Shown here: positions 1-53,609 of the stretch, piece by piece | Layout of the letters: every line of letters starts with the position of its first letter | Position numbering within the stretch: the first letter of the stretch is position 1 | Origin: Thermoanaerobaculales bacterium | GTDB lineage: Bacteria; Acidobacteriota; Thermoanaerobaculia; Thermoanaerobaculales; Sulfomarinibacteraceae | Length of the DNA stretch: 53,609 nt | Assembly (NCBI GenBank): GCA_021107705.1 | Contig: JAIOSJ010000317.1 | Span: 1 to 53,609, forward strand | Reading direction: 5' to 3' | Program-made: the position numbers and the translations under genes | The notes under the pieces: model-generated | The model's input: only the letters and a program-made list of their open reading frames with translations | Told to the model about the DNA's origin: nothing | The model's database searches: none

Positions 1-50
1 TGTACTTATGGGATTCATGATCGGTAGCGGCCGGCACCAGGAGTTATATT

Positions 51-1313
51 TTGGATCGTGACATCATAACGGTGGCGCTGTGTCTGTTGGGCTCCAGTTT
101 CTTCTCCGCTTCCGAGACTGCGCTTACGTCTCTGCCGATGACGCGCCTCGAGAGCCTCAGAACCAGCACCCGCAGCCTGACCCGGGCGGGGCTTGACCGC
201 TGGGCGGAAGCCCCCCAAAAATTCCTCATTACGATCTTGGTCGGAAATAATTTGGTCAACGTCGTCGCCTCGGCGCTAGCTTCACGAATCGCCTTTCGAA
301 TTACTGGCGAGGGAGGACTGGCGCTCGCTATCGGCGTCATGACCCTTGCAATTCTCGTATTCGGTGAGATCACTCCGAAAACCCTTGCGCAGAATCATGC
401 TGAGTGGATTTCCCTCAAGGTCGTACCGATCCTCTTTATTCTCGATCTTGTTCTGACCCCGGTCAACACCGTCCTGGGCCTGTGTACCCGCCTGCTTTCT
501 CGCAGCGGGAGACCCGAGCTGCCGGTCACCGAACAGGATCTGCTCTTGATGTTGCAACTCGCCCATCGCCATTCTCAGCTGCCGCCCGACGTTCGCTACA
601 TGATCGAATCCGTTCTTCGTTTCCAGCAGACGATCGCACGCGAAATCATGGTTCCCCGGCCGCAGATCATCACTCTTGACCGGAGCTGGAGCCTCGAAGA
701 GACCCTCGATGCGGTCGTGAAGGCAGGCCACAGCCGGTTCCCACTGGTCGATGGTTCACCCGACAACATCCTCGGCCTGATTCACGCCAAGACTCTGCTT
801 GACCACGAACCCCAACGGCATTGGACAGGGCTTGCCGTCCCGGTCCTCTTCATCCCGGAGACAAAGGCGCTGCCGGACCTTCTCCACGAACTCCGTACCA
901 CCGGAAACCACCTGGCCGTGGTTCTTGATGAGTTTGGCGGTTGCGCCGGTATCGTTACCCTCGAGGACGCGATCGAATTGCTGGTCGGTGAGATCAAGGA
1001 CGAATTCGACCGTGATCGCACCGCCGAGATTCTCTCCGTCGATGGAGGTTGGTCGGTTGCCGGTCACCTGTCATTGCGTCGCCTTGAGACGATCCTTCAT
1101 CGAACCCTCCTGCATGTGGAGGAGGTGGACTCCGTGGGGGGACTGGTTGCCAGTCTGAATGAGGAAGAAGTCACTGTCGGCACGGAGATCCTCTGGGAGC
1201 AACTTCGCATCAGAGTTACGGAGGTTCATGACAACAGGCCCATCCGCTTGCTTGTAGAGGAGGATGACGAACACGTTGGGGATCCTAACCTTGAGAAAAA
1301 CTCAAAGAGATAG
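51..1313 (+). CDS. CNNM/CorC (HlyC) family membrane protein with CBS domains
   Basis: This 420-residue protein has the CNNM (DUF21) - CBS pair - CorC_HlyC architecture, a family linked to divalent cation (Mg/Co) efflux or resistance in the inner membrane. The first ~150 residues are hydrophobic, begin with an SASETALTSL motif and include GEITPKTLA, both typical of DUF21. Residues about 200-320 form the CBS pair (IMVPRPQI; LAVVLDEFGGCAGIVTLED is the usual CBS2 signature). The last ~80 residues are the CorC_HlyC domain (EVDSVGGLV). The start is TTG at 51, preceded by AGGAG at 39-43 with a 7-base spacer; no upstream ATG is better placed. The gene is the only plus-strand gene in the first 20 kb and sits alone, convergent with the aroK/metallophosphoesterase operon. 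Length is normal for the family. The family assignment is firm; the transported substrate is not known. Confidence 0.93.
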   Translation: MDRDIITVALCLLGSSFFSASETALTSLPMTRLESLRTSTRSLTRAGLDRWAEAPQKFLITILVGNNLVNVVASALASRIAFRITGEGGLALAIGVMTLAILVFGEITPKTLAQNHAEWISLKVVPILFILDLVLTPVNTVLGLCTRLLSRSGRPELPVTEQDLLLMLQLAHRHSQLPPDVRYMIESVLRFQQTIAREIMVPRPQIITLDRSWSLEETLDAVVKAGHSRFPLVDGSPDNILGLIHAKTLLDHEPQRHWTGLAVPVLFIPETKALPDLLHELRTTGNHLAVVLDEFGGCAGIVTLEDAIELLVGEIKDEFDRDRTAEILSVDGGWSVAGHLSLRRLETILHRTLLHVEEVDSVGGLVASLNEEEVTVGTEILWEQLRIRVTEVHDNRPIRLLVEEDDEHVGDPNLEKNSKR

Positions 1314-1352
1314 CCACAAGAAAGCACAATAAAGTACAGAATGAAGGCAGGT
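1313..1352 (-). repeat. Short ~10-bp-period intergenic repeat (CTTTTTGTGC type)
   Basis: Read on the minus strand this stretch is a degenerate series of units like CTTTATTGTG, CTTTCTTGTG. The same unit recurs in cleaner form at 32339-32392 in the same orientation. It lies directly after the stop of the CorC-type gene and next to a gene remnant. No coding function is apparent. The similarity was counted by eye. Confidence 0.4.
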
Positions 1353-1376
1353 CTCTTGCAAAGACAACAGAGGACC

Positions 1377-1499
1377 CAGCGCGGCCATTTCTGATCGAGT
1401 CTTCCTGGTCGCCGAGCCGATATAGGGAAGCAGCACGACGTCTTTTCTGTCCAGAAGGTCGGCGTGGACCTTGGGTTCCCACTCAAAAACGTCAATCAA
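1377..1499 (-). pseudogene. C-terminal remnant of a D-2-hydroxyacid dehydrogenase
   Basis: A reading frame of about 41 codons matches the C-terminal signature of NAD-dependent D-2-hydroxyacid dehydrogenases of the glyoxylate/hydroxypyruvate reductase type. It reads DVFEWEPKVHADLL, then VVLLPYIGSAT, then TRSEMA, where the family has DVFE.EP.V...LL....VVLLPHIGSAT..TR..MA. The catalytic histidine of LLPH is Tyr here. Everything upstream of DVFE is missing, because the fragment abuts (and by 4 bases overlaps) the stop of the metallophosphoesterase gene at 1496. Similarity stops after MAAL and runs into the low-complexity repeat at about 1350. This is therefore a relic, not a gene. It suggests that a deletion joined the metallophosphoesterase gene to the end of a dehydrogenase gene. 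Confidence 0.72.
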
Positions 1500-2242
1500 A
1501 CCCCGTGCAACAGACGGTCTCCGAGAACCGTGGGCAGGCCGGCCCGCACAATCCGACGCCTGGCTCGCTCCACCGGATAAGAAACCCGATAGTGATGGAT
1601 TCTCCGACTCTTGGTGTCAAAGAGACAGTATGCAGCGCGGTAATTTCGGTCTCGCGGCTGCCCAACCGAACCGGGGTTCACCAGATATTTCACACCATCT
1701 TCCAGATCGATGACCTGATTGTCGCCAACCAGCAGACGAACCTCCATGCTACCGTCCTCACGCAGGGCAAAGAGAGAAGCGACGTGCGTGTGACCGAAAA
1801 AGATCACGGGCGTGGACAACACGTCGAAGGCCGGCCGAGCCTCATGGCCGGAGAAAATATATTCATCCTCGTCCACCGGCGATCCATGGCAGATTCCCAC
1901 CACCTCATCGACCATCCGCGGTCCCTCAGGAAGGTCCCTGAGATATCGATGATTGCGGTCATCCAGATGCTCCGCCGTCCAGTGGGCGGCACGCAGGGCA
2001 TGGCGGTTAAAGTAGAGCCCGTCATCGAGCCCGGCGGCGACGCGATCGTGGTTCCCCCGAATAGTGATCGCGGGTGGGCTCAAAGACCTCAGCCAATCCA
2101 AAACCTGATTGGGCGAGGCGCCATATCCCACCGCATCCCCGAGAAACAGCACACGATCATAGCGTTTGCGTCGAATATGATTCAGAATGGCGGAGAGGGC
2201 TTCCCAATTGCCATGAATGTCCGTAAGAATCAGGTAGCGCAC
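1496..2242 (-). CDS. Calcineurin-like metallophosphoesterase (YfcE-like)
   Basis: This 248-residue cytoplasmic protein carries all metal-binding motifs of the calcineurin-like phosphoesterase superfamily. These are DIHGN at residues 8-12, GD(A) near 35, GNHD near 63-66, a CHGSP loop, GHTH near 150, and the NPGSVGQPRD block typical of the YfcE/YfcE-like branch. It would hydrolyse a phosphodiester or phosphomonoester using two metal ions; the natural substrate cannot be read from the sequence. The start at 2242 overlaps the end of aroK by 13 bases, so it is the last gene of the accB-accC-aroK operon and probably translationally coupled. The 3' end abuts a dehydrogenase remnant, so the current terminus lies at an old rearrangement junction, but the length looks normal. 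Confidence 0.9.
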   Translation of the reverse strand: MRYLILTDIHGNWEALSAILNHIRRKRYDRVLFLGDAVGYGASPNQVLDWLRSLSPPAITIRGNHDRVAAGLDDGLYFNRHALRAAHWTAEHLDDRNHRYLRDLPEGPRMVDEVVGICHGSPVDEDEYIFSGHEARPAFDVLSTPVIFFGHTHVASLFALREDGSMEVRLLVGDNQVIDLEDGVKYLVNPGSVGQPRDRNYRAAYCLFDTKSRRIHHYRVSYPVERARRRIVRAGLPTVLGDRLLHGV

Positions 2243-2772
2243 GCCACCTCCCGTATTTGGTCCATGACACGATCGGTCGCTTCTTCCACGCTCTCCTGCC
2301 CGGAAAGAAACACCGTGATGTCGGCCTGTCGGTAAGTTCCGACACGAGTCTCATAAAGAGTCCGAGCCTGAGGGAGATCTCGAAAGAGCGGTCGCTGACG
2401 GGTCTTCGTCCCTTGAAGTCGCCGAGCAAGTACATCCCACGCGACATCTAGGAATACCGTCAGACCTCCACGTCCTTCAATGACCTTGCGGTTTGTCGCA
2501 TCCATAAAGAGCCCGCCCCCGCCGGCAAATACTCCCGCTCCTCGACCGGCCAACTCGCTGAAGGTCTCGCGTTCAAGCTCGCGAAAGCCCTTTTCCCCTC
2601 GGGTCAGGAAGATCTTGTGTATCGACATCCCCTCCCGGCTTTCTATGGTCAGGTCCACGTCATAGAAATACGTGTTGAGCCGCTCGGCCAATCCGACGCC
2701 AACCGCGCTTTTTCCGCAACCCATAAAACCTATGAGAAAAACCCCGCCCATCTGGGAATTGTAGACCATCAC
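2230..2772 (-). CDS. aroK: Shikimate kinase
   Basis: A 180-residue P-loop kinase that phosphorylates shikimate at the 3-hydroxyl with ATP, the fifth step of the chorismate pathway. Visible motifs are the Walker A loop GFMGCGKSAVG near residues 15-25, the substrate-binding DVDLTIE near 39-45, the GEKGFRELE segment, a glycine-rich GGGG, and the lid segment with RQRPLF. All fit the AroK/AroL family at normal length. The open frame begins with GTG at 2772 followed at once by ATG at 2769; a third start, ATG at 2751, sits closer to the conserved core. No good ribosome site marks any of them, so the N-terminus is uncertain by seven residues. It follows accC by about 30 bases and overlaps the metallophosphoesterase. 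In many proteobacteria aroK lies directly after pilQ; here it is in the same broader neighbourhood but separated from it. Confidence 0.93.
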   Translation of the reverse strand: MMVYNSQMGGVFLIGFMGCGKSAVGVGLAERLNTYFYDVDLTIESREGMSIHKIFLTRGEKGFRELERETFSELAGRGAGVFAGGGGLFMDATNRKVIEGRGGLTVFLDVAWDVLARRLQGTKTRQRPLFRDLPQARTLYETRVGTYRQADITVFLSGQESVEEATDRVMDQIREVACAT

Positions 2773-2804
2773 AGATTTTCGCTGAAGGCCCGGCCGGACC
2801 TCGC

Positions 2805-4151
2805 TCAGGCACCTACTAAGAACCGTTCCATAAAATGAGTGTCAATCCTACCCGCCGTGAAATCTGGGTCGTCCAGAATTCGCAGGTGGAGGGGAATCGA
2901 AGTCTTGATCCCGTCCACCCTCATGCTCTCCAGGGCACGGCGGCTACGAATCAATGCCTCCTCACGGTCCCGTCCGTAAACGAGCACCTTAGCCAAGAGG
3001 CTGTCGTAAAAGGGCGGCACCCGATAACCCGCGTAGATGTGCGTATCAACCCGAACTCCCGGCCCCCCCGGCAGGACGAGGCCCTCAATGAGACCGGGCG
3101 AGGGGGCGAAGGTCTCCGGATCTTCGGCATTGACTCGGAATTCGAAAACATGACCTTGGGGTCGGATCTGACGCCTCTTGGAAAGCGACATCGGTTCCCC
3201 GAACCCAATTCTCAACTGCTCCTTGACCAGATCGATCCCGGTCACCATTTCGGTCACCGGATGCTCCACTTGAATTCTAGTATTCATCTCCATGAAGGTG
3301 AACGACCCGTCTCCGTTCAGGAGAAATTCGATCGTTCCGGCGTTCAGATATTTGGCCGCACGGGTCGCCAAAAGGGCAGCTCGACCCATCTCAGCCCTTA
3401 AGTCGGAATTCAGAGCTGGAGACGGGCTCTCCTCAATCAGTTTCTGATGCCGTCTCTGAATGGAGCATTCCCGCTCTCCGAGTTGGACAACCCGCCCCGA
3501 GGAATCGGCCAGGACCTGGAATTCGATATGGCGGGGATTGACCAGGTATTTCTCCATGTAGAGGCTTGAGTCGCCAAAGGCATTCTCGGCCTCGTTCCGG
3601 GCGGTATCGAAGGCATTGGCCAGCTGATCCTCGGCCAACGCAAGCCTCATTCCTCGCCCGCCACCACCTGATGAGGCCTTCAGAATGACCGGGTATCCTA
3701 TGGCCTTTGCCAAGTTGAGAGCCTCGTTCTTGCTTTTCAAGGGCCCGTCGGAACCCGGCAAAACCGGCACCTCGGCCTCAACCATCGTCGTGCGGGCCTG
3801 AGATTTGTTGCCCATCAAACGAATGGCCTTAGGGGAGGGACCGATGAAAACCATGCCGCAGTCACGCACGATCTCGGCAAAGTGGGCGTTCTCCGCAAGA
3901 AAACCGTACCCTGGATGAATGGCGTCGGACCCGGTAATCTCAGCGGCGGCAATCACGCCGGAAACGTTGAGATAACTGTCTGCCGGATACGGGCCACCGA
4001 TACACACTGACTGGTCTGCCAACCGAACATGCAGACAATCGCGATCCGCATCGGAGTGGACTGCCACCGTCGAAATTCCGAGTTCACGGCAGGCGGCGAT
4101 GATGCGCACGGCAATTTCGCCGCGATTGGCGATGAGAACTTTAGAAAACAT
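2805..4151 (-). CDS. accC: Acetyl-CoA carboxylase, biotin carboxylase subunit
   Basis: This 448-residue protein is the ATP-grasp biotin carboxylase that carboxylates biotin on AccB with bicarbonate and ATP, the first half of malonyl-CoA synthesis. Visible marks are the N-terminal [23 protein letters not shown] near residue 80, the glycine-rich ATP loop [12 protein letters not shown] near 160-170, [10 protein letters not shown] near 230, and the active-site block [14 protein letters not shown] near 287-300. The C-terminal domain includes FRVNAEDP. Length and order match stand-alone AccC rather than a pyruvate or propionyl-CoA carboxylase fusion. accB lies 60 bases upstream, as expected for an accBC pair. 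accA and accD are not in this window. Confidence 0.96.
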
Positions 4152-4211
4152 GATCGGCTCCGCTTGCGGCCCAGAGGCTCGTCGAGAAGATCTCAGGGGA
4201 AGACAAAGTCG

Positions 4212-4688
4212 TCACACCGGACGAATCGAAAACAGTGGTTGCCCGTATTCGACGGGCTCCGCGTTTTCCGGGAAGACCTTGACGATGGTCCCGTCCACCT
4301 CAGACTGGATCTCATTCATCAGTTTCATCGCTTCGACGATGCACAAAACCTGGCCCTCTCGAACCAGGTCACCAACCCTGACGTAGGGGTCGGCATCAGG
4401 GTTCGGAGCGCGATAGAAGGTCCCAACGATTGGTGACGGCAGGACCTGAAGACCATCTTCAACCTCCGGAACGGCCGCAGCCGCTCCCCCAATAGCCTGG
4501 GCATCGGGCTCCGCCATCGCTGCAACGGCGATAGCCTGATGATCGGTCGAAGCAGGAACCGAGATCACCTGCGCCTGCGGGCGACCTTCAATCTGGACAC
4601 GCCCACCAGCGTGTTCAATCTCCACCCGGGCCACCCCGGATGAACCGACCAGCTGGATCAGTTCACAGATCTCTTCAAATTTCAGCAT
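4212..4688 (-). CDS. accB: Acetyl-CoA carboxylase, biotin carboxyl carrier protein
   Basis: A 158-residue biotin carrier for the AccC neighbour. The N-terminal ~30 residues (FEEICELIQLVGSSGVARVEI) resemble the AccB dimer/interaction helix. A flexible Ala/Pro-rich linker follows from about 40 to 85. The C-terminal biotinyl domain shows the lipoyl/biotin attachment motif EAMKLMNEI, with Lys in AMKL as the biotinylation site, and SPIVGTFYRAPNPDADPYV, the usual AccB thumb region. Start is ATG at 4688. It follows the roadblock gene by 28 bases on the same strand, so the TPR and roadblock genes may be co-transcribed with fatty-acid synthesis genes. Confidence 0.95.
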   Translation of the reverse strand: MLKFEEICELIQLVGSSGVARVEIEHAGGRVQIEGRPQAQVISVPASTDHQAIAVAAMAEPDAQAIGGAAAAVPEVEDGLQVLPSPIVGTFYRAPNPDADPYVRVGDLVREGQVLCIVEAMKLMNEIQSEVDGTIVKVFPENAEPVEYGQPLFSIRPV

Positions 4689-4716
4689 GTTTCACCCTAT
4701 TCATCTTAGGTATTTA

Positions 4717-5070
4717 TCAGACGAACTCGGAATACAAACGTTCGCCGGTGAGGCGACTTTGGAAGCAGGCCTTCCCGGTTACGGCATCACAATCCAACAA
4801 GAGAACGAGGAAATAGCCACCGGACATCGTCGTCAGGACGATCTGTGCCTTCTCCGTCGTCACCGAAAACTGCCGCATTGCACCATGATCCAATTCCCTG
4901 CCGGCAGCATTGATCTCTCCGATCATTGCCGCCAACTCAGCACCCAAGGTTTCCAACTCCGGCGTGAAGGGATAAACAACGACTGGGATGCCGTCAGGAT
5001 CCACAATCGCAGCAACCGTCGCGCCGGGGCAACACTCCAACAAGTCTCTGACGGAATCGTCAAAATTCAC
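4717..5070 (-). CDS. Roadblock/LC7 domain protein (MglB-like fold)
   Basis: The 117-residue protein fits the roadblock/LC7 fold: a single-domain protein with an early GATVAAIVDPDGIPV hairpin, a helix with LGAELAAMIGEI, and a late strand with YFLVLLLDCDAVTGKACF. Members such as MglB act as dimeric activators or scaffolds for small Ras-like GTPases in cell polarity and pilus positioning. No MglA-like GTPase is in the window, so partnership with one is only a hypothesis. Its ATG overlaps the stop of the upstream TPR reading frame by 4 bases (5067-5070), a tight translational coupling that links the two products. The pilus genes just upstream make a role in pilus polarity attractive but unproven. 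Confidence 0.82.
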   Translation of the reverse strand: MNFDDSVRDLLECCPGATVAAIVDPDGIPVVVYPFTPELETLGAELAAMIGEINAAGRELDHGAMRQFSVTTEKAQIVLTTMSGGYFLVLLLDCDAVTGKACFQSRLTGERLYSEFV

Positions 5071-5444
5071 GGCGACCTCCGTTCCGAGGCCAGTCTAACG
5101 GCTTCCATCCAACTCCGCAATCGAGCGATCCTTGCGGTGGATCCAGCAGAGAAGGAAACCCCCTCTGTTTCACTTTCAGGCTCATCCGAAGCCTGAGGAA
5201 GAATATCGGCGCTGCTTACGAGAGCGGCCAGGAGGCTGCGCGCCTCATTGTCACGCGGATTCTTTTCGAGAAGGGCCATCAACATCTTCTCAGCCATCGC
5301 CATTTCACCCTGATCGATGGCGAGACGAGCTAATGTCACGGTGGGTAGAGGCTCGATCTCATCCATGGCGCCTTGATCGGGGGCCTCGCCCGATACATCA
5401 TCACCGTCGCCCAAAGGTGGCGCCTCAAGCCCACCCAACACCAT
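5067..5444 (-). CDS. C-terminal part of a frameshifted TPR protein
   Basis: This 125-codon frame is best read as the continuation of the TPR protein encoded just upstream in another frame (5336-6346). It contains one more tetratricopeptide-like unit (LARLAIDQGEMAMAEKMLMALLEKNPRDNEARSLLAAL) and ends four bases into the roadblock gene. The ATG at 5444 is preceded by AAGGAG only two bases away, which is too close for normal initiation, so independent start is unlikely. The upstream frame becomes low-quality (WCWVGLRRHLW...) exactly where this frame becomes sensible. One base is missing (or two are extra) around 5440-5455. It may be a consensus error or a real disruption. Confidence 0.6.
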   Translation of the reverse strand: MVLGGLEAPPLGDGDDVSGEAPDQGAMDEIEPLPTVTLARLAIDQGEMAMAEKMLMALLEKNPRDNEARSLLAALVSSADILPQASDEPESETEGVSFSAGSTARIARLRSWMEAVRLASERRSP

Positions 5445-6346
5445 GACTCCTTGGTCCGGCCCTCCGCCTCGGCAACAACTTCCGGAAGATCCTCTTCTTC
5501 CCGGCTTGGCACGACATCGATTTCTTCGGCAGGAAAATCTTCGATGGGCAGCTCGGCAGGTAAAGGCTCCTCGGTCGATCCCTCGGTTGCTACTTCCTCC
5601 ACTACCCTCAGAACCGATTCCATAATCTCGTCTGAGGGGGAATCCAAAACGGACTCTGACGGCTCCTGAACCGGTGACGGCGCGAAGACGTCCTCGCCCA
5701 GCTCAAACACGCCGGTGTTACCGCTCGGGGTCACAGCGAAGGGATCGTCGTCGGAAAGAGCAAAAACCTCACGCGAGAACACAGCCGAGAAATCGGCCGG
5801 TTCGGAACCAGCTTGGTCGGCAAAAAAAGATCCTGATTCCGGGACATCGAAAACCTGGGTGATCTCGTCGCTCGCCGTTAACTCTGCTCCTACCATTACG
5901 GAGTCCACGGACGGTGCCACGGGCTCGGCTTCATCGGGTTCCCCGACCAGGCGGAGTTCCATCTGAGAGATCTTGAAATCAAGATCGGGATCTCGCGGAG
6001 AGAGAGCGCGCGCCAACTTGAATGCCTTGACGGCCCGGACCCAGTCGCGCTCGATCTCCGCAGTCTCACCGATCAGACGAGCAGCGACGGCGTTTTCCGG
6101 ATCCAATTCCAGGGCGTGAGCGAAGGACTGTTCGGCCTTACCGTACTCGGCGGTCGCCATTCGGACCCGACCGAGGGAGACCCAAGCCGCTACATAGCGG
6201 GGATGATGTTCCAACCCGGCTTGAAGAACGCCCTCCGCACCAGCCAGATCATTCTCCTTCCGGAGAAGCTCACCGAGCTGAAAGAAACGCCTCGAACCGG
6301 GCTCTTCCCGGAGCAGCGTACGGAGTTCGTCGATGCGTGGGTCCAT
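5336..6346 (-). CDS. TPR-repeat protein with acidic linker (N-terminal part, frameshifted)
   Basis: The first ~130 residues are tetratricopeptide repeats: FQLGELLRKENDLAGAEGVL, AAWVSLGRVRMATAEYGKAEQ and VKAFKLARALSPRDPDLDF show the W/LG/Y-A/A spacing. Residues about 135-310 are a long acidic, Ser/Pro-rich linker without clear fold. Genuine coding appears to end near 5447, after AEAEGRTKE; the remaining residues in this frame are out-of-frame translation, and the true C-terminus lies in 5067-5444. Rejoined, the protein would be about 425 residues. There is no signal peptide, so it is probably cytoplasmic and acts as a protein-protein scaffold, perhaps with the coupled roadblock protein. The start ATG at 6346 lacks an obvious ribosome site. 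Confidence 0.75.
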   Translation of the reverse strand: MDPRIDELRTLLREEPGSRRFFQLGELLRKENDLAGAEGVLQAGLEHHPRYVAAWVSLGRVRMATAEYGKAEQSFAHALELDPENAVAARLIGETAEIERDWVRAVKAFKLARALSPRDPDLDFKISQMELRLVGEPDEAEPVAPSVDSVMVGAELTASDEITQVFDVPESGSFFADQAGSEPADFSAVFSREVFALSDDDPFAVTPSGNTGVFELGEDVFAPSPVQEPSESVLDSPSDEIMESVLRVVEEVATEGSTEEPLPAELPIEDFPAEEIDVVPSREEEDLPEVVAEAEGRTKESWCWVGLRRHLWATVMMYRARPPIKAPWMRSSLYPP

Positions 6347-6358
6347 GCTGAATAATTG

Positions 6359-6388
6359 ACGCGACCGGTTCTCGAGAACCGGCCGCGT
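6359..6388 (-). terminator. Strong hairpin after the IPT lipoprotein gene, possible terminator
   Basis: A 30-base inverted repeat lies between the IPT lipoprotein stop and the TPR start. The stem is 15 pairs on the minus-strand transcript (ACGCGGCCGGTTCTC with GAGAACCGGTCGCGT), including one G-U pair and an 18-base perfect core CCGGTTCTCGAGAACCGG. It is followed on the minus strand by CAATTATT, which is T-rich but not a classic T-run. It may end the pil transcript or act as a partial terminator or processing site before the TPR-roadblock-acc genes. Confidence 0.5.
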
Positions 6389-6395
6389 GAATTAA

Positions 6396-9300
6396 CTATG
6401 GTTGTTCCTGGCCTTGAAGGTTGATCAGTACCGGTGTGTTGGCGATGTCATTTGAATTGATGGTCAACAGACCGGTCTGTAGGCCTCCATCATCAACCGT
6501 TGGGCAGAACTGCAGCTCGATAATCGCGTTCTGGGCCGGGGAGATGACCGTCGGCAGCGGCGCCGTCACGATGCTGAACGGCGCATCCGCCACGATGCTT
6601 CCGAGTTCAAGATCCGCATCACCATTGTTCGAAATCGTCAATGACTGGTTGGGAGAACAATTCCCGGCTGCAGTGAGCGGGAAGGTCCAGGTGTCACCGT
6701 GCCCGAATGGCGCAGTCTGGATCAGCGGCTCCTGTAACTCGATACCAAAAAGCGACACGGTCGTCGGGCTGTTCGGGTCGTTGCTCACGAAAACTGCCTC
6801 ACCGTTGTAGATCTGGTTTTCTATATCTGGGCAGAAATGAACCACGAGCGAAGTGTCCGTACCGAATGAGGGAACCGTCATGGCGCCACTCACTTGGCTC
6901 GATGCCCCCGCGTCAAAGAAGAACCGTCCCAGCAAGGTGACGGATTGTACTTCGAGGGTCCCCTGGCCAAGATTCTGTACCAGCATGACTTGACCTGCGG
7001 AACAGGTTCCGGCAGGCGTGTCAGGGAAGACCGGTGGCACAACATTGATGGAAGGCGCCACCACACAGGTCGGATCCTCCGGCTCGTAGACCAATCCTCC
7101 GGGAAGGGTTTCCCTACATTCGCCCGGCAAATTGATGACGGTGACATCGACTAGTGTCGGGGTCTCGCGAATCCCGGTAAGCCCATCGTCGGTCACGCAG
7201 GAAGAGGTATCCCACACCAGACCGAAATCGTTCGGCGCTGGAATCTGGCTCACTTCAATTGTCCCGGAGTCGATCACGGTAACAAAATCCGATGCAATTC
7301 GGAAGTTGTTAATCTCTACAAGGAGTTCAGGATTAAAGAACTCACCCCGAATGACAATATCGTCTGGACTGACGCTGTCTCCATCGTCCCCTTCCTGTAC
7401 GAAGATGGGCTCAACGCCGTATATGAAGGGATTGCTTCCCAGATAGGTAAAGGTGCCACCTTCCGCGACAGCCTGACTCTCCACATCGGTCATTCTGAAG
7501 AAGCCGTCGATATTGGTGCAGCTAATTGGAGCGTCGACCGGGAAGCGAACCAGGAGTTCGGTACCGGAGACCGTCACGACCTCAAGCCGGATCGAGCCAA
7601 GCCCACCACCGCCCGCGGTTCCCGGTACGAAATCAACCATGAGCGGATCTTCGAAGCCCGAGCCATAGATGATGATCTGGGTTCCGGCACCGCCCTCGAC
7701 CGGTGTGTTTCCGGTGATGAAGAGGTTGTCTCCGTAGGTGAAGGTCACCGAATTGGAAACCTTGCCCGACAACACGTTACGGACCACGACATCGACGGCC
7801 AACGGCGGGGTTGCCCCCTGCTGGCTGTAGTCGGGCGTGACGCAGATGATGGTGTCCTGGTCTTCCAGACTCTGGTCGTCGTTGACCTCGACATTGATGG
7901 CCTCGAGAACGCCAAAGGTCACCTGGGCCGGGGCCTGGAATCCGCTACCGAATATGGTCACCTGGCTACCGCCGTCAATCGGACCGGCGATCGGCGCCAG
8001 GGCCGTGATTGAAGGTGTCGGTTCGTCGGCGAGGACGATGAAGGCGTTGGCCCGGGAAATGTCGAACTGGTTGTTTCCGAGGGCATCGCCGCCGTTCGAA
8101 TCCGAATGATAGGTGCGAATACTGATTGTGACGCTCTGGTCGTCCGGCAGAGGCGTGATACTGAAGCGCGGCGTCATGACCTGAATCTGGGTTCCGTCAA
8201 CCGAGACCGATTGCACCACACCTTCTACATCGCCGAATTTGACGAACTCGACCGCCGGCGCGGTATCGAGAACCGTCACGCCGTCCGTGCCGATCAATTG
8301 AGCACGGAAATCGCGCCCCAGAATCGTTATGGTTTCTCCTCCCGAAGAGGCGCCGTAATCCGGCAGAGCCAGGTAGAAGCTCGGCGCCAGCAACTTCCAG
8401 ATCGGTTCCGGCGGAACATCTGGAGGCAGGAAGGTAAAGGCCGAAGGCACCGTCGTCACCTGGGCGTTGGCGGTGTCTGCGGCAACGGTGACTGTGAGGT
8501 CAATCGTGACCCCTATGGGCTGGTTATTGCCATCCACCGGACGCAGGCCCGGTGGGATATGGGGAGTTTCTACGACAATGGAACCATCACCGGAGGTCGG
8601 CAGGCTTTCGGTGACGCTCTGGGTTATTCCTTCGAAAGCCTGTCCGCCGAGATTGAACACAACCACCGCCTGGGCCTTGATCGCGCGCCCGGTCAAGGTG
8701 ATGAGTTCACCGCCCTCAAAACTTCCGGAATTCGGGTCGACCGGCTGGTAAATCAGGAATTCAGCCTCAGCCAGGTAGGTGAAGGCCTCCGGCAACTGTG
8801 CCTGCTGCTGGCCGGCAGTATCGACGCCACCACGAAGGACGAGGGTTGCCTCGTGGCTAACAGTGAAATCGACATCGGTGACATGTGGGGTGCGAATTGT
8901 GACTGAACCGGCGGCCGAAAGCGGGTTGCTTTCTTCCACCGAGTCGACCACTGCGGGGAACGTCGTTCCGTTGACTATGAAATCAACCTCGACCGGCGCG
9001 ATCAGGCCCTTGGCGCTGATCAGCACCTGTTCACCGCCATCATAGGCGCCTCGATTTGGCAGGAGGGGAGGCACGATCTGCAAGGCGTCGGATTGATCCC
9101 GTTCCTTGTATTGAACCGCGGTTTGCCGGCTCGCAGTGTTGACCTTGGCCTGAACGACATAGGCCCCTGCGGTCTGCGCCACCAGGCTCGTGCTGACCTG
9201 GCCGCCCGAGGTCGCCAGTCGATAGGAGTAATTTCCAACGGTTCCCAGGCCGTACACAGCATCGTCGGAAGGACCACCGACAATGATATCGACCGTCGTC

Positions 9301-9515
9301 CCATCCGGTGCAGCACTCCCATCCTTGGTCACGCTGGCCGTAATCTGGACCACGGACCCCACAAAGGGATTTGGGTCGGACGCATTAAGCGCCGTGATCG
9401 ACCACGTCGCCGGCGTCACACCCGAACCCGGATCCTGTGGCCGGGAACTATCGCCCGAACAGCCTGCGGCCATCACGACCGCCAAGATTGCAATTCCGCT
9501 GAGGAACTTATTCAT
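6396..9515 (-). CDS. Large IPT/TIG-domain lipoprotein with C-terminal ASH-like domains
   Basis: A 1039-residue predicted secreted lipoprotein. The N-terminus has a basic residue, a hydrophobic stretch and a lipobox ending VMAAGC near residues 14-19. The body contains about six IPT/TIG immunoglobulin-like modules, recognisable by their opening pattern (RGAYDGGEQVLISAKGL, SGSFEGGELITLTGRAI, GASSGGETITILGRDF, AGPIDGGSQVTIFGSGF, VEGGAGTQIIIYGSGF). The last ~200 residues hold two domains of the ASPM-SPD2-Hydin/choice-of-anchor type, with repeated SNDPNSP / SNDIANTP hairpins and paired Cys (VHFCP, LQFCP). It lies directly downstream of pilQ and a small lipoprotein, 16 bases from the latter. Placement suggests a surface or secretin-associated role, but no function can be read from sequence alone. 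Confidence 0.85.
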   Translation of the reverse strand: MNKFLSGIAILAVVMAAGCSGDSSRPQDPGSGVTPATWSITALNASDPNPFVGSVVQITASVTKDGSAAPDGTTVDIIVGGPSDDAVYGLGTVGNYSYRLATSGGQVSTSLVAQTAGAYVVQAKVNTASRQTAVQYKERDQSDALQIVPPLLPNRGAYDGGEQVLISAKGLIAPVEVDFIVNGTTFPAVVDSVEESNPLSAAGSVTIRTPHVTDVDFTVSHEATLVLRGGVDTAGQQQAQLPEAFTYLAEAEFLIYQPVDPNSGSFEGGELITLTGRAIKAQAVVVFNLGGQAFEGITQSVTESLPTSGDGSIVVETPHIPPGLRPVDGNNQPIGVTIDLTVTVAADTANAQVTTVPSAFTFLPPDVPPEPIWKLLAPSFYLALPDYGASSGGETITILGRDFRAQLIGTDGVTVLDTAPAVEFVKFGDVEGVVQSVSVDGTQIQVMTPRFSITPLPDDQSVTISIRTYHSDSNGGDALGNNQFDISRANAFIVLADEPTPSITALAPIAGPIDGGSQVTIFGSGFQAPAQVTFGVLEAINVEVNDDQSLEDQDTIICVTPDYSQQGATPPLAVDVVVRNVLSGKVSNSVTFTYGDNLFITGNTPVEGGAGTQIIIYGSGFEDPLMVDFVPGTAGGGGLGSIRLEVVTVSGTELLVRFPVDAPISCTNIDGFFRMTDVESQAVAEGGTFTYLGSNPFIYGVEPIFVQEGDDGDSVSPDDIVIRGEFFNPELLVEINNFRIASDFVTVIDSGTIEVSQIPAPNDFGLVWDTSSCVTDDGLTGIRETPTLVDVTVINLPGECRETLPGGLVYEPEDPTCVVAPSINVVPPVFPDTPAGTCSAGQVMLVQNLGQGTLEVQSVTLLGRFFFDAGASSQVSGAMTVPSFGTDTSLVVHFCPDIENQIYNGEAVFVSNDPNSPTTVSLFGIELQEPLIQTAPFGHGDTWTFPLTAAGNCSPNQSLTISNNGDADLELGSIVADAPFSIVTAPLPTVISPAQNAIIELQFCPTVDDGGLQTGLLTINSNDIANTPVLINLQGQEQP

Positions 9516-9531
9516 GGCTCACAACCCCCGA

Positions 9532-10092
9532 TCAGTTACAGGAGAACCGGAATTCGACCGAGGTCGGCTCCGTGGCAACGGTCTTGCCCGAAACGGTCCG
9601 TCCGTAGATCACCAAACGCAAACTTTCTCGAATGATGGCATTGCCCGTTTCGGGATCGACACCACCATTCTCCGGAAAGAGATAATTAAAGGGAGGATCA
9701 TCGAGGAATTCCACCGGATAGACCCGGTAATTCTCTAGAATCGTCAACCCGCCCGCCTCGACGAATACACCGACATTGGTCTGCCAGCTCGGAGAAACAG
9801 TGGTCCCACCATCGATTCTGGAGGGAGTAATCTCCCAGGTTCGTAGATTTACGTCCTGATTTGACGATAAATTGGTTCCGGGACTCTTGGGTTTGCTCTC
9901 GATTTCCATCTTCACGATGGTCAGGTCGGCACCGCTGTTGGCGGTGCATACGTTGACCTCGGGGTTGTGTTCCTTCACCTCGACGGTGAGAAAGACAACT
10001 GCTTCGGTATTGTCCAATGACGATGAGCCACCGCAACCGGCGGAGAGTACCAGGAGACCGGCGAGGGCGCCGAGTGTGAGCAGGCGATGCAT
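9532..10092 (-). CDS. Small lipoprotein downstream of pilQ, function unknown
   Basis: A 186-residue protein with a clear lipoprotein signal: MHRLLTLGALAGLLVLSAGC, with lipidation expected at Cys20, then a short Gly/Ser linker. The rest is predicted beta-rich, with two further Cys residues (near 48 and at the penultimate position) that could pair outside the cytoplasm. I do not recognise a family. It lies 12 bases after the pilQ stop and 16 bases before the IPT lipoprotein. This spacing and the shared lipoprotein targeting suggest an outer-membrane accessory to the secretin, possibly pilotin-like in role, but it has no TPR and is not a PilF/PilW homologue. Confidence 0.75.
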   Translation of the reverse strand: MHRLLTLGALAGLLVLSAGCGGSSSLDNTEAVVFLTVEVKEHNPEVNVCTANSGADLTIVKMEIESKPKSPGTNLSSNQDVNLRTWEITPSRIDGGTTVSPSWQTNVGVFVEAGGLTILENYRVYPVEFLDDPPFNYLFPENGGVDPETGNAIIRESLRLVIYGRTVSGKTVATEPTSVEFRFSCN

Positions 10093-10104
10093 GCTTCTCC
10101 TCCC

Positions 10105-12561
10105 TCAGTATTTCACGATTCGCGGCGTGATGAAGATGAGGAGTTCATCATGCCGAAGGTTATTCGCCTTTTGGCGGAAAAGATGGCCGAGGACCGGAAT
10201 TCTCCACAATCCCGGCACGCGGTTTTCTTGCTGCTGATCATCGATTTGGTAGATCCCTCCGATGACGGTTGTACCACCATCGCGGACAAGCAACTCAGTC
10301 TGAGCGTCCCGCGTCTGGATCGGAGCGTTGTTGCCTCCGGTGATCTGACCCGCCTGCAGCGGCTGCTGCTTACGAATATCGATCTCCAGATTAACGGTGC
10401 CTTCAGCGGTGATCTGGGGCGTAACCTCGAGCTTCAGGGTCGCGTCAACATACGTCACGGTAACGGTGTTGTTGGCGATGGTCTGTACCGGAATCTGCAG
10501 TCCGGAACGGATAGAAGCTGTCTTGAGGTTCTGCGTAGTCACCCGAGGAGTACTGACGATCTTGGCATCGCCTTGGCTTTCGGCTGCGGCCAGCAAAAAG
10601 TCGAGGTTGAAGGTGTTCAGAATGTCGGCAAAGGTGAAGGCAAGAAGCGCGTTCTGGCCGGCGCCCTGGAGATTGACAGCACCGTCTGCGGTCACTGAAT
10701 TCGGAAAACGGAGGCCGGTATCATTCCCATGCTCGGCATCCATCACGCCGGAGAATCCCCAGCTCACACCGAGTTCCTGGGAAAATGACCGGGTTGTTTC
10801 AACGATCCGACCCTCGATCAACACCTGCGGTGTCGGTTGGTCAAGCGTCTCGATCAGACGAAGAATGCCCTCGACTCGATCGATGGTGTCACGAATGATC
10901 AGCGTGTTGGTCCGATCGTCCACCACAACCGATCCACGCTCGGACATCAAATAGGAGTCCCCGGAAAGCAAAGATTTAACGTCCTGCGACTTCGCGTAGG
11001 ACACGGGTTTGACCACAGTTTTCAACGGTAGGGCCGTTTCCTGCTCCGCGAGATACCGAGCGCGTTCGTTTTTCTCGGCAATGAGCTTTCTCACCGTAGA
11101 GACCCGCAGTACGCTGTTCTCAAGCAGGTAGTCAAGACCGTTGATGCGCAAGATCAAGTCCAACGCCTGATCCCACGGCACATCCCGAAGCTCAACGGTG
11201 ACCGAACCTTGTACCTCTGGGTCGATCACAATGTTCAGCCGAGTCAAGGCCGAAAAGGTCTTGAGAACGTCCTTGATGTCGGCATCCTTGAGGGTCAAGC
11301 TGATGGGATCACCGGTGAACTGGACCTCATCGGTATCGACCTCGGTCGACTCGTAGGTGTTCGATCCCGACGCCACGTCGAATTCTTGAGCGGCCGCCGC
11401 TTCCTCGATCAGTTGAGATGGGTCAGCAACCCAGGGATTACGTTCCGGTAATTCCACGGCCTCTTCGAAAATGGCTGTGACCTGTGATGGACCTGGGATC
11501 TCCGCCGCCACCGGCACATTGTCCGGGAACTCGAAAATACTCGAATCCAGCGAGTCCGCGGTCCTTTCCGAAGGGTCGGAATCCGGAATATTGGTGATGA
11601 CCGGAATCTCCCCAGTAACAACCGAAACCTGGCTGGCTGCGTTGATATTGGTAATTGTCGGGCTACCCGAAGGCGGTTGGTTCGCTACCGAAGCGCCGCT
11701 GGTGCTTCCCACATACAACAACGCACCATCGGCGGTTGATTTCAGTTCGAAGTCCGCAGGGCCCTCAAGATCGACAACCAATCTGGTGACCGGAATCGGG
11801 CGGGCCTGATGCTGCGCCACCCGAACCTGGCGAACCAGGGTTGAATGGACAGGGTAGACATAGCGCTCAACCCTATTGACGACACCTTCGAGATCGACGA
11901 CGAGACGATCTGGAGAAGGCAACGTAAAGGAACGCCCCTGGAGAGCGGCCCCACCGATGAGTCTCACCACAGCGCCTTCACCGCTGCGAGTCACCTCCAC
12001 CGCCGTTAGGTCGGCAGATTGGGCGACGGCGGCTTCTGCGTGAGCCGGCTCGACCCGCTCCCGAGCGACAACCGCCGGAAGCTCCGCCAGGTCCGTCGGC
12101 GCCGGTTCAACGACGACCCCTACGGCCTGAGGTGCTCCGCTTTCCGAAACACTGAGGTCCAGAAAGGCGAATCGAAGTGTGATTCCCTGGTCAGTTGCAG
12201 CCAAATCGAGCCGGGCCGGCTCGGCGAGTCGCACCAAGAGGCGGGAGTGGTGCTTACCGAACTCTTCGACATGACTCAATTCTGCGGCCTCGATCCCGAT
12301 TGCGGGATCACTCAGCATCGCCAGCGAATCACTCCAAGTGGCCTCGGGCATCTCGACAATCCACACGCCGGGCTGCGGCGAATAGTGAACCGTCTCCAAA
12401 CCATCGGTAGCCCAGAGGTGGATGATCGGACCCTGGCTTCCACTTTCGGCAACCATATCCCGGACAACCGGGACAGGATCTGCCGAAGAGACGCCGGAAC
12501 CGATCCCCAGCACCACGAGTCCGACCGCGACCACCAGGATGCGGACGTTCTTGCTCATCAT
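10105..12561 (-). CDS. pilQ: Type IV pilus secretin PilQ
   Basis: This ~818-residue secretin forms the outer-membrane channel for the pilus. Domains in order: signal peptide; two AMIN domains (about 35-110 and 185-285, the second with LVVDLEGVVNRVERYVYPV) that bind peptidoglycan; a variable linker; the STN/N0 domain (ISLTLKDADIKDVLKTFSAL); an N1 domain (VVDDRTNTLIIRDTIDRVEGIL); and the secretin beta-domain, with QVLIEGRIVE, IVSTPRVTTQN, TELLVRDGGTTVIGGIY and VPGLWRIPVLGHLFR, ending HDELLIFITPRIVKY. The longest frame starts at 12579, but ATG at 12561, preceded by GGGGGA with five bases spacing, places the signal peptide better. It follows pilP by about 30 bases. Confidence 0.96.
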   Translation of the reverse strand: MMSKNVRILVVAVGLVVLGIGSGVSSADPVPVVRDMVAESGSQGPIIHLWATDGLETVHYSPQPGVWIVEMPEATWSDSLAMLSDPAIGIEAAELSHVEEFGKHHSRLLVRLAEPARLDLAATDQGITLRFAFLDLSVSESGAPQAVGVVVEPAPTDLAELPAVVARERVEPAHAEAAVAQSADLTAVEVTRSGEGAVVRLIGGAALQGRSFTLPSPDRLVVDLEGVVNRVERYVYPVHSTLVRQVRVAQHQARPIPVTRLVVDLEGPADFELKSTADGALLYVGSTSGASVANQPPSGSPTITNINAASQVSVVTGEIPVITNIPDSDPSERTADSLDSSIFEFPDNVPVAAEIPGPSQVTAIFEEAVELPERNPWVADPSQLIEEAAAAQEFDVASGSNTYESTEVDTDEVQFTGDPISLTLKDADIKDVLKTFSALTRLNIVIDPEVQGSVTVELRDVPWDQALDLILRINGLDYLLENSVLRVSTVRKLIAEKNERARYLAEQETALPLKTVVKPVSYAKSQDVKSLLSGDSYLMSERGSVVVDDRTNTLIIRDTIDRVEGILRLIETLDQPTPQVLIEGRIVETTRSFSQELGVSWGFSGVMDAEHGNDTGLRFPNSVTADGAVNLQGAGQNALLAFTFADILNTFNLDFLLAAAESQGDAKIVSTPRVTTQNLKTASIRSGLQIPVQTIANNTVTVTYVDATLKLEVTPQITAEGTVNLEIDIRKQQPLQAGQITGGNNAPIQTRDAQTELLVRDGGTTVIGGIYQIDDQQQENRVPGLWRIPVLGHLFRQKANNLRHDELLIFITPRIVKY

Positions 12562-12590
12562 GCCATCCCCCAATTCCATCCTTACTCCAC

Positions 12591-13118
12591 CTAATCCGAA
12601 AGCTTCCGAACGACCTCTTCATAGGGCCGCACTTGCTTTGGATCATTTACTTGTTGACGGAAAACCACCCTGTCCAGCTGAATTTCTTTAACTTCACCAT
12701 TGAAGAGAGCCGTACCGGGGCGAATGATATACGAAATGTTGTCACGACCCAGAACAAAGGCCAGAATTCCGGTCGGTGCTTCGATGATCCCTTCGAGGAC
12801 CAACTCTTCGACCATCATTCCCGGAAGACCTGGCGGACGAACCCGCGCGGCTTCATCGTCCTCAGCTTCAAGACCCAGTAGGAGAGAGCGGAAGGGGTCT
12901 CTCCGGCCAGTCGGGTCATACCCTGCAAACTCACCCTGTCGCACTTCCCGGTCACCACGCAGGATCTGATCGATACGGGAAACATCGACTTTTTCAGCCT
13001 CTTGGAGCACCTCGGCGTCATCGAGAATGTTTTCTTCTTCCTGAGCCATCGCCACCGGCGCAAGGACCAAGAGAAACGCGACCGCCAAGCACCACGGACC
13101 GAACGTCTTTTTCATCAT
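12591..13118 (-). CDS. pilP: Type IV pilus assembly lipoprotein/periplasmic protein PilP
   Basis: A 175-residue PilP-family protein that links the PilN-PilO inner-membrane complex to the PilQ secretin. The N-terminal signal peptide (MMKKTFGPWCLAVAFLLVLA...) lacks a standard lipobox with Cys at the cleavage site, so it may be processed by signal peptidase I rather than lipidated. A central YDPTGRRDPFRSLL is the PilP hallmark, and the HR domain follows with LEGIIEAPTGILAFV and YIIRPGTALFNGEVKEI. The start overlaps the pilO stop by 4 bases (ATGA), so the two are translationally coupled. The gene order pilM-N-O-P-Q is the canonical one. Confidence 0.92.
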   Translation of the reverse strand: MMKKTFGPWCLAVAFLLVLAPVAMAQEEENILDDAEVLQEAEKVDVSRIDQILRGDREVRQGEFAGYDPTGRRDPFRSLLLGLEAEDDEAARVRPPGLPGMMVEELVLEGIIEAPTGILAFVLGRDNISYIIRPGTALFNGEVKEIQLDRVVFRQQVNDPKQVRPYEEVVRKLSD

Positions 13119-13690
13119 GGCGTCCCCCCCGTATCTTCCTTGTAAATGAAGGTTCGCTGGGTGAAGGATGCCTTGATGGTGTAGGAACCGCCCTTTTTGG
13201 ACATCGGTTTGACGCTCAGCTCATCGACGTTGATGATCCGGGAGAAGCGACTCAAACGATCGAAGAAGCGGCCCAATTCGTGGTAGGTCCCGTCAAGCTC
13301 GACCTTGATCGGCCATTCGTAATAATAATCACGGTCCTCAAAAGCGCCGGGAATAAACCGAACGAGCCTGAAGGAACCGAGTTCATTCAGTTGTTTGAGG
13401 CGCTTGATCAAGGTCGGCGTCTCTTTCTCAGTCGGCAAGATCCTCGTCAGACGATCCAGTTCCAGTCGGTAGTTTCGAATCTCTTCCTCAAGCTTGGGAA
13501 GATCGGCCTTGGCCTGGCGGCCCTTTTCGATTTCTCGCTCCAGACCGTCAATCTTTCCCTGCAGGTCAACGATTTTGGTCTGCATTTCCTTGAAGAAGTA
13601 CGTATGCATCACGAAGAAAATCACAACACCGAGGACCACGCCGACAATGAGCGGCACGTACCAGGGCTTGTCGTTGAGATCGATCGCCAT
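13115..13690 (-). CDS. pilO: Type IV pilus inner-membrane protein PilO
   Basis: A 191-residue bitopic membrane protein. A short cytoplasmic segment (IDLNDKPWY) precedes one transmembrane helix (VPLIVGVVLGVVIFFVMHTYF), then a coiled coil (residues ~35-80) and a periplasmic ferredoxin-like domain with the PilO features FRLVRFIPGAFEDRDYYYEWP and DGTYHELGRFFDRLSRFSRI. It heterodimerises with PilN and holds PilM and PilP in the alignment complex. Length is typical. It follows pilN by 21 bases and overlaps pilP by 4. Confidence 0.93.
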   Translation of the reverse strand: MAIDLNDKPWYVPLIVGVVLGVVIFFVMHTYFFKEMQTKIVDLQGKIDGLEREIEKGRQAKADLPKLEEEIRNYRLELDRLTRILPTEKETPTLIKRLKQLNELGSFRLVRFIPGAFEDRDYYYEWPIKVELDGTYHELGRFFDRLSRFSRIINVDELSVKPMSKKGGSYTIKASFTQRTFIYKEDTGGTP

Positions 13691-13711
13691 GGTCTCTGTT
13701 CCCTCCCGTCC

Positions 13712-14311
13712 TCAGCTCGCGGTCGCACCCTGAACGGATGCGATCCCAGAAGGCGAATAGGTGAAATTACACTCGAGTTTGAAACTGAAGGAGTCTTGCT
13801 TGGCACGCTGCATGTTCACCAAGGTCGGCTCCGCAAAAAAGGGCGATGCGTGAAGGTTCGAAATATAGGTAGCGATCGCATTCTCGTCGAGCGCCATTCC
13901 ATTCAATGTCAGATGTGTGCCCTTGAAGGTCAACGACGTAAACCAAACCAGATCCGGAAGCGTCTTGGAGATTTCATCCAGGATCCGAACCGGCCCCTGT
14001 TGCTTCTCTTTGAGTTGGCGAATGGTGTCGATCTTGGTCCGAAGCTGCTCCCGCTTGGTTTCGAGTTCCACGACCTTGTCGATGTACTGCTGCAGATCAT
14101 CCCGCTCAGCGCGACGCACCGCCTCAGTTGCTCTCAAGCTGTTGACTTCACTGTTGAGCAGAAACCATCGAGCACCGGTGACCAGCAGCGCAACCGCCAA
14201 CACCGCCAGAAGAATGATGTCGCCTTGCTTGGCGCCGAGTGAGATCCCGGGCCCTTTTCGTCTGGTTGCGGCGACTGTAGGCTCATCGGAAATTAGGTTG
14301 ATTTTGATCAT
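13712..14311 (-). CDS. pilN: Type IV pilus inner-membrane protein PilN
   Basis: A 199-residue membrane protein starting MIKINLI, the conserved PilN N-terminal motif that docks into PilM. One transmembrane helix follows at about residues 30-50 (IILLAVLAVALLVTGARWF), then a coiled coil and a ferredoxin-like periplasmic domain with LPDLVWFTSLTF. It partners PilO. The stop is followed after 21 bases by pilO and the start is 4 bases after the pilM stop. The N-terminal cytoplasmic tail of ~28 residues is slightly longer than in proteobacterial PilN. Confidence 0.92.
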   Translation of the reverse strand: MIKINLISDEPTVAATRRKGPGISLGAKQGDIILLAVLAVALLVTGARWFLLNSEVNSLRATEAVRRAERDDLQQYIDKVVELETKREQLRTKIDTIRQLKEKQQGPVRILDEISKTLPDLVWFTSLTFKGTHLTLNGMALDENAIATYISNLHASPFFAEPTLVNMQRAKQDSFSFKLECNFTYSPSGIASVQGATAS

Positions 14312-14315
14312 TTCC

Positions 14316-15368
14316 TTAATCTCCGACTGTCCGGACCGCCAGGCCGACAGCCACCGTCATGGCAGAGGCATTCCGGCTGATCCACTCGGGATCAAAGTCC
14401 GACTCGCTGTAACGAATGTTTCGAAATGGATTCAGAATCTCAACATCGGCCTGAAATCGCTCCTTGATGACTTCGTCCAGGTTCACGGTCTTCGAAGCGC
14501 CCCCGGAGAGCACGATCCGCTCGACCCGATCCACCGCCGAGGTCGCCAAGAAAAATTTGATGGTCTTGTCCAACTCGGAGGCGAGGTCCTCGGAAACACT
14601 GTTCAAAACCCCAAGAACCTGCTGGAGACTGTGGTCTTCGACTCGATCGCCGAGCTTCAGTCGCTCGGCATCCTCGCGCGGGAGATTGAGTTCCCTTTGA
14701 ATGGCCTCGGTGTATTGATTGCCGGCGAACGCAACATCCCGCCAGAAAATAGAGGCGCCATTGTGCAAAATGCTGATGTTCATCACCGAGGCGCCGATGT
14801 TCACCAGCGCGATGGTCTCCGGGTCGAGACCATAATTGATCTCGAAGGCATTCTGAACCGCAAATACATCGACATCGACAAGCACCGGTTGCCGACCGGC
14901 CTGAACGATCACCGAGGTGTAATCGGCGATACGATCGTTCTTCACAGCCACCAGCAGGACATCCATGTTTTCGCCGCCCCCGCCGTCGTCGAGAATCTGA
15001 TAGTCAAGATTCACATCATTGATGTCGAAAGGGATGTACTGCTCGGCCTCCCACTGGATGCTCTCCGCCAGCTCTTCTTGACTCATGGTCGGCAACTCGA
15101 TCTTCTTGATGATCACGGAGTGGCCCGAGAGAGATCCCCCAAAGTTCTGATTCTGGACTCCGTTCTCGGAGATCAATCGGGAAACCGCCTCCACAACCAG
15201 CGAGGAGTCCATGATCGCTCCGTCCACGATGGCCTCGGGAGAAAGCTCTGCGATGGCCGCGTGCTGGAGCTGAAATTCTCCGTTCTTCAGTGGCTTGAGT
15301 TCCACAAGCTTCACTGCAGACGTTCCCACATCGCAGCCGACAACCTGTTTTTTACGTTTTCCAAACAC
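14316..15368 (-). CDS. pilM: Type IV pilus assembly ATPase-fold protein PilM
   Basis: A 350-residue actin/FtsA-like cytoplasmic protein. The phosphate-1 motif VVGCDVGTSAVKLVEL starts at residue 8, SIQWEAEQYIPFDINDVNLDYQIL is the PilM signature near 105-128, and the adenosine motif IVLSGGASKTVNLDEVI is near 286. PilM binds the N-terminal peptide of PilN and couples the alignment complex to cytoplasmic motors. The start is GTG at 15368 with GGAGTGAGGG upstream. It is the first gene of the pilMNOPQ operon; a plausible promoter lies about 60 bases upstream. Confidence 0.95.
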   Translation of the reverse strand: MFGKRKKQVVGCDVGTSAVKLVELKPLKNGEFQLQHAAIAELSPEAIVDGAIMDSSLVVEAVSRLISENGVQNQNFGGSLSGHSVIIKKIELPTMSQEELAESIQWEAEQYIPFDINDVNLDYQILDDGGGGENMDVLLVAVKNDRIADYTSVIVQAGRQPVLVDVDVFAVQNAFEINYGLDPETIALVNIGASVMNISILHNGASIFWRDVAFAGNQYTEAIQRELNLPREDAERLKLGDRVEDHSLQQVLGVLNSVSEDLASELDKTIKFFLATSAVDRVERIVLSGGASKTVNLDEVIKERFQADVEILNPFRNIRYSESDFDPEWISRNASAMTVAVGLAVRTVGD

Positions 15369-15425
15369 GGTTTAAACCCTCACTCCGACGGTTTCGTAAT
15401 AGTAGACCATGTCTCCTCTGAATCG

Positions 15426-15454
15426 AGGCTACCAAGGGTCTCTACTACTGTCAA
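15426..15454 (-). promoter_or_regulatory. Candidate sigma-70-type promoter for the pil operon
   Basis: On the minus strand a TTGACA hexamer (15449-15454) is followed after 17 bases by TAGCCT (15426-15431), a weak -10 element. It lies about 58 bases upstream of the pilM start, in the gap before the 179-bp repeat copy. The -35 box is perfect; the -10 matches only in TA....T. No RpoN-type (GG/GC) element was recognised. Confidence 0.35.
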
Positions 15455-15589
15455 GAACTTGTACTCCAGCAATATAGCTCTTGTGCGGTCCGTCACAACC
15501 CGCCCACGATGTCATTCGGCGGTCGGGCACGACAAAACGCCGCGAGTCCGGAAGGTCGCGGTGCACAGGAAATCTGAAATGTGGGTCCA

Positions 15590-15768
15590 GCCGTAATATC
15601 CCACCGAGCTTCGTAACGAAGGCGACAAAGAGTAGTTAGATATTGCGTTTTTCGGAAATCGGGCGACATAGTCGCAGGATCACTCCGTCGAGGAGAACGA
15701 TGTGCGAAAAGTACAACAGATGACTGCCAGGAGCCACCCGCAGTAGACAACTGGTGAGATTATGTGGG
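15590..15768 (+). repeat. 179-bp MITE-like repeat, diverged copy
   Basis: This stretch aligns without a gap to 25636-25814 (constant offset of 10046) at roughly 80 percent identity over the central 158 bases, counted by eye. The right end CTGGTGAGA is identical in both copies; the left terminal repeat is degraded here. It fills most of the gap between pilM and rpmB and ends two bases before the rpmB stop codon. No transposase is encoded. The minus strand is open for ~40 codons in both copies, but this is more likely chance than a gene. It may serve as the rpmB transcript's 3' region. Confidence 0.7.
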
Positions 15769-15769
15769 G

Positions 15770-15967
15770 CTAGATTCGCGGGGCTTTAATGACGTTTCCC
15801 GACCGAATGCAACGGGTGCAAGCCTTCACGTACTTGGGCGCACCGTCAATCATTGCACGTACGCGCTGCAGATTGGGCAACCACCGCCGCTTGGAGAGGT
15901 TGTGAGCGTGGGAAATTTTGTGGCCCGTGATCGGACCCTTGCCGCAGATATCACATCGCTGCGCCAT
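15770..15967 (-). CDS. rpmB: 50S ribosomal protein L28
   Basis: A 65-residue large-subunit ribosomal protein, MAQRCDICGKGPITGHKISHAHN, with the L28 core KRRWLPNLQRVRA and a second Cys pair CTRC, giving the four-Cys zinc-binding (C+) form. The open frame extends to 16015, but the true start is ATG at 15967. A GAGGAGG ribosome site lies upstream, and the protein then begins at the conserved MA.RC.. of the family. It stands alone on the minus strand between the RSH gene and the repeat element. Confidence 0.95.
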   Translation of the reverse strand: MAQRCDICGKGPITGHKISHAHNLSKRRWLPNLQRVRAMIDGAPKYVKACTRCIRSGNVIKAPRI

Positions 15968-16085
15968 GGTAGTCGTCCTCCTCAGCCCCGAAACCGGGGC
16001 CAGCTTTAATACCACAGACGTGACGAGGAGTCAAAGAAACAGGGCCAAAAAATCGCGATTCTCCATCTATTGTGACAACTGAGCG

Positions 16086-18287
16086 TCAGGTGCGACTCCG
16101 CCCGATGCGACGCTCCACCCCGATCATTCCCTTCAAGGTGTCGAGATGATCCATGATCCGTTTGAGATGATCCGCGTCCTTGACGACCACGGTCACGGAG
16201 GCACAACCGGTCTCCCTCTCGGTATCCGTCCGAAGCTGGCAGGAAACGATATCCGACCCTTCAGCGGTAACCGTATGAGAAATCGAAGTGAGCATTCCGG
16301 AGCTGTCACGGAAGACCATGTCGAGTTCAACGTGAGAACGCGCCCTGTCCCCGCTCCCCACCGAGGCGGCCCAGCAGACCTCGATCTCCCTTTCCGGGTG
16401 ATAGAGCAGGTTCTTCACGTTCGGACACGATCGTGCATGGACGGCGACACCCTTCCCTCGGGTGACGTACCCGACGATGTCCTCACCCCGAACGGGAGTA
16501 CAACACTGGGCAACATAGACCAGAAAACCGGAGTCGCCGGTTACCTCGAGGGCGCCACTAATGCTCTCGCCGGCCCCGCTCGAAGCAACCCGGCCTTTAT
16601 CGGGAGGTTGGAGTTCATCCTCCGTCGGCTCTTCCCCGGGAACAATCTGAAGGGCGATCACCTGGGCCGAAAGGCGACCAAAACCCAGGGCGGCGAAGAG
16701 ATCCTCTTCGCGCGACAATCCATGGCCGGTGAGGGCGGCTTTCATTTCATCAGAGCCCAACACCCGTTTCAGTCCGGCACCCTGCCTCCGCACTTCCTTC
16801 TCCAGCAACTTTCGGCCGATTTCGACGGCGCGAACCTTTTCTTCTCGTTTGAGAAAGGACCTGATTTTCGACCGCGCCTTGTTGGTCCCCACCAGGCTCA
16901 GCCAATCGTGGTGAGGAGATTGTTGATTTGAGGTAGAGATATCGACGATGTCGCCATTCTTCAAGGGGGTCTTCAGTGGAACCCAACGACCATTCACCCG
17001 CCCACCGACACAGTGGTGTCCAACCTCGGTGTGGATGCGGTAAGCGAAGTCCAAGATCGTTGCCTCCCGGGGAAAAGACAGGACGTCACCCTTCGGCGTA
17101 AAGGCATAGACCTCGTCAGGATAGAGGTCAACCTTGAGAGAATCCAGGAACTCCCTCGGAGAACTCCCGCGGGAATTGTCGAGCAGGCTCCTCAGCCAGG
17201 AAATCCGCGAATCATCACTCGACGATTCGGAACCGTTTTCCTTGTAACTCCAATGCGCCGCGATGCCGAACTCCGCTATCTTGTGCATATCCATGGTGCG
17301 GATCTGAATCTCGAAAGGATGCGCCTCGGGACCGAGCACCGTGGTGTGCAGGCTCTGGTATGCGTTCGGTTTCGGAATTGCTATGTAATCTTTGATGCGG
17401 CCGGGCACCGGCGACCACTGTTGGTGGATCAACCCGAGAGCCGCGTAACACTCGGCAACCGAATCGACGATGATACGGAAGGCCAGAAAGTCAAACACGT
17501 TTGAAACGTCAATCCCCTGCGCCTTGAGTTTTCGATAGATGGAATAGTGGTGTTTGATCCTGCCCCGGATCTCCCCACTCAGCCCTTGTTCCTGGAGCAG
17601 AAAGGAAATCTCCTCCTGGAGTTTTGAGTACCAGCGCTCGGCCGCCGCGGCCCGTTCTTCAATCTCCGACTCGATCCGCTCGGCAGCTCGGGGATGAAGA
17701 TACTTGAAGCACAAATCCTCCAGCTCTCCCTTGATGCTTCCGATTCCAAGACGATTGGCGATCGGGGCGTAGATCTCCAACGTCTCCCGCGCGATGGCGA
17801 CCTGGCGTTCGGGCCTGAGGAAGCCCAGCGTACGCATGTTGTGGAGCCGGTCGGCCAACTTGACCAAGATGACCCGAACGTCATCAATGGAGGCAAAGAG
17901 CAATCGGCGAAAATTCTCGGCCTCGGTCTCTTCGCGCGTTGTATAGGAACTCTCATAGCTCGAGATCTTCGTAAGAGCAACCACCAACCGCGTCACATCA
18001 GAACCGAACTCGTCCTTCATCTCCTCTTCGGTGGCATCTGTGTCTTCGAGAATGTCATGGAGAAGTCCGGCTGCGATAGCAACCTCATCCAGCTCCATCT
18101 GCGCGAGGATCCAGGCCACGGTAAGGGGATGCACCAGGTAGGCCTCGCCCGATAAGCGAACCTGACCCTGATGCCTGGTGGCGGCAAAGACATAGGCGTG
18201 GCGGAGAAGATCCTCATCCATCTCCGGGCGATATTGCTCCACCCTGCTGACGATATCTTCAATACGAACCTTCGCTTCCGGACCCAT
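16086..18287 (-). CDS. Bifunctional (p)ppGpp synthetase/hydrolase (RSH)
   Basis: This 733-residue RelA/SpoT homologue synthesises and degrades the alarmone (p)ppGpp. Domains: HD hydrolase (residues ~25-180) with its metal ligands present (ATRHQG, HPLTVAWIL, LLHDILEDT); synthetase (~230-345) with GRIKDYIAIPKPNAYQSLHT and EIQIRTMDMHKIAEFGIAAHW; TGS (~385-445, VYAFTPKGDVLSFP); zinc-finger-like region with AQCCTPVRGEDIVGYVTRG; and a C-terminal ACT domain (~650-725). The RxKD charge motif (RIKD) in the synthetase is the form found in bifunctional Rel/SpoT enzymes rather than synthetase-only RelA, and the hydrolase site looks intact. Start is ATG at 18287. It is monocistronic or with rpmB downstream (118-base gap). 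Confidence 0.95.
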   Translation of the reverse strand: MGPEAKVRIEDIVSRVEQYRPEMDEDLLRHAYVFAATRHQGQVRLSGEAYLVHPLTVAWILAQMELDEVAIAAGLLHDILEDTDATEEEMKDEFGSDVTRLVVALTKISSYESSYTTREETEAENFRRLLFASIDDVRVILVKLADRLHNMRTLGFLRPERQVAIARETLEIYAPIANRLGIGSIKGELEDLCFKYLHPRAAERIESEIEERAAAAERWYSKLQEEISFLLQEQGLSGEIRGRIKHHYSIYRKLKAQGIDVSNVFDFLAFRIIVDSVAECYAALGLIHQQWSPVPGRIKDYIAIPKPNAYQSLHTTVLGPEAHPFEIQIRTMDMHKIAEFGIAAHWSYKENGSESSSDDSRISWLRSLLDNSRGSSPREFLDSLKVDLYPDEVYAFTPKGDVLSFPREATILDFAYRIHTEVGHHCVGGRVNGRWVPLKTPLKNGDIVDISTSNQQSPHHDWLSLVGTNKARSKIRSFLKREEKVRAVEIGRKLLEKEVRRQGAGLKRVLGSDEMKAALTGHGLSREEDLFAALGFGRLSAQVIALQIVPGEEPTEDELQPPDKGRVASSGAGESISGALEVTGDSGFLVYVAQCCTPVRGEDIVGYVTRGKGVAVHARSCPNVKNLLYHPEREIEVCWAASVGSGDRARSHVELDMVFRDSSGMLTSISHTVTAEGSDIVSCQLRTDTERETGCASVTVVVKDADHLKRIMDHLDTLKGMIGVERRIGRSRT

Positions 18288-18372
18288 CTAACTATTGTAT
18301 TCGCCAGGTCAAGGGGGAGAAAGGCGTCCGCAGGGAGAGACAAAGAAGGACCCGGTCAGGAGTGACGCACAC

Positions 18373-18400
18373 AAAAACGCCCCGGACGAAGCCCGGGGCG
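18373..18400 (-). terminator. Rho-independent terminator after secF
   Basis: An 8-pair GC stem (CGCCCCGG at 18378-18385 with CCGGGGCG at 18393-18400) and a 7-base loop are followed on the minus strand by five T. It lies 24 bases beyond the secF stop and ends the tgt-yajC-secD-secF transcript before the RSH gene. Confidence 0.85.
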
Positions 18401-18423
18401 CAGCGATAACACTCGAATTCTGA

Positions 18424-19608
18424 TCAGCGGCGGCGTTTCCGACGACGCCTCGCCACGATCATCTTGTTGATCGCCAAGGCAACAGGCGAAGCAACAAAGA
18501 TCGACGAGTAGGTTCCGACGATAATGCCGATCAGCAAGACAAAGGCAAAGGTGTTGATCACGTCCCCACCGAAGAGATAGAGGGACAACACCACCATCAG
18601 CGTGGTGCCCGAGGTGATGAAGGTTCGGGACAACGTCTGGTTGATCGAGCCGTCCATCAGTTTTTCCAAATCCTCACCCCGGCGCAGGCGGAGGTTCTCC
18701 CGAACCCGGTCGAAAACCACTACGGTGTCATTCACCGAATATCCCACAAGGGTCAACAGAGCGGCGATCGTCGGCAGATTGATCTCTCGATGAGACAGGG
18801 CGAGAGCCGCCAAGGTGATCAAGACGTCATGAAACAAGGCTGCGACCGCCCCGATGCCATAAGGCAACTGGAAGCGAAGCCAGATGTAAGCCAACATACC
18901 GATGAGCGAGAAAAGGATGGCCAGTTTGGCCTTGCTCTGCAAATCGGCGCCCACCGTCGGCCCAACGCTCTCCGCACCGAGAAGGGCAAAATCGCCAACC
19001 CCGGAGATCTCCTTGATGAGATTCACGGTCTGCGGGTTCAGTCCCTCGACATCGTCGACTTCGTCAAGCGTCATGAACATGCCCTGCTTCTTGCGGTACT
19101 CCAGCACCAAACCGGCCTGAGTCCGGTAATACTCCGACAGACTCTCGAGGTCGCCGAGCACACCCTCGGGATCAGCCTCCGCCAACCGAGCCGTGAGTTC
19201 GGCCGAGCCCTGGGTATTCAAGTCGAAACGCCCCTCGAGACCCTGGTCATACTCTGTGTGAAGGCCGTCGAGGATGGGTTTGGTGAAATCACCCTCAAGA
19301 CCGCCGGGGTTCTCCAACCGAATCAGAACCTCATGCTTTTCGACCTCGTCGAAGCTCTGAATCTCCGGCGTTCCACCACTGATTTCGGACACCGCCCTGC
19401 GAAGACGATCCAGATCGGGCGCCTCGCGAAACTTCACCGTAACCTGGGTGCCGCCGACAAAGTCGATGCCCAGGTTGAGGCCAGGGCCAAAGAACATATA
19501 TGCCAAACCTGCCAGGATGATCAGGCCCGAAAAACTGAGGGCGATCTTCCTGTAGGAAAGGAACGGGATGTGAGTCTCTCCAATAATACGCATAATTTCC
19601 TCGCTCAC
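18424..19608 (-). CDS. secF: Protein translocase subunit SecF
   Basis: A 394-residue RND-fold membrane protein that, with SecD, uses the proton gradient to help release exported proteins from the Sec channel. TM1 (KIALSFSGLIILAGLAYMFF) is followed by the GLNLGIDFVGGTQV motif, a large periplasmic domain longer than usual (with a DLNTQGSAELTARLAE insertion), then the SecF signature block (VGPTVGADLQSKA) and the remaining helices with GYSVNDTVVVFDRVREN. The C-terminus is Arg/Lys rich. Its start overlaps the secD stop by 4 bases. The ~390-residue length exceeds the ~310 of E. coli SecF because of the enlarged periplasmic region. Confidence 0.95.
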   Translation of the reverse strand: MSEEIMRIIGETHIPFLSYRKIALSFSGLIILAGLAYMFFGPGLNLGIDFVGGTQVTVKFREAPDLDRLRRAVSEISGGTPEIQSFDEVEKHEVLIRLENPGGLEGDFTKPILDGLHTEYDQGLEGRFDLNTQGSAELTARLAEADPEGVLGDLESLSEYYRTQAGLVLEYRKKQGMFMTLDEVDDVEGLNPQTVNLIKEISGVGDFALLGAESVGPTVGADLQSKAKLAILFSLIGMLAYIWLRFQLPYGIGAVAALFHDVLITLAALALSHREINLPTIAALLTLVGYSVNDTVVVFDRVRENLRLRRGEDLEKLMDGSINQTLSRTFITSGTTLMVVLSLYLFGGDVINTFAFVLLIGIIVGTYSSIFVASPVALAINKMIVARRRRKRRR

Positions 19609-20900
19609 ACACTCAGGGTCTGCACGCGGTCCTGGCCCCGCATTATCACCATGTACATCGTTCGCGATACGAACACTGCGGTGAACATACTGGCCAGAAT
19701 GCCGATCGAAAGAGTCACGGCAAAGCCCTTGACCGGGCCGGTGCCGAACTGGAAGAGAAAGAGAGCCGCAATCAGGGTCGTCAGATTGGCGTCAAGGATA
19801 GTCCCGAACGCACGCCCGAATCCTGTGTCAATGGCCGCCCGCACGGTCTTACCGACGCGCAGCTCCTCACGAATGCGTTCAAAGACCAGCACGTTGGCGT
19901 CAACCGCCATGCCGATCGTCAGAATCACACCGGCAATGCCCGGGAGGGTCAGGGTGGCGCCGAAATAGGCCATGGCGCCCATGAGAATCAGCAGATTGAG
20001 CGCCAGGGCCACCACGGCGTTGATGCCGCTCGCGCGGTAATAAAAGACCATGAAAAGCATGACGAGCGCCATTCCGGCAATTGCCGCCCTGACGCCTCGC
20101 ACCACGGAATCGTGTCCAAGGGAAGGCCCGACGGTCCGCTCCTCAAGATAGATCAAGGAGGCCGGAAGAGCACCGGCCCGCAAGATCAAGGACAGATCCT
20201 CAGCCTCGTCGATTGTGTAATTGCCCTCGATCACTCCCGAGTCGGTGATGCGGGCTCGAATGACCGGCGCCGACATGACCCTTCCGTCCAGAATGATGGC
20301 CATCGGCGTCCCGATGTGACTCTCGGTGAAGGCGCCGAACTTGTCGGCCGCCGCCGGAATGAGGTCGAAGCGTACGTTCGCCTGCCCGTACTCATCCTGG
20401 CTGCGACGTGCCGTCCGCAGTTCCCGACCGGTCACAACCGCCACCTTCTTCACGAGGTAGTAATCGCGGCCGATGACCTGGCCCTCAGCGCCCCTGCGAT
20501 CACCCGGAAGCACCTCGGCGCCGGCCGGGGCAGAACCCCCAACCGCCTGCAGAAGACCGGTCCGGTCCGGCGCCGGACCACCCAGAACTTCTTTGAACTC
20601 GAGGAAGGCGGTCTTGGAGATAATATCCTTCACCCGCTCAGGATCATCGACGCCGGGCAGCTGGACCAGGATGCGGTCACCTTCAATGCCTTGGCGAGAG
20701 ATCCTCGGCTCGGCAACACCGAATTGATCGACTCGATTGTTGATTGTTTCCAACCCCTTCCGAACCGCTTGGTCCCGAATGAGCTTTTCGGTATTGGGCT
20801 TGAAGGCGAAGGTCCAGGCGTCCGCCCCACGCCGCAGGTCATACTCACCAAAATAATCGTAGGCGACCTCTTCCAGAAGGACTCGGTCGGTATCGACCAA
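19605..20900 (-). CDS. secD: Protein translocase subunit SecD, main part (frameshifted gene)
   Basis: This frame encodes most of SecD: the periplasmic P1 domain (RKGLETINNRVDQFGVAEPRI, GDRILVQLPGVDDPERVKDII), the head region (GTPMAIILDGRVMSAPVIRA) and helices TM2-6, with VGPSLGHDSV and the DANVLVFERIREEL motif. The TTG at 20900 is only the first start codon in this frame. Sensible sequence extends further upstream in it (DPESLSIIVQ), continuing the N-terminal part encoded in another frame at 20918-21151. The join is near 20928-20938, where AAG ATC CGG must be read as AA GAT CCG. Reassembled length is ~515 residues, normal for SecD. Sequencing error is more likely than real loss. Confidence 0.9.
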   Translation of the reverse strand: MVDTDRVLLEEVAYDYFGEYDLRRGADAWTFAFKPNTEKLIRDQAVRKGLETINNRVDQFGVAEPRISRQGIEGDRILVQLPGVDDPERVKDIISKTAFLEFKEVLGGPAPDRTGLLQAVGGSAPAGAEVLPGDRRGAEGQVIGRDYYLVKKVAVVTGRELRTARRSQDEYGQANVRFDLIPAAADKFGAFTESHIGTPMAIILDGRVMSAPVIRARITDSGVIEGNYTIDEAEDLSLILRAGALPASLIYLEERTVGPSLGHDSVVRGVRAAIAGMALVMLFMVFYYRASGINAVVALALNLLILMGAMAYFGATLTLPGIAGVILTIGMAVDANVLVFERIREELRVGKTVRAAIDTGFGRAFGTILDANLTTLIAALFLFQFGTGPVKGFAVTLSIGILASMFTAVFVSRTMYMVIMRGQDRVQTLSV

Positions 20901-20917
20901 GACCTGAACGATGATGC

Positions 20918-21151
20918 TCAGGCTCTCCGGATCTTCAGGTCCTTTTCAACGGCGAGTGAATCCAACCGAAGGGCTGAGTCGTCAAGTTCAGCCTTGATCG
21001 CGTCGTCGGTCTGTACCTGAAGTACCAGATGGACGCCGCCACTTAGATCGAGACCGTAGTTGATTTTTTCGCCCGGGGGATACATCGACCACGCCGACAG
21101 GCCAACCACGACCACGATGAGCACGATTCTCCACAAAATTTTCTTTTCCAC
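20918..21151 (-). CDS. secD: SecD N-terminal part (TM1 and start of P1), frameshifted
   Basis: This frame holds the first SecD transmembrane helix (ILWRIVLIVVVVGLSAWSMY) and the conserved INYGLDLSGGVHLVLQV block, then runs to a stop after VEKDLKIRRA. The open frame extends to 21193, but GTG at 21151, with GGAGG five bases upstream, gives the expected short cytoplasmic tail VEKKILWR. SecD continues in the next frame (see 19605-20900). Gene order tgt-yajC-secD-secF supports the identity. Confidence 0.85.
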   Translation of the reverse strand: MEKKILWRIVLIVVVVGLSAWSMYPPGEKINYGLDLSGGVHLVLQVQTDDAIKAELDDSALRLDSLAVEKDLKIRRA

Positions 21152-21230
21152 TCTCGCCTCCGTTGGGAAACCACTCCAAGCGTTCCGGCCCATGGCCGAA
21201 CGCTAAACCTCTATCTTCCCGAAACGCGCC

Positions 21231-21524
21231 CTATGGCGCGCCTTCGCCATCGACCATTCCGGTCACAGCTCCTTTGCTGACCCTGATCTTGGTGTTCTCC
21301 GACACCTTGACCATCACCGTGTCGGTCTCGACGTTCGTCACCGTCCCGTGAATCCCGCCTGAGGTCACAACCCGGTCACCCTTCTTGAGGGCCGCCACCA
21401 TTGCATCTTTTTTCTTCTGTTGTTTCTTAGCCGGAAGAATGACGATGAAATAAAACACCGCCAGCACCATCAACAACGGCAACATCATGCCGAAAGGACT
21501 TCCCGCCGCAGCTTCTCCTCCCAT
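21231..21524 (-). CDS. yajC: Preprotein translocase accessory subunit YajC
   Basis: A ~97-residue small membrane protein of the SecDF-YajC complex. One transmembrane helix (PLLMVLAVFYFIVILPA) is followed by the conserved KKQQKKKDAMVAALKKGDRVVTSGGIHGTV signature, split here as KKGDRVVTSGGI and HGTVTNV. A GTG start at 21530 is possible, but ATG at 21524 lies five bases after GAGG and is the better choice. It lies between tgt and secD as in most bacteria. Confidence 0.93.
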   Translation of the reverse strand: MGGEAAAGSPFGMMLPLLMVLAVFYFIVILPAKKQQKKKDAMVAALKKGDRVVTSGGIHGTVTNVETDTVMVKVSENTKIRVSKGAVTGMVDGEGAP

Positions 21525-21548
21525 AATCACCTCACTCTTGAAAAATGC

Positions 21549-22691
21549 TCAAATCACTCCCCGCTGCAGAGAGATGAGCTTTCGGTCCCGAAACTCGCCG
21601 TAGCGGCCCGCAATGATAGCCTCCCGAGCCTCTCGCATCAAGGTCAAGAAAAAATGGAGATTGTGAACCGTCAACAGAACAACCGATGTGGCCTCCCTGG
21701 AGATGAAGAGATGGCGCAGCGCCGCACGGGAATATCGTCCACAGGTAGGACAGGAACAAGAAGCGTCCAAGGGTCCGTTATCCTCCGTCCAACGCGCATT
21801 CTTGATCACCAGATCACCCATCGACGTAAAGACCTTGCCGGTCCGGGCCGAACGGGTCGGAAGCACACAGTCGAAGAGATCGACCCCGCACCCAACAGCC
21901 TGCAGGAGATCTTCAGCATATCCGACGCCCATGAGATAGCGGGGACGATCCACCGGCAGCATTGGGGCTGAAAAGGCAACGGCTTTATGGAGGAGTTCCG
22001 ACGGTTCCCCGACCGCCAGCCCGCCGATCGCATATCCGTCGAACGGCCACGAAGCCAGTTCTTCGGTGCACCTGCGCCGGACTTCCTCTTTCAACCCACC
22101 CTGCTGAATGGCAAAGAGGCCTCCGGCCCAGCCCTCGTCCGCCTTCCGCATCGCCTCCGCCTCGTCCAGGGATCGCCGCGCCCAACGGACACTCCGATCG
22201 ACTGAGGGGTCGATCGCAGAATCATCGGCCGGATAGGGCAGACATTCGTCAAGGACCATGGCGACATCCACCCCGAAAGCTGCCTGAGCCTGAACTACCG
22301 ACTCGGGCGTGAGCCGGTGTTCGCTTCCGTCGATGTGGGATCTGAAAACCACACCTTCTTCGGTCAACCGCCGGCGAGCCGCCAGCGAAAAGACCTGATA
22401 GCCGCCGGAGTCGGTGAGAATCGGTCCGTCCCACGCCATGAGGTGATGCAACCCACCCATCTTTCGAAGCCGATCCACGCCAGGACGCAGCAAGAGATGG
22501 TAGGTGTTGGCCAGAACCATTTCCGGCGCCAGCCGTTCGAGTTCCCACGCCGCAACACCCTTCACCGTGCCGCAGGTGCCGACGGGCATGAAGGCCGGAG
22601 TCCTGACTTCGCCATGAGGCGTCCCTAACACAGCGGCTCGAGCAGCCGAGCCGGGATCGCGGTGGGAAACGGAGAAAGGGAGGAGAGACAT
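21549..22691 (-). CDS. tgt: Queuine tRNA-ribosyltransferase
   Basis: A 380-residue TIM-barrel enzyme that exchanges guanine-34 of tRNA(Asp, Asn, His, Tyr) for preQ1, leading to queuosine. Motifs seen: GTVKGVAAWEL, ILTDSGGYQVFSL with the proposed general-base Asp, AIGGLAVGEP substrate loop, DLFDCVLPTRSAR with the nucleophile Asp, and the zinc site CSCPTC followed by the His of TVHNLHFF. Length is canonical for the bacterial enzyme. It is the first gene of the yajC-secD-secF operon and lies 18 bases before the yajC open frame. Confidence 0.96.
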   Translation of the reverse strand: MSLLPFSVSHRDPGSAARAAVLGTPHGEVRTPAFMPVGTCGTVKGVAAWELERLAPEMVLANTYHLLLRPGVDRLRKMGGLHHLMAWDGPILTDSGGYQVFSLAARRRLTEEGVVFRSHIDGSEHRLTPESVVQAQAAFGVDVAMVLDECLPYPADDSAIDPSVDRSVRWARRSLDEAEAMRKADEGWAGGLFAIQQGGLKEEVRRRCTEELASWPFDGYAIGGLAVGEPSELLHKAVAFSAPMLPVDRPRYLMGVGYAEDLLQAVGCGVDLFDCVLPTRSARTGKVFTSMGDLVIKNARWTEDNGPLDASCSCPTCGRYSRAALRHLFISREATSVVLLTVHNLHFFLTLMREAREAIIAGRYGEFRDRKLISLQRGVI

Positions 22692-22808
22692 GGATCAGAA
22701 GCCTACGCTTCGACTGCTTCGAAAAGGCGAAATAGATTCTCTGCGAAAAACCGGAACTCGAAACTCAAAACTGCAGGCCGGGAAAGACATTCGAGAACAC
22801 CGGCTTTC

Positions 22809-23525
22809 TTACTCGGGAACATCAATCCTCTCGATCCGAATATCATCATCCAATTCGAGTTCGAAGACCGAGGTGTCAAGGTCCACATCGATCTCCATGG
22901 ATCGGAACTCGTACCGGGTGGTGTCTCCGTCCGCTTCGATGTACTCCACAGCCACAGGTAGAAACAGCTCTCGGTCAACCTCCAGACGCAAGGTCTCCAA
23001 CCTCCGCCGCAGCGTACGATGAATCGGGGTCAAGGTGAGCCTATAAGGTTCTCCCCCCCCTTGATCCGACAAGGTCATGCGGAATTGCGCCTGCAATTCG
23101 TCAAGCGGCTGCGTGCCTGCCAAAACACGAACGAAACGACGGTGTTTTCGCGGGATCTTGACCTGTTGGGCCACCCCTTCCTCGGGATGCAAAGTCGTGA
23201 GGATGTCGCCAGCGAAAACCACAACCATCGGGGTCGGTTCCCGATAATCCCACCGAACCTGGTCGGGAGTCATAAAGAGGAACTCACCGTTCGAAATCAC
23301 AGTGTCGAGAAGGAGGCTTGAGGTCTTCTCCAACGTAAAATCGGCCCGAAGAGTCTGGAGGGCCCTTTGGCGTTGAACAACGAGATCGACCAAGGCCCGA
23401 ACCTTGGCACCCCCTCTCAGACTTTCCAGAGCCTCCGGAGTCACTGGGTCAGCCCAAAGATTCGGCCCGGAACACCATGTAAATACGAGAGTTAACGTGA
23501 CAGAAAGGAGAAAATATCGACGCAC
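22809..23525 (-). CDS. LolA-like outer-membrane lipoprotein carrier
   Basis: A 238-residue periplasmic protein with a signal peptide (MRRYFLLSVTLTLVFTWCSG) and the LolA fold. Visible marks: a long N-terminal helix with LQTLRADFTLEKTSS, the strand pair GEFLFMTPDQVRWDYREPTPMVVVFAG (residues quoted in two runs), a later LPVAVEYIEADGDTTRYEF, and a C-terminal FELELDDDI. It would bind lipoproteins at the inner membrane and carry them to the outer membrane, or act in another LolA-family role; no LolB or LolCDE genes are present. Divergent from the DUF3467 gene, with about 148 bases between. Confidence 0.82.
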   Translation of the reverse strand: MRRYFLLSVTLTLVFTWCSGPNLWADPVTPEALESLRGGAKVRALVDLVVQRQRALQTLRADFTLEKTSSLLLDTVISNGEFLFMTPDQVRWDYREPTPMVVVFAGDILTTLHPEEGVAQQVKIPRKHRRFVRVLAGTQPLDELQAQFRMTLSDQGGGEPYRLTLTPIHRTLRRRLETLRLEVDRELFLPVAVEYIEADGDTTRYEFRSMEIDVDLDTSVFELELDDDIRIERIDVPE

Positions 23526-23673
23526 GGGGGGTACTCTACCACAGCATCCTTCCGTGCTCGCTGATCCGCTCCGTCACCAACTCTCGGGGGAAGGCCTCGA
23601 ACACCGGCCATCTCCTTCCCGGGCCTTTCTCCTCATAATACTGTTGCGGGTTACAATTGCGGTGGAGGCCACC

Positions 23674-23982
23674 ATGAGTGAAAAGCCCAAACCCCCCAAT
23701 CAACCCCATCTGACCATCGAACCAACGGTCTCAATGGGCCAGTACACCAACTTCGTGAGCATCGCCCACAACTACACAGAGGTTCTGTTCGATTTCGGCA
23801 GAACTCTCCCGGGTCGTAAGGACATTCCCGTTGTGTCTCGACTGATCATGACCCCTTTTCACGCCAAACAACTGCTCAAGGCCCTGAAGCACAATATCGA
23901 ACTCTACGAACGAAAATTCGGGAAACTGACCGACCCTCCCCCGGATGTAGGATCCTTTGCGGGAGACGCGAACGCCAACTGA
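23674..23982 (+). CDS. DUF3467 family protein
   Basis: A 102-residue protein matching DUF3467: IEPTVSMGQYTNFVSIAHNY, then EVLFDFGRTLPG, and a C-terminal helix RLIMTPFHAKQLLKALKHNIELYE. The fold is uncharacterised; the family has no known enzyme motif. The open frame begins at 23404, but that part overlaps lolA on the other strand and looks non-coding. ATG at 23674, with GGAGG (23664-23668) five bases upstream, is the start. The only plus-strand gene between 1.3 and 38.9 kb, facing the HtrA gene. Confidence 0.87.
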   Translation: MSEKPKPPNQPHLTIEPTVSMGQYTNFVSIAHNYTEVLFDFGRTLPGRKDIPVVSRLIMTPFHAKQLLKALKHNIELYERKFGKLTDPPPDVGSFAGDANAN

Positions 23983-24028
23983 TGAAGCGGCAGACCCCGA
24001 AAGGCCCGCCCCTCCACTGTTTTGCCGG

Positions 24029-24056
24029 CCCGCACTTCTTACCGGCTGTCTACCGG
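24029..24056 (-). repeat. Partial end of the 179-bp repeat family
   Basis: GCCCGCACTTCTTACCGGC and the adjoining TGTCTACC closely match the reverse complement of the right end of the full copy at 25636-25814 (GCCCGCGTTTCTCACCAGC then TGTCTGCT). About 28 bases are recognisable. It sits between the convergent DUF3467 and HtrA genes. Confidence 0.5.
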
Positions 24057-24066
24057 AGCCAGCTGG

Positions 24067-25563
24067 CTAGTCCTCCAGTTTAAGAATCAGCAAAATGGGC
24101 TGCTGCGCCCGCGGTCGCTGAACGTAGAGCTTCAGGAACCCTTTCTCTCCGATTTTCTCGACCTCGGCAAGCAGATCCTCAGGTCTTTTCACCGGCCGGC
24201 CGTTTGCCTCAAGGATTAAATCCCCGCGCGTCAGACCCTCTTCACCTGCCGGCGAATCCGCCCTGACCCGGGTGATCAGCAATCCCTCGACAGCACCTTC
24301 AATTCGGTACATCTGCCGCGTCCGAGAATCGAGGGTGGTCACCGAGAGCCCAACCCTCTCCGAGACAAAGTCCACACCATCCTCATCTTGCGACGCATCT
24401 TCGCCCTGAGCGGACTGACCGTCTCTCTCCCCAAGGGTCACCTTAATGCGGCTCTTCTTTCCGTCACGAATCACCTCCAGATCAACCTCGGTTCCCGGAG
24501 GATCGGCCGAAATGGTGTCGATCAGAGTGCGAGTGTTCTCGATGGCCACACCGTCCACCTTGATGATGACGTCGCCATGGTTCATGCCTGCCCTCTCCGC
24601 CGGACTTTTTGGAGTCACGGAGATCACCAGGGCGCCCATGCGGGAGTCGAGACCAAAGGCGCCCTGGGCTTTCTGGTCGATATTGTCGATCGATACACCG
24701 AGGTAGCCTCGAACCACCCGACCATGCTCCCGCAACTGAACCAGAATCTTCGCCGCCGTCTTCACCGGAACCGCAAAACCCAGATTTTGCGCACGGGCGT
24801 TAATCGCGGAGTTGATTCCAATGACCTCACCCCGCAAATTGACCAACGGGCCGCCTGAGTTGCCGAAATTGATCGCCGCATCGGTTTGGATGTAGTTTTC
24901 AAAGGAGCGATCAGAAAGACCCAGGGCTCTTCCCTTGGCGGATACCACACCTACCGTAATGGTGTGGTCCATGTCCATTGGGTTCCCGACCGCCATCACC
25001 CACTCACCTACCCGCAGGGCATCGGAATCACCGATCGGGAGGAATGGAAATTTCCTCTCACCGTCCTTCACCCGCAACAGAGCGAGATCAGTGGCCGGAT
25101 CGGTCCCCACGACCTCCGCCGGATAGGACGAACCATCCACCAACTCGACCTTGATCGTGTCGGCATCTTCAATGACGTGATTGTTGGTCAGAAGTTCACC
25201 ACCTTCGGTGATGAAAAACCCCGAGCCCTCTGATCGCCGGGCTTGAGGCTGGTCCTCCTCATGATTCGGTCCAGGTCCAAAGAAGAAATGGAACCGATCC
25301 TGAGGCATTGAACCTCGCTCGGATCTACTTCGATACTCGGTGACGCGAACCGAGACCACAGACGGAATTACGCGATCGGCAAGAGCCACAAAATCCGGCG
25401 CCAGGAAGTTCACGGCTGCCGGAACAGGATTTCGAACTTCCTCCGGTCGATCTGCTCCCACCGACTGGGTCAGATCCAGACCCCCGGAGAGGACCATTCC
25501 AAATACCACAGCAGCCGCCACGACTACCGCGAGAGAAATCATGCTCTGTCTTTGCGTTTTCAC
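24067..25563 (-). CDS. HtrA/Do-like periplasmic serine protease
   Basis: A ~498-residue trypsin-like protease with two PDZ domains that degrades or chaperones misfolded envelope proteins. After a membrane anchor or signal (SMISLAVVVAAAVVFGMVL), the protease domain shows the triad: His129 in LTNNHVIE, Asp159 in ATDLALLR, and Ser236 in GNSGGPLV. PDZ1 (VRGYLGVSI...SPAERAGMNHGDVIIKVDG) and PDZ2 (VGLSVTTLD...SPAGEEGLTRGDLILEANG) follow. The frame opens with TTG at 25611, but GTG at 25563, with GGAGG six bases upstream, is the better start. The anchor may stay uncleaved, since no clear Ala-X-Ala site follows. It stands alone, downstream of the repeat element. Confidence 0.95.
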   Translation of the reverse strand: MKTQRQSMISLAVVVAAAVVFGMVLSGGLDLTQSVGADRPEEVRNPVPAAVNFLAPDFVALADRVIPSVVSVRVTEYRSRSERGSMPQDRFHFFFGPGPNHEEDQPQARRSEGSGFFITEGGELLTNNHVIEDADTIKVELVDGSSYPAEVVGTDPATDLALLRVKDGERKFPFLPIGDSDALRVGEWVMAVGNPMDMDHTITVGVVSAKGRALGLSDRSFENYIQTDAAINFGNSGGPLVNLRGEVIGINSAINARAQNLGFAVPVKTAAKILVQLREHGRVVRGYLGVSIDNIDQKAQGAFGLDSRMGALVISVTPKSPAERAGMNHGDVIIKVDGVAIENTRTLIDTISADPPGTEVDLEVIRDGKKSRIKVTLGERDGQSAQGEDASQDEDGVDFVSERVGLSVTTLDSRTRQMYRIEGAVEGLLITRVRADSPAGEEGLTRGDLILEANGRPVKRPEDLLAEVEKIGEKGFLKLYVQRPRAQQPILLILKLED

Positions 25564-25635
25564 CAATTGCCTCCACAGCCCTTCAGGGCTCACCCCAAGT
25601 AAACCTAGCAATCAACGTGCCATATTCCGCTGGAG

Positions 25636-25814
25636 GCCCGCACTTCTCACCAGGTTTCGTAGCGAGGGCTGCGAAGGGTCGTTAGATGTTGGGTTTCTCG
25701 GGAATCGGGCGACGCAGTCGTAGCAGCGCTCCGTCGAGGAGAACGATTTGCGAAAAGCACGACAGATGGCTGACATGCGCCGCCCGCAGCAGACAGCTGG
25801 TGAGAAACGCGGGC
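25636..25814 (+). repeat. 179-bp MITE-like repeat with terminal inverted repeats, best copy
   Basis: The element is bounded by imperfect inverted ends: GCCCGCACTTCTCACCAG (25636-25653) and CTGGTGAGAAACGCGGGC (25797-25814), 16 of 18 positions complementary. A diverged full-length copy is at 15590-15768, and end fragments lie near 24029 and 35064-35118. No transposase lies inside, so it would be a non-autonomous element. It fills the gap between the HtrA and GAF-GGDEF genes. No target-site duplication was seen. Confidence 0.72.
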
Positions 25815-25860
25815 TAACGCTGTGGGAAAGAAAAATATGCCAAAAAGGCGCATATTCATC

Positions 25861-26985
25861 TCAAGAGGACGTGTTCACCGCCACGCAAACCCGGTCTTTC
25901 CCGGTTTCTTTCGCCTGGTACATCGCCTGATCAGCGGCCCGCATAAGGAGGTTCTTCTTCAGGTCGGTGGACCCCTGGCGGGCGAGATGGATCGGGTAGA
26001 CGGCGGCGCCGACCGACACCGTCAAGGCCGAACGGAGACTCACCGGCCCATCAGCCCACGAAAAGGTTCCGTGCAGAAAAGTGGCCCCACGAAGGGCGCG
26101 GCAGATGCCCTCCCCGACCTCGGCCGCAGCATCGACATCAAAGCCGGGCAAGATCACGACAAATTCATCGCCTCCATAGCGAGCGATGGTCGCTTCGGAC
26201 GCCGTCACGGTCTGCGACAAGAGGTAGGCGAACTCCTTCAAAACCTGAGAGCCGGCCAGGTGCCCCAGAGTATCGTTCACACCCTTGAAGTTGTCGAGGT
26301 CGAGAAAAAGCAGGGCAACTGTTCCTCCGGTAACATCGGCGCGCACCAGTTCCTCGGTGAGTCGATGATGGAAGAAGCGGTCGTTGTGGAGACCGGAGAG
26401 ATCATCACGCCGCGCCATCTCCCCAGCACGCCGCGCATCGAGGAGATTTTCGAGAAAAGCGGACGTGTAACTCCCGAAAACCTCCAGAATTCCAACGTCG
26501 ATCAACGAGTAATTCTCCTCTTTTCTGTTGATCAGCTCGAGAACCCCACACACCGTCTGCTCAATGCGAATGGGCACGGCAACGGCACCCGTCGTCTTGA
26601 AATTCAACGCGGTATCGAAACGACCGTCAAAGTGCGCGTCGTGGGCCGGGTCGGCCAGAAGGTATGGCTCGCCGGTACGGTAAACCTGACCGACGACACC
26701 TTGGTCGGAACACAGCTTCTGACCCAGGAGCGCCTCGGCGGCAGGCCCGAAAGACGCCAAAAAGAAAAGATCGGTCCCCCCCGTGGCATCCATACTCACC
26801 TGAGGTCGATCCATAAGAATAGACCCGGCCGCTGACGGCACAAAGGCGTTGGCCTTGCTCAGAATCTCGACCAGGAAGGGCCCAAGGTCTAGACGAGGCA
26901 GGGAAAAAGCCGTATACCTTCGCCTTTCCAGATGAGGTTCCAGCTTGTCATGGGGAAGAGTCTGCACAGACACGGGCTTATCCAT
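25861..26985 (-). CDS. GAF-GGDEF diguanylate cyclase
   Basis: A 374-residue soluble protein with an N-terminal GAF sensor domain (about 35-180; GVVGQVYRTGEPYLLAD and VPIRIEQTVCGVLELIN) and a C-terminal GGDEF domain (about 190-365). The active-site motif is RYGGDEF (GGDEF at 271-275) and the Mg-binding LFLDLDNFKGVND precedes it at 226-238, so it should make c-di-GMP from two GTP. No RxxD inhibitory site is visible at the usual place five residues before GGDEF. It follows the BatD-like gene by nine bases and so belongs to the MoxR/Bat operon. The second messenger could link this envelope operon to pilus-based behaviour. Confidence 0.92.
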   Translation of the reverse strand: MDKPVSVQTLPHDKLEPHLERRRYTAFSLPRLDLGPFLVEILSKANAFVPSAAGSILMDRPQVSMDATGGTDLFFLASFGPAAEALLGQKLCSDQGVVGQVYRTGEPYLLADPAHDAHFDGRFDTALNFKTTGAVAVPIRIEQTVCGVLELINRKEENYSLIDVGILEVFGSYTSAFLENLLDARRAGEMARRDDLSGLHNDRFFHHRLTEELVRADVTGGTVALLFLDLDNFKGVNDTLGHLAGSQVLKEFAYLLSQTVTASEATIARYGGDEFVVILPGFDVDAAAEVGEGICRALRGATFLHGTFSWADGPVSLRSALTVSVGAAVYPIHLARQGSTDLKKNLLMRAADQAMYQAKETGKDRVCVAVNTSS

Positions 26986-26994
26986 TCAGCCATT

Positions 26995-28659
26995 CTACCG
27001 AAGTAATTGGCGAATGCGCTCCTCCAGATCGCCAACCGTGTCGGTGTGATCGGCCCGGCCCGGCGCGAACCGGACACCTTCCAGCCCTTTTCGAATCGAT
27101 ACCATCTCGGCTTCAACCTCTTGGCTGCGCTCCTCAACCGCCAGATCGAGCCACCATTGTTCCAGCGCGACCTGAAGTTGGCGCGCACGATCAGCCGGGG
27201 ACTGGCCGTGCCGACGGGGAGGTATCACCGCCGACCTGCGCCGAAAAACCAGCATCGCAACCAATCCGCCTCCCAGCAGACCAACAAGAAGAGCGCCGAA
27301 TACCAGAGCCCAAACAGGCCCGGCGCCTCCGCCGTTCAGAGAACGGCCGACAGCGGAAGACCCCGAATCATCAGCCGACGCCGAGCCCGGCATTTCATCA
27401 GGCAGGACCGTCGGTGTGGGGGTTGGAGGCGGTGGTTTGACTTCGAGGCTCAAGGGGCCAAGCGTTCGATAGCGATACTGCCCGGAGCCGGTATCAAACA
27501 CCGCCAACTCAACCGGTACCAGGGTCATTTCTCCCCACCGCCGGGGCACGACCGTCGTGCGCCAGATCCTCAAACCGTGGATTCCGCTCCCGTCCACCGT
27601 GACGCTGCTCTCTTCCTCGGGGGGATAAGTCGTACAGTCCTCACACGAAGGCCAAAGCGCCGGCGCCTTCACCAAAGGAAGATTGCCTCGACCCTCCAGA
27701 GTGATGCTGACCACCGTCGATGAGCCAAACTCAATCTGTTGAGGGGTCATGGAGACCGAGTAGGCCAGGTCTCCGACCGCTCCCGAAAAGCCCCGAGGAG
27801 GTGCAAGTCGAGGTGTGACCCGGGCCTTCAATTCCTCGGTCGATCTCTCGATCACCGTCGGCGGCACAAAAGCGGAACGACCTCGGAAGCCGATGCGCGC
27901 CCCAACCGCCGGAATGGTCAGGGTCTGGGCCTTCAGTGGTATCAAGGCAAAACGCGCGACCTGAAACCGGTTGAAGACCTCGCCTCCGACCTCAACCTGT
28001 TCGGCTTCGGCTTGATCCGGCATTTCAATCGGCTGAACCCACCATCCCGGATATTCGGGCTGTTTGACCCACTCGAAACCATTAATCAACCCGCCCGTGG
28101 TATCCAAAACTACCGACGCAATAACCGGTTGACCCTCGGCGATCTGCTTTCTGCTGAGGAAGTGGCGCAAGACCACCTTGGCGGTCTGCGCCGGACGACG
28201 AGAGCTTCCAAATATGTCGCCGAAGGGATCGGAAATTCCGAATGAAGTTCTCCGTCTCGGGCGCCGGACCTGAATCGTTCCGGGCACAACCGCGGCCGTC
28301 ACCACACCCCCGGACAGACTGTGCTCGCCCACCCTGACCGTAATCGGCCCCGCAGCCGCTTTGCCGACGCCCAGGGGGCGAAGAATCCAACTCAGACTCA
28401 ACGCCGAGGAGGAGCGACCATTCACGAAGCTGAACTGGGTTTCGCTCGATGGACCCTGGACCACCTCAAAGTTCACCATCTCACCCAGGTCGACGGTCGG
28501 CTTGGCGCCCCCAGGCTCAATCACCCGCACTGTCAGACGAGTGAGATCTTCCGTTCCCAATTTCGCCGGATCGAGACTGACCTCCAACGTCGGCACATCG
28601 CTTGCGGCAACGCCAACCGCCCAAGCCATGAAAGCGACCATCAGAACGAAGGGTCTCAC
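26995..28659 (-). CDS. BatD-like (oxygen tolerance) membrane protein
   Basis: A 554-residue protein with a signal peptide (FVLMVAFMAWAVGVAAS), several beta-sandwich repeats characteristic of BatD (LTVRVIEPGG...; LRHFLSRKQIAEGQPVIASV; SVSMTPQQIEFGSSTVVSI), a Pro/Thr linker (KPPPPTPTPTVLPDE), one transmembrane helix (about 450-475, VWALVFGALLVGLLGGGLV) and a helical cytoplasmic tail. BatD is the large periplasmic partner of the VWA proteins BatA/BatB. It overlaps the upstream VWA-TPR gene by 4 bases. Function in the family is poorly defined (aerotolerance, stress, envelope). Confidence 0.85.
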   Translation of the reverse strand: MRPFVLMVAFMAWAVGVAASDVPTLEVSLDPAKLGTEDLTRLTVRVIEPGGAKPTVDLGEMVNFEVVQGPSSETQFSFVNGRSSSALSLSWILRPLGVGKAAAGPITVRVGEHSLSGGVVTAAVVPGTIQVRRPRRRTSFGISDPFGDIFGSSRRPAQTAKVVLRHFLSRKQIAEGQPVIASVVLDTTGGLINGFEWVKQPEYPGWWVQPIEMPDQAEAEQVEVGGEVFNRFQVARFALIPLKAQTLTIPAVGARIGFRGRSAFVPPTVIERSTEELKARVTPRLAPPRGFSGAVGDLAYSVSMTPQQIEFGSSTVVSITLEGRGNLPLVKAPALWPSCEDCTTYPPEEESSVTVDGSGIHGLRIWRTTVVPRRWGEMTLVPVELAVFDTGSGQYRYRTLGPLSLEVKPPPPTPTPTVLPDEMPGSASADDSGSSAVGRSLNGGGAGPVWALVFGALLVGLLGGGLVAMLVFRRRSAVIPPRRHGQSPADRARQLQVALEQWWLDLAVEERSQEVEAEMVSIRKGLEGVRFAPGRADHTDTVGDLEERIRQLLR

Positions 28660-30446
28660 CAGTCCTTCTCCACGGTCCCCGTCTCGGGCGCCGGTGTGCG
28701 CATCGCCTCGCGCGCATCAGCCTCGGCCCGGTCCAACGCCTCGAAAAGACCCCCGTTGGGTTCGGGTGTCGGGGTCGGCGGGGGTTGTTGGGCCTGTCCA
28801 TCCGGCGATGGCGTGGGGGTCGGTTGGGGGCCGTTCTGCTGTTCTTCTTGCTCCTGTTGCTCCTCGTCCTCGTCTTCCTTCTCGTCCTGGTCCTTTTCCT
28901 GTTCCTGCTCCTGTTCTTCTTGTTCCTCCAACAGCCTGAGAGCCAGTTCGTAGTTGCGCTTGGTTCCCGGGTCGGAGGGGTCCGCCAATAGAGCCCTGCG
29001 TAGGGCCTGAACCGCCGCCTCTGCCTGTTGACCTGCCAGAGCCGCCGTACCGACGTTGTAGGCGGCGCCGGCAACCCCACCGCGTTCCGCGGCTTCGAGG
29101 ATCGGCCCAGCCATGTCCCCGGCGCCGGCGGCAGCCAGCGAGGTTCCGAGGTCGAAGAGACGCACAGGATCTTCAGGCGCCAGTATCGCCGCGCCGGCAA
29201 AGCTCTCGACCGATGCCTCGAGGTCCTCTGAGTGCCACTGGGAAACACCGCGGCGGGCCAACCGCCGACTCCCTCCCGGAATCAGGCGTTGCCACCAAGG
29301 GATCTTCAACTCGGGCGGAGGTTCGGCCGGCGCCCCAGGGGCCACTGAACCAGGCACGGCCGCAGGCGCCGGTGCGCCAGGGGCCGGCCCCGCGTGTTGC
29401 GCCATTGCAGGCGCCGTGAGACCAAAGACAATCACCCCGGCCGCCACAAGCACGGTGCGACGACGCCATGGAGACAGCAGAAAACCGAGCAAAAGGCACA
29501 CGGCGCTCAGACCCAAGAAAATCGGGAATCGCTCAATTCTGCGGGGTACCCGGCGGGTCTCCATCTCTCGCGTCCGAAGACGTTCAACCGCTTCGACGAG
29601 TTGCTGCTCTGCACCGACCGAATCCGCTATGATGACCTCCCCCTCGACAATCTCAGTCATCCCCCTCAGGGTTTCGGCTTCGGCATGCGTCACCACCGGT
29701 TGCCCGTCCTTGTCTCTCTTGTAATGCATCGCGCCGGAAGCGTCCACCTCCGGAATCGGCCCACCCTGCTCGGTCCCGACAACCACGCCCAACATGGACA
29801 CGCCGGCGGCCTTCAATGTCTCGGCGGCCGCCTGCGGATTCCCCTGGAGGTTTTCGCCGTCGGTGAAGAACACTGCAACCCGGCCATCGCCCTCCTCCGG
29901 CAGCAGTCTGAGAGCCGCCGTCACCGCCGCCTCGAGATTCGAGCCGGGCCGACCCACCATTCCCGGTTCGACGCCCTCAAGGAACGTGGCCGCCGCATGG
30001 ACATCCGTGGTCAGCGGCACCAGGGCATAGGCCTCACCCGAATAGACCACGACACCGATCCTGTTGCCGGCCAAACCGGGAAGGGACCGCCGCACGATCT
30101 GCAGGGCGGCGGCCAACCGATTCGGCCGGACGTCCGGGCAACGCATCGAGTCCGAGACATCAAGCGCAAATACAAGGTCACGGGTACGAACGGAGACTTC
30201 CGAGGGGAGTTCTCCCCACTGAGGCCGGGCCAGGGCCAGTACAAGCCAGAAAGCCGCCGCACTCCACATCAACAGACGCCACAGACCGGTGGAAGGCGTA
30301 CCACCCATCAGGCGATTCCAGACCGCCGGCGAGGCCAGCCGGCGCTGCTGATCAAGACGCCGCCGGTGGCGCAACAACACTGACAGACCGACAACGACCG
30401 GCACAAGGAGGAACCATAACCGAGCAGGCTCGGCAAAATTTACCAT
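28656..30446 (-). CDS. BatB/BatC-type fusion: VWA domain plus TPR and acidic tail
   Basis: A ~596-residue membrane protein. Two N-terminal transmembrane helices (RLWFLLVPVVVGLSVLL; LLMWSAAAFWLVLALA) precede a VWA domain with an intact MIDAS (FALDVSDSMRC; FFTDGENLQG). A third helix near residue 310 leads to an Ala/Pro linker, then TPR units (LFDLGTSLAAAGAGDMAGPIL; YNVGTAALAGQQAEAAVQAL) and a Glu/Gln-rich low-complexity stretch. BatB and BatC are usually separate genes; here both parts are joined. The frame opens at 30515, but ATG at 30446 with GGGAGG six bases upstream is the start; it overlaps the batA stop by 7 bases. The acidic repeat is encoded by GAG/CAG-rich codons and is prone to slippage. 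Confidence 0.87.
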   Translation of the reverse strand: MVNFAEPARLWFLLVPVVVGLSVLLRHRRRLDQQRRLASPAVWNRLMGGTPSTGLWRLLMWSAAAFWLVLALARPQWGELPSEVSVRTRDLVFALDVSDSMRCPDVRPNRLAAALQIVRRSLPGLAGNRIGVVVYSGEAYALVPLTTDVHAAATFLEGVEPGMVGRPGSNLEAAVTAALRLLPEEGDGRVAVFFTDGENLQGNPQAAAETLKAAGVSMLGVVVGTEQGGPIPEVDASGAMHYKRDKDGQPVVTHAEAETLRGMTEIVEGEVIIADSVGAEQQLVEAVERLRTREMETRRVPRRIERFPIFLGLSAVCLLLGFLLSPWRRRTVLVAAGVIVFGLTAPAMAQHAGPAPGAPAPAAVPGSVAPGAPAEPPPELKIPWWQRLIPGGSRRLARRGVSQWHSEDLEASVESFAGAAILAPEDPVRLFDLGTSLAAAGAGDMAGPILEAAERGGVAGAAYNVGTAALAGQQAEAAVQALRRALLADPSDPGTKRNYELALRLLEEQEEQEQEQEKDQDEKEDEDEEQQEQEEQQNGPQPTPTPSPDGQAQQPPPTPTPEPNGGLFEALDRAEADAREAMRTPAPETGTVEKDW

Positions 30447-31444
30447 GGTGTGCCTCCCGCCAAACTCTCGATCCCCGCCGCAGCCAGGAGCATGAAAAGG
30501 GCGACCAGCGCCCATGGTTCAAAACGCTCCCGGTAGCGAACCAATTTGGTTGATGTGAATTCAGTCGTCTCGAGAGCATCGATCTCTTCGAAGACCGCAC
30601 TCAGTGCCTTTCCGTCGCGCGCACGAAAGGAAGTCCCTCCGGTCCGCCGGGCAATCTCAGCCAGAAGTTCGGGGTTCGTTTCCACTTCGACTTCACGGAT
30701 CTCCCGTTTTTCTCTCCCCGTCCATGGGTCCCTGACGGTGACCGGCATCGGGACCTTGCCGCCTCGCCCCACCAGCACGGTGTGAACCGTCATTTCTTCA
30801 GACTGGGCGAGATCGGCCGCGGTCAGAGGGTCCAGCTGGCCCGAGTTGTTCGACCCGTCGGTGACCAGGACCACGACCTTCGAGTCAGCCTTGGACTTGC
30901 GCAGCCGGCTCACCGCAGTGCCAAGTCCCATTCCGATAGCCGTTCCGTCCGGAAGGGCGCCGATTTCAACATCACCGAGCAGGCGACCCGCAACTTCGTG
31001 ATCCAGAGTCAAGGGACATAGGGTGACGGCCGCTCCGGCGAAGACCACCAGGGCGATTCGATCGTGCGGACGCCCATCGAGAAAGGCACCGATCACATTC
31101 TTGGCCACCCCAAGGCGATCCGTCGGCCTGAAATCCAACGCGGCCATCGAACCGGACACATCCAGAACCACCGCCAAATCAACACCCTCGGCCCTCTCAA
31201 TATTGCGGGAGAGAACTTCCTGCGGCCGGGCGAGTGAGACGGCGAGGGGCACAAATGCCGCTGCGGCCAGAAAACCGGAGATCACCGTCGCACCGACCCG
31301 CAGGTCCAGTCGTCGGGGACCGGATCCTCCCGGCGCCACGGGGAACGGAAAACGCTGCCGACGCCGCCTCAGCCACCACAGTCCCGCCGCAGGAATCAAC
31401 AAGCTTGCGAGAAGCAAGAACTCGGGCACGGCGAGCCGCATCAT
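30440..31444 (-). CDS. BatA-type VWA membrane protein
   Basis: A 334-residue protein with N-terminal helices (FLLLASLLIPAAGLWWLR; VISGFLAAAAFVPLAVSLA), a VWA domain with MIDAS residues (LAVVLDVSGSMAALDF, DGTAIGMGLG, VLVTDGSNNSG), and a C-terminal transmembrane helix (WALVALFMLLAAAGIE). This is the Aerotolerance/BatA layout. It binds a divalent metal and probably a protein partner through the MIDAS. Starts and stops overlap neighbours by 4 (DUF4381-like) and 7 (BatB/C) bases. Confidence 0.9.
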   Translation of the reverse strand: MMRLAVPEFLLLASLLIPAAGLWWLRRRRQRFPFPVAPGGSGPRRLDLRVGATVISGFLAAAAFVPLAVSLARPQEVLSRNIERAEGVDLAVVLDVSGSMAALDFRPTDRLGVAKNVIGAFLDGRPHDRIALVVFAGAAVTLCPLTLDHEVAGRLLGDVEIGALPDGTAIGMGLGTAVSRLRKSKADSKVVVLVTDGSNNSGQLDPLTAADLAQSEEMTVHTVLVGRGGKVPMPVTVRDPWTGREKREIREVEVETNPELLAEIARRTGGTSFRARDGKALSAVFEEIDALETTEFTSTKLVRYRERFEPWALVALFMLLAAAGIESLAGGTPW

Positions 31445-32565
31445 GGTTTTCCCCCAGATTCCGGCTCGGGCATCAGGTGACGTTCAAGGTGACGTCCCAC
31501 ATCGAGCGTGGTCTCTCGGGCGGCAATCAACTCTGCGTCACCAACTCCGCGGCGCCCGAAACGAACCCCATCCGCAACCCCAGTCACACTCTGCAAACTT
31601 GCCTGGATCTCGGACGGCCAGTTCGACCTTCGGGCCAACAAGCGAAGCTCGTGCGAGGTCATTTCCGCCGCCGGCTCGCCGGTGCGTCGCTCGAGATACC
31701 GACGCACGCCCCCTGCCAGACGGTCACAGACCTCCGGCGCCGAAAGCAGGCCAACCCGCGCCCTGAGATCTTCGAGCAGCTGCTGCAATTCCTCGAACGG
31801 AGGCAATGCTCCGGCCTCCAGAACGTCGGCCCCAGCCCTCCGTCTGCGTCGCCACCACAAAGCGGCGACCGCAACCAGCGGGGCCAATAGAAGAAAGAGC
31901 GGCAGAACCCACTCCCACGGAAAACCGTGGACACCGACCGGGTCGTGCAAGGGCGCCGGCGCCCCATCGTCGTCGGCCGCCAGAACCGTCGCAACGGTGA
32001 TTGACGGTCCTTCGTTCGACAAAATTTCAAGAACCTCGCCCTCGTCGTCGCGGAGACCCGCAACAAGAATCGGTAATTCCATCGCGCCGATCTTCAGGGG
32101 TGCGAGCACAACCTCCCATGCCGGGGGTTCGGCGCCCGGCACTTCCCGCGGCGGGGTGATGATCGCCCACGAATCCTGGTCTTGCGTCTGGAGGCTCAGA
32201 TCTCCCCATAGAGAACCCTCACCGCCGCGTGCCTGAACCCGCACCGCGATCGGATCTCCGACCTCGAAAGTCTCTCCCGAGACCCTCAGTTCCAGGGCCG
32301 CGTCACTCGCCTCGCCGGCTTGGAGCACCCCGGCGCCAACAAGAAAAAATAACCACAAAAAGGCACAAAAAGGCACAAAAAGGAAGCCAATAAGATTGTT
32401 GTGGTTGCGTTGTAGCGCGACTGCCCGGCCCGCATTCTCGTACGCTGAATCTTGCAGACAGCTAAGCTGAGAGCCGATAGCTGATAGCTGAAAGCTGATA
32501 GCTTTACCTCGCACGTCGCCGCTCCCGTCGCTCGAGAAGGGCCTGAATGGCCGGTAAATAGTCAT
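31441..32565 (-). CDS. Membrane protein with BatD-like N-terminus and DUF4381-like C-terminus
   Basis: An envelope protein that occupies the DUF4381 position between the DUF58 and BatA genes. From about residue 85 it has a beta-sandwich (LELRVSGETFEVGDPIAVRV), then a transmembrane helix (WVLPLFLLLAPLVAVAALWW), then a helical cytoplasmic domain (LPPFEELQQLLEDLRARVGLL, VRRYLERRTG) like DUF4381. The reported 374-codon frame starts at 32565, 62 bases inside the DUF58 gene. The first ~57 residues are translations of intergenic repeats (heptamers and CTTTTTGTGC units), so the start is doubtful. The hydrophobic FVPFCAFLWLFFLVGAGVLQA at about 63-83, itself largely repeat-encoded, may act as the signal peptide, with GTG at 32376 a candidate start. 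Confidence 0.75.
   Translation of the reverse strand: MTIYRPFRPFSSDGSGDVRGKAISFQLSAIGSQLSCLQDSAYENAGRAVALQRNHNNLIGFLFVPFCAFLWLFFLVGAGVLQAGEASDAALELRVSGETFEVGDPIAVRVQARGGEGSLWGDLSLQTQDQDSWAIITPPREVPGAEPPAWEVVLAPLKIGAMELPILVAGLRDDEGEVLEILSNEGPSITVATVLAADDDGAPAPLHDPVGVHGFPWEWVLPLFLLLAPLVAVAALWWRRRRRAGADVLEAGALPPFEELQQLLEDLRARVGLLSAPEVCDRLAGGVRRYLERRTGEPAAEMTSHELRLLARRSNWPSEIQASLQSVTGVADGVRFGRRGVGDAELIAARETTLDVGRHLERHLMPEPESGGKP
32339..32392 (-). repeat. CTTTTTGTGC-type 10-bp-period repeat
   Basis: The minus strand reads CCTTTTTGTG three times in succession, then GTTATTTTTT. It matches the degenerate copy at 1313-1352 in sequence and orientation. It lies inside the 5' end of the DUF4381-like frame and encodes part of its hydrophobic segment. 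Confidence 0.6.
32471..32507 (+). repeat. Heptamer tandem repeat (GATAGCT)n
   Basis: GATAGCT, GATAGCT, GAAAGCT, GATAGCT follow one another, after a related AGCTGAGAGCC unit. The array touches the DUF58 stop codon at 32504. It is a simple-sequence array of the kind common in intergenic DNA; no protein-binding function can be assigned. Confidence 0.7.
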
Positions 32566-33388
32566 CGTCGGTACGTAGATTCACGACATCGACACCGGGC
32601 ATTGCAACCCTGTCTCCACCCAGTCGGGTCCTTCCCACAGTCCATCGCCTCCCGGTCTCCGCATCGGCTACCGGCAGTGGGTCACTGTCGGCCCCGCGCT
32701 CGAGCAGAGCGTCACCCACCCTGACCACGACCACTTCGTGGCGACCCGCCAGGGCCGCCAGCGAACGCCGCGGCAGTTCGCAGGTGCGATCGACCAGAAG
32801 AATCACCACCCCGCGTCGGTGCAAGAGACGTCCAGCGGCGGCCACGGCGTCTTCAACGGCCGTGCCCCGCCCTGCGGGGGCCGCACCCAGAACCTCGCGC
32901 ACCACTCGCAGCCCATGGCGCCAGCCCGCCCGAGGAGGAATCAGAGACCGCACGCTGTCGTCGAAGAGTACTGCGCCGACTCTGTCCCGACGTGAAGCGG
33001 CGAGAGCAAACAGACTCGCGACCTCGGCAATGAGGTCATGCACCGTCATCACCTTCGAACCGAACCGCGTCGAGGCGGAGAGATCCACCAGCAGAAGAAC
33101 CGTCAGATCGCGCTCCTCGCGATAACGCTTCACGTGCAGTTGACCGGTTCGGGCCGTGACGTTCCAGGCGATCGTTCGAATGTCGTCGCCGGAGCGGTAT
33201 TCCCGCACCTCTTCGAATTCCAGACCCCGTCCCTTGAAAGCACTCTGGTAGTGGCCGGAAAGTCCCGACTCCATCGCACGTCTCGCGCGGATCTCGAGAT
33301 GACGGACCTGAGACCGCAGCTCCGAACCCGCTTGGTGAACCGGGTCAACCGGGACTGGTCGGCCCAACCACCGGGCCAGTGAACTCAC
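32504..33388 (-). CDS. DUF58 domain protein
   Basis: A 294-residue cytoplasmic protein of the DUF58 family, which is regularly encoded between MoxR and VWA proteins. The signature GRGLEFEEVREYRSGDDIR lies at about residues 53-71, followed by IAWNVTARTGQLHVKRYREER and a VWA-like core (TVLLLVDLSASTRFGS). The start overlaps the moxR stop by 4 bases. The Arg-rich C-terminus (RRERRRAR) borders the repeat tract at 32470-32510. Confidence 0.92.
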   Translation of the reverse strand: MSSLARWLGRPVPVDPVHQAGSELRSQVRHLEIRARRAMESGLSGHYQSAFKGRGLEFEEVREYRSGDDIRTIAWNVTARTGQLHVKRYREERDLTVLLLVDLSASTRFGSKVMTVHDLIAEVASLFALAASRRDRVGAVLFDDSVRSLIPPRAGWRHGLRVVREVLGAAPAGRGTAVEDAVAAAGRLLHRRGVVILLVDRTCELPRRSLAALAGRHEVVVVRVGDALLERGADSDPLPVADAETGRRWTVGRTRLGGDRVAMPGVDVVNLRTDDDYLPAIQALLERRERRRAR

Positions 33389-34368
33389 GGAACCTCCACC
33401 GCCAGCAGCAGACGTTCGATCACATCCTCGGAATCCACGCCTTCGGCCTCCGCCTCGTAGGTCAGAACCATCCGATGACGCAAGACCGACGGAGCCAGTT
33501 CCTTGACATCTTCCGGAGTCACGAAGGCGCGGCCGCGCACCAGGGCCAGAGCTCGGCTCCCTACGGCAAGCGCAATCGAGGCTCGGGGCGAAGCGCCGAA
33601 AGCGATCAGCGGGACAAGATCACCGAGGCCGACCTCGGCCGGCCGCCGCGTGGCGGAAACGAGGTTGACGATGTAGGAACGAATCCGTTCATCCAGATAG
33701 ACCTCGCGCGCCACGGCTTCGAGTTCCCCCAACTCCTCGAGAGTCGTCACCCGCTGCGGAGTCGGAAAGGCCTTCCCGAGGTGATACTCCAAAACAGTGC
33801 GCTCGTCCTCAGGGGCCGGATAGTCAACCAGAACTTTGAAAAGGAAACGATCCAGCTGTGCCTCGGGAAGGACGTACGTACCCTCCTGCTCGATCGGATT
33901 CTGCGTCGCCAGGACGACGAAGGGGTCAGGCAATTTGAAAGTCTCGCCCCCGATCGTGACCTGACGTTCTTCCATCGCCTCCAACAGAGCCGACTGAACC
34001 TTTGCGGGGGCCCGGTTGATCTCGTCGGCAAGAACCAGATTCGCAAAGACCGGTCCTCGGTGGGGAACGAACTCCGAGGTCTTGGGGTCAAAAATCTGAG
34101 TTCCCGTCACATCCGCCGGCAGCAGGTCCGGGGTGAATTGCAGACGTTGAAAATCACCCCCGACAACCCCGGCGAGCGCGCGCACCGTCAGAGTCTTTGC
34201 CAACCCCGGCACACCTTCGAGCAGAACATGACCGCGACACAAGAGAGCCACCAATACCGATTCCACGAGGTGGTCTTGGCCGACCACAACTTCCGATACC
34301 GCACGATGAATCTCACCGAGTCGTGCTGCCGCCCTGTCTACCTGCCGATCTTCCAGTCGTTGATCCAT
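33385..34368 (-). CDS. MoxR-family AAA+ ATPase
   Basis: A 327-residue AAA+ chaperone-like ATPase. Walker A is LLEGVPGLAKTLTVRAL (about 55-71), Walker B LADEINRAPAKVQSALLEAMEE (about 111-132), sensor-1 region VLATQNPIEQEGTYVLPEAQLDRF, and sensor-2 GASPRASIAL. MoxR proteins work with adjacent VWA proteins to mature or assemble envelope complexes. First gene of the moxR-DUF58-DUF4381-batA-batB/C-batD-GGDEF operon; every pair up to batD overlaps. Confidence 0.95.
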   Translation of the reverse strand: MDQRLEDRQVDRAAARLGEIHRAVSEVVVGQDHLVESVLVALLCRGHVLLEGVPGLAKTLTVRALAGVVGGDFQRLQFTPDLLPADVTGTQIFDPKTSEFVPHRGPVFANLVLADEINRAPAKVQSALLEAMEERQVTIGGETFKLPDPFVVLATQNPIEQEGTYVLPEAQLDRFLFKVLVDYPAPEDERTVLEYHLGKAFPTPQRVTTLEELGELEAVAREVYLDERIRSYIVNLVSATRRPAEVGLGDLVPLIAFGASPRASIALAVGSRALALVRGRAFVTPEDVKELAPSVLRHRMVLTYEAEAEGVDSEDVIERLLLAVEVP

Positions 34369-34555
34369 AACTCTCCCTCAGGGCCAGTAGGCCCAAAAGA
34401 TGCCATTACGCAAACAATATGCCAACAAATTCGCCTGGTTTTGCCCTTGATCCACGCCGATTCGGCCTGCCGCGCCTTTTCGGCACAACCAAGATCACCC
34501 TTTCATTTCGAAGCTCTGAGGGTTACCGCCACCAAAGACGCCAAAACTAACCCGA

Positions 34556-34574
34556 ACCTAAATTGAGCGATTCT
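34556..34574 (+). repeat. 19-bp motif shared with 53096-53114
   Basis: ACCTAAATTGAGCGATTCT here differs by one base from ACCTAAACTGAGCGATTCT at 53096-53114, in the same orientation. Here it covers the stop codon of the PilY1 remnant; there it stands ahead of a decayed gene. It may mark the end of a mobile or repeated element. Confidence 0.45.
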
Positions 34575-35142
34575 CAGCGGCGATCTGCACCAGGCTCGGC
34601 CGCGAGAAGAACGGTTGATCCGGGCCGGCGTCGAACAGCACCGCTGGCTGCCAATAGGTGACCGAGTCAACAGTGACGGCGCCGATCCTGTCGCCGTAGG
34701 CCGTAGCGGAGATCGGCCCGGGTTTGCCGATCTCCATTCGGTAGACCTTGCCCGCTGTCGTGCCCCAGTAAAGGGTATCGACGAAGCCGTCAATGTCGGC
34801 GTCGCTTCCAGACAAGGTGGTGGGAACCTGGCCGTCTACTTCGCTCTTGAAGAGAATGTGGCCGGTTTCGACATCCACGCCGTAGATATAGTAATAACCC
34901 TCGTCGTTGAGCGGCTCACGCAAGGAGCCATCGACACGATACTCACCGCTGTATTCGGTGCCGTCGACGGTGATTTTTTGGCCATTAGCATAATTGGAAT
35001 TGCGACCTGAGGGGCGCGGAGTCGTACTCGACAGTCCGTCGAGCACACCGAAGGGAGCAAACGCAACAGATTTCTGTACATCTCCGGTCGTAGTAGAAGA
35101 TTGGTGAGAAATGCTGGCTAGTTCCCGTCCGAAAACGGCCAT
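34558..35142 (-). pseudogene. PilY1 C-terminal domain fragment
   Basis: This 194-codon frame matches part of the beta-propeller region of the full PilY1 at 45712-49650. Paired stretches are YGVDVETGHILFKSEV / YGVDVATGEILLKVAL, DIDGFVDTLYWGTTAGKVYRMEI / DFDGFAEKLYLATTAGKIYRLDL, and FDAGPDQPFFSRPSLVQ / FAAEGDQPFFMRPTLAP. About 1100 N-terminal residues and the last ~200 are missing. The first ~25 codons of the frame derive from the repeat end at 35064-35118, and the stop falls in the 19-bp motif at 34556. There is no signal peptide. It is a relic of a second pilY1, between pilT and moxR. Confidence 0.8.
35064..35118 (+). repeat. Partial right end of the 179-bp repeat family
   Basis: GTAGTAGAAGATTGGTGAG followed by AAATGCTGGC matches the right end of the full copy (CAGCAGACAGCTGGTGAGAAACGCGGGC). 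Weaker similarity continues leftward to about 35064. It forms the truncated edge of the PilY1 remnant. Confidence 0.5.
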
Positions 35143-35314
35143 TTTTTCGCAATCTCGGCGTCAGGCTCTGCGGACTTCCTTGTGCGACGTACACGAGTAC
35201 GACTCCGCGGAAGTTCTTGCCTTCCTTGATCTTGCGGAAAATTCCTCGTTTTCGCCTCGGGAACTGCGCTGTCCCCATCGGGAGTTTTCGGATGGGAACG
35301 GGCTAGGACCGGAC
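35143..35314. other. Intergenic gap without a recognised gene
   Basis: 172 bases between the PilY1 remnant and the pilT stop. An open minus-strand frame crosses it but has no recognisable domain, and it continues antisense into the repeat and the remnant. I see no terminator or promoter I would defend. Confidence 0.5.
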
Positions 35315-36391
35315 TCAGTCCGTCTCCCCTTCGACCTCTTCTACCAAGTCCTTGAACATTTCCTTGTTGATGGACTTGTCGTAGGCGGCTCGCGCGTCAA
35401 CGAAGCCGTCTTCGTAGAGCCTACGAATCGCCGTATCCATCTCCATCATGCCTTCCTTGACGCCGATCTGAATTGCCGAGACGATCTGCGAGGTCTTAGC
35501 CTCGCGAATCATCGCTCCGATCGACGACGAGCAGAAGAGGAGTTCGACCGCCGCAATCTGGCCGCCCCCGATCTTCGGCAGGAGCTGCTGGGCTATCACC
35601 GCTTGTAAGCAGTCGGCGAGCAGGAACCGTACGCCATCCTGCTCCTCCGCCGGGAAGACATTGACCATGCGGTCGATAGCCTTCACCGCGTTGTTGGTGT
35701 GCAGGGTTCCGTAGACAAGCGTCCCCTTGCCCGCTGCATCGAGCGCCATCGAGACCGTCTCCAGGTCGCGCATTTCACCCACCAGGATGACGTCGGGGTC
35801 CTCGCGGGCCGCAGCCTTGAGGGCTTCGGCGAAAGATTCAACGTGGGGGCCGATCTCCCGCTGATGAATCACGCAGTTTCGATGAGGATGGATGAACTCG
35901 ATCGGGTCCTCGAGCGTGATGATGTGATATTTGCGGCTGCTGTTGATGAAGTCGATGATAGCAGCGAGCGTCGTCGACTTGCCCGAGCCGGTCGGCCCCG
36001 TGACGAGGACGAGGCCGCTTTCGATTTCGGCAAGCTTGCGCACCTGCTGCGGTAACACCAGCTGTTCAATCGACATGATCCTCGAAGGGATGATCCGCAT
36101 CACTGCGCCGGACCCGCGATGCTGGCGAAAGAGGTTGACGCGAAAGCGTGCGACATCCCCCAGCTGGTAGGCGAAGTCCACATCGCCTTCTCGTCTAAAA
36201 TCCTCCCACCGTGCAGGAGGGGTAATGACCTTGATCATCTCCTCCCACTCCACCTCCTTGATCGTCCGATAGTGGACGCGTTCAATCTCCCCGGACACAC
36301 GAAGCATCGGCGGCCGCCCGACCGTGAGATGGAAGTCGGAGGCGCCACGATCGTTCATGAGTCGAAGGAAGCGGTCAATCTTGTTCATCAA
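35315..36391 (-). CDS. pilT: Type IV pilus retraction ATPase PilT
   Basis: A 358-residue PilT-type hexameric ATPase that drives pilus retraction. The N-terminal PAS-like domain has ASDFHLTVGRPPMLRVSG. The RecA-like core has Walker A GPTGSGKST (about 130-138), Asp box ITLEDPIEFIHP, Walker B DVILVGEMRDLET and the His box YGTLHTNNA. The C-terminal AIRNL-like segment is SIGAMIREAKTSQI. Start ATG at 36391 overlaps the stop of the HEAT-PilT gene by 4 bases, so the two ATPases are coupled, with this one second. The catalytic set is complete, unlike that of its neighbour. Confidence 0.94.
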   Translation of the reverse strand: MMNKIDRFLRLMNDRGASDFHLTVGRPPMLRVSGEIERVHYRTIKEVEWEEMIKVITPPARWEDFRREGDVDFAYQLGDVARFRVNLFRQHRGSGAVMRIIPSRIMSIEQLVLPQQVRKLAEIESGLVLVTGPTGSGKSTTLAAIIDFINSSRKYHIITLEDPIEFIHPHRNCVIHQREIGPHVESFAEALKAAAREDPDVILVGEMRDLETVSMALDAAGKGTLVYGTLHTNNAVKAIDRMVNVFPAEEQDGVRFLLADCLQAVIAQQLLPKIGGGQIAAVELLFCSSSIGAMIREAKTSQIVSAIQIGVKEGMMEMDTAIRRLYEDGFVDARAAYDKSINKEMFKDLVEEVEGETD

Positions 36392-38895
36392 TCGACACCC
36401 CCCGGCGCACCACCGTCAAAGAAGCCAGCCGGTAGCTGATCAGCGAACTCCTTCTTCGAGATCGCAGACCTGTAGGCGACCTCGAGGGTGATCAGGTCGC
36501 GCTCGAGCAGCTCCCGCAAAGCCGCATCGTGGGTGCGCATACCAATGGTCTGGCCGATCTGCATGACTGACGGAATCTGGATGGTCTTGCCCTCTCGAAT
36601 GAGATTCACCACCGACGGTGTGTTCTTGAGGATTTCGAAACACGCGACCTGCCCGGTGATACCCTTGGCTGGCAATAGATGCTGGGCGACCGCGAACCTC
36701 AGGGTCTCGGCAAGGGAGGTTCGGATGGCGGGTCTGTCCTTCGCCGAGAAGCTCGAGATGATTCGGTCGACCACCCGGGAGGCGTTGGTCGCGTTGAGCG
36801 TGCCCAGGACGACATGACCGGTCTCGGCCGCAGTCAAGGCGAGAGAGATCGATTCGGTATCGCGCAACTCACCGATGACAATGACGTCGGGATCCTCTCT
36901 CAGCGCCGCCCGCAAAGCGCGAGCATAGGATTCGGAGTCCCTTCCGACCTCTCGCTGATTGATCAGCGAACTCTTGAAAGGGTGCACGAACTCGACCGGG
37001 TCCTCAAGAGAAATGATGTGGGCGAAACGGCTCTCGTTGAACAGATTGACGAGGGCGGCGAGGGTCGTCGACTTGCCACTTCCCGACGGACCACAGACGA
37101 GGATCAGACCCTGGTGGTAGCTGAGGACCTCCTTGAGGATTTCCGGCAATCCGAACTCCTCGAAGGTGGGAGGCTGATCCGGAATGACCCGGAAGGCGGC
37201 GTTGAGCCCACACCGGTCGAGGAAAACGTTGGCGCGATACCGACCACTGCCCGGGATGTAATGGCAAAGGTCGAGCTGATTGCGATCCTGCAGCCTCTGC
37301 TTCTGCTCGTCAGAGAGCACCTCGATGAGGAGAGCCTGGATCTGCTCAGCCGTCAGTGGCTCCGAGTTGACCCGTACGATCCTACCAGCCACCCTGACGA
37401 TCGGCGCCTGGCCCACCGTGAGATGAAGGTCCGATGCCTTCTGTTTTCGGGTCGCCCGCAGCATCGCATTGACCTTGGGCTCACCGACCTCGGCGGAGTC
37501 CTTCATGATTCTCGCTTGGATCTCGGCCTCGCCCTCGACTACCGCGGATTTCCGCGCCCTGATCTCTTTGAGCACCGAAAGGGCGCGCAACTGCACGTTT
37601 TGGTTCGGGTCGGAGTTCGCGACCTGTTTCAGCGCTTCGGCGATCTGCGGGTGGTCAAAGTGTTTGAGGGCCATCAAGACCTCAATGCGCACCTCGACCT
37701 CCTGACTCTTCAACAGCTGAGCCAGGGCCGGCAGAGCCCTGTCGTCCCCAATCTGGCCGAGGGCATCGATCGCCGCCCATCGGGCCTCCGGGTCACCAAG
37801 CAGCTCGGTCAATGCCTGCCCGGCTCGCGGATCGCCGAGCAGACCGAGGGTTTCGGCGGCGGTGATACGAAGCCACCAGTCGTCGTCCTTGAGCAGCGGG
37901 ACGATCGCCTCTACCGCCCCCGGGTGGTTGTTGGAGCCGATCAGCAGAAGAGCGGCGAACCGGACCTCCATATCCGGATCCTTGAGAAGCTCAAGGACTG
38001 AATCCACCATGTCGGTACCCAAGGCCCTCATGTTCTCAAGCGCCCGGTCGCGGGTCCACCCGGCCAGACTTTTGGAAAACTCCAAGTACCTGCGGATAAG
38101 CCGCGGCTGGTCGGGCATGCCGAGTAGAATCGACACGACCGCTGACCGCGTCGTGGCGTTACCGGACGCCATCAAGGGCAGAATGTGTTCTGCGAAGTCC
38201 GGCCCTTTGCCCTTCGCGACCTCGACGATCGCGGCGATGATCGCCTCTTGAGTCTCTTGCCGAACCCTGGAGAGGTTGGCAACCAACAAATCGATGTTGG
38301 GCTCGGCCGCGCACTGGACGATGACCCTCAGGGCCCTGTCCCGTACCTCACTGTCCTCGTGCGAGACGAGGAGTTTCCAGCGGTTGAGTGAACTTTCGGA
38401 AATCTCAAACTCAGCCAGGCGATCAAGATAACGGAGACGCGACCCGAGGTCACCCACCGAGGCCAATTTCCAAAACAACCGCTCAAGAGCCGGTGCTGGG
38501 GGACAGCTGAGCACAAACTGGTGAGCGGTGGTCCGCTGCTTGAGATCGTTCGACTCCGCGAGCCGGAGAAGGCTGCTCTCCATACCCGGGATTCGCAGAG
38601 AGAACAGCACCAATGCCGCCGCTCGGATCGCCGGATCACGTTGACCGCGGCTTTGAGCGAGAAAGAGATCGATGGTCTCTGGCGTGCGAAACGACGTGAG
38701 CAATCGGCCACAGGCCTCGCGCAAGATCCGATCCGGTCGAAAGGCCATCCACACGATGTCCGCAGGCTTCAAAGTGTCGGGGGCCGCGGAGATGATTTCG
38801 AGCAGCTCGTCCCGCTCCTGGCTGTCCGCAAAGCTGCCCCCGGAAAGTATCTTGAGCGCTTCCTTGACGGTGAGGTTCTCAAATGATGGCTTCAC
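36388..38895 (-). CDS. HEAT-repeat / PilT-like ATPase fusion
   Basis: An 835-residue protein. The first ~465 residues are alpha-helical HEAT-like repeats (LLKDDDWWLRITAAETLGLL, LLGDPEARWAAIDALGQIG, LLKSQEVEVRIEVLMALKHF). From about 480 a PilT module starts (MLRATRKQKASDLHLTVGQAPIVRVAG), with Walker A CGPSGSGKST (about 608), Asp box ISLEDPVEFVHP, and Walker B DVIVIGELRDTES. In the His box, however, the usual TLHT is TLNA, with Asn at residue 701. The AIRNL-like region is VVNLIREGKTIQIPSV. HEAT repeats suggest docking to another protein. With the altered His box, it could be a regulatory or weakly active motor that forms mixed complexes with the coupled PilT. Start ATG at 38895. Confidence 0.88.
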   Translation of the reverse strand: MKPSFENLTVKEALKILSGGSFADSQERDELLEIISAAPDTLKPADIVWMAFRPDRILREACGRLLTSFRTPETIDLFLAQSRGQRDPAIRAAALVLFSLRIPGMESSLLRLAESNDLKQRTTAHQFVLSCPPAPALERLFWKLASVGDLGSRLRYLDRLAEFEISESSLNRWKLLVSHEDSEVRDRALRVIVQCAAEPNIDLLVANLSRVRQETQEAIIAAIVEVAKGKGPDFAEHILPLMASGNATTRSAVVSILLGMPDQPRLIRRYLEFSKSLAGWTRDRALENMRALGTDMVDSVLELLKDPDMEVRFAALLLIGSNNHPGAVEAIVPLLKDDDWWLRITAAETLGLLGDPRAGQALTELLGDPEARWAAIDALGQIGDDRALPALAQLLKSQEVEVRIEVLMALKHFDHPQIAEALKQVANSDPNQNVQLRALSVLKEIRARKSAVVEGEAEIQARIMKDSAEVGEPKVNAMLRATRKQKASDLHLTVGQAPIVRVAGRIVRVNSEPLTAEQIQALLIEVLSDEQKQRLQDRNQLDLCHYIPGSGRYRANVFLDRCGLNAAFRVIPDQPPTFEEFGLPEILKEVLSYHQGLILVCGPSGSGKSTTLAALVNLFNESRFAHIISLEDPVEFVHPFKSSLINQREVGRDSESYARALRAALREDPDVIVIGELRDTESISLALTAAETGHVVLGTLNATNASRVVDRIISSFSAKDRPAIRTSLAETLRFAVAQHLLPAKGITGQVACFEILKNTPSVVNLIREGKTIQIPSVMQIGQTIGMRTHDAALRELLERDLITLEVAYRSAISKKEFADQLPAGFFDGGAPGGVD

Positions 38896-38972
38896 GACGT
38901 GAGCATACCTTCACCGCTTCCGAACGGTCAAGATTCGAAGCCGGGACTCGGATTTTGGGGTAGGAGGGACAG

Positions 38973-39347
38973 ATGTACCACATTAAAGGCAAAGTGACGC
39001 TCCAAGCGCACGTTGACATTCCTGCGGGCACGTCCGAAGAAGAGTATGCCCGGAGGGGATTTTTCGGGCGTACCAGCCATCTGTACCGGAGTGAACCTCC
39101 GGGTACGGGCCCCACTCAAGTTAAGGTGCAACATCAGGGCCGGATCTCGACGATCACCTACCCGTTCAACCCGATCAATACCGTCGGCTGGAAGGGTGAT
39201 CTCACGGTGTGGCAACTCAACATCCGCGACATTCGGCCGATCTCTTCCGAACGCTACCACCTGCCGCCGACAGCCCACATCACGTTTTTGATGCAGAATG
39301 CGGCGCCCAATAGGGTATTCCACCCGAGGGGTGCGGATTGTACTTGA
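38973..39347 (+). pseudogene. Internally deleted homogentisate 1,2-dioxygenase-like gene
   Basis: The 124-codon frame begins well (AGGAGGG just upstream of ATG) and carries two recognisable pieces. The N-terminal part has a GFFGRTSHLYRSEPP run like the GF.G..S.LYH..PP of homogentisate dioxygenases. The second half, FNPINTVGWKGDLTVWQLNI then RDIRPI, RYHLPPTAHITF and VFHPR, matches the conserved C-half block (VGW.G.L....NI.D..P....H.PP..H.TF). The middle of the cupin, including most of the iron-site region, is absent, and the end is truncated. Full-length enzymes are ~380-440 residues. I read it as a decayed relic with a large internal deletion. Confidence 0.62.
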
Positions 39348-39546
39348 TAGTTCGCAGGAAAGTGCGCATCGCCCGAGAGGGCGATCACGTCAAAGCTGTG
39401 GGGCCGCGAAGGGGCCAGCATTGGTTGGAGAGCATGCCGGGGCGAGAAAACGCCGCTGGGTGTGGTGCATCACCGACCACAGAAGATTGGCGGTGGGAAG
39501 TGCGGGTTAAGGTTTGCCCTGGCGAAGGCAGGGCTACAATGTATTG
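39348..39546. other. Intergenic region before the Ser/Thr kinase
   Basis: 199 bases with no gene. AGAAGATTGG...TGGGAAGTGCGGG near 39481-39509 loosely resembles the repeat end at 35094-35118 but is too diverged to annotate firmly. A promoter for the kinase is expected here but no clear hexamers stand out. Confidence 0.4.
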
Positions 39547-41454
39547 ATGCCGAAAAAACGCATCGGCCGTTACGAGATTCTCGACACCCTGGGCAAGGGC
39601 GCCATGGGAGTTGTCTATCTAGCCCGTGACCCCATGATTGATCGCAGGGTAGCTCTGAAGACCCTCCGGCTGGATGTCGACGCCGAGGTGGCCGACGAGT
39701 TTCGCGAGCGCTTCTTGCGTGAGGCAAAGGCGGCAGGGCGCCTGAACCACCCAGGAATTGTCACCGTCCATGATGTCGGCGAAGATCCAGAGACGGGCCT
39801 CGTATATATCGCGATGGAGTACGTGAAGGGCCGAGATCTCAAACAGGTGCTTGCCTCTGAAGAACGTCTCCGTCCTTCAGAGGCAGCCCGTATCGTGGCG
39901 GAGGTGGCGTTGGCTCTGGAATACGCCCATGGGATGGGCGTCATCCATCGTGACATCAAACCCGCCAACATTATCCTCACGGCTGACGGATTCCCCAAAG
40001 TCATGGACTTCGGCGTGGCTCGTCTTGAATCGTCCAATCTCACGGTTGAGGGACAGTTCATCGGGACCCCGAACTTCATGTCACCCGAGCAGATTACCGG
40101 AAAAACAGTTGACGGCCGATCGGATCTTTTCTCCCTTGGGGTTGTGCTTTTCAATCTTCTCACCGGCAGACGTCCCTTCGTCGGTGCGAACATGCATGAG
40201 ATAACCCTCAAGATTGCTCAGGAACCGTGCCCCATCCCATCGACGATGGTGGCTGGACTGGCGCCTGCGTTCAATCCAATCCTGTTGAAATGTCTGGAAA
40301 AAGACCCCGAGCAACGCTTTCAATCCGGCACCGACATCGCGCGGGTCCTAGCGGCCCTGTCACGATCCCTTTCGCCACGATCCGAAGGGGACTCCGGCCG
40401 AACCGGGGTTGGTCACACTGACCTCGAAGGCCGGATCGCGGCGGTTTCCAAGGTTTCTCGAACGAGTTCTCCTCGCACTGCAGCCATCGCAAGACCGAAG
40501 AAAACAACACTGTCGGACCGACTTCGTAGCCTGCCCCTGCCTGAGTTTGTTCACTGGCAGGTGAACTCGAGTCGGATCTGGCCGATCATCGGCGGTTGTC
40601 TATTTTTGGGGCTGGCACCGATTCTCATCCTCGCCGCCATGGTCGATCATGGTCCCTGGCCCTCTCCTTCCGACGCAGCGATGCACGGTTTCCATGAGAC
40701 CGCCCGTTCCTACCGCCGTGCCATTCATTCCCTGGAACAGGATGATCTTCTCGCCGCCGAAAAATGCTGCTTGCGGGCGCTTCACCAGTCACCGGCCTCT
40801 CCCGGAGGACGAGCTTTGATGGCGAGGATCCGCGCCGCCCTGGATTCCGAGAAAAATATTCTCGCGACGCGAGACCGGATCGAGAAACTGGTAATGGAAG
40901 GACGTGAGTTCTACCGCCAAGGAGACTACAAAAGAGCGATCACCCTTTTTGAAGAAGTTATGGATCTCGGACCCGGGGATGAACTGGCGACCAGTTATCT
41001 CGAATTGGCCAATGAACGACTTCGCGCAATCCCGAAACAAACACCGGCCCGCACGACGAGAAGAGTGACGAAGACAACGCCGGAGCGAAGGACTCCGATC
41101 AAGGCTCAACCGACTCCGGGCCTCGTCCGAATCACCCTGCTGTTCAACTCGCCCATCAACTCGGGAAAATTCGTGGTCACAATCGACGGAGAACCGCTGA
41201 CGGAGATTCCCTTCGATTTCACGCGCAAGAATTTCCTGAAGATCAAGAGAAAGGGCACCGGTACGGTGAAACGAGCTTTGACCGTCCCAAGCGGACGCCG
41301 AACTATCGGCATAGAATTCCTCTCGCCGGACCTTGGTAAACCGGTTTCGGCCCAATTCACCGAGCAATTACTCGCAGGCAGCCAATGGTCGTTGCGAGTT
41401 GACCAACCGTCGGCAGAAGCCACCCCTTCCTTTTTCTTTGTGAAATCCAGGTAG
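39547..41454 (+). CDS. Membrane Ser/Thr protein kinase (PknB-like) with extracytoplasmic domain
   Basis: A 635-residue kinase. The cytoplasmic kinase domain (residues 9-270) has the glycine loop LGKGAMGVVY (15-24), Lys38 in VALK, catalytic HRDIKPANI (~135), DFGVARLE (~155), GTPNFMSPEQ and DLFSLGVVLFNLLTGRRPF, so it should be active. A transmembrane helix is near 342-362 (IIGGCLFLGLAPILILAA). The outer part has TPR-like helices (HSLEQDDLLAAEKCCLRALH; GREFYRQGDYKRAITLFEEV), then a Thr/Arg linker and a C-terminal beta-rich domain (VRITLLFNSPINSGKFVVTI). The frame opens at 39514; ATG at 39547 places MPKKRIGRYEIL as the start. It is four bases from the MBL gene. Confidence 0.93.
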   Translation: MPKKRIGRYEILDTLGKGAMGVVYLARDPMIDRRVALKTLRLDVDAEVADEFRERFLREAKAAGRLNHPGIVTVHDVGEDPETGLVYIAMEYVKGRDLKQVLASEERLRPSEAARIVAEVALALEYAHGMGVIHRDIKPANIILTADGFPKVMDFGVARLESSNLTVEGQFIGTPNFMSPEQITGKTVDGRSDLFSLGVVLFNLLTGRRPFVGANMHEITLKIAQEPCPIPSTMVAGLAPAFNPILLKCLEKDPEQRFQSGTDIARVLAALSRSLSPRSEGDSGRTGVGHTDLEGRIAAVSKVSRTSSPRTAAIARPKKTTLSDRLRSLPLPEFVHWQVNSSRIWPIIGGCLFLGLAPILILAAMVDHGPWPSPSDAAMHGFHETARSYRRAIHSLEQDDLLAAEKCCLRALHQSPASPGGRALMARIRAALDSEKNILATRDRIEKLVMEGREFYRQGDYKRAITLFEEVMDLGPGDELATSYLELANERLRAIPKQTPARTTRRVTKTTPERRTPIKAQPTPGLVRITLLFNSPINSGKFVVTIDGEPLTEIPFDFTRKNFLKIKRKGTGTVKRALTVPSGRRTIGIEFLSPDLGKPVSAQFTEQLLAGSQWSLRVDQPSAEATPSFFFVKSR

Positions 41455-41458
41455 CGTG

Positions 41459-42304
41459 ATGCTCCGCCGACTCAATCTTGCAACCGAATGGGACGAACTC
41501 ACAATCCTTGGAGGCTCTCGTGCCGGAGAGGGCACCCTGCTTCTCCTCCCGCAGTTGAGCCTTGCTCTCGATATCGGGAGAGCCCATCGCTCCCTGACCC
41601 CGATGTCAACGGTGTGTATCAGCCATGGACATGCCGACCACCTCGGGGGCCTTGCCTACTGGGCCAGTCAGCGCCTGCTCAATTCAATGGCCCCAGGAAC
41701 ACTCCTCGTCCCCGGGAACATCGGCGACGAAGTGGCCGACCTCCTACGGCTCCATGCCCGCCTCGAGGGCGGGAAGGCGTACGCCGTCAATCTCGTGCCG
41801 GTTGGACATGGAACGCGACATCATTTTCGCCGCGATATGAACCTGGAATTCTTCACCACCGATCACTGGGTGCCCACTCTCGGCAGCCGGCTCGTCTGGA
41901 CCCGGAGACGCCTACTGCCGGAACTCAGGAACAGTCCGTCAGAGGACCTCGCCGCGCGACGACGCCGGGGTCAGGAGATCACCTACGAGGTCGCCTCCCC
42001 TCTGCTGGCCTATGGCGCCGATACCGGACCCGGCATCTTTGCCCAGGCCGAGACTCTGGCCGCGGAGGTGGTTCTGTTGGAATGTTCTTTCTGGAACGAC
42101 GACGACCTCGATCGCGCACGCCGATTCAGCCACCTTCACCTCAGCGACATCGTCAACGCCGCGCCCCAATTGACGTGCCGCCACCTGGTTCTCCTGCACC
42201 TCTCTCGACGGAACCGGATCAAAGATGTGGAAAAGATCATGGCCGCGGAACTTGAGCCTTTGTTCGACGGCCGGCTCCACCACCTGATCGTCGATTGGGA
42301 GTAG
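41459..42304 (+). CDS. MBL-fold hydrolase (RNase Z-like)
   Basis: A 281-residue metallo-beta-lactamase-fold protein with the metal motif SHGHADHLGGL (about 57-67), a later FFTTDHWVPTLGSRL and LLAYGADTG, and a C-terminal HLVLLHLSRR. This pattern fits the RNase Z-like branch of the fold. The HxHxDH motif is complete, so hydrolase activity is likely. The substrate could be RNA ends or a small metabolite and is not determined by sequence. A GTG at 41456 directly precedes the ATG at 41459. It is co-directional with the kinase (TAG at 41452-41454), suggesting one operon. Confidence 0.85.
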   Translation: MLRRLNLATEWDELTILGGSRAGEGTLLLLPQLSLALDIGRAHRSLTPMSTVCISHGHADHLGGLAYWASQRLLNSMAPGTLLVPGNIGDEVADLLRLHARLEGGKAYAVNLVPVGHGTRHHFRRDMNLEFFTTDHWVPTLGSRLVWTRRRLLPELRNSPSEDLAARRRRGQEITYEVASPLLAYGADTGPGIFAQAETLAAEVVLLECSFWNDDDLDRARRFSHLHLSDIVNAAPQLTCRHLVLLHLSRRNRIKDVEKIMAAELEPLFDGRLHHLIVDWE

Positions 42305-42310
42305 CCCGGC

Positions 42311-42643
42311 CTACTCCGCCGTCCCTGCCGCAACCATCACCAGCCGTTCGGGGTGAATATGCCGTCTGACGGCCCTAAGGACCTCGTCCCCGCCCAGGTT
42401 CAACAGTTGGCGAGGGAAGTCGTCCATCCTGGAGACCGATTCACCCGCGGCCAAAACCTTCACCAACTCCCGGGCAACGCCGACATTGGTGGCAAGGCCG
42501 ACCGTATAGCCTCCGGCCCATGACTGTCTCTCATCCTCGAGTTCGTCTCTCCTCGGACCTTCGGAAACATATTCCTCGATCACCGACCGGCAGAGAGCGA
42601 CGGCCCGGTCCAGATCGCCGGCCGAAACGCTCAGACTGACAAC
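42311..42643 (-). CDS. C-terminal part of an M16-family protein (after in-frame TAG)
   Basis: The reading frame continues from the M16 protein upstream across an in-frame TAG at 42644-42646 (VVSLSVSAGDLDRAVALC, then SVIEEYVSEGPRRDELEDER and LNLGGDEVLRAVRRHIHPERL). These last ~110 residues match the final helices of M16 non-catalytic subunits. An ATG-type start at 42583 exists but would give only 90 residues without the strand that precedes it. It is therefore best seen as the separated C-terminus. Confidence 0.68.
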   Translation of the reverse strand, partial: VVSLSVSAGDLDRAVALCRSVIEEYVSEGPRRDELEDERQSWAGGYTVGLATNVGVARELVKVLAAGESVSRMDDFPRQLLNLGGDEVLRAVRRHIHPERLVMVAAGTAE

Positions 42644-43615
42644 CTATGGGCCCGGCAGTTGCAGCCTTCCCGTAAAGCCGCTGTTGATTCCATAGGTGAG
42701 GCCCGCCTTGTCCCGCACGGCCACCCCAAGTCTCGAGGTCAGAGTCGACTGCCCCAAACAGGAATTCGCGAGCATCGCCGCCGGGTAATCCGAGTCCCCG
42801 AGCAAAAGTCGCCCGGGGTGACCCAGAAAAACATCCAGATTTGGTCGGTCGGGGATGTGTATTCGCGTCCCTTGAATTTCCGAAACCAGCGGCGTCGGCC
42901 ACGGCGGCAGCGCTTGACGACCCGGCCCCCAATCGTCGAAAGCCTCTGCGACGAGGGAAAACACGTCATCGGCCTCGACCTGGCCGACAATGACGCAAAC
43001 CAGGGTGGCCGCTCCGTACACCTCATGGTGGAAAATCTCAAGGTCCTCGCGGGTGAGGCGCCGTACCTCCTCCTCCCGCTCAGCAATTGACCGGCGTCGG
43101 TGAGGATGGCCCGGAACATACATCTGGCGGGTCAATTCGGCATAGGCCCGCATCGAGGTGTCTTCATTCTCATGGCGCAAGACGCCGAGAATCTGTTGGC
43201 GGACCTTCTCCAGTTCATCGGCAGGAAAGGTCGGCCGGCGAAGCACGGCCGCCAGGAGTCGAATGAGGCGCGGAAGCTCTTCCGCCAGACCCTGAAGGCT
43301 GAAGGAAATCGAGGCCGGCGCCGCGGAAGAGGAACCGACATCGAGCTGAAGACCGTGGTCCTCGAGTTCCCGCGCCAACTGCAGACGGTTCTGCCCGAGA
43401 ACACCTCGATTCAGCATGGATGCCGTCAGGCCGGGAACAGAAAACCTCCCGTCCGTCGCCACTGCCGGCCCCGCCTGAAGCATGCCGACCACCGTGACCG
43501 TAGGAGCGTGGGGATTGGGAAGAACGGCGAGTCGGCCGCCTCCCGGAAGAGAGCGCAGGTCCACCCGGTCAACGAAGCTCCCGCGATTGTGACGAACGTC
43601 AGCGATCTTCTTCAT
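42644..43615 (-). CDS. M16 peptidase-like protein, non-catalytic type, interrupted by TAG
   Basis: A 323-residue frame of the M16 (pitrilysin/insulinase) fold. It has LPGGGRLAVLPNPHAPTVTV near the N-terminus and GLTASMLNRGVLGQNR where the catalytic HxxEH would be, so the zinc site is absent; this is the usual inactive partner of the M16B heterodimer. Later parts (YGAATLVCVIVGQVEADDVF; LGVAVRDKAGLTYGINSGF) match the family. It ends at an in-frame TAG (42644-42646) just after GRLQLPGP, in a place where the family continues; the remaining ~110 residues follow in the same frame. The true start is ATG at 43615 (MKKIADV), overlapping the stop of the catalytic partner by 4 bases. Confidence 0.85.
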   Translation of the reverse strand: MKKIADVRHNRGSFVDRVDLRSLPGGGRLAVLPNPHAPTVTVVGMLQAGPAVATDGRFSVPGLTASMLNRGVLGQNRLQLARELEDHGLQLDVGSSSAAPASISFSLQGLAEELPRLIRLLAAVLRRPTFPADELEKVRQQILGVLRHENEDTSMRAYAELTRQMYVPGHPHRRRSIAEREEEVRRLTREDLEIFHHEVYGAATLVCVIVGQVEADDVFSLVAEAFDDWGPGRQALPPWPTPLVSEIQGTRIHIPDRPNLDVFLGHPGRLLLGDSDYPAAMLANSCLGQSTLTSRLGVAVRDKAGLTYGINSGFTGRLQLPGP

Positions 43616-44949
43616 CCTTGACCACCGTGATCGGAATTTTCGGGCACAAACCACCCCACGGTCAGGTTGTCGTCCACGAGATGGGTTTCGCAGACCCGGG
43701 AAACGTCGGTCGCCTTCAGGCGAGCCACGCGATCCATCTCCTGAACAAACGCCCGCCAATCCCCCATGGCAACCGCCTCGGAGAGAACCGACAAGAGCTG
43801 GGACGGACTTTCCCTGCGAAAAGCGAGATCCGTACGGGTCTGGATGCGGGCCCGCGCAATCTCCTCGTTCGCCGGCAGTTCGCAGGCGAGGCGGTGTGTC
43901 TCCTCTCGAACGACCGCCTCCACCTGGGCATGGGGAATGCCCGGCGCCAAGGTTGTAAAGACCTGGAAGAGGCCGGGGTCATGCAGTTCCAGGGGCGCCG
44001 CGTGGATTCCGAGACAGAAGTTGGTCTCCACGAGCCGCTGATGGAGGCGCGAAGTCACTCCCTCGGCCAAAATCTGTCCAAGAACCAGGAGCGCCGCCAG
44101 GTCCTCGTGAAGCCCTCGCGGTATGTGCCAGCCAAAAGCAAGATGGCCCAGCTCTCCCATTTTGTGAATCGAGAATCGCCGCTCCTCTCGTTGTGGACCC
44201 TCCCGGATCTCGACCCGGGGTGGCGGCGCCGAGGCCGCCTTGGCACGACCGAAGTGCTTCGCCAACATTTGCAGTACTTCGTCTTCTCCAACGTCCCCGG
44301 TAACGATGACCGTGGCGTTGTCGGGATGATAGAACGTGTCGTAAAACCCTCTGAGTATCTCTCCGGTCATCGACTCCACATCATGCCGCAGACCGATGGT
44401 CGGATGGCGGTAGGGATGGTCGCGGTAGGCGTGGGCAAAGACCCCCTTGAGCAACAGGTCGAAGGGCTCGTTCTCTCCCCGATCCAGTTCGTTGAGCACG
44501 ACACTCCTTTCACTGGCGAGATCCTCGTCACTCAGGAGTGCCCCACCCATGCGATCGGCTTCGACCTCGGCCGCCAGCTCCAAGTGTTCGACCGGGAGGG
44601 TGGCGTAATAATTGGTGCGATCGAGCCATGTCGTAGCGTTGAACGCCGCACCCACCCGCTGCAAAACACGGGCGATTTCAGTACCATCGGCCCGATTGAA
44701 ACGTCGGGTCCCCTTGAACATCAGATGCTCCAGCATGTGGGTGGCGCCGGTGTGGCCCGCAACTTCGTTTCGGGAGCCCACGCGGTAGACCACTCCAAGG
44801 GAGGCCACCGGCGCCACCGCCGTGGGCGCCACCAGAAGCGTCAGACCGTTCTCACGATGCCGCCATTCGGCAACGCCGCCTGCCCGGTCGATCAGCTCAA
44901 ACGCCGTGCTGTGCTCGATATTCTTGTGGCGCGATCCCTTATGCGCCAT
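43612..44949 (-). CDS. M16 zinc metallopeptidase, catalytic subunit
   Basis: A 445-residue M16B-type peptidase with the inverted zinc motif HMLEH (residues 71-75) and the downstream Glu in SERSVVLNE (near 148). The fold continues with FYHPDNATVIVTGDV, LAFGWHIPRGLHED and the second M16 domain. It would form a clamp with the inactive partner encoded next and degrade or trim peptides. No signal peptide is visible with this start, so a cytoplasmic or non-classically located enzyme is possible. The frame opens at 45153, but ATG at 44949 (MAHKGSRH) overlaps the FxLYD stop by 11 bases and is the better start. Confidence 0.92.
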   Translation of the reverse strand: MAHKGSRHKNIEHSTAFELIDRAGGVAEWRHRENGLTLLVAPTAVAPVASLGVVYRVGSRNEVAGHTGATHMLEHLMFKGTRRFNRADGTEIARVLQRVGAAFNATTWLDRTNYYATLPVEHLELAAEVEADRMGGALLSDEDLASERSVVLNELDRGENEPFDLLLKGVFAHAYRDHPYRHPTIGLRHDVESMTGEILRGFYDTFYHPDNATVIVTGDVGEDEVLQMLAKHFGRAKAASAPPPRVEIREGPQREERRFSIHKMGELGHLAFGWHIPRGLHEDLAALLVLGQILAEGVTSRLHQRLVETNFCLGIHAAPLELHDPGLFQVFTTLAPGIPHAQVEAVVREETHRLACELPANEEIARARIQTRTDLAFRRESPSQLLSVLSEAVAMGDWRAFVQEMDRVARLKATDVSRVCETHLVDDNLTVGWFVPENSDHGGQG

Positions 44950-45712
44950 CTTCGGCCTGATCCTCACCCTCGCTCGCGGCGCTCTCCTCGCTTTCTGGAG
45001 CGGCAGTCTCCCGCATGACGGTCGCCTGGCCGGACAACACAACGTTGGTCGCCTCTCCGTCGACCGAAATGACCAGTGAGAAGGAGTGTGCGGCGCCCGG
45101 TTGCAGAGTCTTCGAGATGCCAACCGTGCCTTCGCCGAGGTTCTCGCCTTCAATATCTTCCGCGCGGGCCGCGATTACGACTCCGCTCAGGTCGACGACA
45201 CCATCGTTGACCACCTGCCCGGTTACCGTCACCTGATCATCAGAGACAACCCGGTTCACGTTGGTGATGCGCAGCGCCCCATCACCATCGATCACCTGCT
45301 CGGCTTCATCACCCTCGGCGGCTTCTTCTTCGACCTCGGTCACGCGGTCGTGGCGAATGTGCGCGACATCGTCATCGGTGATACTCACCACAGCGGCGGA
45401 CTCGGACGCCGGGGCAATCGCCGAGCCGAAAAAACCGCTCGTCAGCCCCGCGTCTGCGCTATCGTGCGTGGCGGCCGGCGCCTCCTCCGCAAGCAGCCCC
45501 GATGCGGCGAGGTTGACGTCGGCAGCCTCGTACTGTTGCATACGACCGTTGGAAAACTTCACGATCACCACGCCATCCCGCACAACGGCACTTTCGACGA
45601 GCAGGGATGATCCGTCCAAAAGGATCAGGTTCTGTTCGTCCGCGGCCGGGGCTGCCACAACCCAGACAACGACAATTACAAGCATCGACAGGAGCACTCG
45701 TCGGTTGAACAT
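44939..45712 (-). CDS. Secreted FxLYD-type domain protein
   Basis: A ~257-residue protein with a signal peptide (RVLLSMLVIVVVWVVAAPAA) and a short beta hairpin unit (LILLDGSSLLVESAVVRDGVV). After an acidic, Ala/Ser-rich linker comes a single immunoglobulin-like domain (TVTGQVVNDGVVDLSGVVI ... LQPGAAHSFSLVI) that resembles the FxLYD family. The tail is very acidic (SEESAASEGEDQAEDGA). ATG at 45712 overlaps the pilY1 stop (TGATG), so it is coupled to PilY1. Function is not known; binding or chaperoning PilY1, or tethering it to the envelope, are reasonable ideas. Confidence 0.72.
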   Translation of the reverse strand: MFNRRVLLSMLVIVVVWVVAAPAADEQNLILLDGSSLLVESAVVRDGVVIVKFSNGRMQQYEAADVNLAASGLLAEEAPAATHDSADAGLTSGFFGSAIAPASESAAVVSITDDDVAHIRHDRVTEVEEEAAEGDEAEQVIDGDGALRITNVNRVVSDDQVTVTGQVVNDGVVDLSGVVIAARAEDIEGENLGEGTVGISKTLQPGAAHSFSLVISVDGEATNVVLSGQATVMRETAAPESEESAASEGEDQAEDGA

Positions 45713-48700
45713 CACTCCTCCTTCCAATCGACCATGTTGACCGCCGGCAAGAAGGCCTCGACCGGTTCGGCCACCTCTAGAGTATCTGTTATCTGTAATA
45801 CATGCACCTGCCCGTCGGCGCCGAGATAGACCTCGGCAGTGCCGACGAATCCCACTGTATCCGGGAAGAGCATGTCGCGAGGGCGTTCAGGCAGCGGATT
45901 GCCGTTGACCAGGTTGAGCACGTAGGTACGCACCTCGCCGCCCCTACGACAGGCGTCTGTGGACGACTGCGAAGCACTGAAGGTTGAAAAAATCACGGTG
46001 TGATTCAAGGCGACAGCCGGAGTCACAACCTTTTCCCAGTTGCTGCGCCCCGGACGGGCCAGCTCGATGTACCAACCGGGTCCACCATCACCACCGAGCA
46101 GCGAACCGTCGGCCACCTCCGAGCCCGGAGTCAAGGCGACCAGGTCGGAGTCCGTCAACGCACCGCTCGCCGGCTCGAGAAAGGCGTAGAAACGGTGTGG
46201 CTCGGCATTCGCCTCGAGTAGGTCGTCGCGGTTTCCCGCGCCGACCAGCACGGCCAGACGCATGACGCCGGTCGCATCGTAAAACGCCGGCGCCAGGGTG
46301 GGCCGCATGAAGAACGGTTGGTCACCCTCGGCGGCGAAGAGCAATTGCGGCGACCAGCTCGTGACTCTCCCCGAAACGGGGTCCAGAACGCCTGGTGTCT
46401 CGAGGTCGAGGCGGTAGATCTTGCCCGCCGTGGTCGCCAGGTAGAGCTTCTCGGCGAAACCGTCGAAGTCGAGGTCGAGCAGCTGCACATCGGCGGGCGC
46501 CATTCCGCTGAGGGCGACCTTGAGCAGAATCTCGCCCGTTGCAACGTCAACCCCGTAGAGGAAGCTGCCGGCCGGATCCCGTGAGGCGTTTCGTAAACCT
46601 GCCGGTGACAGGCCGCCGCCAAAAAAGCTCACCATGCGGTCCTCGACCTCAGTGCCGACGACGACCCGCACAAAGGCCACTGCCGGACGAGACCAGGTCA
46701 AACCGAGATCCGGCGCGCCGTTTGCGTCCTCGTCACGCGTATCGGTGAACTCCCAACGAAAGGCGGGCCACGGCGCCGTGCAGTCGTCGGCCAGGGGCTG
46801 TGTGGCACACACCGCATCACGCCCGCCTCCAGGATCGAGCCCGGCCGCTGAAGGAACCTGCCAGGTCGAGACCACGTTGCCATCAGCGTCGTACCGAGGA
46901 TGTGCCTGGTACGCCACGCTGCCGCCGACCGTTGGATCTCCGTCCACGTAGGTGTCCGGATCAGTGACATCGAGACAGACGTAGGATCGGCCCCCTTCGC
47001 GCTGCCCCCACAGCAACACCGTTCTCCACCCGGCCTCCTCATCGACCTCGTCGACCCACACGTCGGCGACGGTCGCAGTCCCATCGACCGTCCACTGGTG
47101 TACCGGCTCGCCCGCCATGCGCGGCATATGACGCATGACGGATGTCGGCGCCCAGGCAAAAAGCTCCCGGCCCGTGCCTACATCGTAGCGGGCAGCGCCC
47201 CCCTCAAACCCGTCGGCATCCCACAGTCCACTGTCGAAGGCATGCATCAGACCGTCGTTGGCGCCGACAAAGAGCACCGATCGCCGGTGTCGATGCTTCG
47301 CGAAGAACTCCCTGTAGTCTCGATAGTTCGAGCTGAAGCAGGGCAGACAGGAGGGCGCCGCCATGCGCTCCGGCTTGCCATGGAACGGATCACCGAGCTT
47401 CTCGATACCGATCACCTCTTCGCCGCTCTCATCGCGCCAGCCATAGAGGTCCCGGGCGCGGACCTCGATCCGGCCGCCCGTAGCATCCGGGCTCTCAGAA
47501 ACCCCACGAATGAAGTCGATGACGAATCGCAGCTCTGTAAGCCTGTCCGTGCTCTCCTCCTGCGGAGTCGACGGCCAGTCTGCGAAAAGTCGGAGGCCGA
47601 GTTCGCGGCGCAGGCTAAATCGTTCGGCTGCGTTTCCCGGATATGCCAACAGCGCCCTTCCTGCGTCGGCGGCAAAGTAGATGGTCCGGGAATCACCGGC
47701 CGTGCCGAAAGGGTTCGCCACGAAGACGTCACCCCAGTCCCAACGGCGGGCCAGGGCCTCGCCCGCGTCCCAGATCGCGAGCTCAGGGTCGAGCCGGCCA
47801 TCGCCTGTGACCGCCGGCCTTCCGATGACAGGGTCGACCGGGTAGGCGCGCAGCGACCCAGACCAAATGGATCGTCCGCGCACAGGTGTGAACGACGTCA
47901 CGTAGGCCATCTGGTGGGCATCGGCACGAACCGAAGGCAGGAGCATGGCGCCAAAGCTGCGCCGGCCTTCCTCGACCCGACGTGTGACGGTACGCAACGC
48001 AGCCAACATCTCCTCCGGTTGGTCGACGAAACTCACGGCCCCTCCTGCGGCGGAGGCCACACACTGCAGGTCGGCCAGCACCTCGTCGTCAAACGCCTGC
48101 TCGTCGCCGAGCAACACGAGAAAGACCGGCACAGGGGCGAGCTCTGCGGCCCGGAGACACGCCGACACCGCCGAGTCGCAGCTGTCGCCACCGTCGGTCA
48201 TGACGACCACGAGGTTTTCGCGGCAGGCGGCAAGCGGATCCTGCCAACTGCCAACCACGTTGGAGAAGTACTCGGCGGCTTGCCGCAGGCTCTCCGCCAG
48301 CGACCGGCGGCCGCAGGCCACAACCGTTTCCGTGCCAGGCAGCGAGTGCTCTCGCCAGGCCGGCAAAAAGGCGGAACCGCCATGGGTGGGCACGTAGAAA
48401 ACCGATGCTGTCTGAGGTCCGAGATAGCTGCCGATACGCCGCCGTTGGTCCCTGGTCTCACCGGTTTCGGGATCCGGTCTCGAGCTTGCCACCAGCGGTT
48501 GACTCCAGGGTTCTTCATGCACGTAACCGCCACAATCCGAACCCGGTGCGAAAACCACGGCGCTCAGTGTGCTCGGTCCCAGCCCATCTTCCGAGGGTTC
48601 ATGATCGTGCAGTACGAAGTGTTGCACATACTCGATCTGGGTCACATGCGGTGGATCACACTCCGCACAGTCTTCGAGCGCCGCCGCCCGCCAACCCTCA

Positions 48701-49650
48701 TCGCCGGCAAAGACCTCGTAGCGTTCGAGGACGTACAAGGTTTCCGAGCCGATCTGGTGCTCACCGAGCTCGGCGAGAACCGCCTCTCGTACGAGCTCCT
48801 GCCAACCGGGCCGGGCGCCGTCGACGCCCAAAAACGGCGCGACACTCTGCCACGACATGGCGCCGGTCAAGCCCTCGACGATCCTCGTCGACGGATCGAC
48901 GGCATTGACGTCAAACGCAGGATGGTAAAAGAGCCGACCCTGGCGCCTCTGCTCGAGGTCGAGTTCGGCCCAAAAACGGGCGCGAAACGGGTTCTCTGCA
49001 TCGACGAGATACGATGCTAACCGGAGGTCGCCCGGCCACGGATCCTCAGTGGCGCCATGGTTCGTGGCGAATGGGTCGGGGTTCGCGACAAAGACCGAAC
49101 GACCGTCCTCTGCGAACCGAATCGGCAGCATGGCCCTGGGATCGGATGCCCCGGCGGCGTTGGTGGCGCCGCCCAAACGCAAGACATCGCCGGCCACGCT
49201 GCCGTCCAACATCGGCGCCTGTCCCGTCGCCACCCGATAAACGAAGCTCAGGTAGGCGATCTGTAAGTCTGCTTGCGCGAAGGTGGTGAACCCGAAGTTG
49301 ATGCCCGGCGCCTCGTCGAGTAGAGTGCTGAGAGCCTGTTTTGCCTGCTGGAGCTTGGCGCCACTCTCGAGCATCCGACGGTAATCCGCACCGAGCAAGA
49401 TCTCGAGATTGGCCGGCCCATACCACTGCTCAAGGAAATCAGCGAATCGTCCGTCATCGTCGGCGTTGGCCACGAAGATCAGGCTCGAGCTCGCCAGGTC
49501 ATGGGTCATCGAGCTACCGGAGTCGAGGATGAGCAGAAGATTCGGCTTGGCGCCCCAGCCCTGCAGCAACGCCCGATCGTCGCCGTGCACCATAGGAGCG
49601 CCGCCAAACACCAGGCAGCACGCGATCCACCAAATGGACCTGCGAATCAT
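45712..49650 (-). CDS. PilY1-type pilus tip adhesin / biogenesis factor
   Basis: A 1312-residue secreted protein with a signal peptide (SIWWIACCLVFGGAPMVHG). The N-terminal VWA-like domain starts NLLLILDSGSSM and later has VVVMTDGGDSCDS, so the MIDAS appears at least partly intact. Cys-rich loops follow (CAECDPPH; ACRENLVVV). The C-terminal half is the PilY1 beta-propeller, with FVGANDGLMHAFDSGLW, VLLWGQREGGRSYVCLDV, and a calcium-loop-like DLDFDGFAE near residue 1060. It would sit at the pilus tip with the minor pilins and control assembly or adhesion. Start overlaps the pilX stop by 4 bases. The closest relative in the window is the fragment at 34558-35142. Confidence 0.92.
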   Translation of the reverse strand: MIRRSIWWIACCLVFGGAPMVHGDDRALLQGWGAKPNLLLILDSGSSMTHDLASSSLIFVANADDDGRFADFLEQWYGPANLEILLGADYRRMLESGAKLQQAKQALSTLLDEAPGINFGFTTFAQADLQIAYLSFVYRVATGQAPMLDGSVAGDVLRLGGATNAAGASDPRAMLPIRFAEDGRSVFVANPDPFATNHGATEDPWPGDLRLASYLVDAENPFRARFWAELDLEQRRQGRLFYHPAFDVNAVDPSTRIVEGLTGAMSWQSVAPFLGVDGARPGWQELVREAVLAELGEHQIGSETLYVLERYEVFAGDEGWRAAALEDCAECDPPHVTQIEYVQHFVLHDHEPSEDGLGPSTLSAVVFAPGSDCGGYVHEEPWSQPLVASSRPDPETGETRDQRRRIGSYLGPQTASVFYVPTHGGSAFLPAWREHSLPGTETVVACGRRSLAESLRQAAEYFSNVVGSWQDPLAACRENLVVVMTDGGDSCDSAVSACLRAAELAPVPVFLVLLGDEQAFDDEVLADLQCVASAAGGAVSFVDQPEEMLAALRTVTRRVEEGRRSFGAMLLPSVRADAHQMAYVTSFTPVRGRSIWSGSLRAYPVDPVIGRPAVTGDGRLDPELAIWDAGEALARRWDWGDVFVANPFGTAGDSRTIYFAADAGRALLAYPGNAAERFSLRRELGLRLFADWPSTPQEESTDRLTELRFVIDFIRGVSESPDATGGRIEVRARDLYGWRDESGEEVIGIEKLGDPFHGKPERMAAPSCLPCFSSNYRDYREFFAKHRHRRSVLFVGANDGLMHAFDSGLWDADGFEGGAARYDVGTGRELFAWAPTSVMRHMPRMAGEPVHQWTVDGTATVADVWVDEVDEEAGWRTVLLWGQREGGRSYVCLDVTDPDTYVDGDPTVGGSVAYQAHPRYDADGNVVSTWQVPSAAGLDPGGGRDAVCATQPLADDCTAPWPAFRWEFTDTRDEDANGAPDLGLTWSRPAVAFVRVVVGTEVEDRMVSFFGGGLSPAGLRNASRDPAGSFLYGVDVATGEILLKVALSGMAPADVQLLDLDFDGFAEKLYLATTAGKIYRLDLETPGVLDPVSGRVTSWSPQLLFAAEGDQPFFMRPTLAPAFYDATGVMRLAVLVGAGNRDDLLEANAEPHRFYAFLEPASGALTDSDLVALTPGSEVADGSLLGGDGGPGWYIELARPGRSNWEKVVTPAVALNHTVIFSTFSASQSSTDACRRGGEVRTYVLNLVNGNPLPERPRDMLFPDTVGFVGTAEVYLGADGQVHVLQITDTLEVAEPVEAFLPAVNMVDWKEE

Positions 49651-50162
49651 CGGTGTGGATCCTGAGGTTCGGACAGAGGAACCGGCCCGATGCTCATCAC
49701 CGCCGACAGCTCGCGGTGATTCTTCGAAAGCGCATGTCGAGCTTCAACATGAGTGCGGTAGAAGAGCAGACCGAGCGGCTCGGCGCCACCTCCTTGCCCA
49801 CCGCCGACCTGCGAACCAAGCTCCTGGCGGGGCGGTCCAACGAGCCGCAGGGCGCCTGTGTTGACTCGAATCGGCGTGCCCGTCGGCCGGGCGTTCGGCC
49901 CTCGACGATCGGCAACGACGAGCTCAAAAGCCCCCGTCTGTTGAATCCTGAGCCGCACACGCGCCGCCGCTACGCCACTGTCGGCGGCGTAAAACGTCTT
50001 CGCGGACCAACGCTCCAGGCCGGCGATGCGGCTGGCATACAAGCTGCGTACAATCAGACCGAAAGCGAGCATCGTCAGGATCGATATCAGAATCAACGCA
50101 ACAAACATTGCCACGCCACGCTCACCGTAGCGGTCCCGCCTATATGAGATACCGACTTTCAT
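49647..50162 (-). CDS. PilX-like minor pilin/assembly protein
   Basis: A 171-residue prepilin-like protein. The N-terminus has YGERGVAMFVALILISILTM, i.e. a basic leader, a Gly at the presumed cleavage site, and the hydrophobic helix of the PilX N-terminal family. It lacks Glu at +5, as PilX proteins do. RSLYASRIAGLERWSAKTFYAADSGVAAARVRL continues the PilX-type helix (AADSG is typical; quoted in part). The frame opens at 50387, but ATG at 50162 overlaps the pilW stop by 4 bases and yields the proper leader. Confidence 0.85.
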   Translation of the reverse strand: MKVGISYRRDRYGERGVAMFVALILISILTMLAFGLIVRSLYASRIAGLERWSAKTFYAADSGVAAARVRLRIQQTGAFELVVADRRGPNARPTGTPIRVNTGALRLVGPPRQELGSQVGGGQGGGAEPLGLLFYRTHVEARHALSKNHRELSAVMSIGPVPLSEPQDPHR

Positions 50163-51328
50163 CGCACCGCCGGGTGGCTGCGCACGTTGATGCGAACGGT
50201 TGTTGTCCGGTAGCGATAGTGGGGCTCGCCCGGCGCCAAATCCGGGGCATTCTCCAAAGGAGCAGGATGAGCAACCCACCCGCGATCCGGGCTCTGAGTA
50301 CGGCTCACAAGGGACAAACGAAGCTGCACGAGAGTAGCCAGCGCGCCCACCGGTGGCGATTGCGGGTTCTGTGCGCTGAGAAACCATTCGGACGGCCCGA
50401 CCTCCCCATCACCGTTGACATCACATCCGAAAGCGACCTGCAGGTTGCAGACGTTCGGCACCATTTCCTCGGCCCTCACCCTGCCGCCGGGTCTCTTCAC
50501 CCGTAGGCGATACAGGGAGGGTTTTTCGTAGTTGTTGGTAGCGACAAAAAATACCAGGTCGTCGAGAAAACCGCCCGAGACCACGTCCTGTCGATCGAGC
50601 TCGAGCCGGTCGGCCGGGTTGAGAAAGGCATAAACGCCCGCCGGGCTGTCGTCGTAACCCACCTGCATGACGCGGCCCGCGGGGCCGTTGAGAACCTCGA
50701 CGTCGCCTTCGACACGCACAACCCGGTATTGACCGTAGGACCTGCGACCGCCGTGCGCCGCCACCAGATCGAGCGGAGAGCGCAGGGCGAAGAGAAAGGG
50801 CCGATCGGCGGTCGAGGAGGGCGGGGAAAGCGTCTGCGAATCGCCGGTCCATGGCGACGTCTCGCTTACCAACACGCGGCCGGGCGAAATAAAATCGCCG
50901 GCTGCGATGTCGTAGCTCGGACTCGTCATCACTCCACGGATCCGGAGAACATCCGTGCCCGGCGCCGCACGGCGACCGGAGGTGAAGCGCCAGCTCTCAC
51001 CGCTCAGGCTGCTGACGAAGCCGTTGACGGCCGCCACGTTGTCCACCACGTCGACGGCCAGAGGCCTGAGATTGCCCACCGTGTCCGGTACGGCCAGCGG
51101 CAGACCACCGCAGCCGACCATGCGCAGCATGCGAGTGATCGAGCCGGCCGTGTGGCGAAGGTCTTCAGCGGCACTGGCGAGATCCGCCTGGATGGTCACC
51201 GTTCGCTGCAATCGGTTCAAGCCGACCAGAAACGACGCCAGGACGCCGACGAGCAGCAGCAGGGCGACGAGGGCTTCGACCAGCGAGAACCCGTGCGCCC
51301 GCGTTTGCCGCCGCAGATTCCGTCTCAT
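50159..51328 (-). CDS. PilW-like minor pilin
   Basis: A 389-residue class III-like prepilin. The leader MRRNLRRQTRAHG precedes FSLVEALVALLLLVGVLA, with Glu at +5 after the G-F cleavage site. The PilW region includes LRHTAGSITRMLRMVGCGG and a late CNLQVAFGCDVNGDGEVGPSEW, an EF-hand-like calcium loop. Overlaps pilV and pilX by 4 bases each. Minor pilins V, W and X form the tip complex that primes the fibre and presents PilY1. Confidence 0.88.
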   Translation of the reverse strand: MRRNLRRQTRAHGFSLVEALVALLLLVGVLASFLVGLNRLQRTVTIQADLASAAEDLRHTAGSITRMLRMVGCGGLPLAVPDTVGNLRPLAVDVVDNVAAVNGFVSSLSGESWRFTSGRRAAPGTDVLRIRGVMTSPSYDIAAGDFISPGRVLVSETSPWTGDSQTLSPPSSTADRPFLFALRSPLDLVAAHGGRRSYGQYRVVRVEGDVEVLNGPAGRVMQVGYDDSPAGVYAFLNPADRLELDRQDVVSGGFLDDLVFFVATNNYEKPSLYRLRVKRPGGRVRAEEMVPNVCNLQVAFGCDVNGDGEVGPSEWFLSAQNPQSPPVGALATLVQLRLSLVSRTQSPDRGWVAHPAPLENAPDLAPGEPHYRYRTTTVRINVRSHPAVR

Positions 51329-51837
51329 TCTCTGACCTTGAGCACCACCAGCGTCACGTCACGACGACCGACCCCGGCCCCTGCGGCTGCCACACAGGTG
51401 ATGCTGATCTCTTTGAGGTTGGCCGCACCGACACCGACAGACCCGGGTGGCAGGGGCGTCGCTTCATCGACCCGCGAGCTCACGACCCTCCAGATCACCT
51501 GGTCGCCATCGACGCCGGCGCCGCCTGAGTGTGTCCCGGCGGCGAGGCGAGCATCCGTCCAGGGAAGCCCAAGCAGGTGCTCCGCGGTGTCGCGGGCACG
51601 CTGTGTCAGGCGAGCGTAATCCCAGCCCGTCGTATTGAGCCTCATCGAGTAGGAAAAAAGCGACAGGACCGCCACTGAAACCACCAGGAGGATGGCCAGC
51701 GCAACCAGAGTTTCAGGAAGTGTGACTCCCGCCTCCAGCCCTCTCGGAGGCCGGGTGTCGCGCTCTGCCGCGAACCGCTCCCGCCGGGCCTCTAAGTGGT
51801 CAAAAATCGAAGAAGTCCCCCTCGAATACGTCGCCAA
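51325..51837 (-). CDS. PilV-like minor pilin
   Basis: A 170-residue prepilin with LEAGVTLPETLVALAILLVVSV: cleavage after Gly, Thr-Leu-Pro-Glu with Glu at +5, then the helix. The leader from the TTG start at 51837 would be ~37 residues, unusually long, and overlaps the upstream membrane-protein gene by 38 bases. No better ATG or GTG lies downstream in frame before the cleavage site. The C-terminal domain is small, with two Cys-poor strands. No FimT/GspH or PilE gene is adjacent. Confidence 0.82.
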   Translation of the reverse strand: MATYSRGTSSIFDHLEARRERFAAERDTRPPRGLEAGVTLPETLVALAILLVVSVAVLSLFSYSMRLNTTGWDYARLTQRARDTAEHLLGLPWTDARLAAGTHSGGAGVDGDQVIWRVVSSRVDEATPLPPGSVGVGAANLKEISITCVAAAGAGVGRRDVTLVVLKVRE

Positions 51838-52108
51838 GCTGGCGGGTCAGCGCGGTTGAAAGGGCTGCCGTCAGCCCAGCCATGATCATGGACCCCTTGG
51901 TTCTTCCCACTAAATAACCCACGATTCCCACTCCGGCCACAGACATCATCGGGTGGTTACGGACGGTGTCCTTCCAGTCAACCGATGACGGCACGAGAGT
52001 ATCGAGAATCGCATCGGCATCAAGCCCTCGGGACCTGGCCTCTTCGTTCTGGTTTTCCTCTGCGTCATCGACAACATCATCCAGTAAATCGTTAAGAGAC
52101 GAATCCAT
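51800..52108 (-). CDS. Small membrane protein of unknown family
   Basis: A 102-residue protein (start ATG at 52108, MDSSLNDLLDDVV, with GGGAGG four bases upstream). The first half is acidic and helical; the second half has a hydrophobic segment (MMSVAGVGIVGYLVGRTKG then SMIMAGLTAALSTALT), probably one or two membrane helices, followed by an acidic tail. It is not a recognised pilus protein. Short Gly-rich hairpins like VGIVGYLVGR recur in YtxH/DUF883-type envelope proteins. It precedes pilV and may be part of the same transcript. Confidence 0.7.
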   Translation of the reverse strand: MDSSLNDLLDDVVDDAEENQNEEARSRGLDADAILDTLVPSSVDWKDTVRNHPMMSVAGVGIVGYLVGRTKGSMIMAGLTAALSTALTRQLGDVFEGDFFDF

Positions 52109-52132
52109 GACTCCTCCCATCCCTGCCTTGTC

Positions 52133-52624
52133 TCAGTCGCGGGGGCGGGTGATATAGCCCACCAGAAAACCGGACGCAAGAGCGATCAGGACGGCTTTCC
52201 CAGGGTTCGTTCGAATATAGTCGAGTACCTGATCTCCTTTTTCCTTGAAGTCGATTTCAGCCACCCGATCCCTGACCCGCGAGTAGATCTCCCGGCTCTT
52301 CTCGGCAGCCTGTTCGTATTGGATCTTGGTCTTTTCGTAGAGGACCTCGGCCTGCTCCCGAGTCTTGGTCGCCATCGTACTCATCTTGGCCCGCGCCTCC
52401 GCCATATGACGTTTGGCGTCCTCCAGATGAATCCGCGTGCGTTCCGCCGCTTCGTGGCTTCGCGCAACGGCTTTCCCATACGCATCCTGCATCGTTCCAC
52501 CGGCGCCTTCGAGGGCCTTCTGAGCCTTGCCCAAAGCCTCTTTCACAGCGCTCATGCCGCCGTCTTGCTCGGCTGCAACTTGGTCGATCGCCGCATCCAC
52601 GGTCGGTTGTTGTTTTTTGGTCAT
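52133..52624 (-). CDS. DUF883/ElaB-like coiled-coil membrane-anchored protein
   Basis: A 163-residue protein. The central part is a long amphipathic helix with heptads (KAQKALEGAGGTMQDAYGKA; AEARAKMSTMATKTREQ), and the C-terminus is NPGKAVLIALASGFLVGYIT, the single TM-anchored GxxxG-like tail typical of DUF883/YqjD/ElaB proteins, which associate with ribosomes in stationary-phase E. coli. Start ATG at 52624 (GGGAGG with six-base spacer); the longer frame to 52828 is translation of repeat-rich DNA. It is 24 bases before the small membrane protein and is probably the first gene of the operon. Confidence 0.85.
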   Translation of the reverse strand: MTKKQQPTVDAAIDQVAAEQDGGMSAVKEALGKAQKALEGAGGTMQDAYGKAVARSHEAAERTRIHLEDAKRHMAEARAKMSTMATKTREQAEVLYEKTKIQYEQAAEKSREIYSRVRDRVAEIDFKEKGDQVLDYIRTNPGKAVLIALASGFLVGYITRPRD

Positions 52625-53095
52625 GGCATTCCTCCCGGTTGTTGTCGAACGGCTCAATTCTACACGTTTTCCCGAGAGAGACCTAACCCGGCGGCGCCGG
52701 AACCAAAAAGGTTCCGGCTCCGCCGGGAACTGTAAGCCATTAGCAATTGCAAACGGACCCAAAAAACACAGTCCTCTCGCCAAGACGCCAAGATCGCGAA
52801 GAAAGGATATTTCTTGGAAACCTCTCATCCCATCTCCAGCCTTCTTCCCGCCTCTGCGGGATTCTTCCTTCCTGATCCTCTGCGCCTTTGCGAGAGAACC
52901 CTCGTCCTACTCCTCTGCGTTCCCTGCGTCTTTGCGAAAGAAACCCCGTTTCTCCTCGACCGCAGGCTGGAAGCCTGCTACCACAATTTGGTCGCCCGAA
53001 ACGCTTCGCGGCAGACGGTCGGCTCGTGGGTGGTTGCCCTTGCGGCTTTCGGGCGCGATGAATCGCGCCCGTGGCCGGCTCTCAGTATTATTGAG
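52625..53095. other. Repeat-rich intergenic region with palindromes
   Basis: No gene is seen. Besides the stem-loop at 52687-52727, it holds GCAGGCTGGAAGCCTGC at 52962-52978 (7-base stem), GGGCGCGATGAATCGCGCCC at 53051-53070 (9-base stem), and inverted tracts of TCTTTGCG-type units (52775-52800 against 52875-52950). These resemble REP-like intergenic repeats. Two open frames cross it but look non-coding. Confidence 0.5.
52687..52727. other. Strong stem-loop upstream of the DUF883 gene
   Basis: CCCGGCGG C GCCGGAACC and GGTTCCGGC T CCGCCGGG are complementary with one mismatch, around an AAAAA loop: a stem of ~17 pairs. It lies about 63 bases upstream of the DUF883 start codon (minus strand). 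No T-run follows on either strand, so it may be a palindromic repeat or a 5' leader structure rather than a terminator. Confidence 0.55.
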
Positions 53096-53114
53096 ACCTA
53101 AACTGAGCGATTCT
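53096..53114 (+). repeat. 19-bp motif shared with 34556-34574
   Basis: ACCTAAACTGAGCGATTCT, one base different from the copy at 34556. It lies ~100 bases ahead of the decayed gene at the window edge. Confidence 0.45.
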
Positions 53115-53215
53115 GGTTCGAGGGGAGCCGTTAGCGGTGTTTCGGGGGGTCGACGGCACGATTTTGGGCAGTCGACAGCGAGAACGGGTCTCAACGCATA
53201 TGAATGAGTTAGGAA

Positions 53216-53609
53216 TTTGAGATCGGGGCGAATGCGAAGGCCATCACTACGGCCAACGAACTCAAGATCGAGTACATCGTTGGGAAGAGCTTTCGGAAGA
53301 AAGAACGGATTCGTGAGATTTTCTCTGAGCGTGGCGAGACCCCAGGGTTGGTGCACATCTTTTCTGCAACCGAGCGAGTGAACACATTCCGCTCGGGTGT
53401 ACGAAAGGACACAGGCGATCGTCGGCGATTTCCTCGTGAGGGCGCTGCACACCAGGTTGGACGACTTGGCACGCCTGCTGTGCCCGGTGATTCGTCACTT
53501 TCGCTCCGGCTTCTACTGGACCTTGATGCAGGTGGAGTACGCCACCGATGTTACGATCTTCAAGCACCACCGGATGGTGGAACACCGCGACGGGACGCAG
53601 TCGAAGAAA
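53216..53609 (+). pseudogene. Decayed, internally deleted gene of a multi-copy hypothetical family (runs off the window)
   Basis: Two plus-strand frames carry one protein-like sequence: EIGANAKAITTANELKIEYI, GKSFRKKERIREIFSERGET and PGLVHIFSA in the first frame, then, after a frame change near 53400, FLVRALHTRLDDLARLLCPV and FYWTLMQVEYATDVTIFK in the second. From memory these match the start and a central part of a ~400-residue uncharacterised protein family found in many copies in environmental genomes; the middle (~100 residues) is absent here. No start codon is convincing and the end lies beyond the window. The family name and any mobility function are not established here. Confidence 0.55.

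Follow-up and report, generated by a model that had tools for sequence, protein, structure and literature searches.

What holds the length of a short repeat constant when about a fifth of its letters have changed? The question is raised by the window, a stretch of 53,609 nucleotides from a Thermoanaerobaculales bacterium, in which a sequence-only reading had noticed a non-autonomous 179-bp repeat with inverted ends and no coding content at 25636-25814, together with an ungapped homologue of about 80% identity at 15590-15768. It had proposed that a structured RNA or recurrent mobilisation keeps the length constant, and had named two outcomes that would refute it: no further copies in the genome, or copies at syntenic positions only, without mobile ends. 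Neither was found. Both proposals were supported, the former by covariation and strand-specific wobble pairs, the latter by a 4-bp YTAR target duplication and IS1380-type ends.

The repeat at 25636-25814 is a full element of subfamily 1 (copy 1), recognised by a strict pattern and by a model of the core. Its body (CCCG...CGGG) occupies 25637-25813 on the + strand, and the unit is 183 bp when TA at each end is included. The left 15-bp terminal repeat, CCCGCACTTCTCACC (25637-25651, +), is an IS1380-type end; the right one, CCCGCGTTTCTCACC as read on the - strand, lies at 25799-25813. They enclose a structured core of 147 nt (25652-25798), the fold of which is conserved on the + strand (128.4 bits and E 9e-35 with the core model, RNA fold z = -5.25). 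The right flank, CTAA at 25814-25817, is the target duplication, and a decayed GAGG (25633-25636) stands at the equivalent position on the left. Of the 18 positions in each inverted end, 15 match and not 16, as had been claimed. The absence of coding content held for the 183-bp element, which encodes no IS1380 transposase.

The homologue, copy 2 (15591-15769, +; core 15606-15752; flanks CCAG and CTAG), is diverged but ungapped as claimed, with 81% identity to copy 1 over 161 bases (15599-15759 against 25645-25805). Its predicted fold is lost and its strand bias is gone. Of three further fragments suspected in the window, the supposed end fragment at 35064-35118 proved to be the right part of a larger, 5'-truncated copy of another subfamily (copy 3, approximately 35000-35117, +, with CTAG at 35118-35121; core model 49.7 bits, E 1e-12) within a pilY1 gene fragment. 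A PilY1-like protein fragment at 34558-35142 (-) overlaps this copy, with a weak Pfam match below the cut-off, and a broken pilY1 is therefore plausible. The possible end at 39481-39509 could be firmed up as the right end of copy 4, a decayed copy with extra internal sequence and approximate limits of 39310-39506 (+), followed by TTAA at 39507-39510. The fragment at 24029-24056 (+) is indeed the remnant of an element end, merely a short one. All copies had been said to lie in gaps or at gene ends; this may be no more than a consequence of the target, possibly because YTAR contains TAA or TAG, and no statistical test was made.

The genome of the window comprises 4.32 Mb in 444 contigs. The strict pattern found 44 full-length copies in it (none in a reversed control), the terminal repeat gave 198 matches (none in the control), and at least 140 matches to the core were obtained at E<=1e-3, mostly 143-150 nt long; the last count is a lower bound, 150 candidates having been scored. 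Because of these counts a chance or two-copy repeat can be rejected. Short (181-186 bp), multicopy, bounded by inverted ends and without a transposase gene, the element fits the definition of a MITE in these respects, as it does in having a target-site duplication. A variant of subfamily 1 of 233-235 bp has a longer and different middle segment (G000: C106, C170, C194, C208, C250, C342, C367, C414).

The target duplication is 4 bp, YTAR, mostly CTAG and TTAG. In 138 elements the base before TA agrees between the left and right ends, and so does the base after it (p = 6e-18 and 7e-8); flank identity ends beyond 4 bp, 69 of the 138 are identical, and control comparisons were weak or null. The element and its target duplication are secure, and a TA-only duplication of the IS630 type was dropped in favour of YTAR. 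The same arrangement is seen in IS1380-family elements: in ISPa33, ISMaq4, ISPosp7 and an Acidovorax IS1380 a YTAR duplication surrounds ends of the kind CCCGGATTTCTCATGA or CCCGGATATTTCAC, ISPa33 and ISMaq4 with CCCGGATTTCTCAT(GA), ISPosp7 and the Acidovorax copy with the CCCGGATATTTCAC type (the named IS are from plasmids). These IS differ from our element in that it has no transposase gene, and no relation to the core was seen. The element's own ends, CCCGCATATCTCACCA...TGGTGAGCGATGCGGG between two CTAG flanks, occur on L336, an IS1380 of 982 bp with an internal deletion, from a gammaproteobacterial MAG which also holds short elements with such ends. In another MAG, CTAG followed by CCAGGATTTCTCACC adjoins the ORF of a partial IS1380 (L300). 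Intact IS1380 elements share the end type, the close match being confined to L336 and L300. While the similarity of the ends is read from the sequences, transposition by IS1380 enzymes is inferred from ends and target; on this basis we regard IS1380-type mobilisation as likely.

No intact IS1380 partner with these ends was found in the genome of the window. Its sole full-length IS1380 ORF (C388, L331: 212-1750, - strand) matches NCBIfam NF033539 just over the cut-off (4e-57), and the element's ends were not found nearby. IS701 (PF13546), considered as mobiliser on account of YTAR, is nearly absent, and neither of the two DDE_Tnp_1 (PF01609) matches in this genome has these ends. None of the ORFs beside unpaired ends looked transposase-like, as judged by eye without a domain search. 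In L213 and L214 a 166-bp element is nested in one of 246 bp with the same end type; the empty-site comparison was ambiguous. Many MAGs (L114-L231, e.g. L130, L135, L161, L180, L218, L227) carry the same terminal repeat around other interiors, the lengths of these elements clustering near 132-138, 165, 220 and 244-249 bp; in L218 and L227 the predicted fold energy also differs greatly between strands.

The interior of the element is conserved in its pairing. An alignment of 68 elements below 92% identity (A1) gave a consensus structure of 41 pairs, 30 of which have changes on both sides; in helices 4 and 5, the two inner helices, all 19 pairs do. Changes on both sides filled 485 cells compared with 170 in shuffles, and sliding the partners destroyed the signal (score 0.525 for the true partners, at most 0.131 after sliding). 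Wobble pairs in the core are strand-biased (318 G-U, 28 A-C), and those in the terminal repeats are not (30 G-U, 29 A-C). Picking pairs on the same alignment on which they are counted favours G-U, an effect that was only partly controlled; with G-U disallowed in pair choice, five inner pairs remained and the bias was still 26:6.

Predicted stabilities, which do not depend on the alignment, point to the same strand. The + strand interior was the more stable in all 68 elements (mean -66.5 against -46.1 kcal/mol; orientation taken from sequence motifs), and the same was true of 36 of 36 cores taken from other genomes; there a model that itself uses structure had assigned the strand. Single folds of distant cores share one plan: a basal helix, then an internal loop and two long helices, with a hairpin at the tip. 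The conserved internal loop consists of CGUNGCGAG facing GCAGNAGA, and the terminal hairpin is of the GGCGUACU...AGUACGUC type. Distant genomes have kept the unpaired motifs UUCGUNGCGAG and GCAGNAGA, as well as the length. Rfam 15 gave no match to the element at the gathering threshold and none to copy 1 at E<=5; a search with 14 diverged loci at E<=1 returned chance-level miRNA matches in one locus only. While covariation and strand bias are observed, we consider it likely that a strand-specific fold is what has been conserved. Since only one strand is concerned, the fold most likely acts as RNA made from that strand; that the conserved molecule is RNA rather than single-stranded DNA is probable, an inference made without any transcript having been seen.

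Full-length copies matching the strict pattern were found in the window genome and in 12 of 60 relatives, confined to family f1. The core is distributed far more widely. A core model built without the terminal repeats (R1) matched 43 of the 297 genomes sampled from the phylum; these belong to many families, and the matched stretches measure about 143-149 nt (at most 10 candidates scored per genome). Outside its training set, R1 matched MAGs named Gammaproteobacteria (L129), Gemmatimonadetes (L120), Fermentibacteria (L191), Deltaproteobacteria (L187) and Myxococcales (L204, L165), all among loci found through the terminal repeat alone and representing at least four other lineages. L188 and L146 (Gammaproteobacteria) and L208 (Pirellulales) belonged to the training set and match by construction. 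Binning errors in the MAGs remain possible for the cross-phylum matches. The closest named elements are in Acidobacteriota MAGs (L183, L148, L205, L210, L127). A search of plasmids and phages with one related element gave no match. One genome, G013, contains a pair of neighbouring cores (L379) separated by about 33 bp.

Related cores bear different terminal repeats, which are usually paired with each other. The two 15-bp ends of one element differ on average by 1.5 mismatches, compared with 4.5 when ends are shuffled between elements. The cores of L111 and L112:2718 are 86% identical, yet on either side about 7 of the 15 end positions differ: one copy has CCCGCAAATCTCACC/CCCGCATATCTCACC and the other CCCGGACTATTCATG on both sides. 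In G009, each of four copies (L355, L383, L394, L395) has its own paired ends, 15-17 bp long and different from those of the other three; none of them resembles IS1380 ends or is flanked by YTAR. L350 and L393 (G005) and L352 (G013) likewise lack YTAR flanks, and their ends pair perfectly or nearly so but do not look like those of IS1380. Mobility alone does not explain such ends; those of G009 might be due to a different mobiliser, to insertion into palindromes already present, or to pairing that outlasted mobility. Among 20 copies from G005, G008, G009 and G013 no conserved neighbours were found save one weak protein match.

When selection acts on the fold is less clear. Reconstruction by parsimony on a tree gave, for single transitions away from Watson-Crick pairs, 35 to G-U and 5 to A-C on internal branches, and 63 and 25 on terminal ones; these ratios are not significantly different (p = 0.07). 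In subfamily 1 the recent changes are unbiased (12 kept, 10 broken). The data would fit a fold that is needed in propagating lineages and relaxed in resident copies; this remains possible and unproved. With crude gene calls, no preferred orientation towards neighbouring genes was detected (24 sense, 24 antisense, co-directional pairs).

The explanation that we think likely is that these are IS1380-type MITEs built around a conserved structured core, probably an RNA, the role of the fold being inferred. IS1380-family transposases would move the non-autonomous element in trans, recognising its 15-bp ends and duplicating the 4-bp YTAR target. The core of about 146 nt would fold into a single long rod closed by a terminal hairpin, its helices fixed and its internal loops conserved, and the terminal repeats would be the basal helix of this rod. 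The fold would be kept in lineages that continue jumping, and the core could swap its terminal repeats. The fold is probably required for something, and a role in the element's own spread is our best guess, likewise inferred: it may, for example, bind the transposase or a host protein, or limit harm after insertion, rather than serve the host. Several points speak against this explanation. The genome has no intact IS1380 with these ends, no transcript was seen, and G-T is tolerated by single-stranded DNA; recent changes in subfamily 1 are unbiased, changes on terminal branches are biased as well as those on internal ones, copy 2 has lost its fold, and orientation shows no preference. The few copies with paired non-IS1380 ends and no YTAR, and the way in which pairs and strand were chosen before counting, also weigh against it.

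It might be thought that the element is a plain palindromic MITE, its interior a decayed long inverted repeat in which arm-to-arm correction (template switching at quasi-palindromes) created the covariation and a fold without function. The arms can be aligned across most of their length, long-stem folding is common in bacterial MITE transcripts (PMC2229807), and the unbiased recent changes in subfamily 1 would also be expected. However, correction yields Watson-Crick pairs without strand preference, and the observed ratio of G-U to A-C is 318:28 inside against 30:29 in the terminal repeats; moreover, the unpaired motifs and the length are kept in distant genomes. We therefore consider this unlikely. 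The same grade applies to the proposal that what is conserved is a single-stranded DNA which folds, in the course of replication, natural transformation or transposition, into a hairpin that an enzyme recognises. Strand-specific DNA folds are functional in attC sites and IS200/IS605, G-T wobble is tolerated, and the + strand of copy 1 beats shuffles with DNA parameters too (z -4.15). Against this, IS1380 transposases are DDE enzymes that act on double-stranded DNA, which the 4-bp duplication fits, and no link between the elements and a HUH or tyrosine recombinase emerged, although no specific search was made.

Least credible, and very unlikely in our view, is a family of regulatory or structural RNA genes that serve the host and happen to sit in mobile elements. 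In its favour, the four G009 copies keep perfectly paired non-IS1380 ends without YTAR, as if pairing had outlasted mobility. However, the 20 copies from four relatives have no shared neighbours, orientation is not preferred, copy number is high and variable, and copy 2 has lost its fold.

As a MITE the element is of a known kind, and long folded transcripts are known for Correia/NEMIS, ERIC and others (PMC2229807). Correia/NEMIS of Neisseria is a MITE of similar size with TA ends and a long-stem transcript, for which a role through RNase III has been proposed (PMC2229807). According to published descriptions (the sequences were not directly compared) its terminal repeats, size and ends differ from ours, and it is not known to have a core conserved across phyla. 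ERIC (IRU, RU-1) of enterobacteria is also palindromic with TA ends, a 127-bp repeat with an orientation-dependent effect on mRNA stability (PMC2229807), but differs in size and ends from our element, which has IS1380-type ends and no orientation bias. REP/REPIN sequences share high copy number, palindromic structure and a mostly intergenic position; REPs are 20-40 bp (PMC3733652), and a 183-bp unit with long terminal repeats and a 4-bp duplication does not meet the REP/REPIN criterion. TIMEs, miniature elements derived from Tn3, are likewise non-autonomous, contain conserved stretches in the core and have transcripts predicted to fold (PMC4133298), but have Tn3-type ends and are usually single-copy. 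Open-access literature on the end sequences, on IS1380 with MITEs and on structured non-autonomous elements yielded nothing on this family, and no core that shows strand-specific covariation, spans phyla and swaps terminal repeats was found described there, which is only weak evidence of novelty.

MITEs are usually viewed as deletion derivatives with an interior that is passive filler. Here it is the interior that is best conserved in shape, with length, helices, internal loops and one strand held across distant genomes, and the terminal repeats that vary. If the fold is an RNA that the element needs in order to spread, it would be a structured RNA belonging to a DNA transposon without genes. 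It would then also be a widespread, high-copy RNA family absent from Rfam, and would account for many unexplained repeats in MAGs. A bolder reading, which we regard as no more than possible, is a selfish family of structured RNAs, each with a core of about 146 nt, that spreads through several phyla by adopting whatever IS1380-type ends are available; the RNA, its basal helix formed by the terminal repeats, would take a working part in mobilisation, and in some lineages the paired RNA would persist once mobility had gone.
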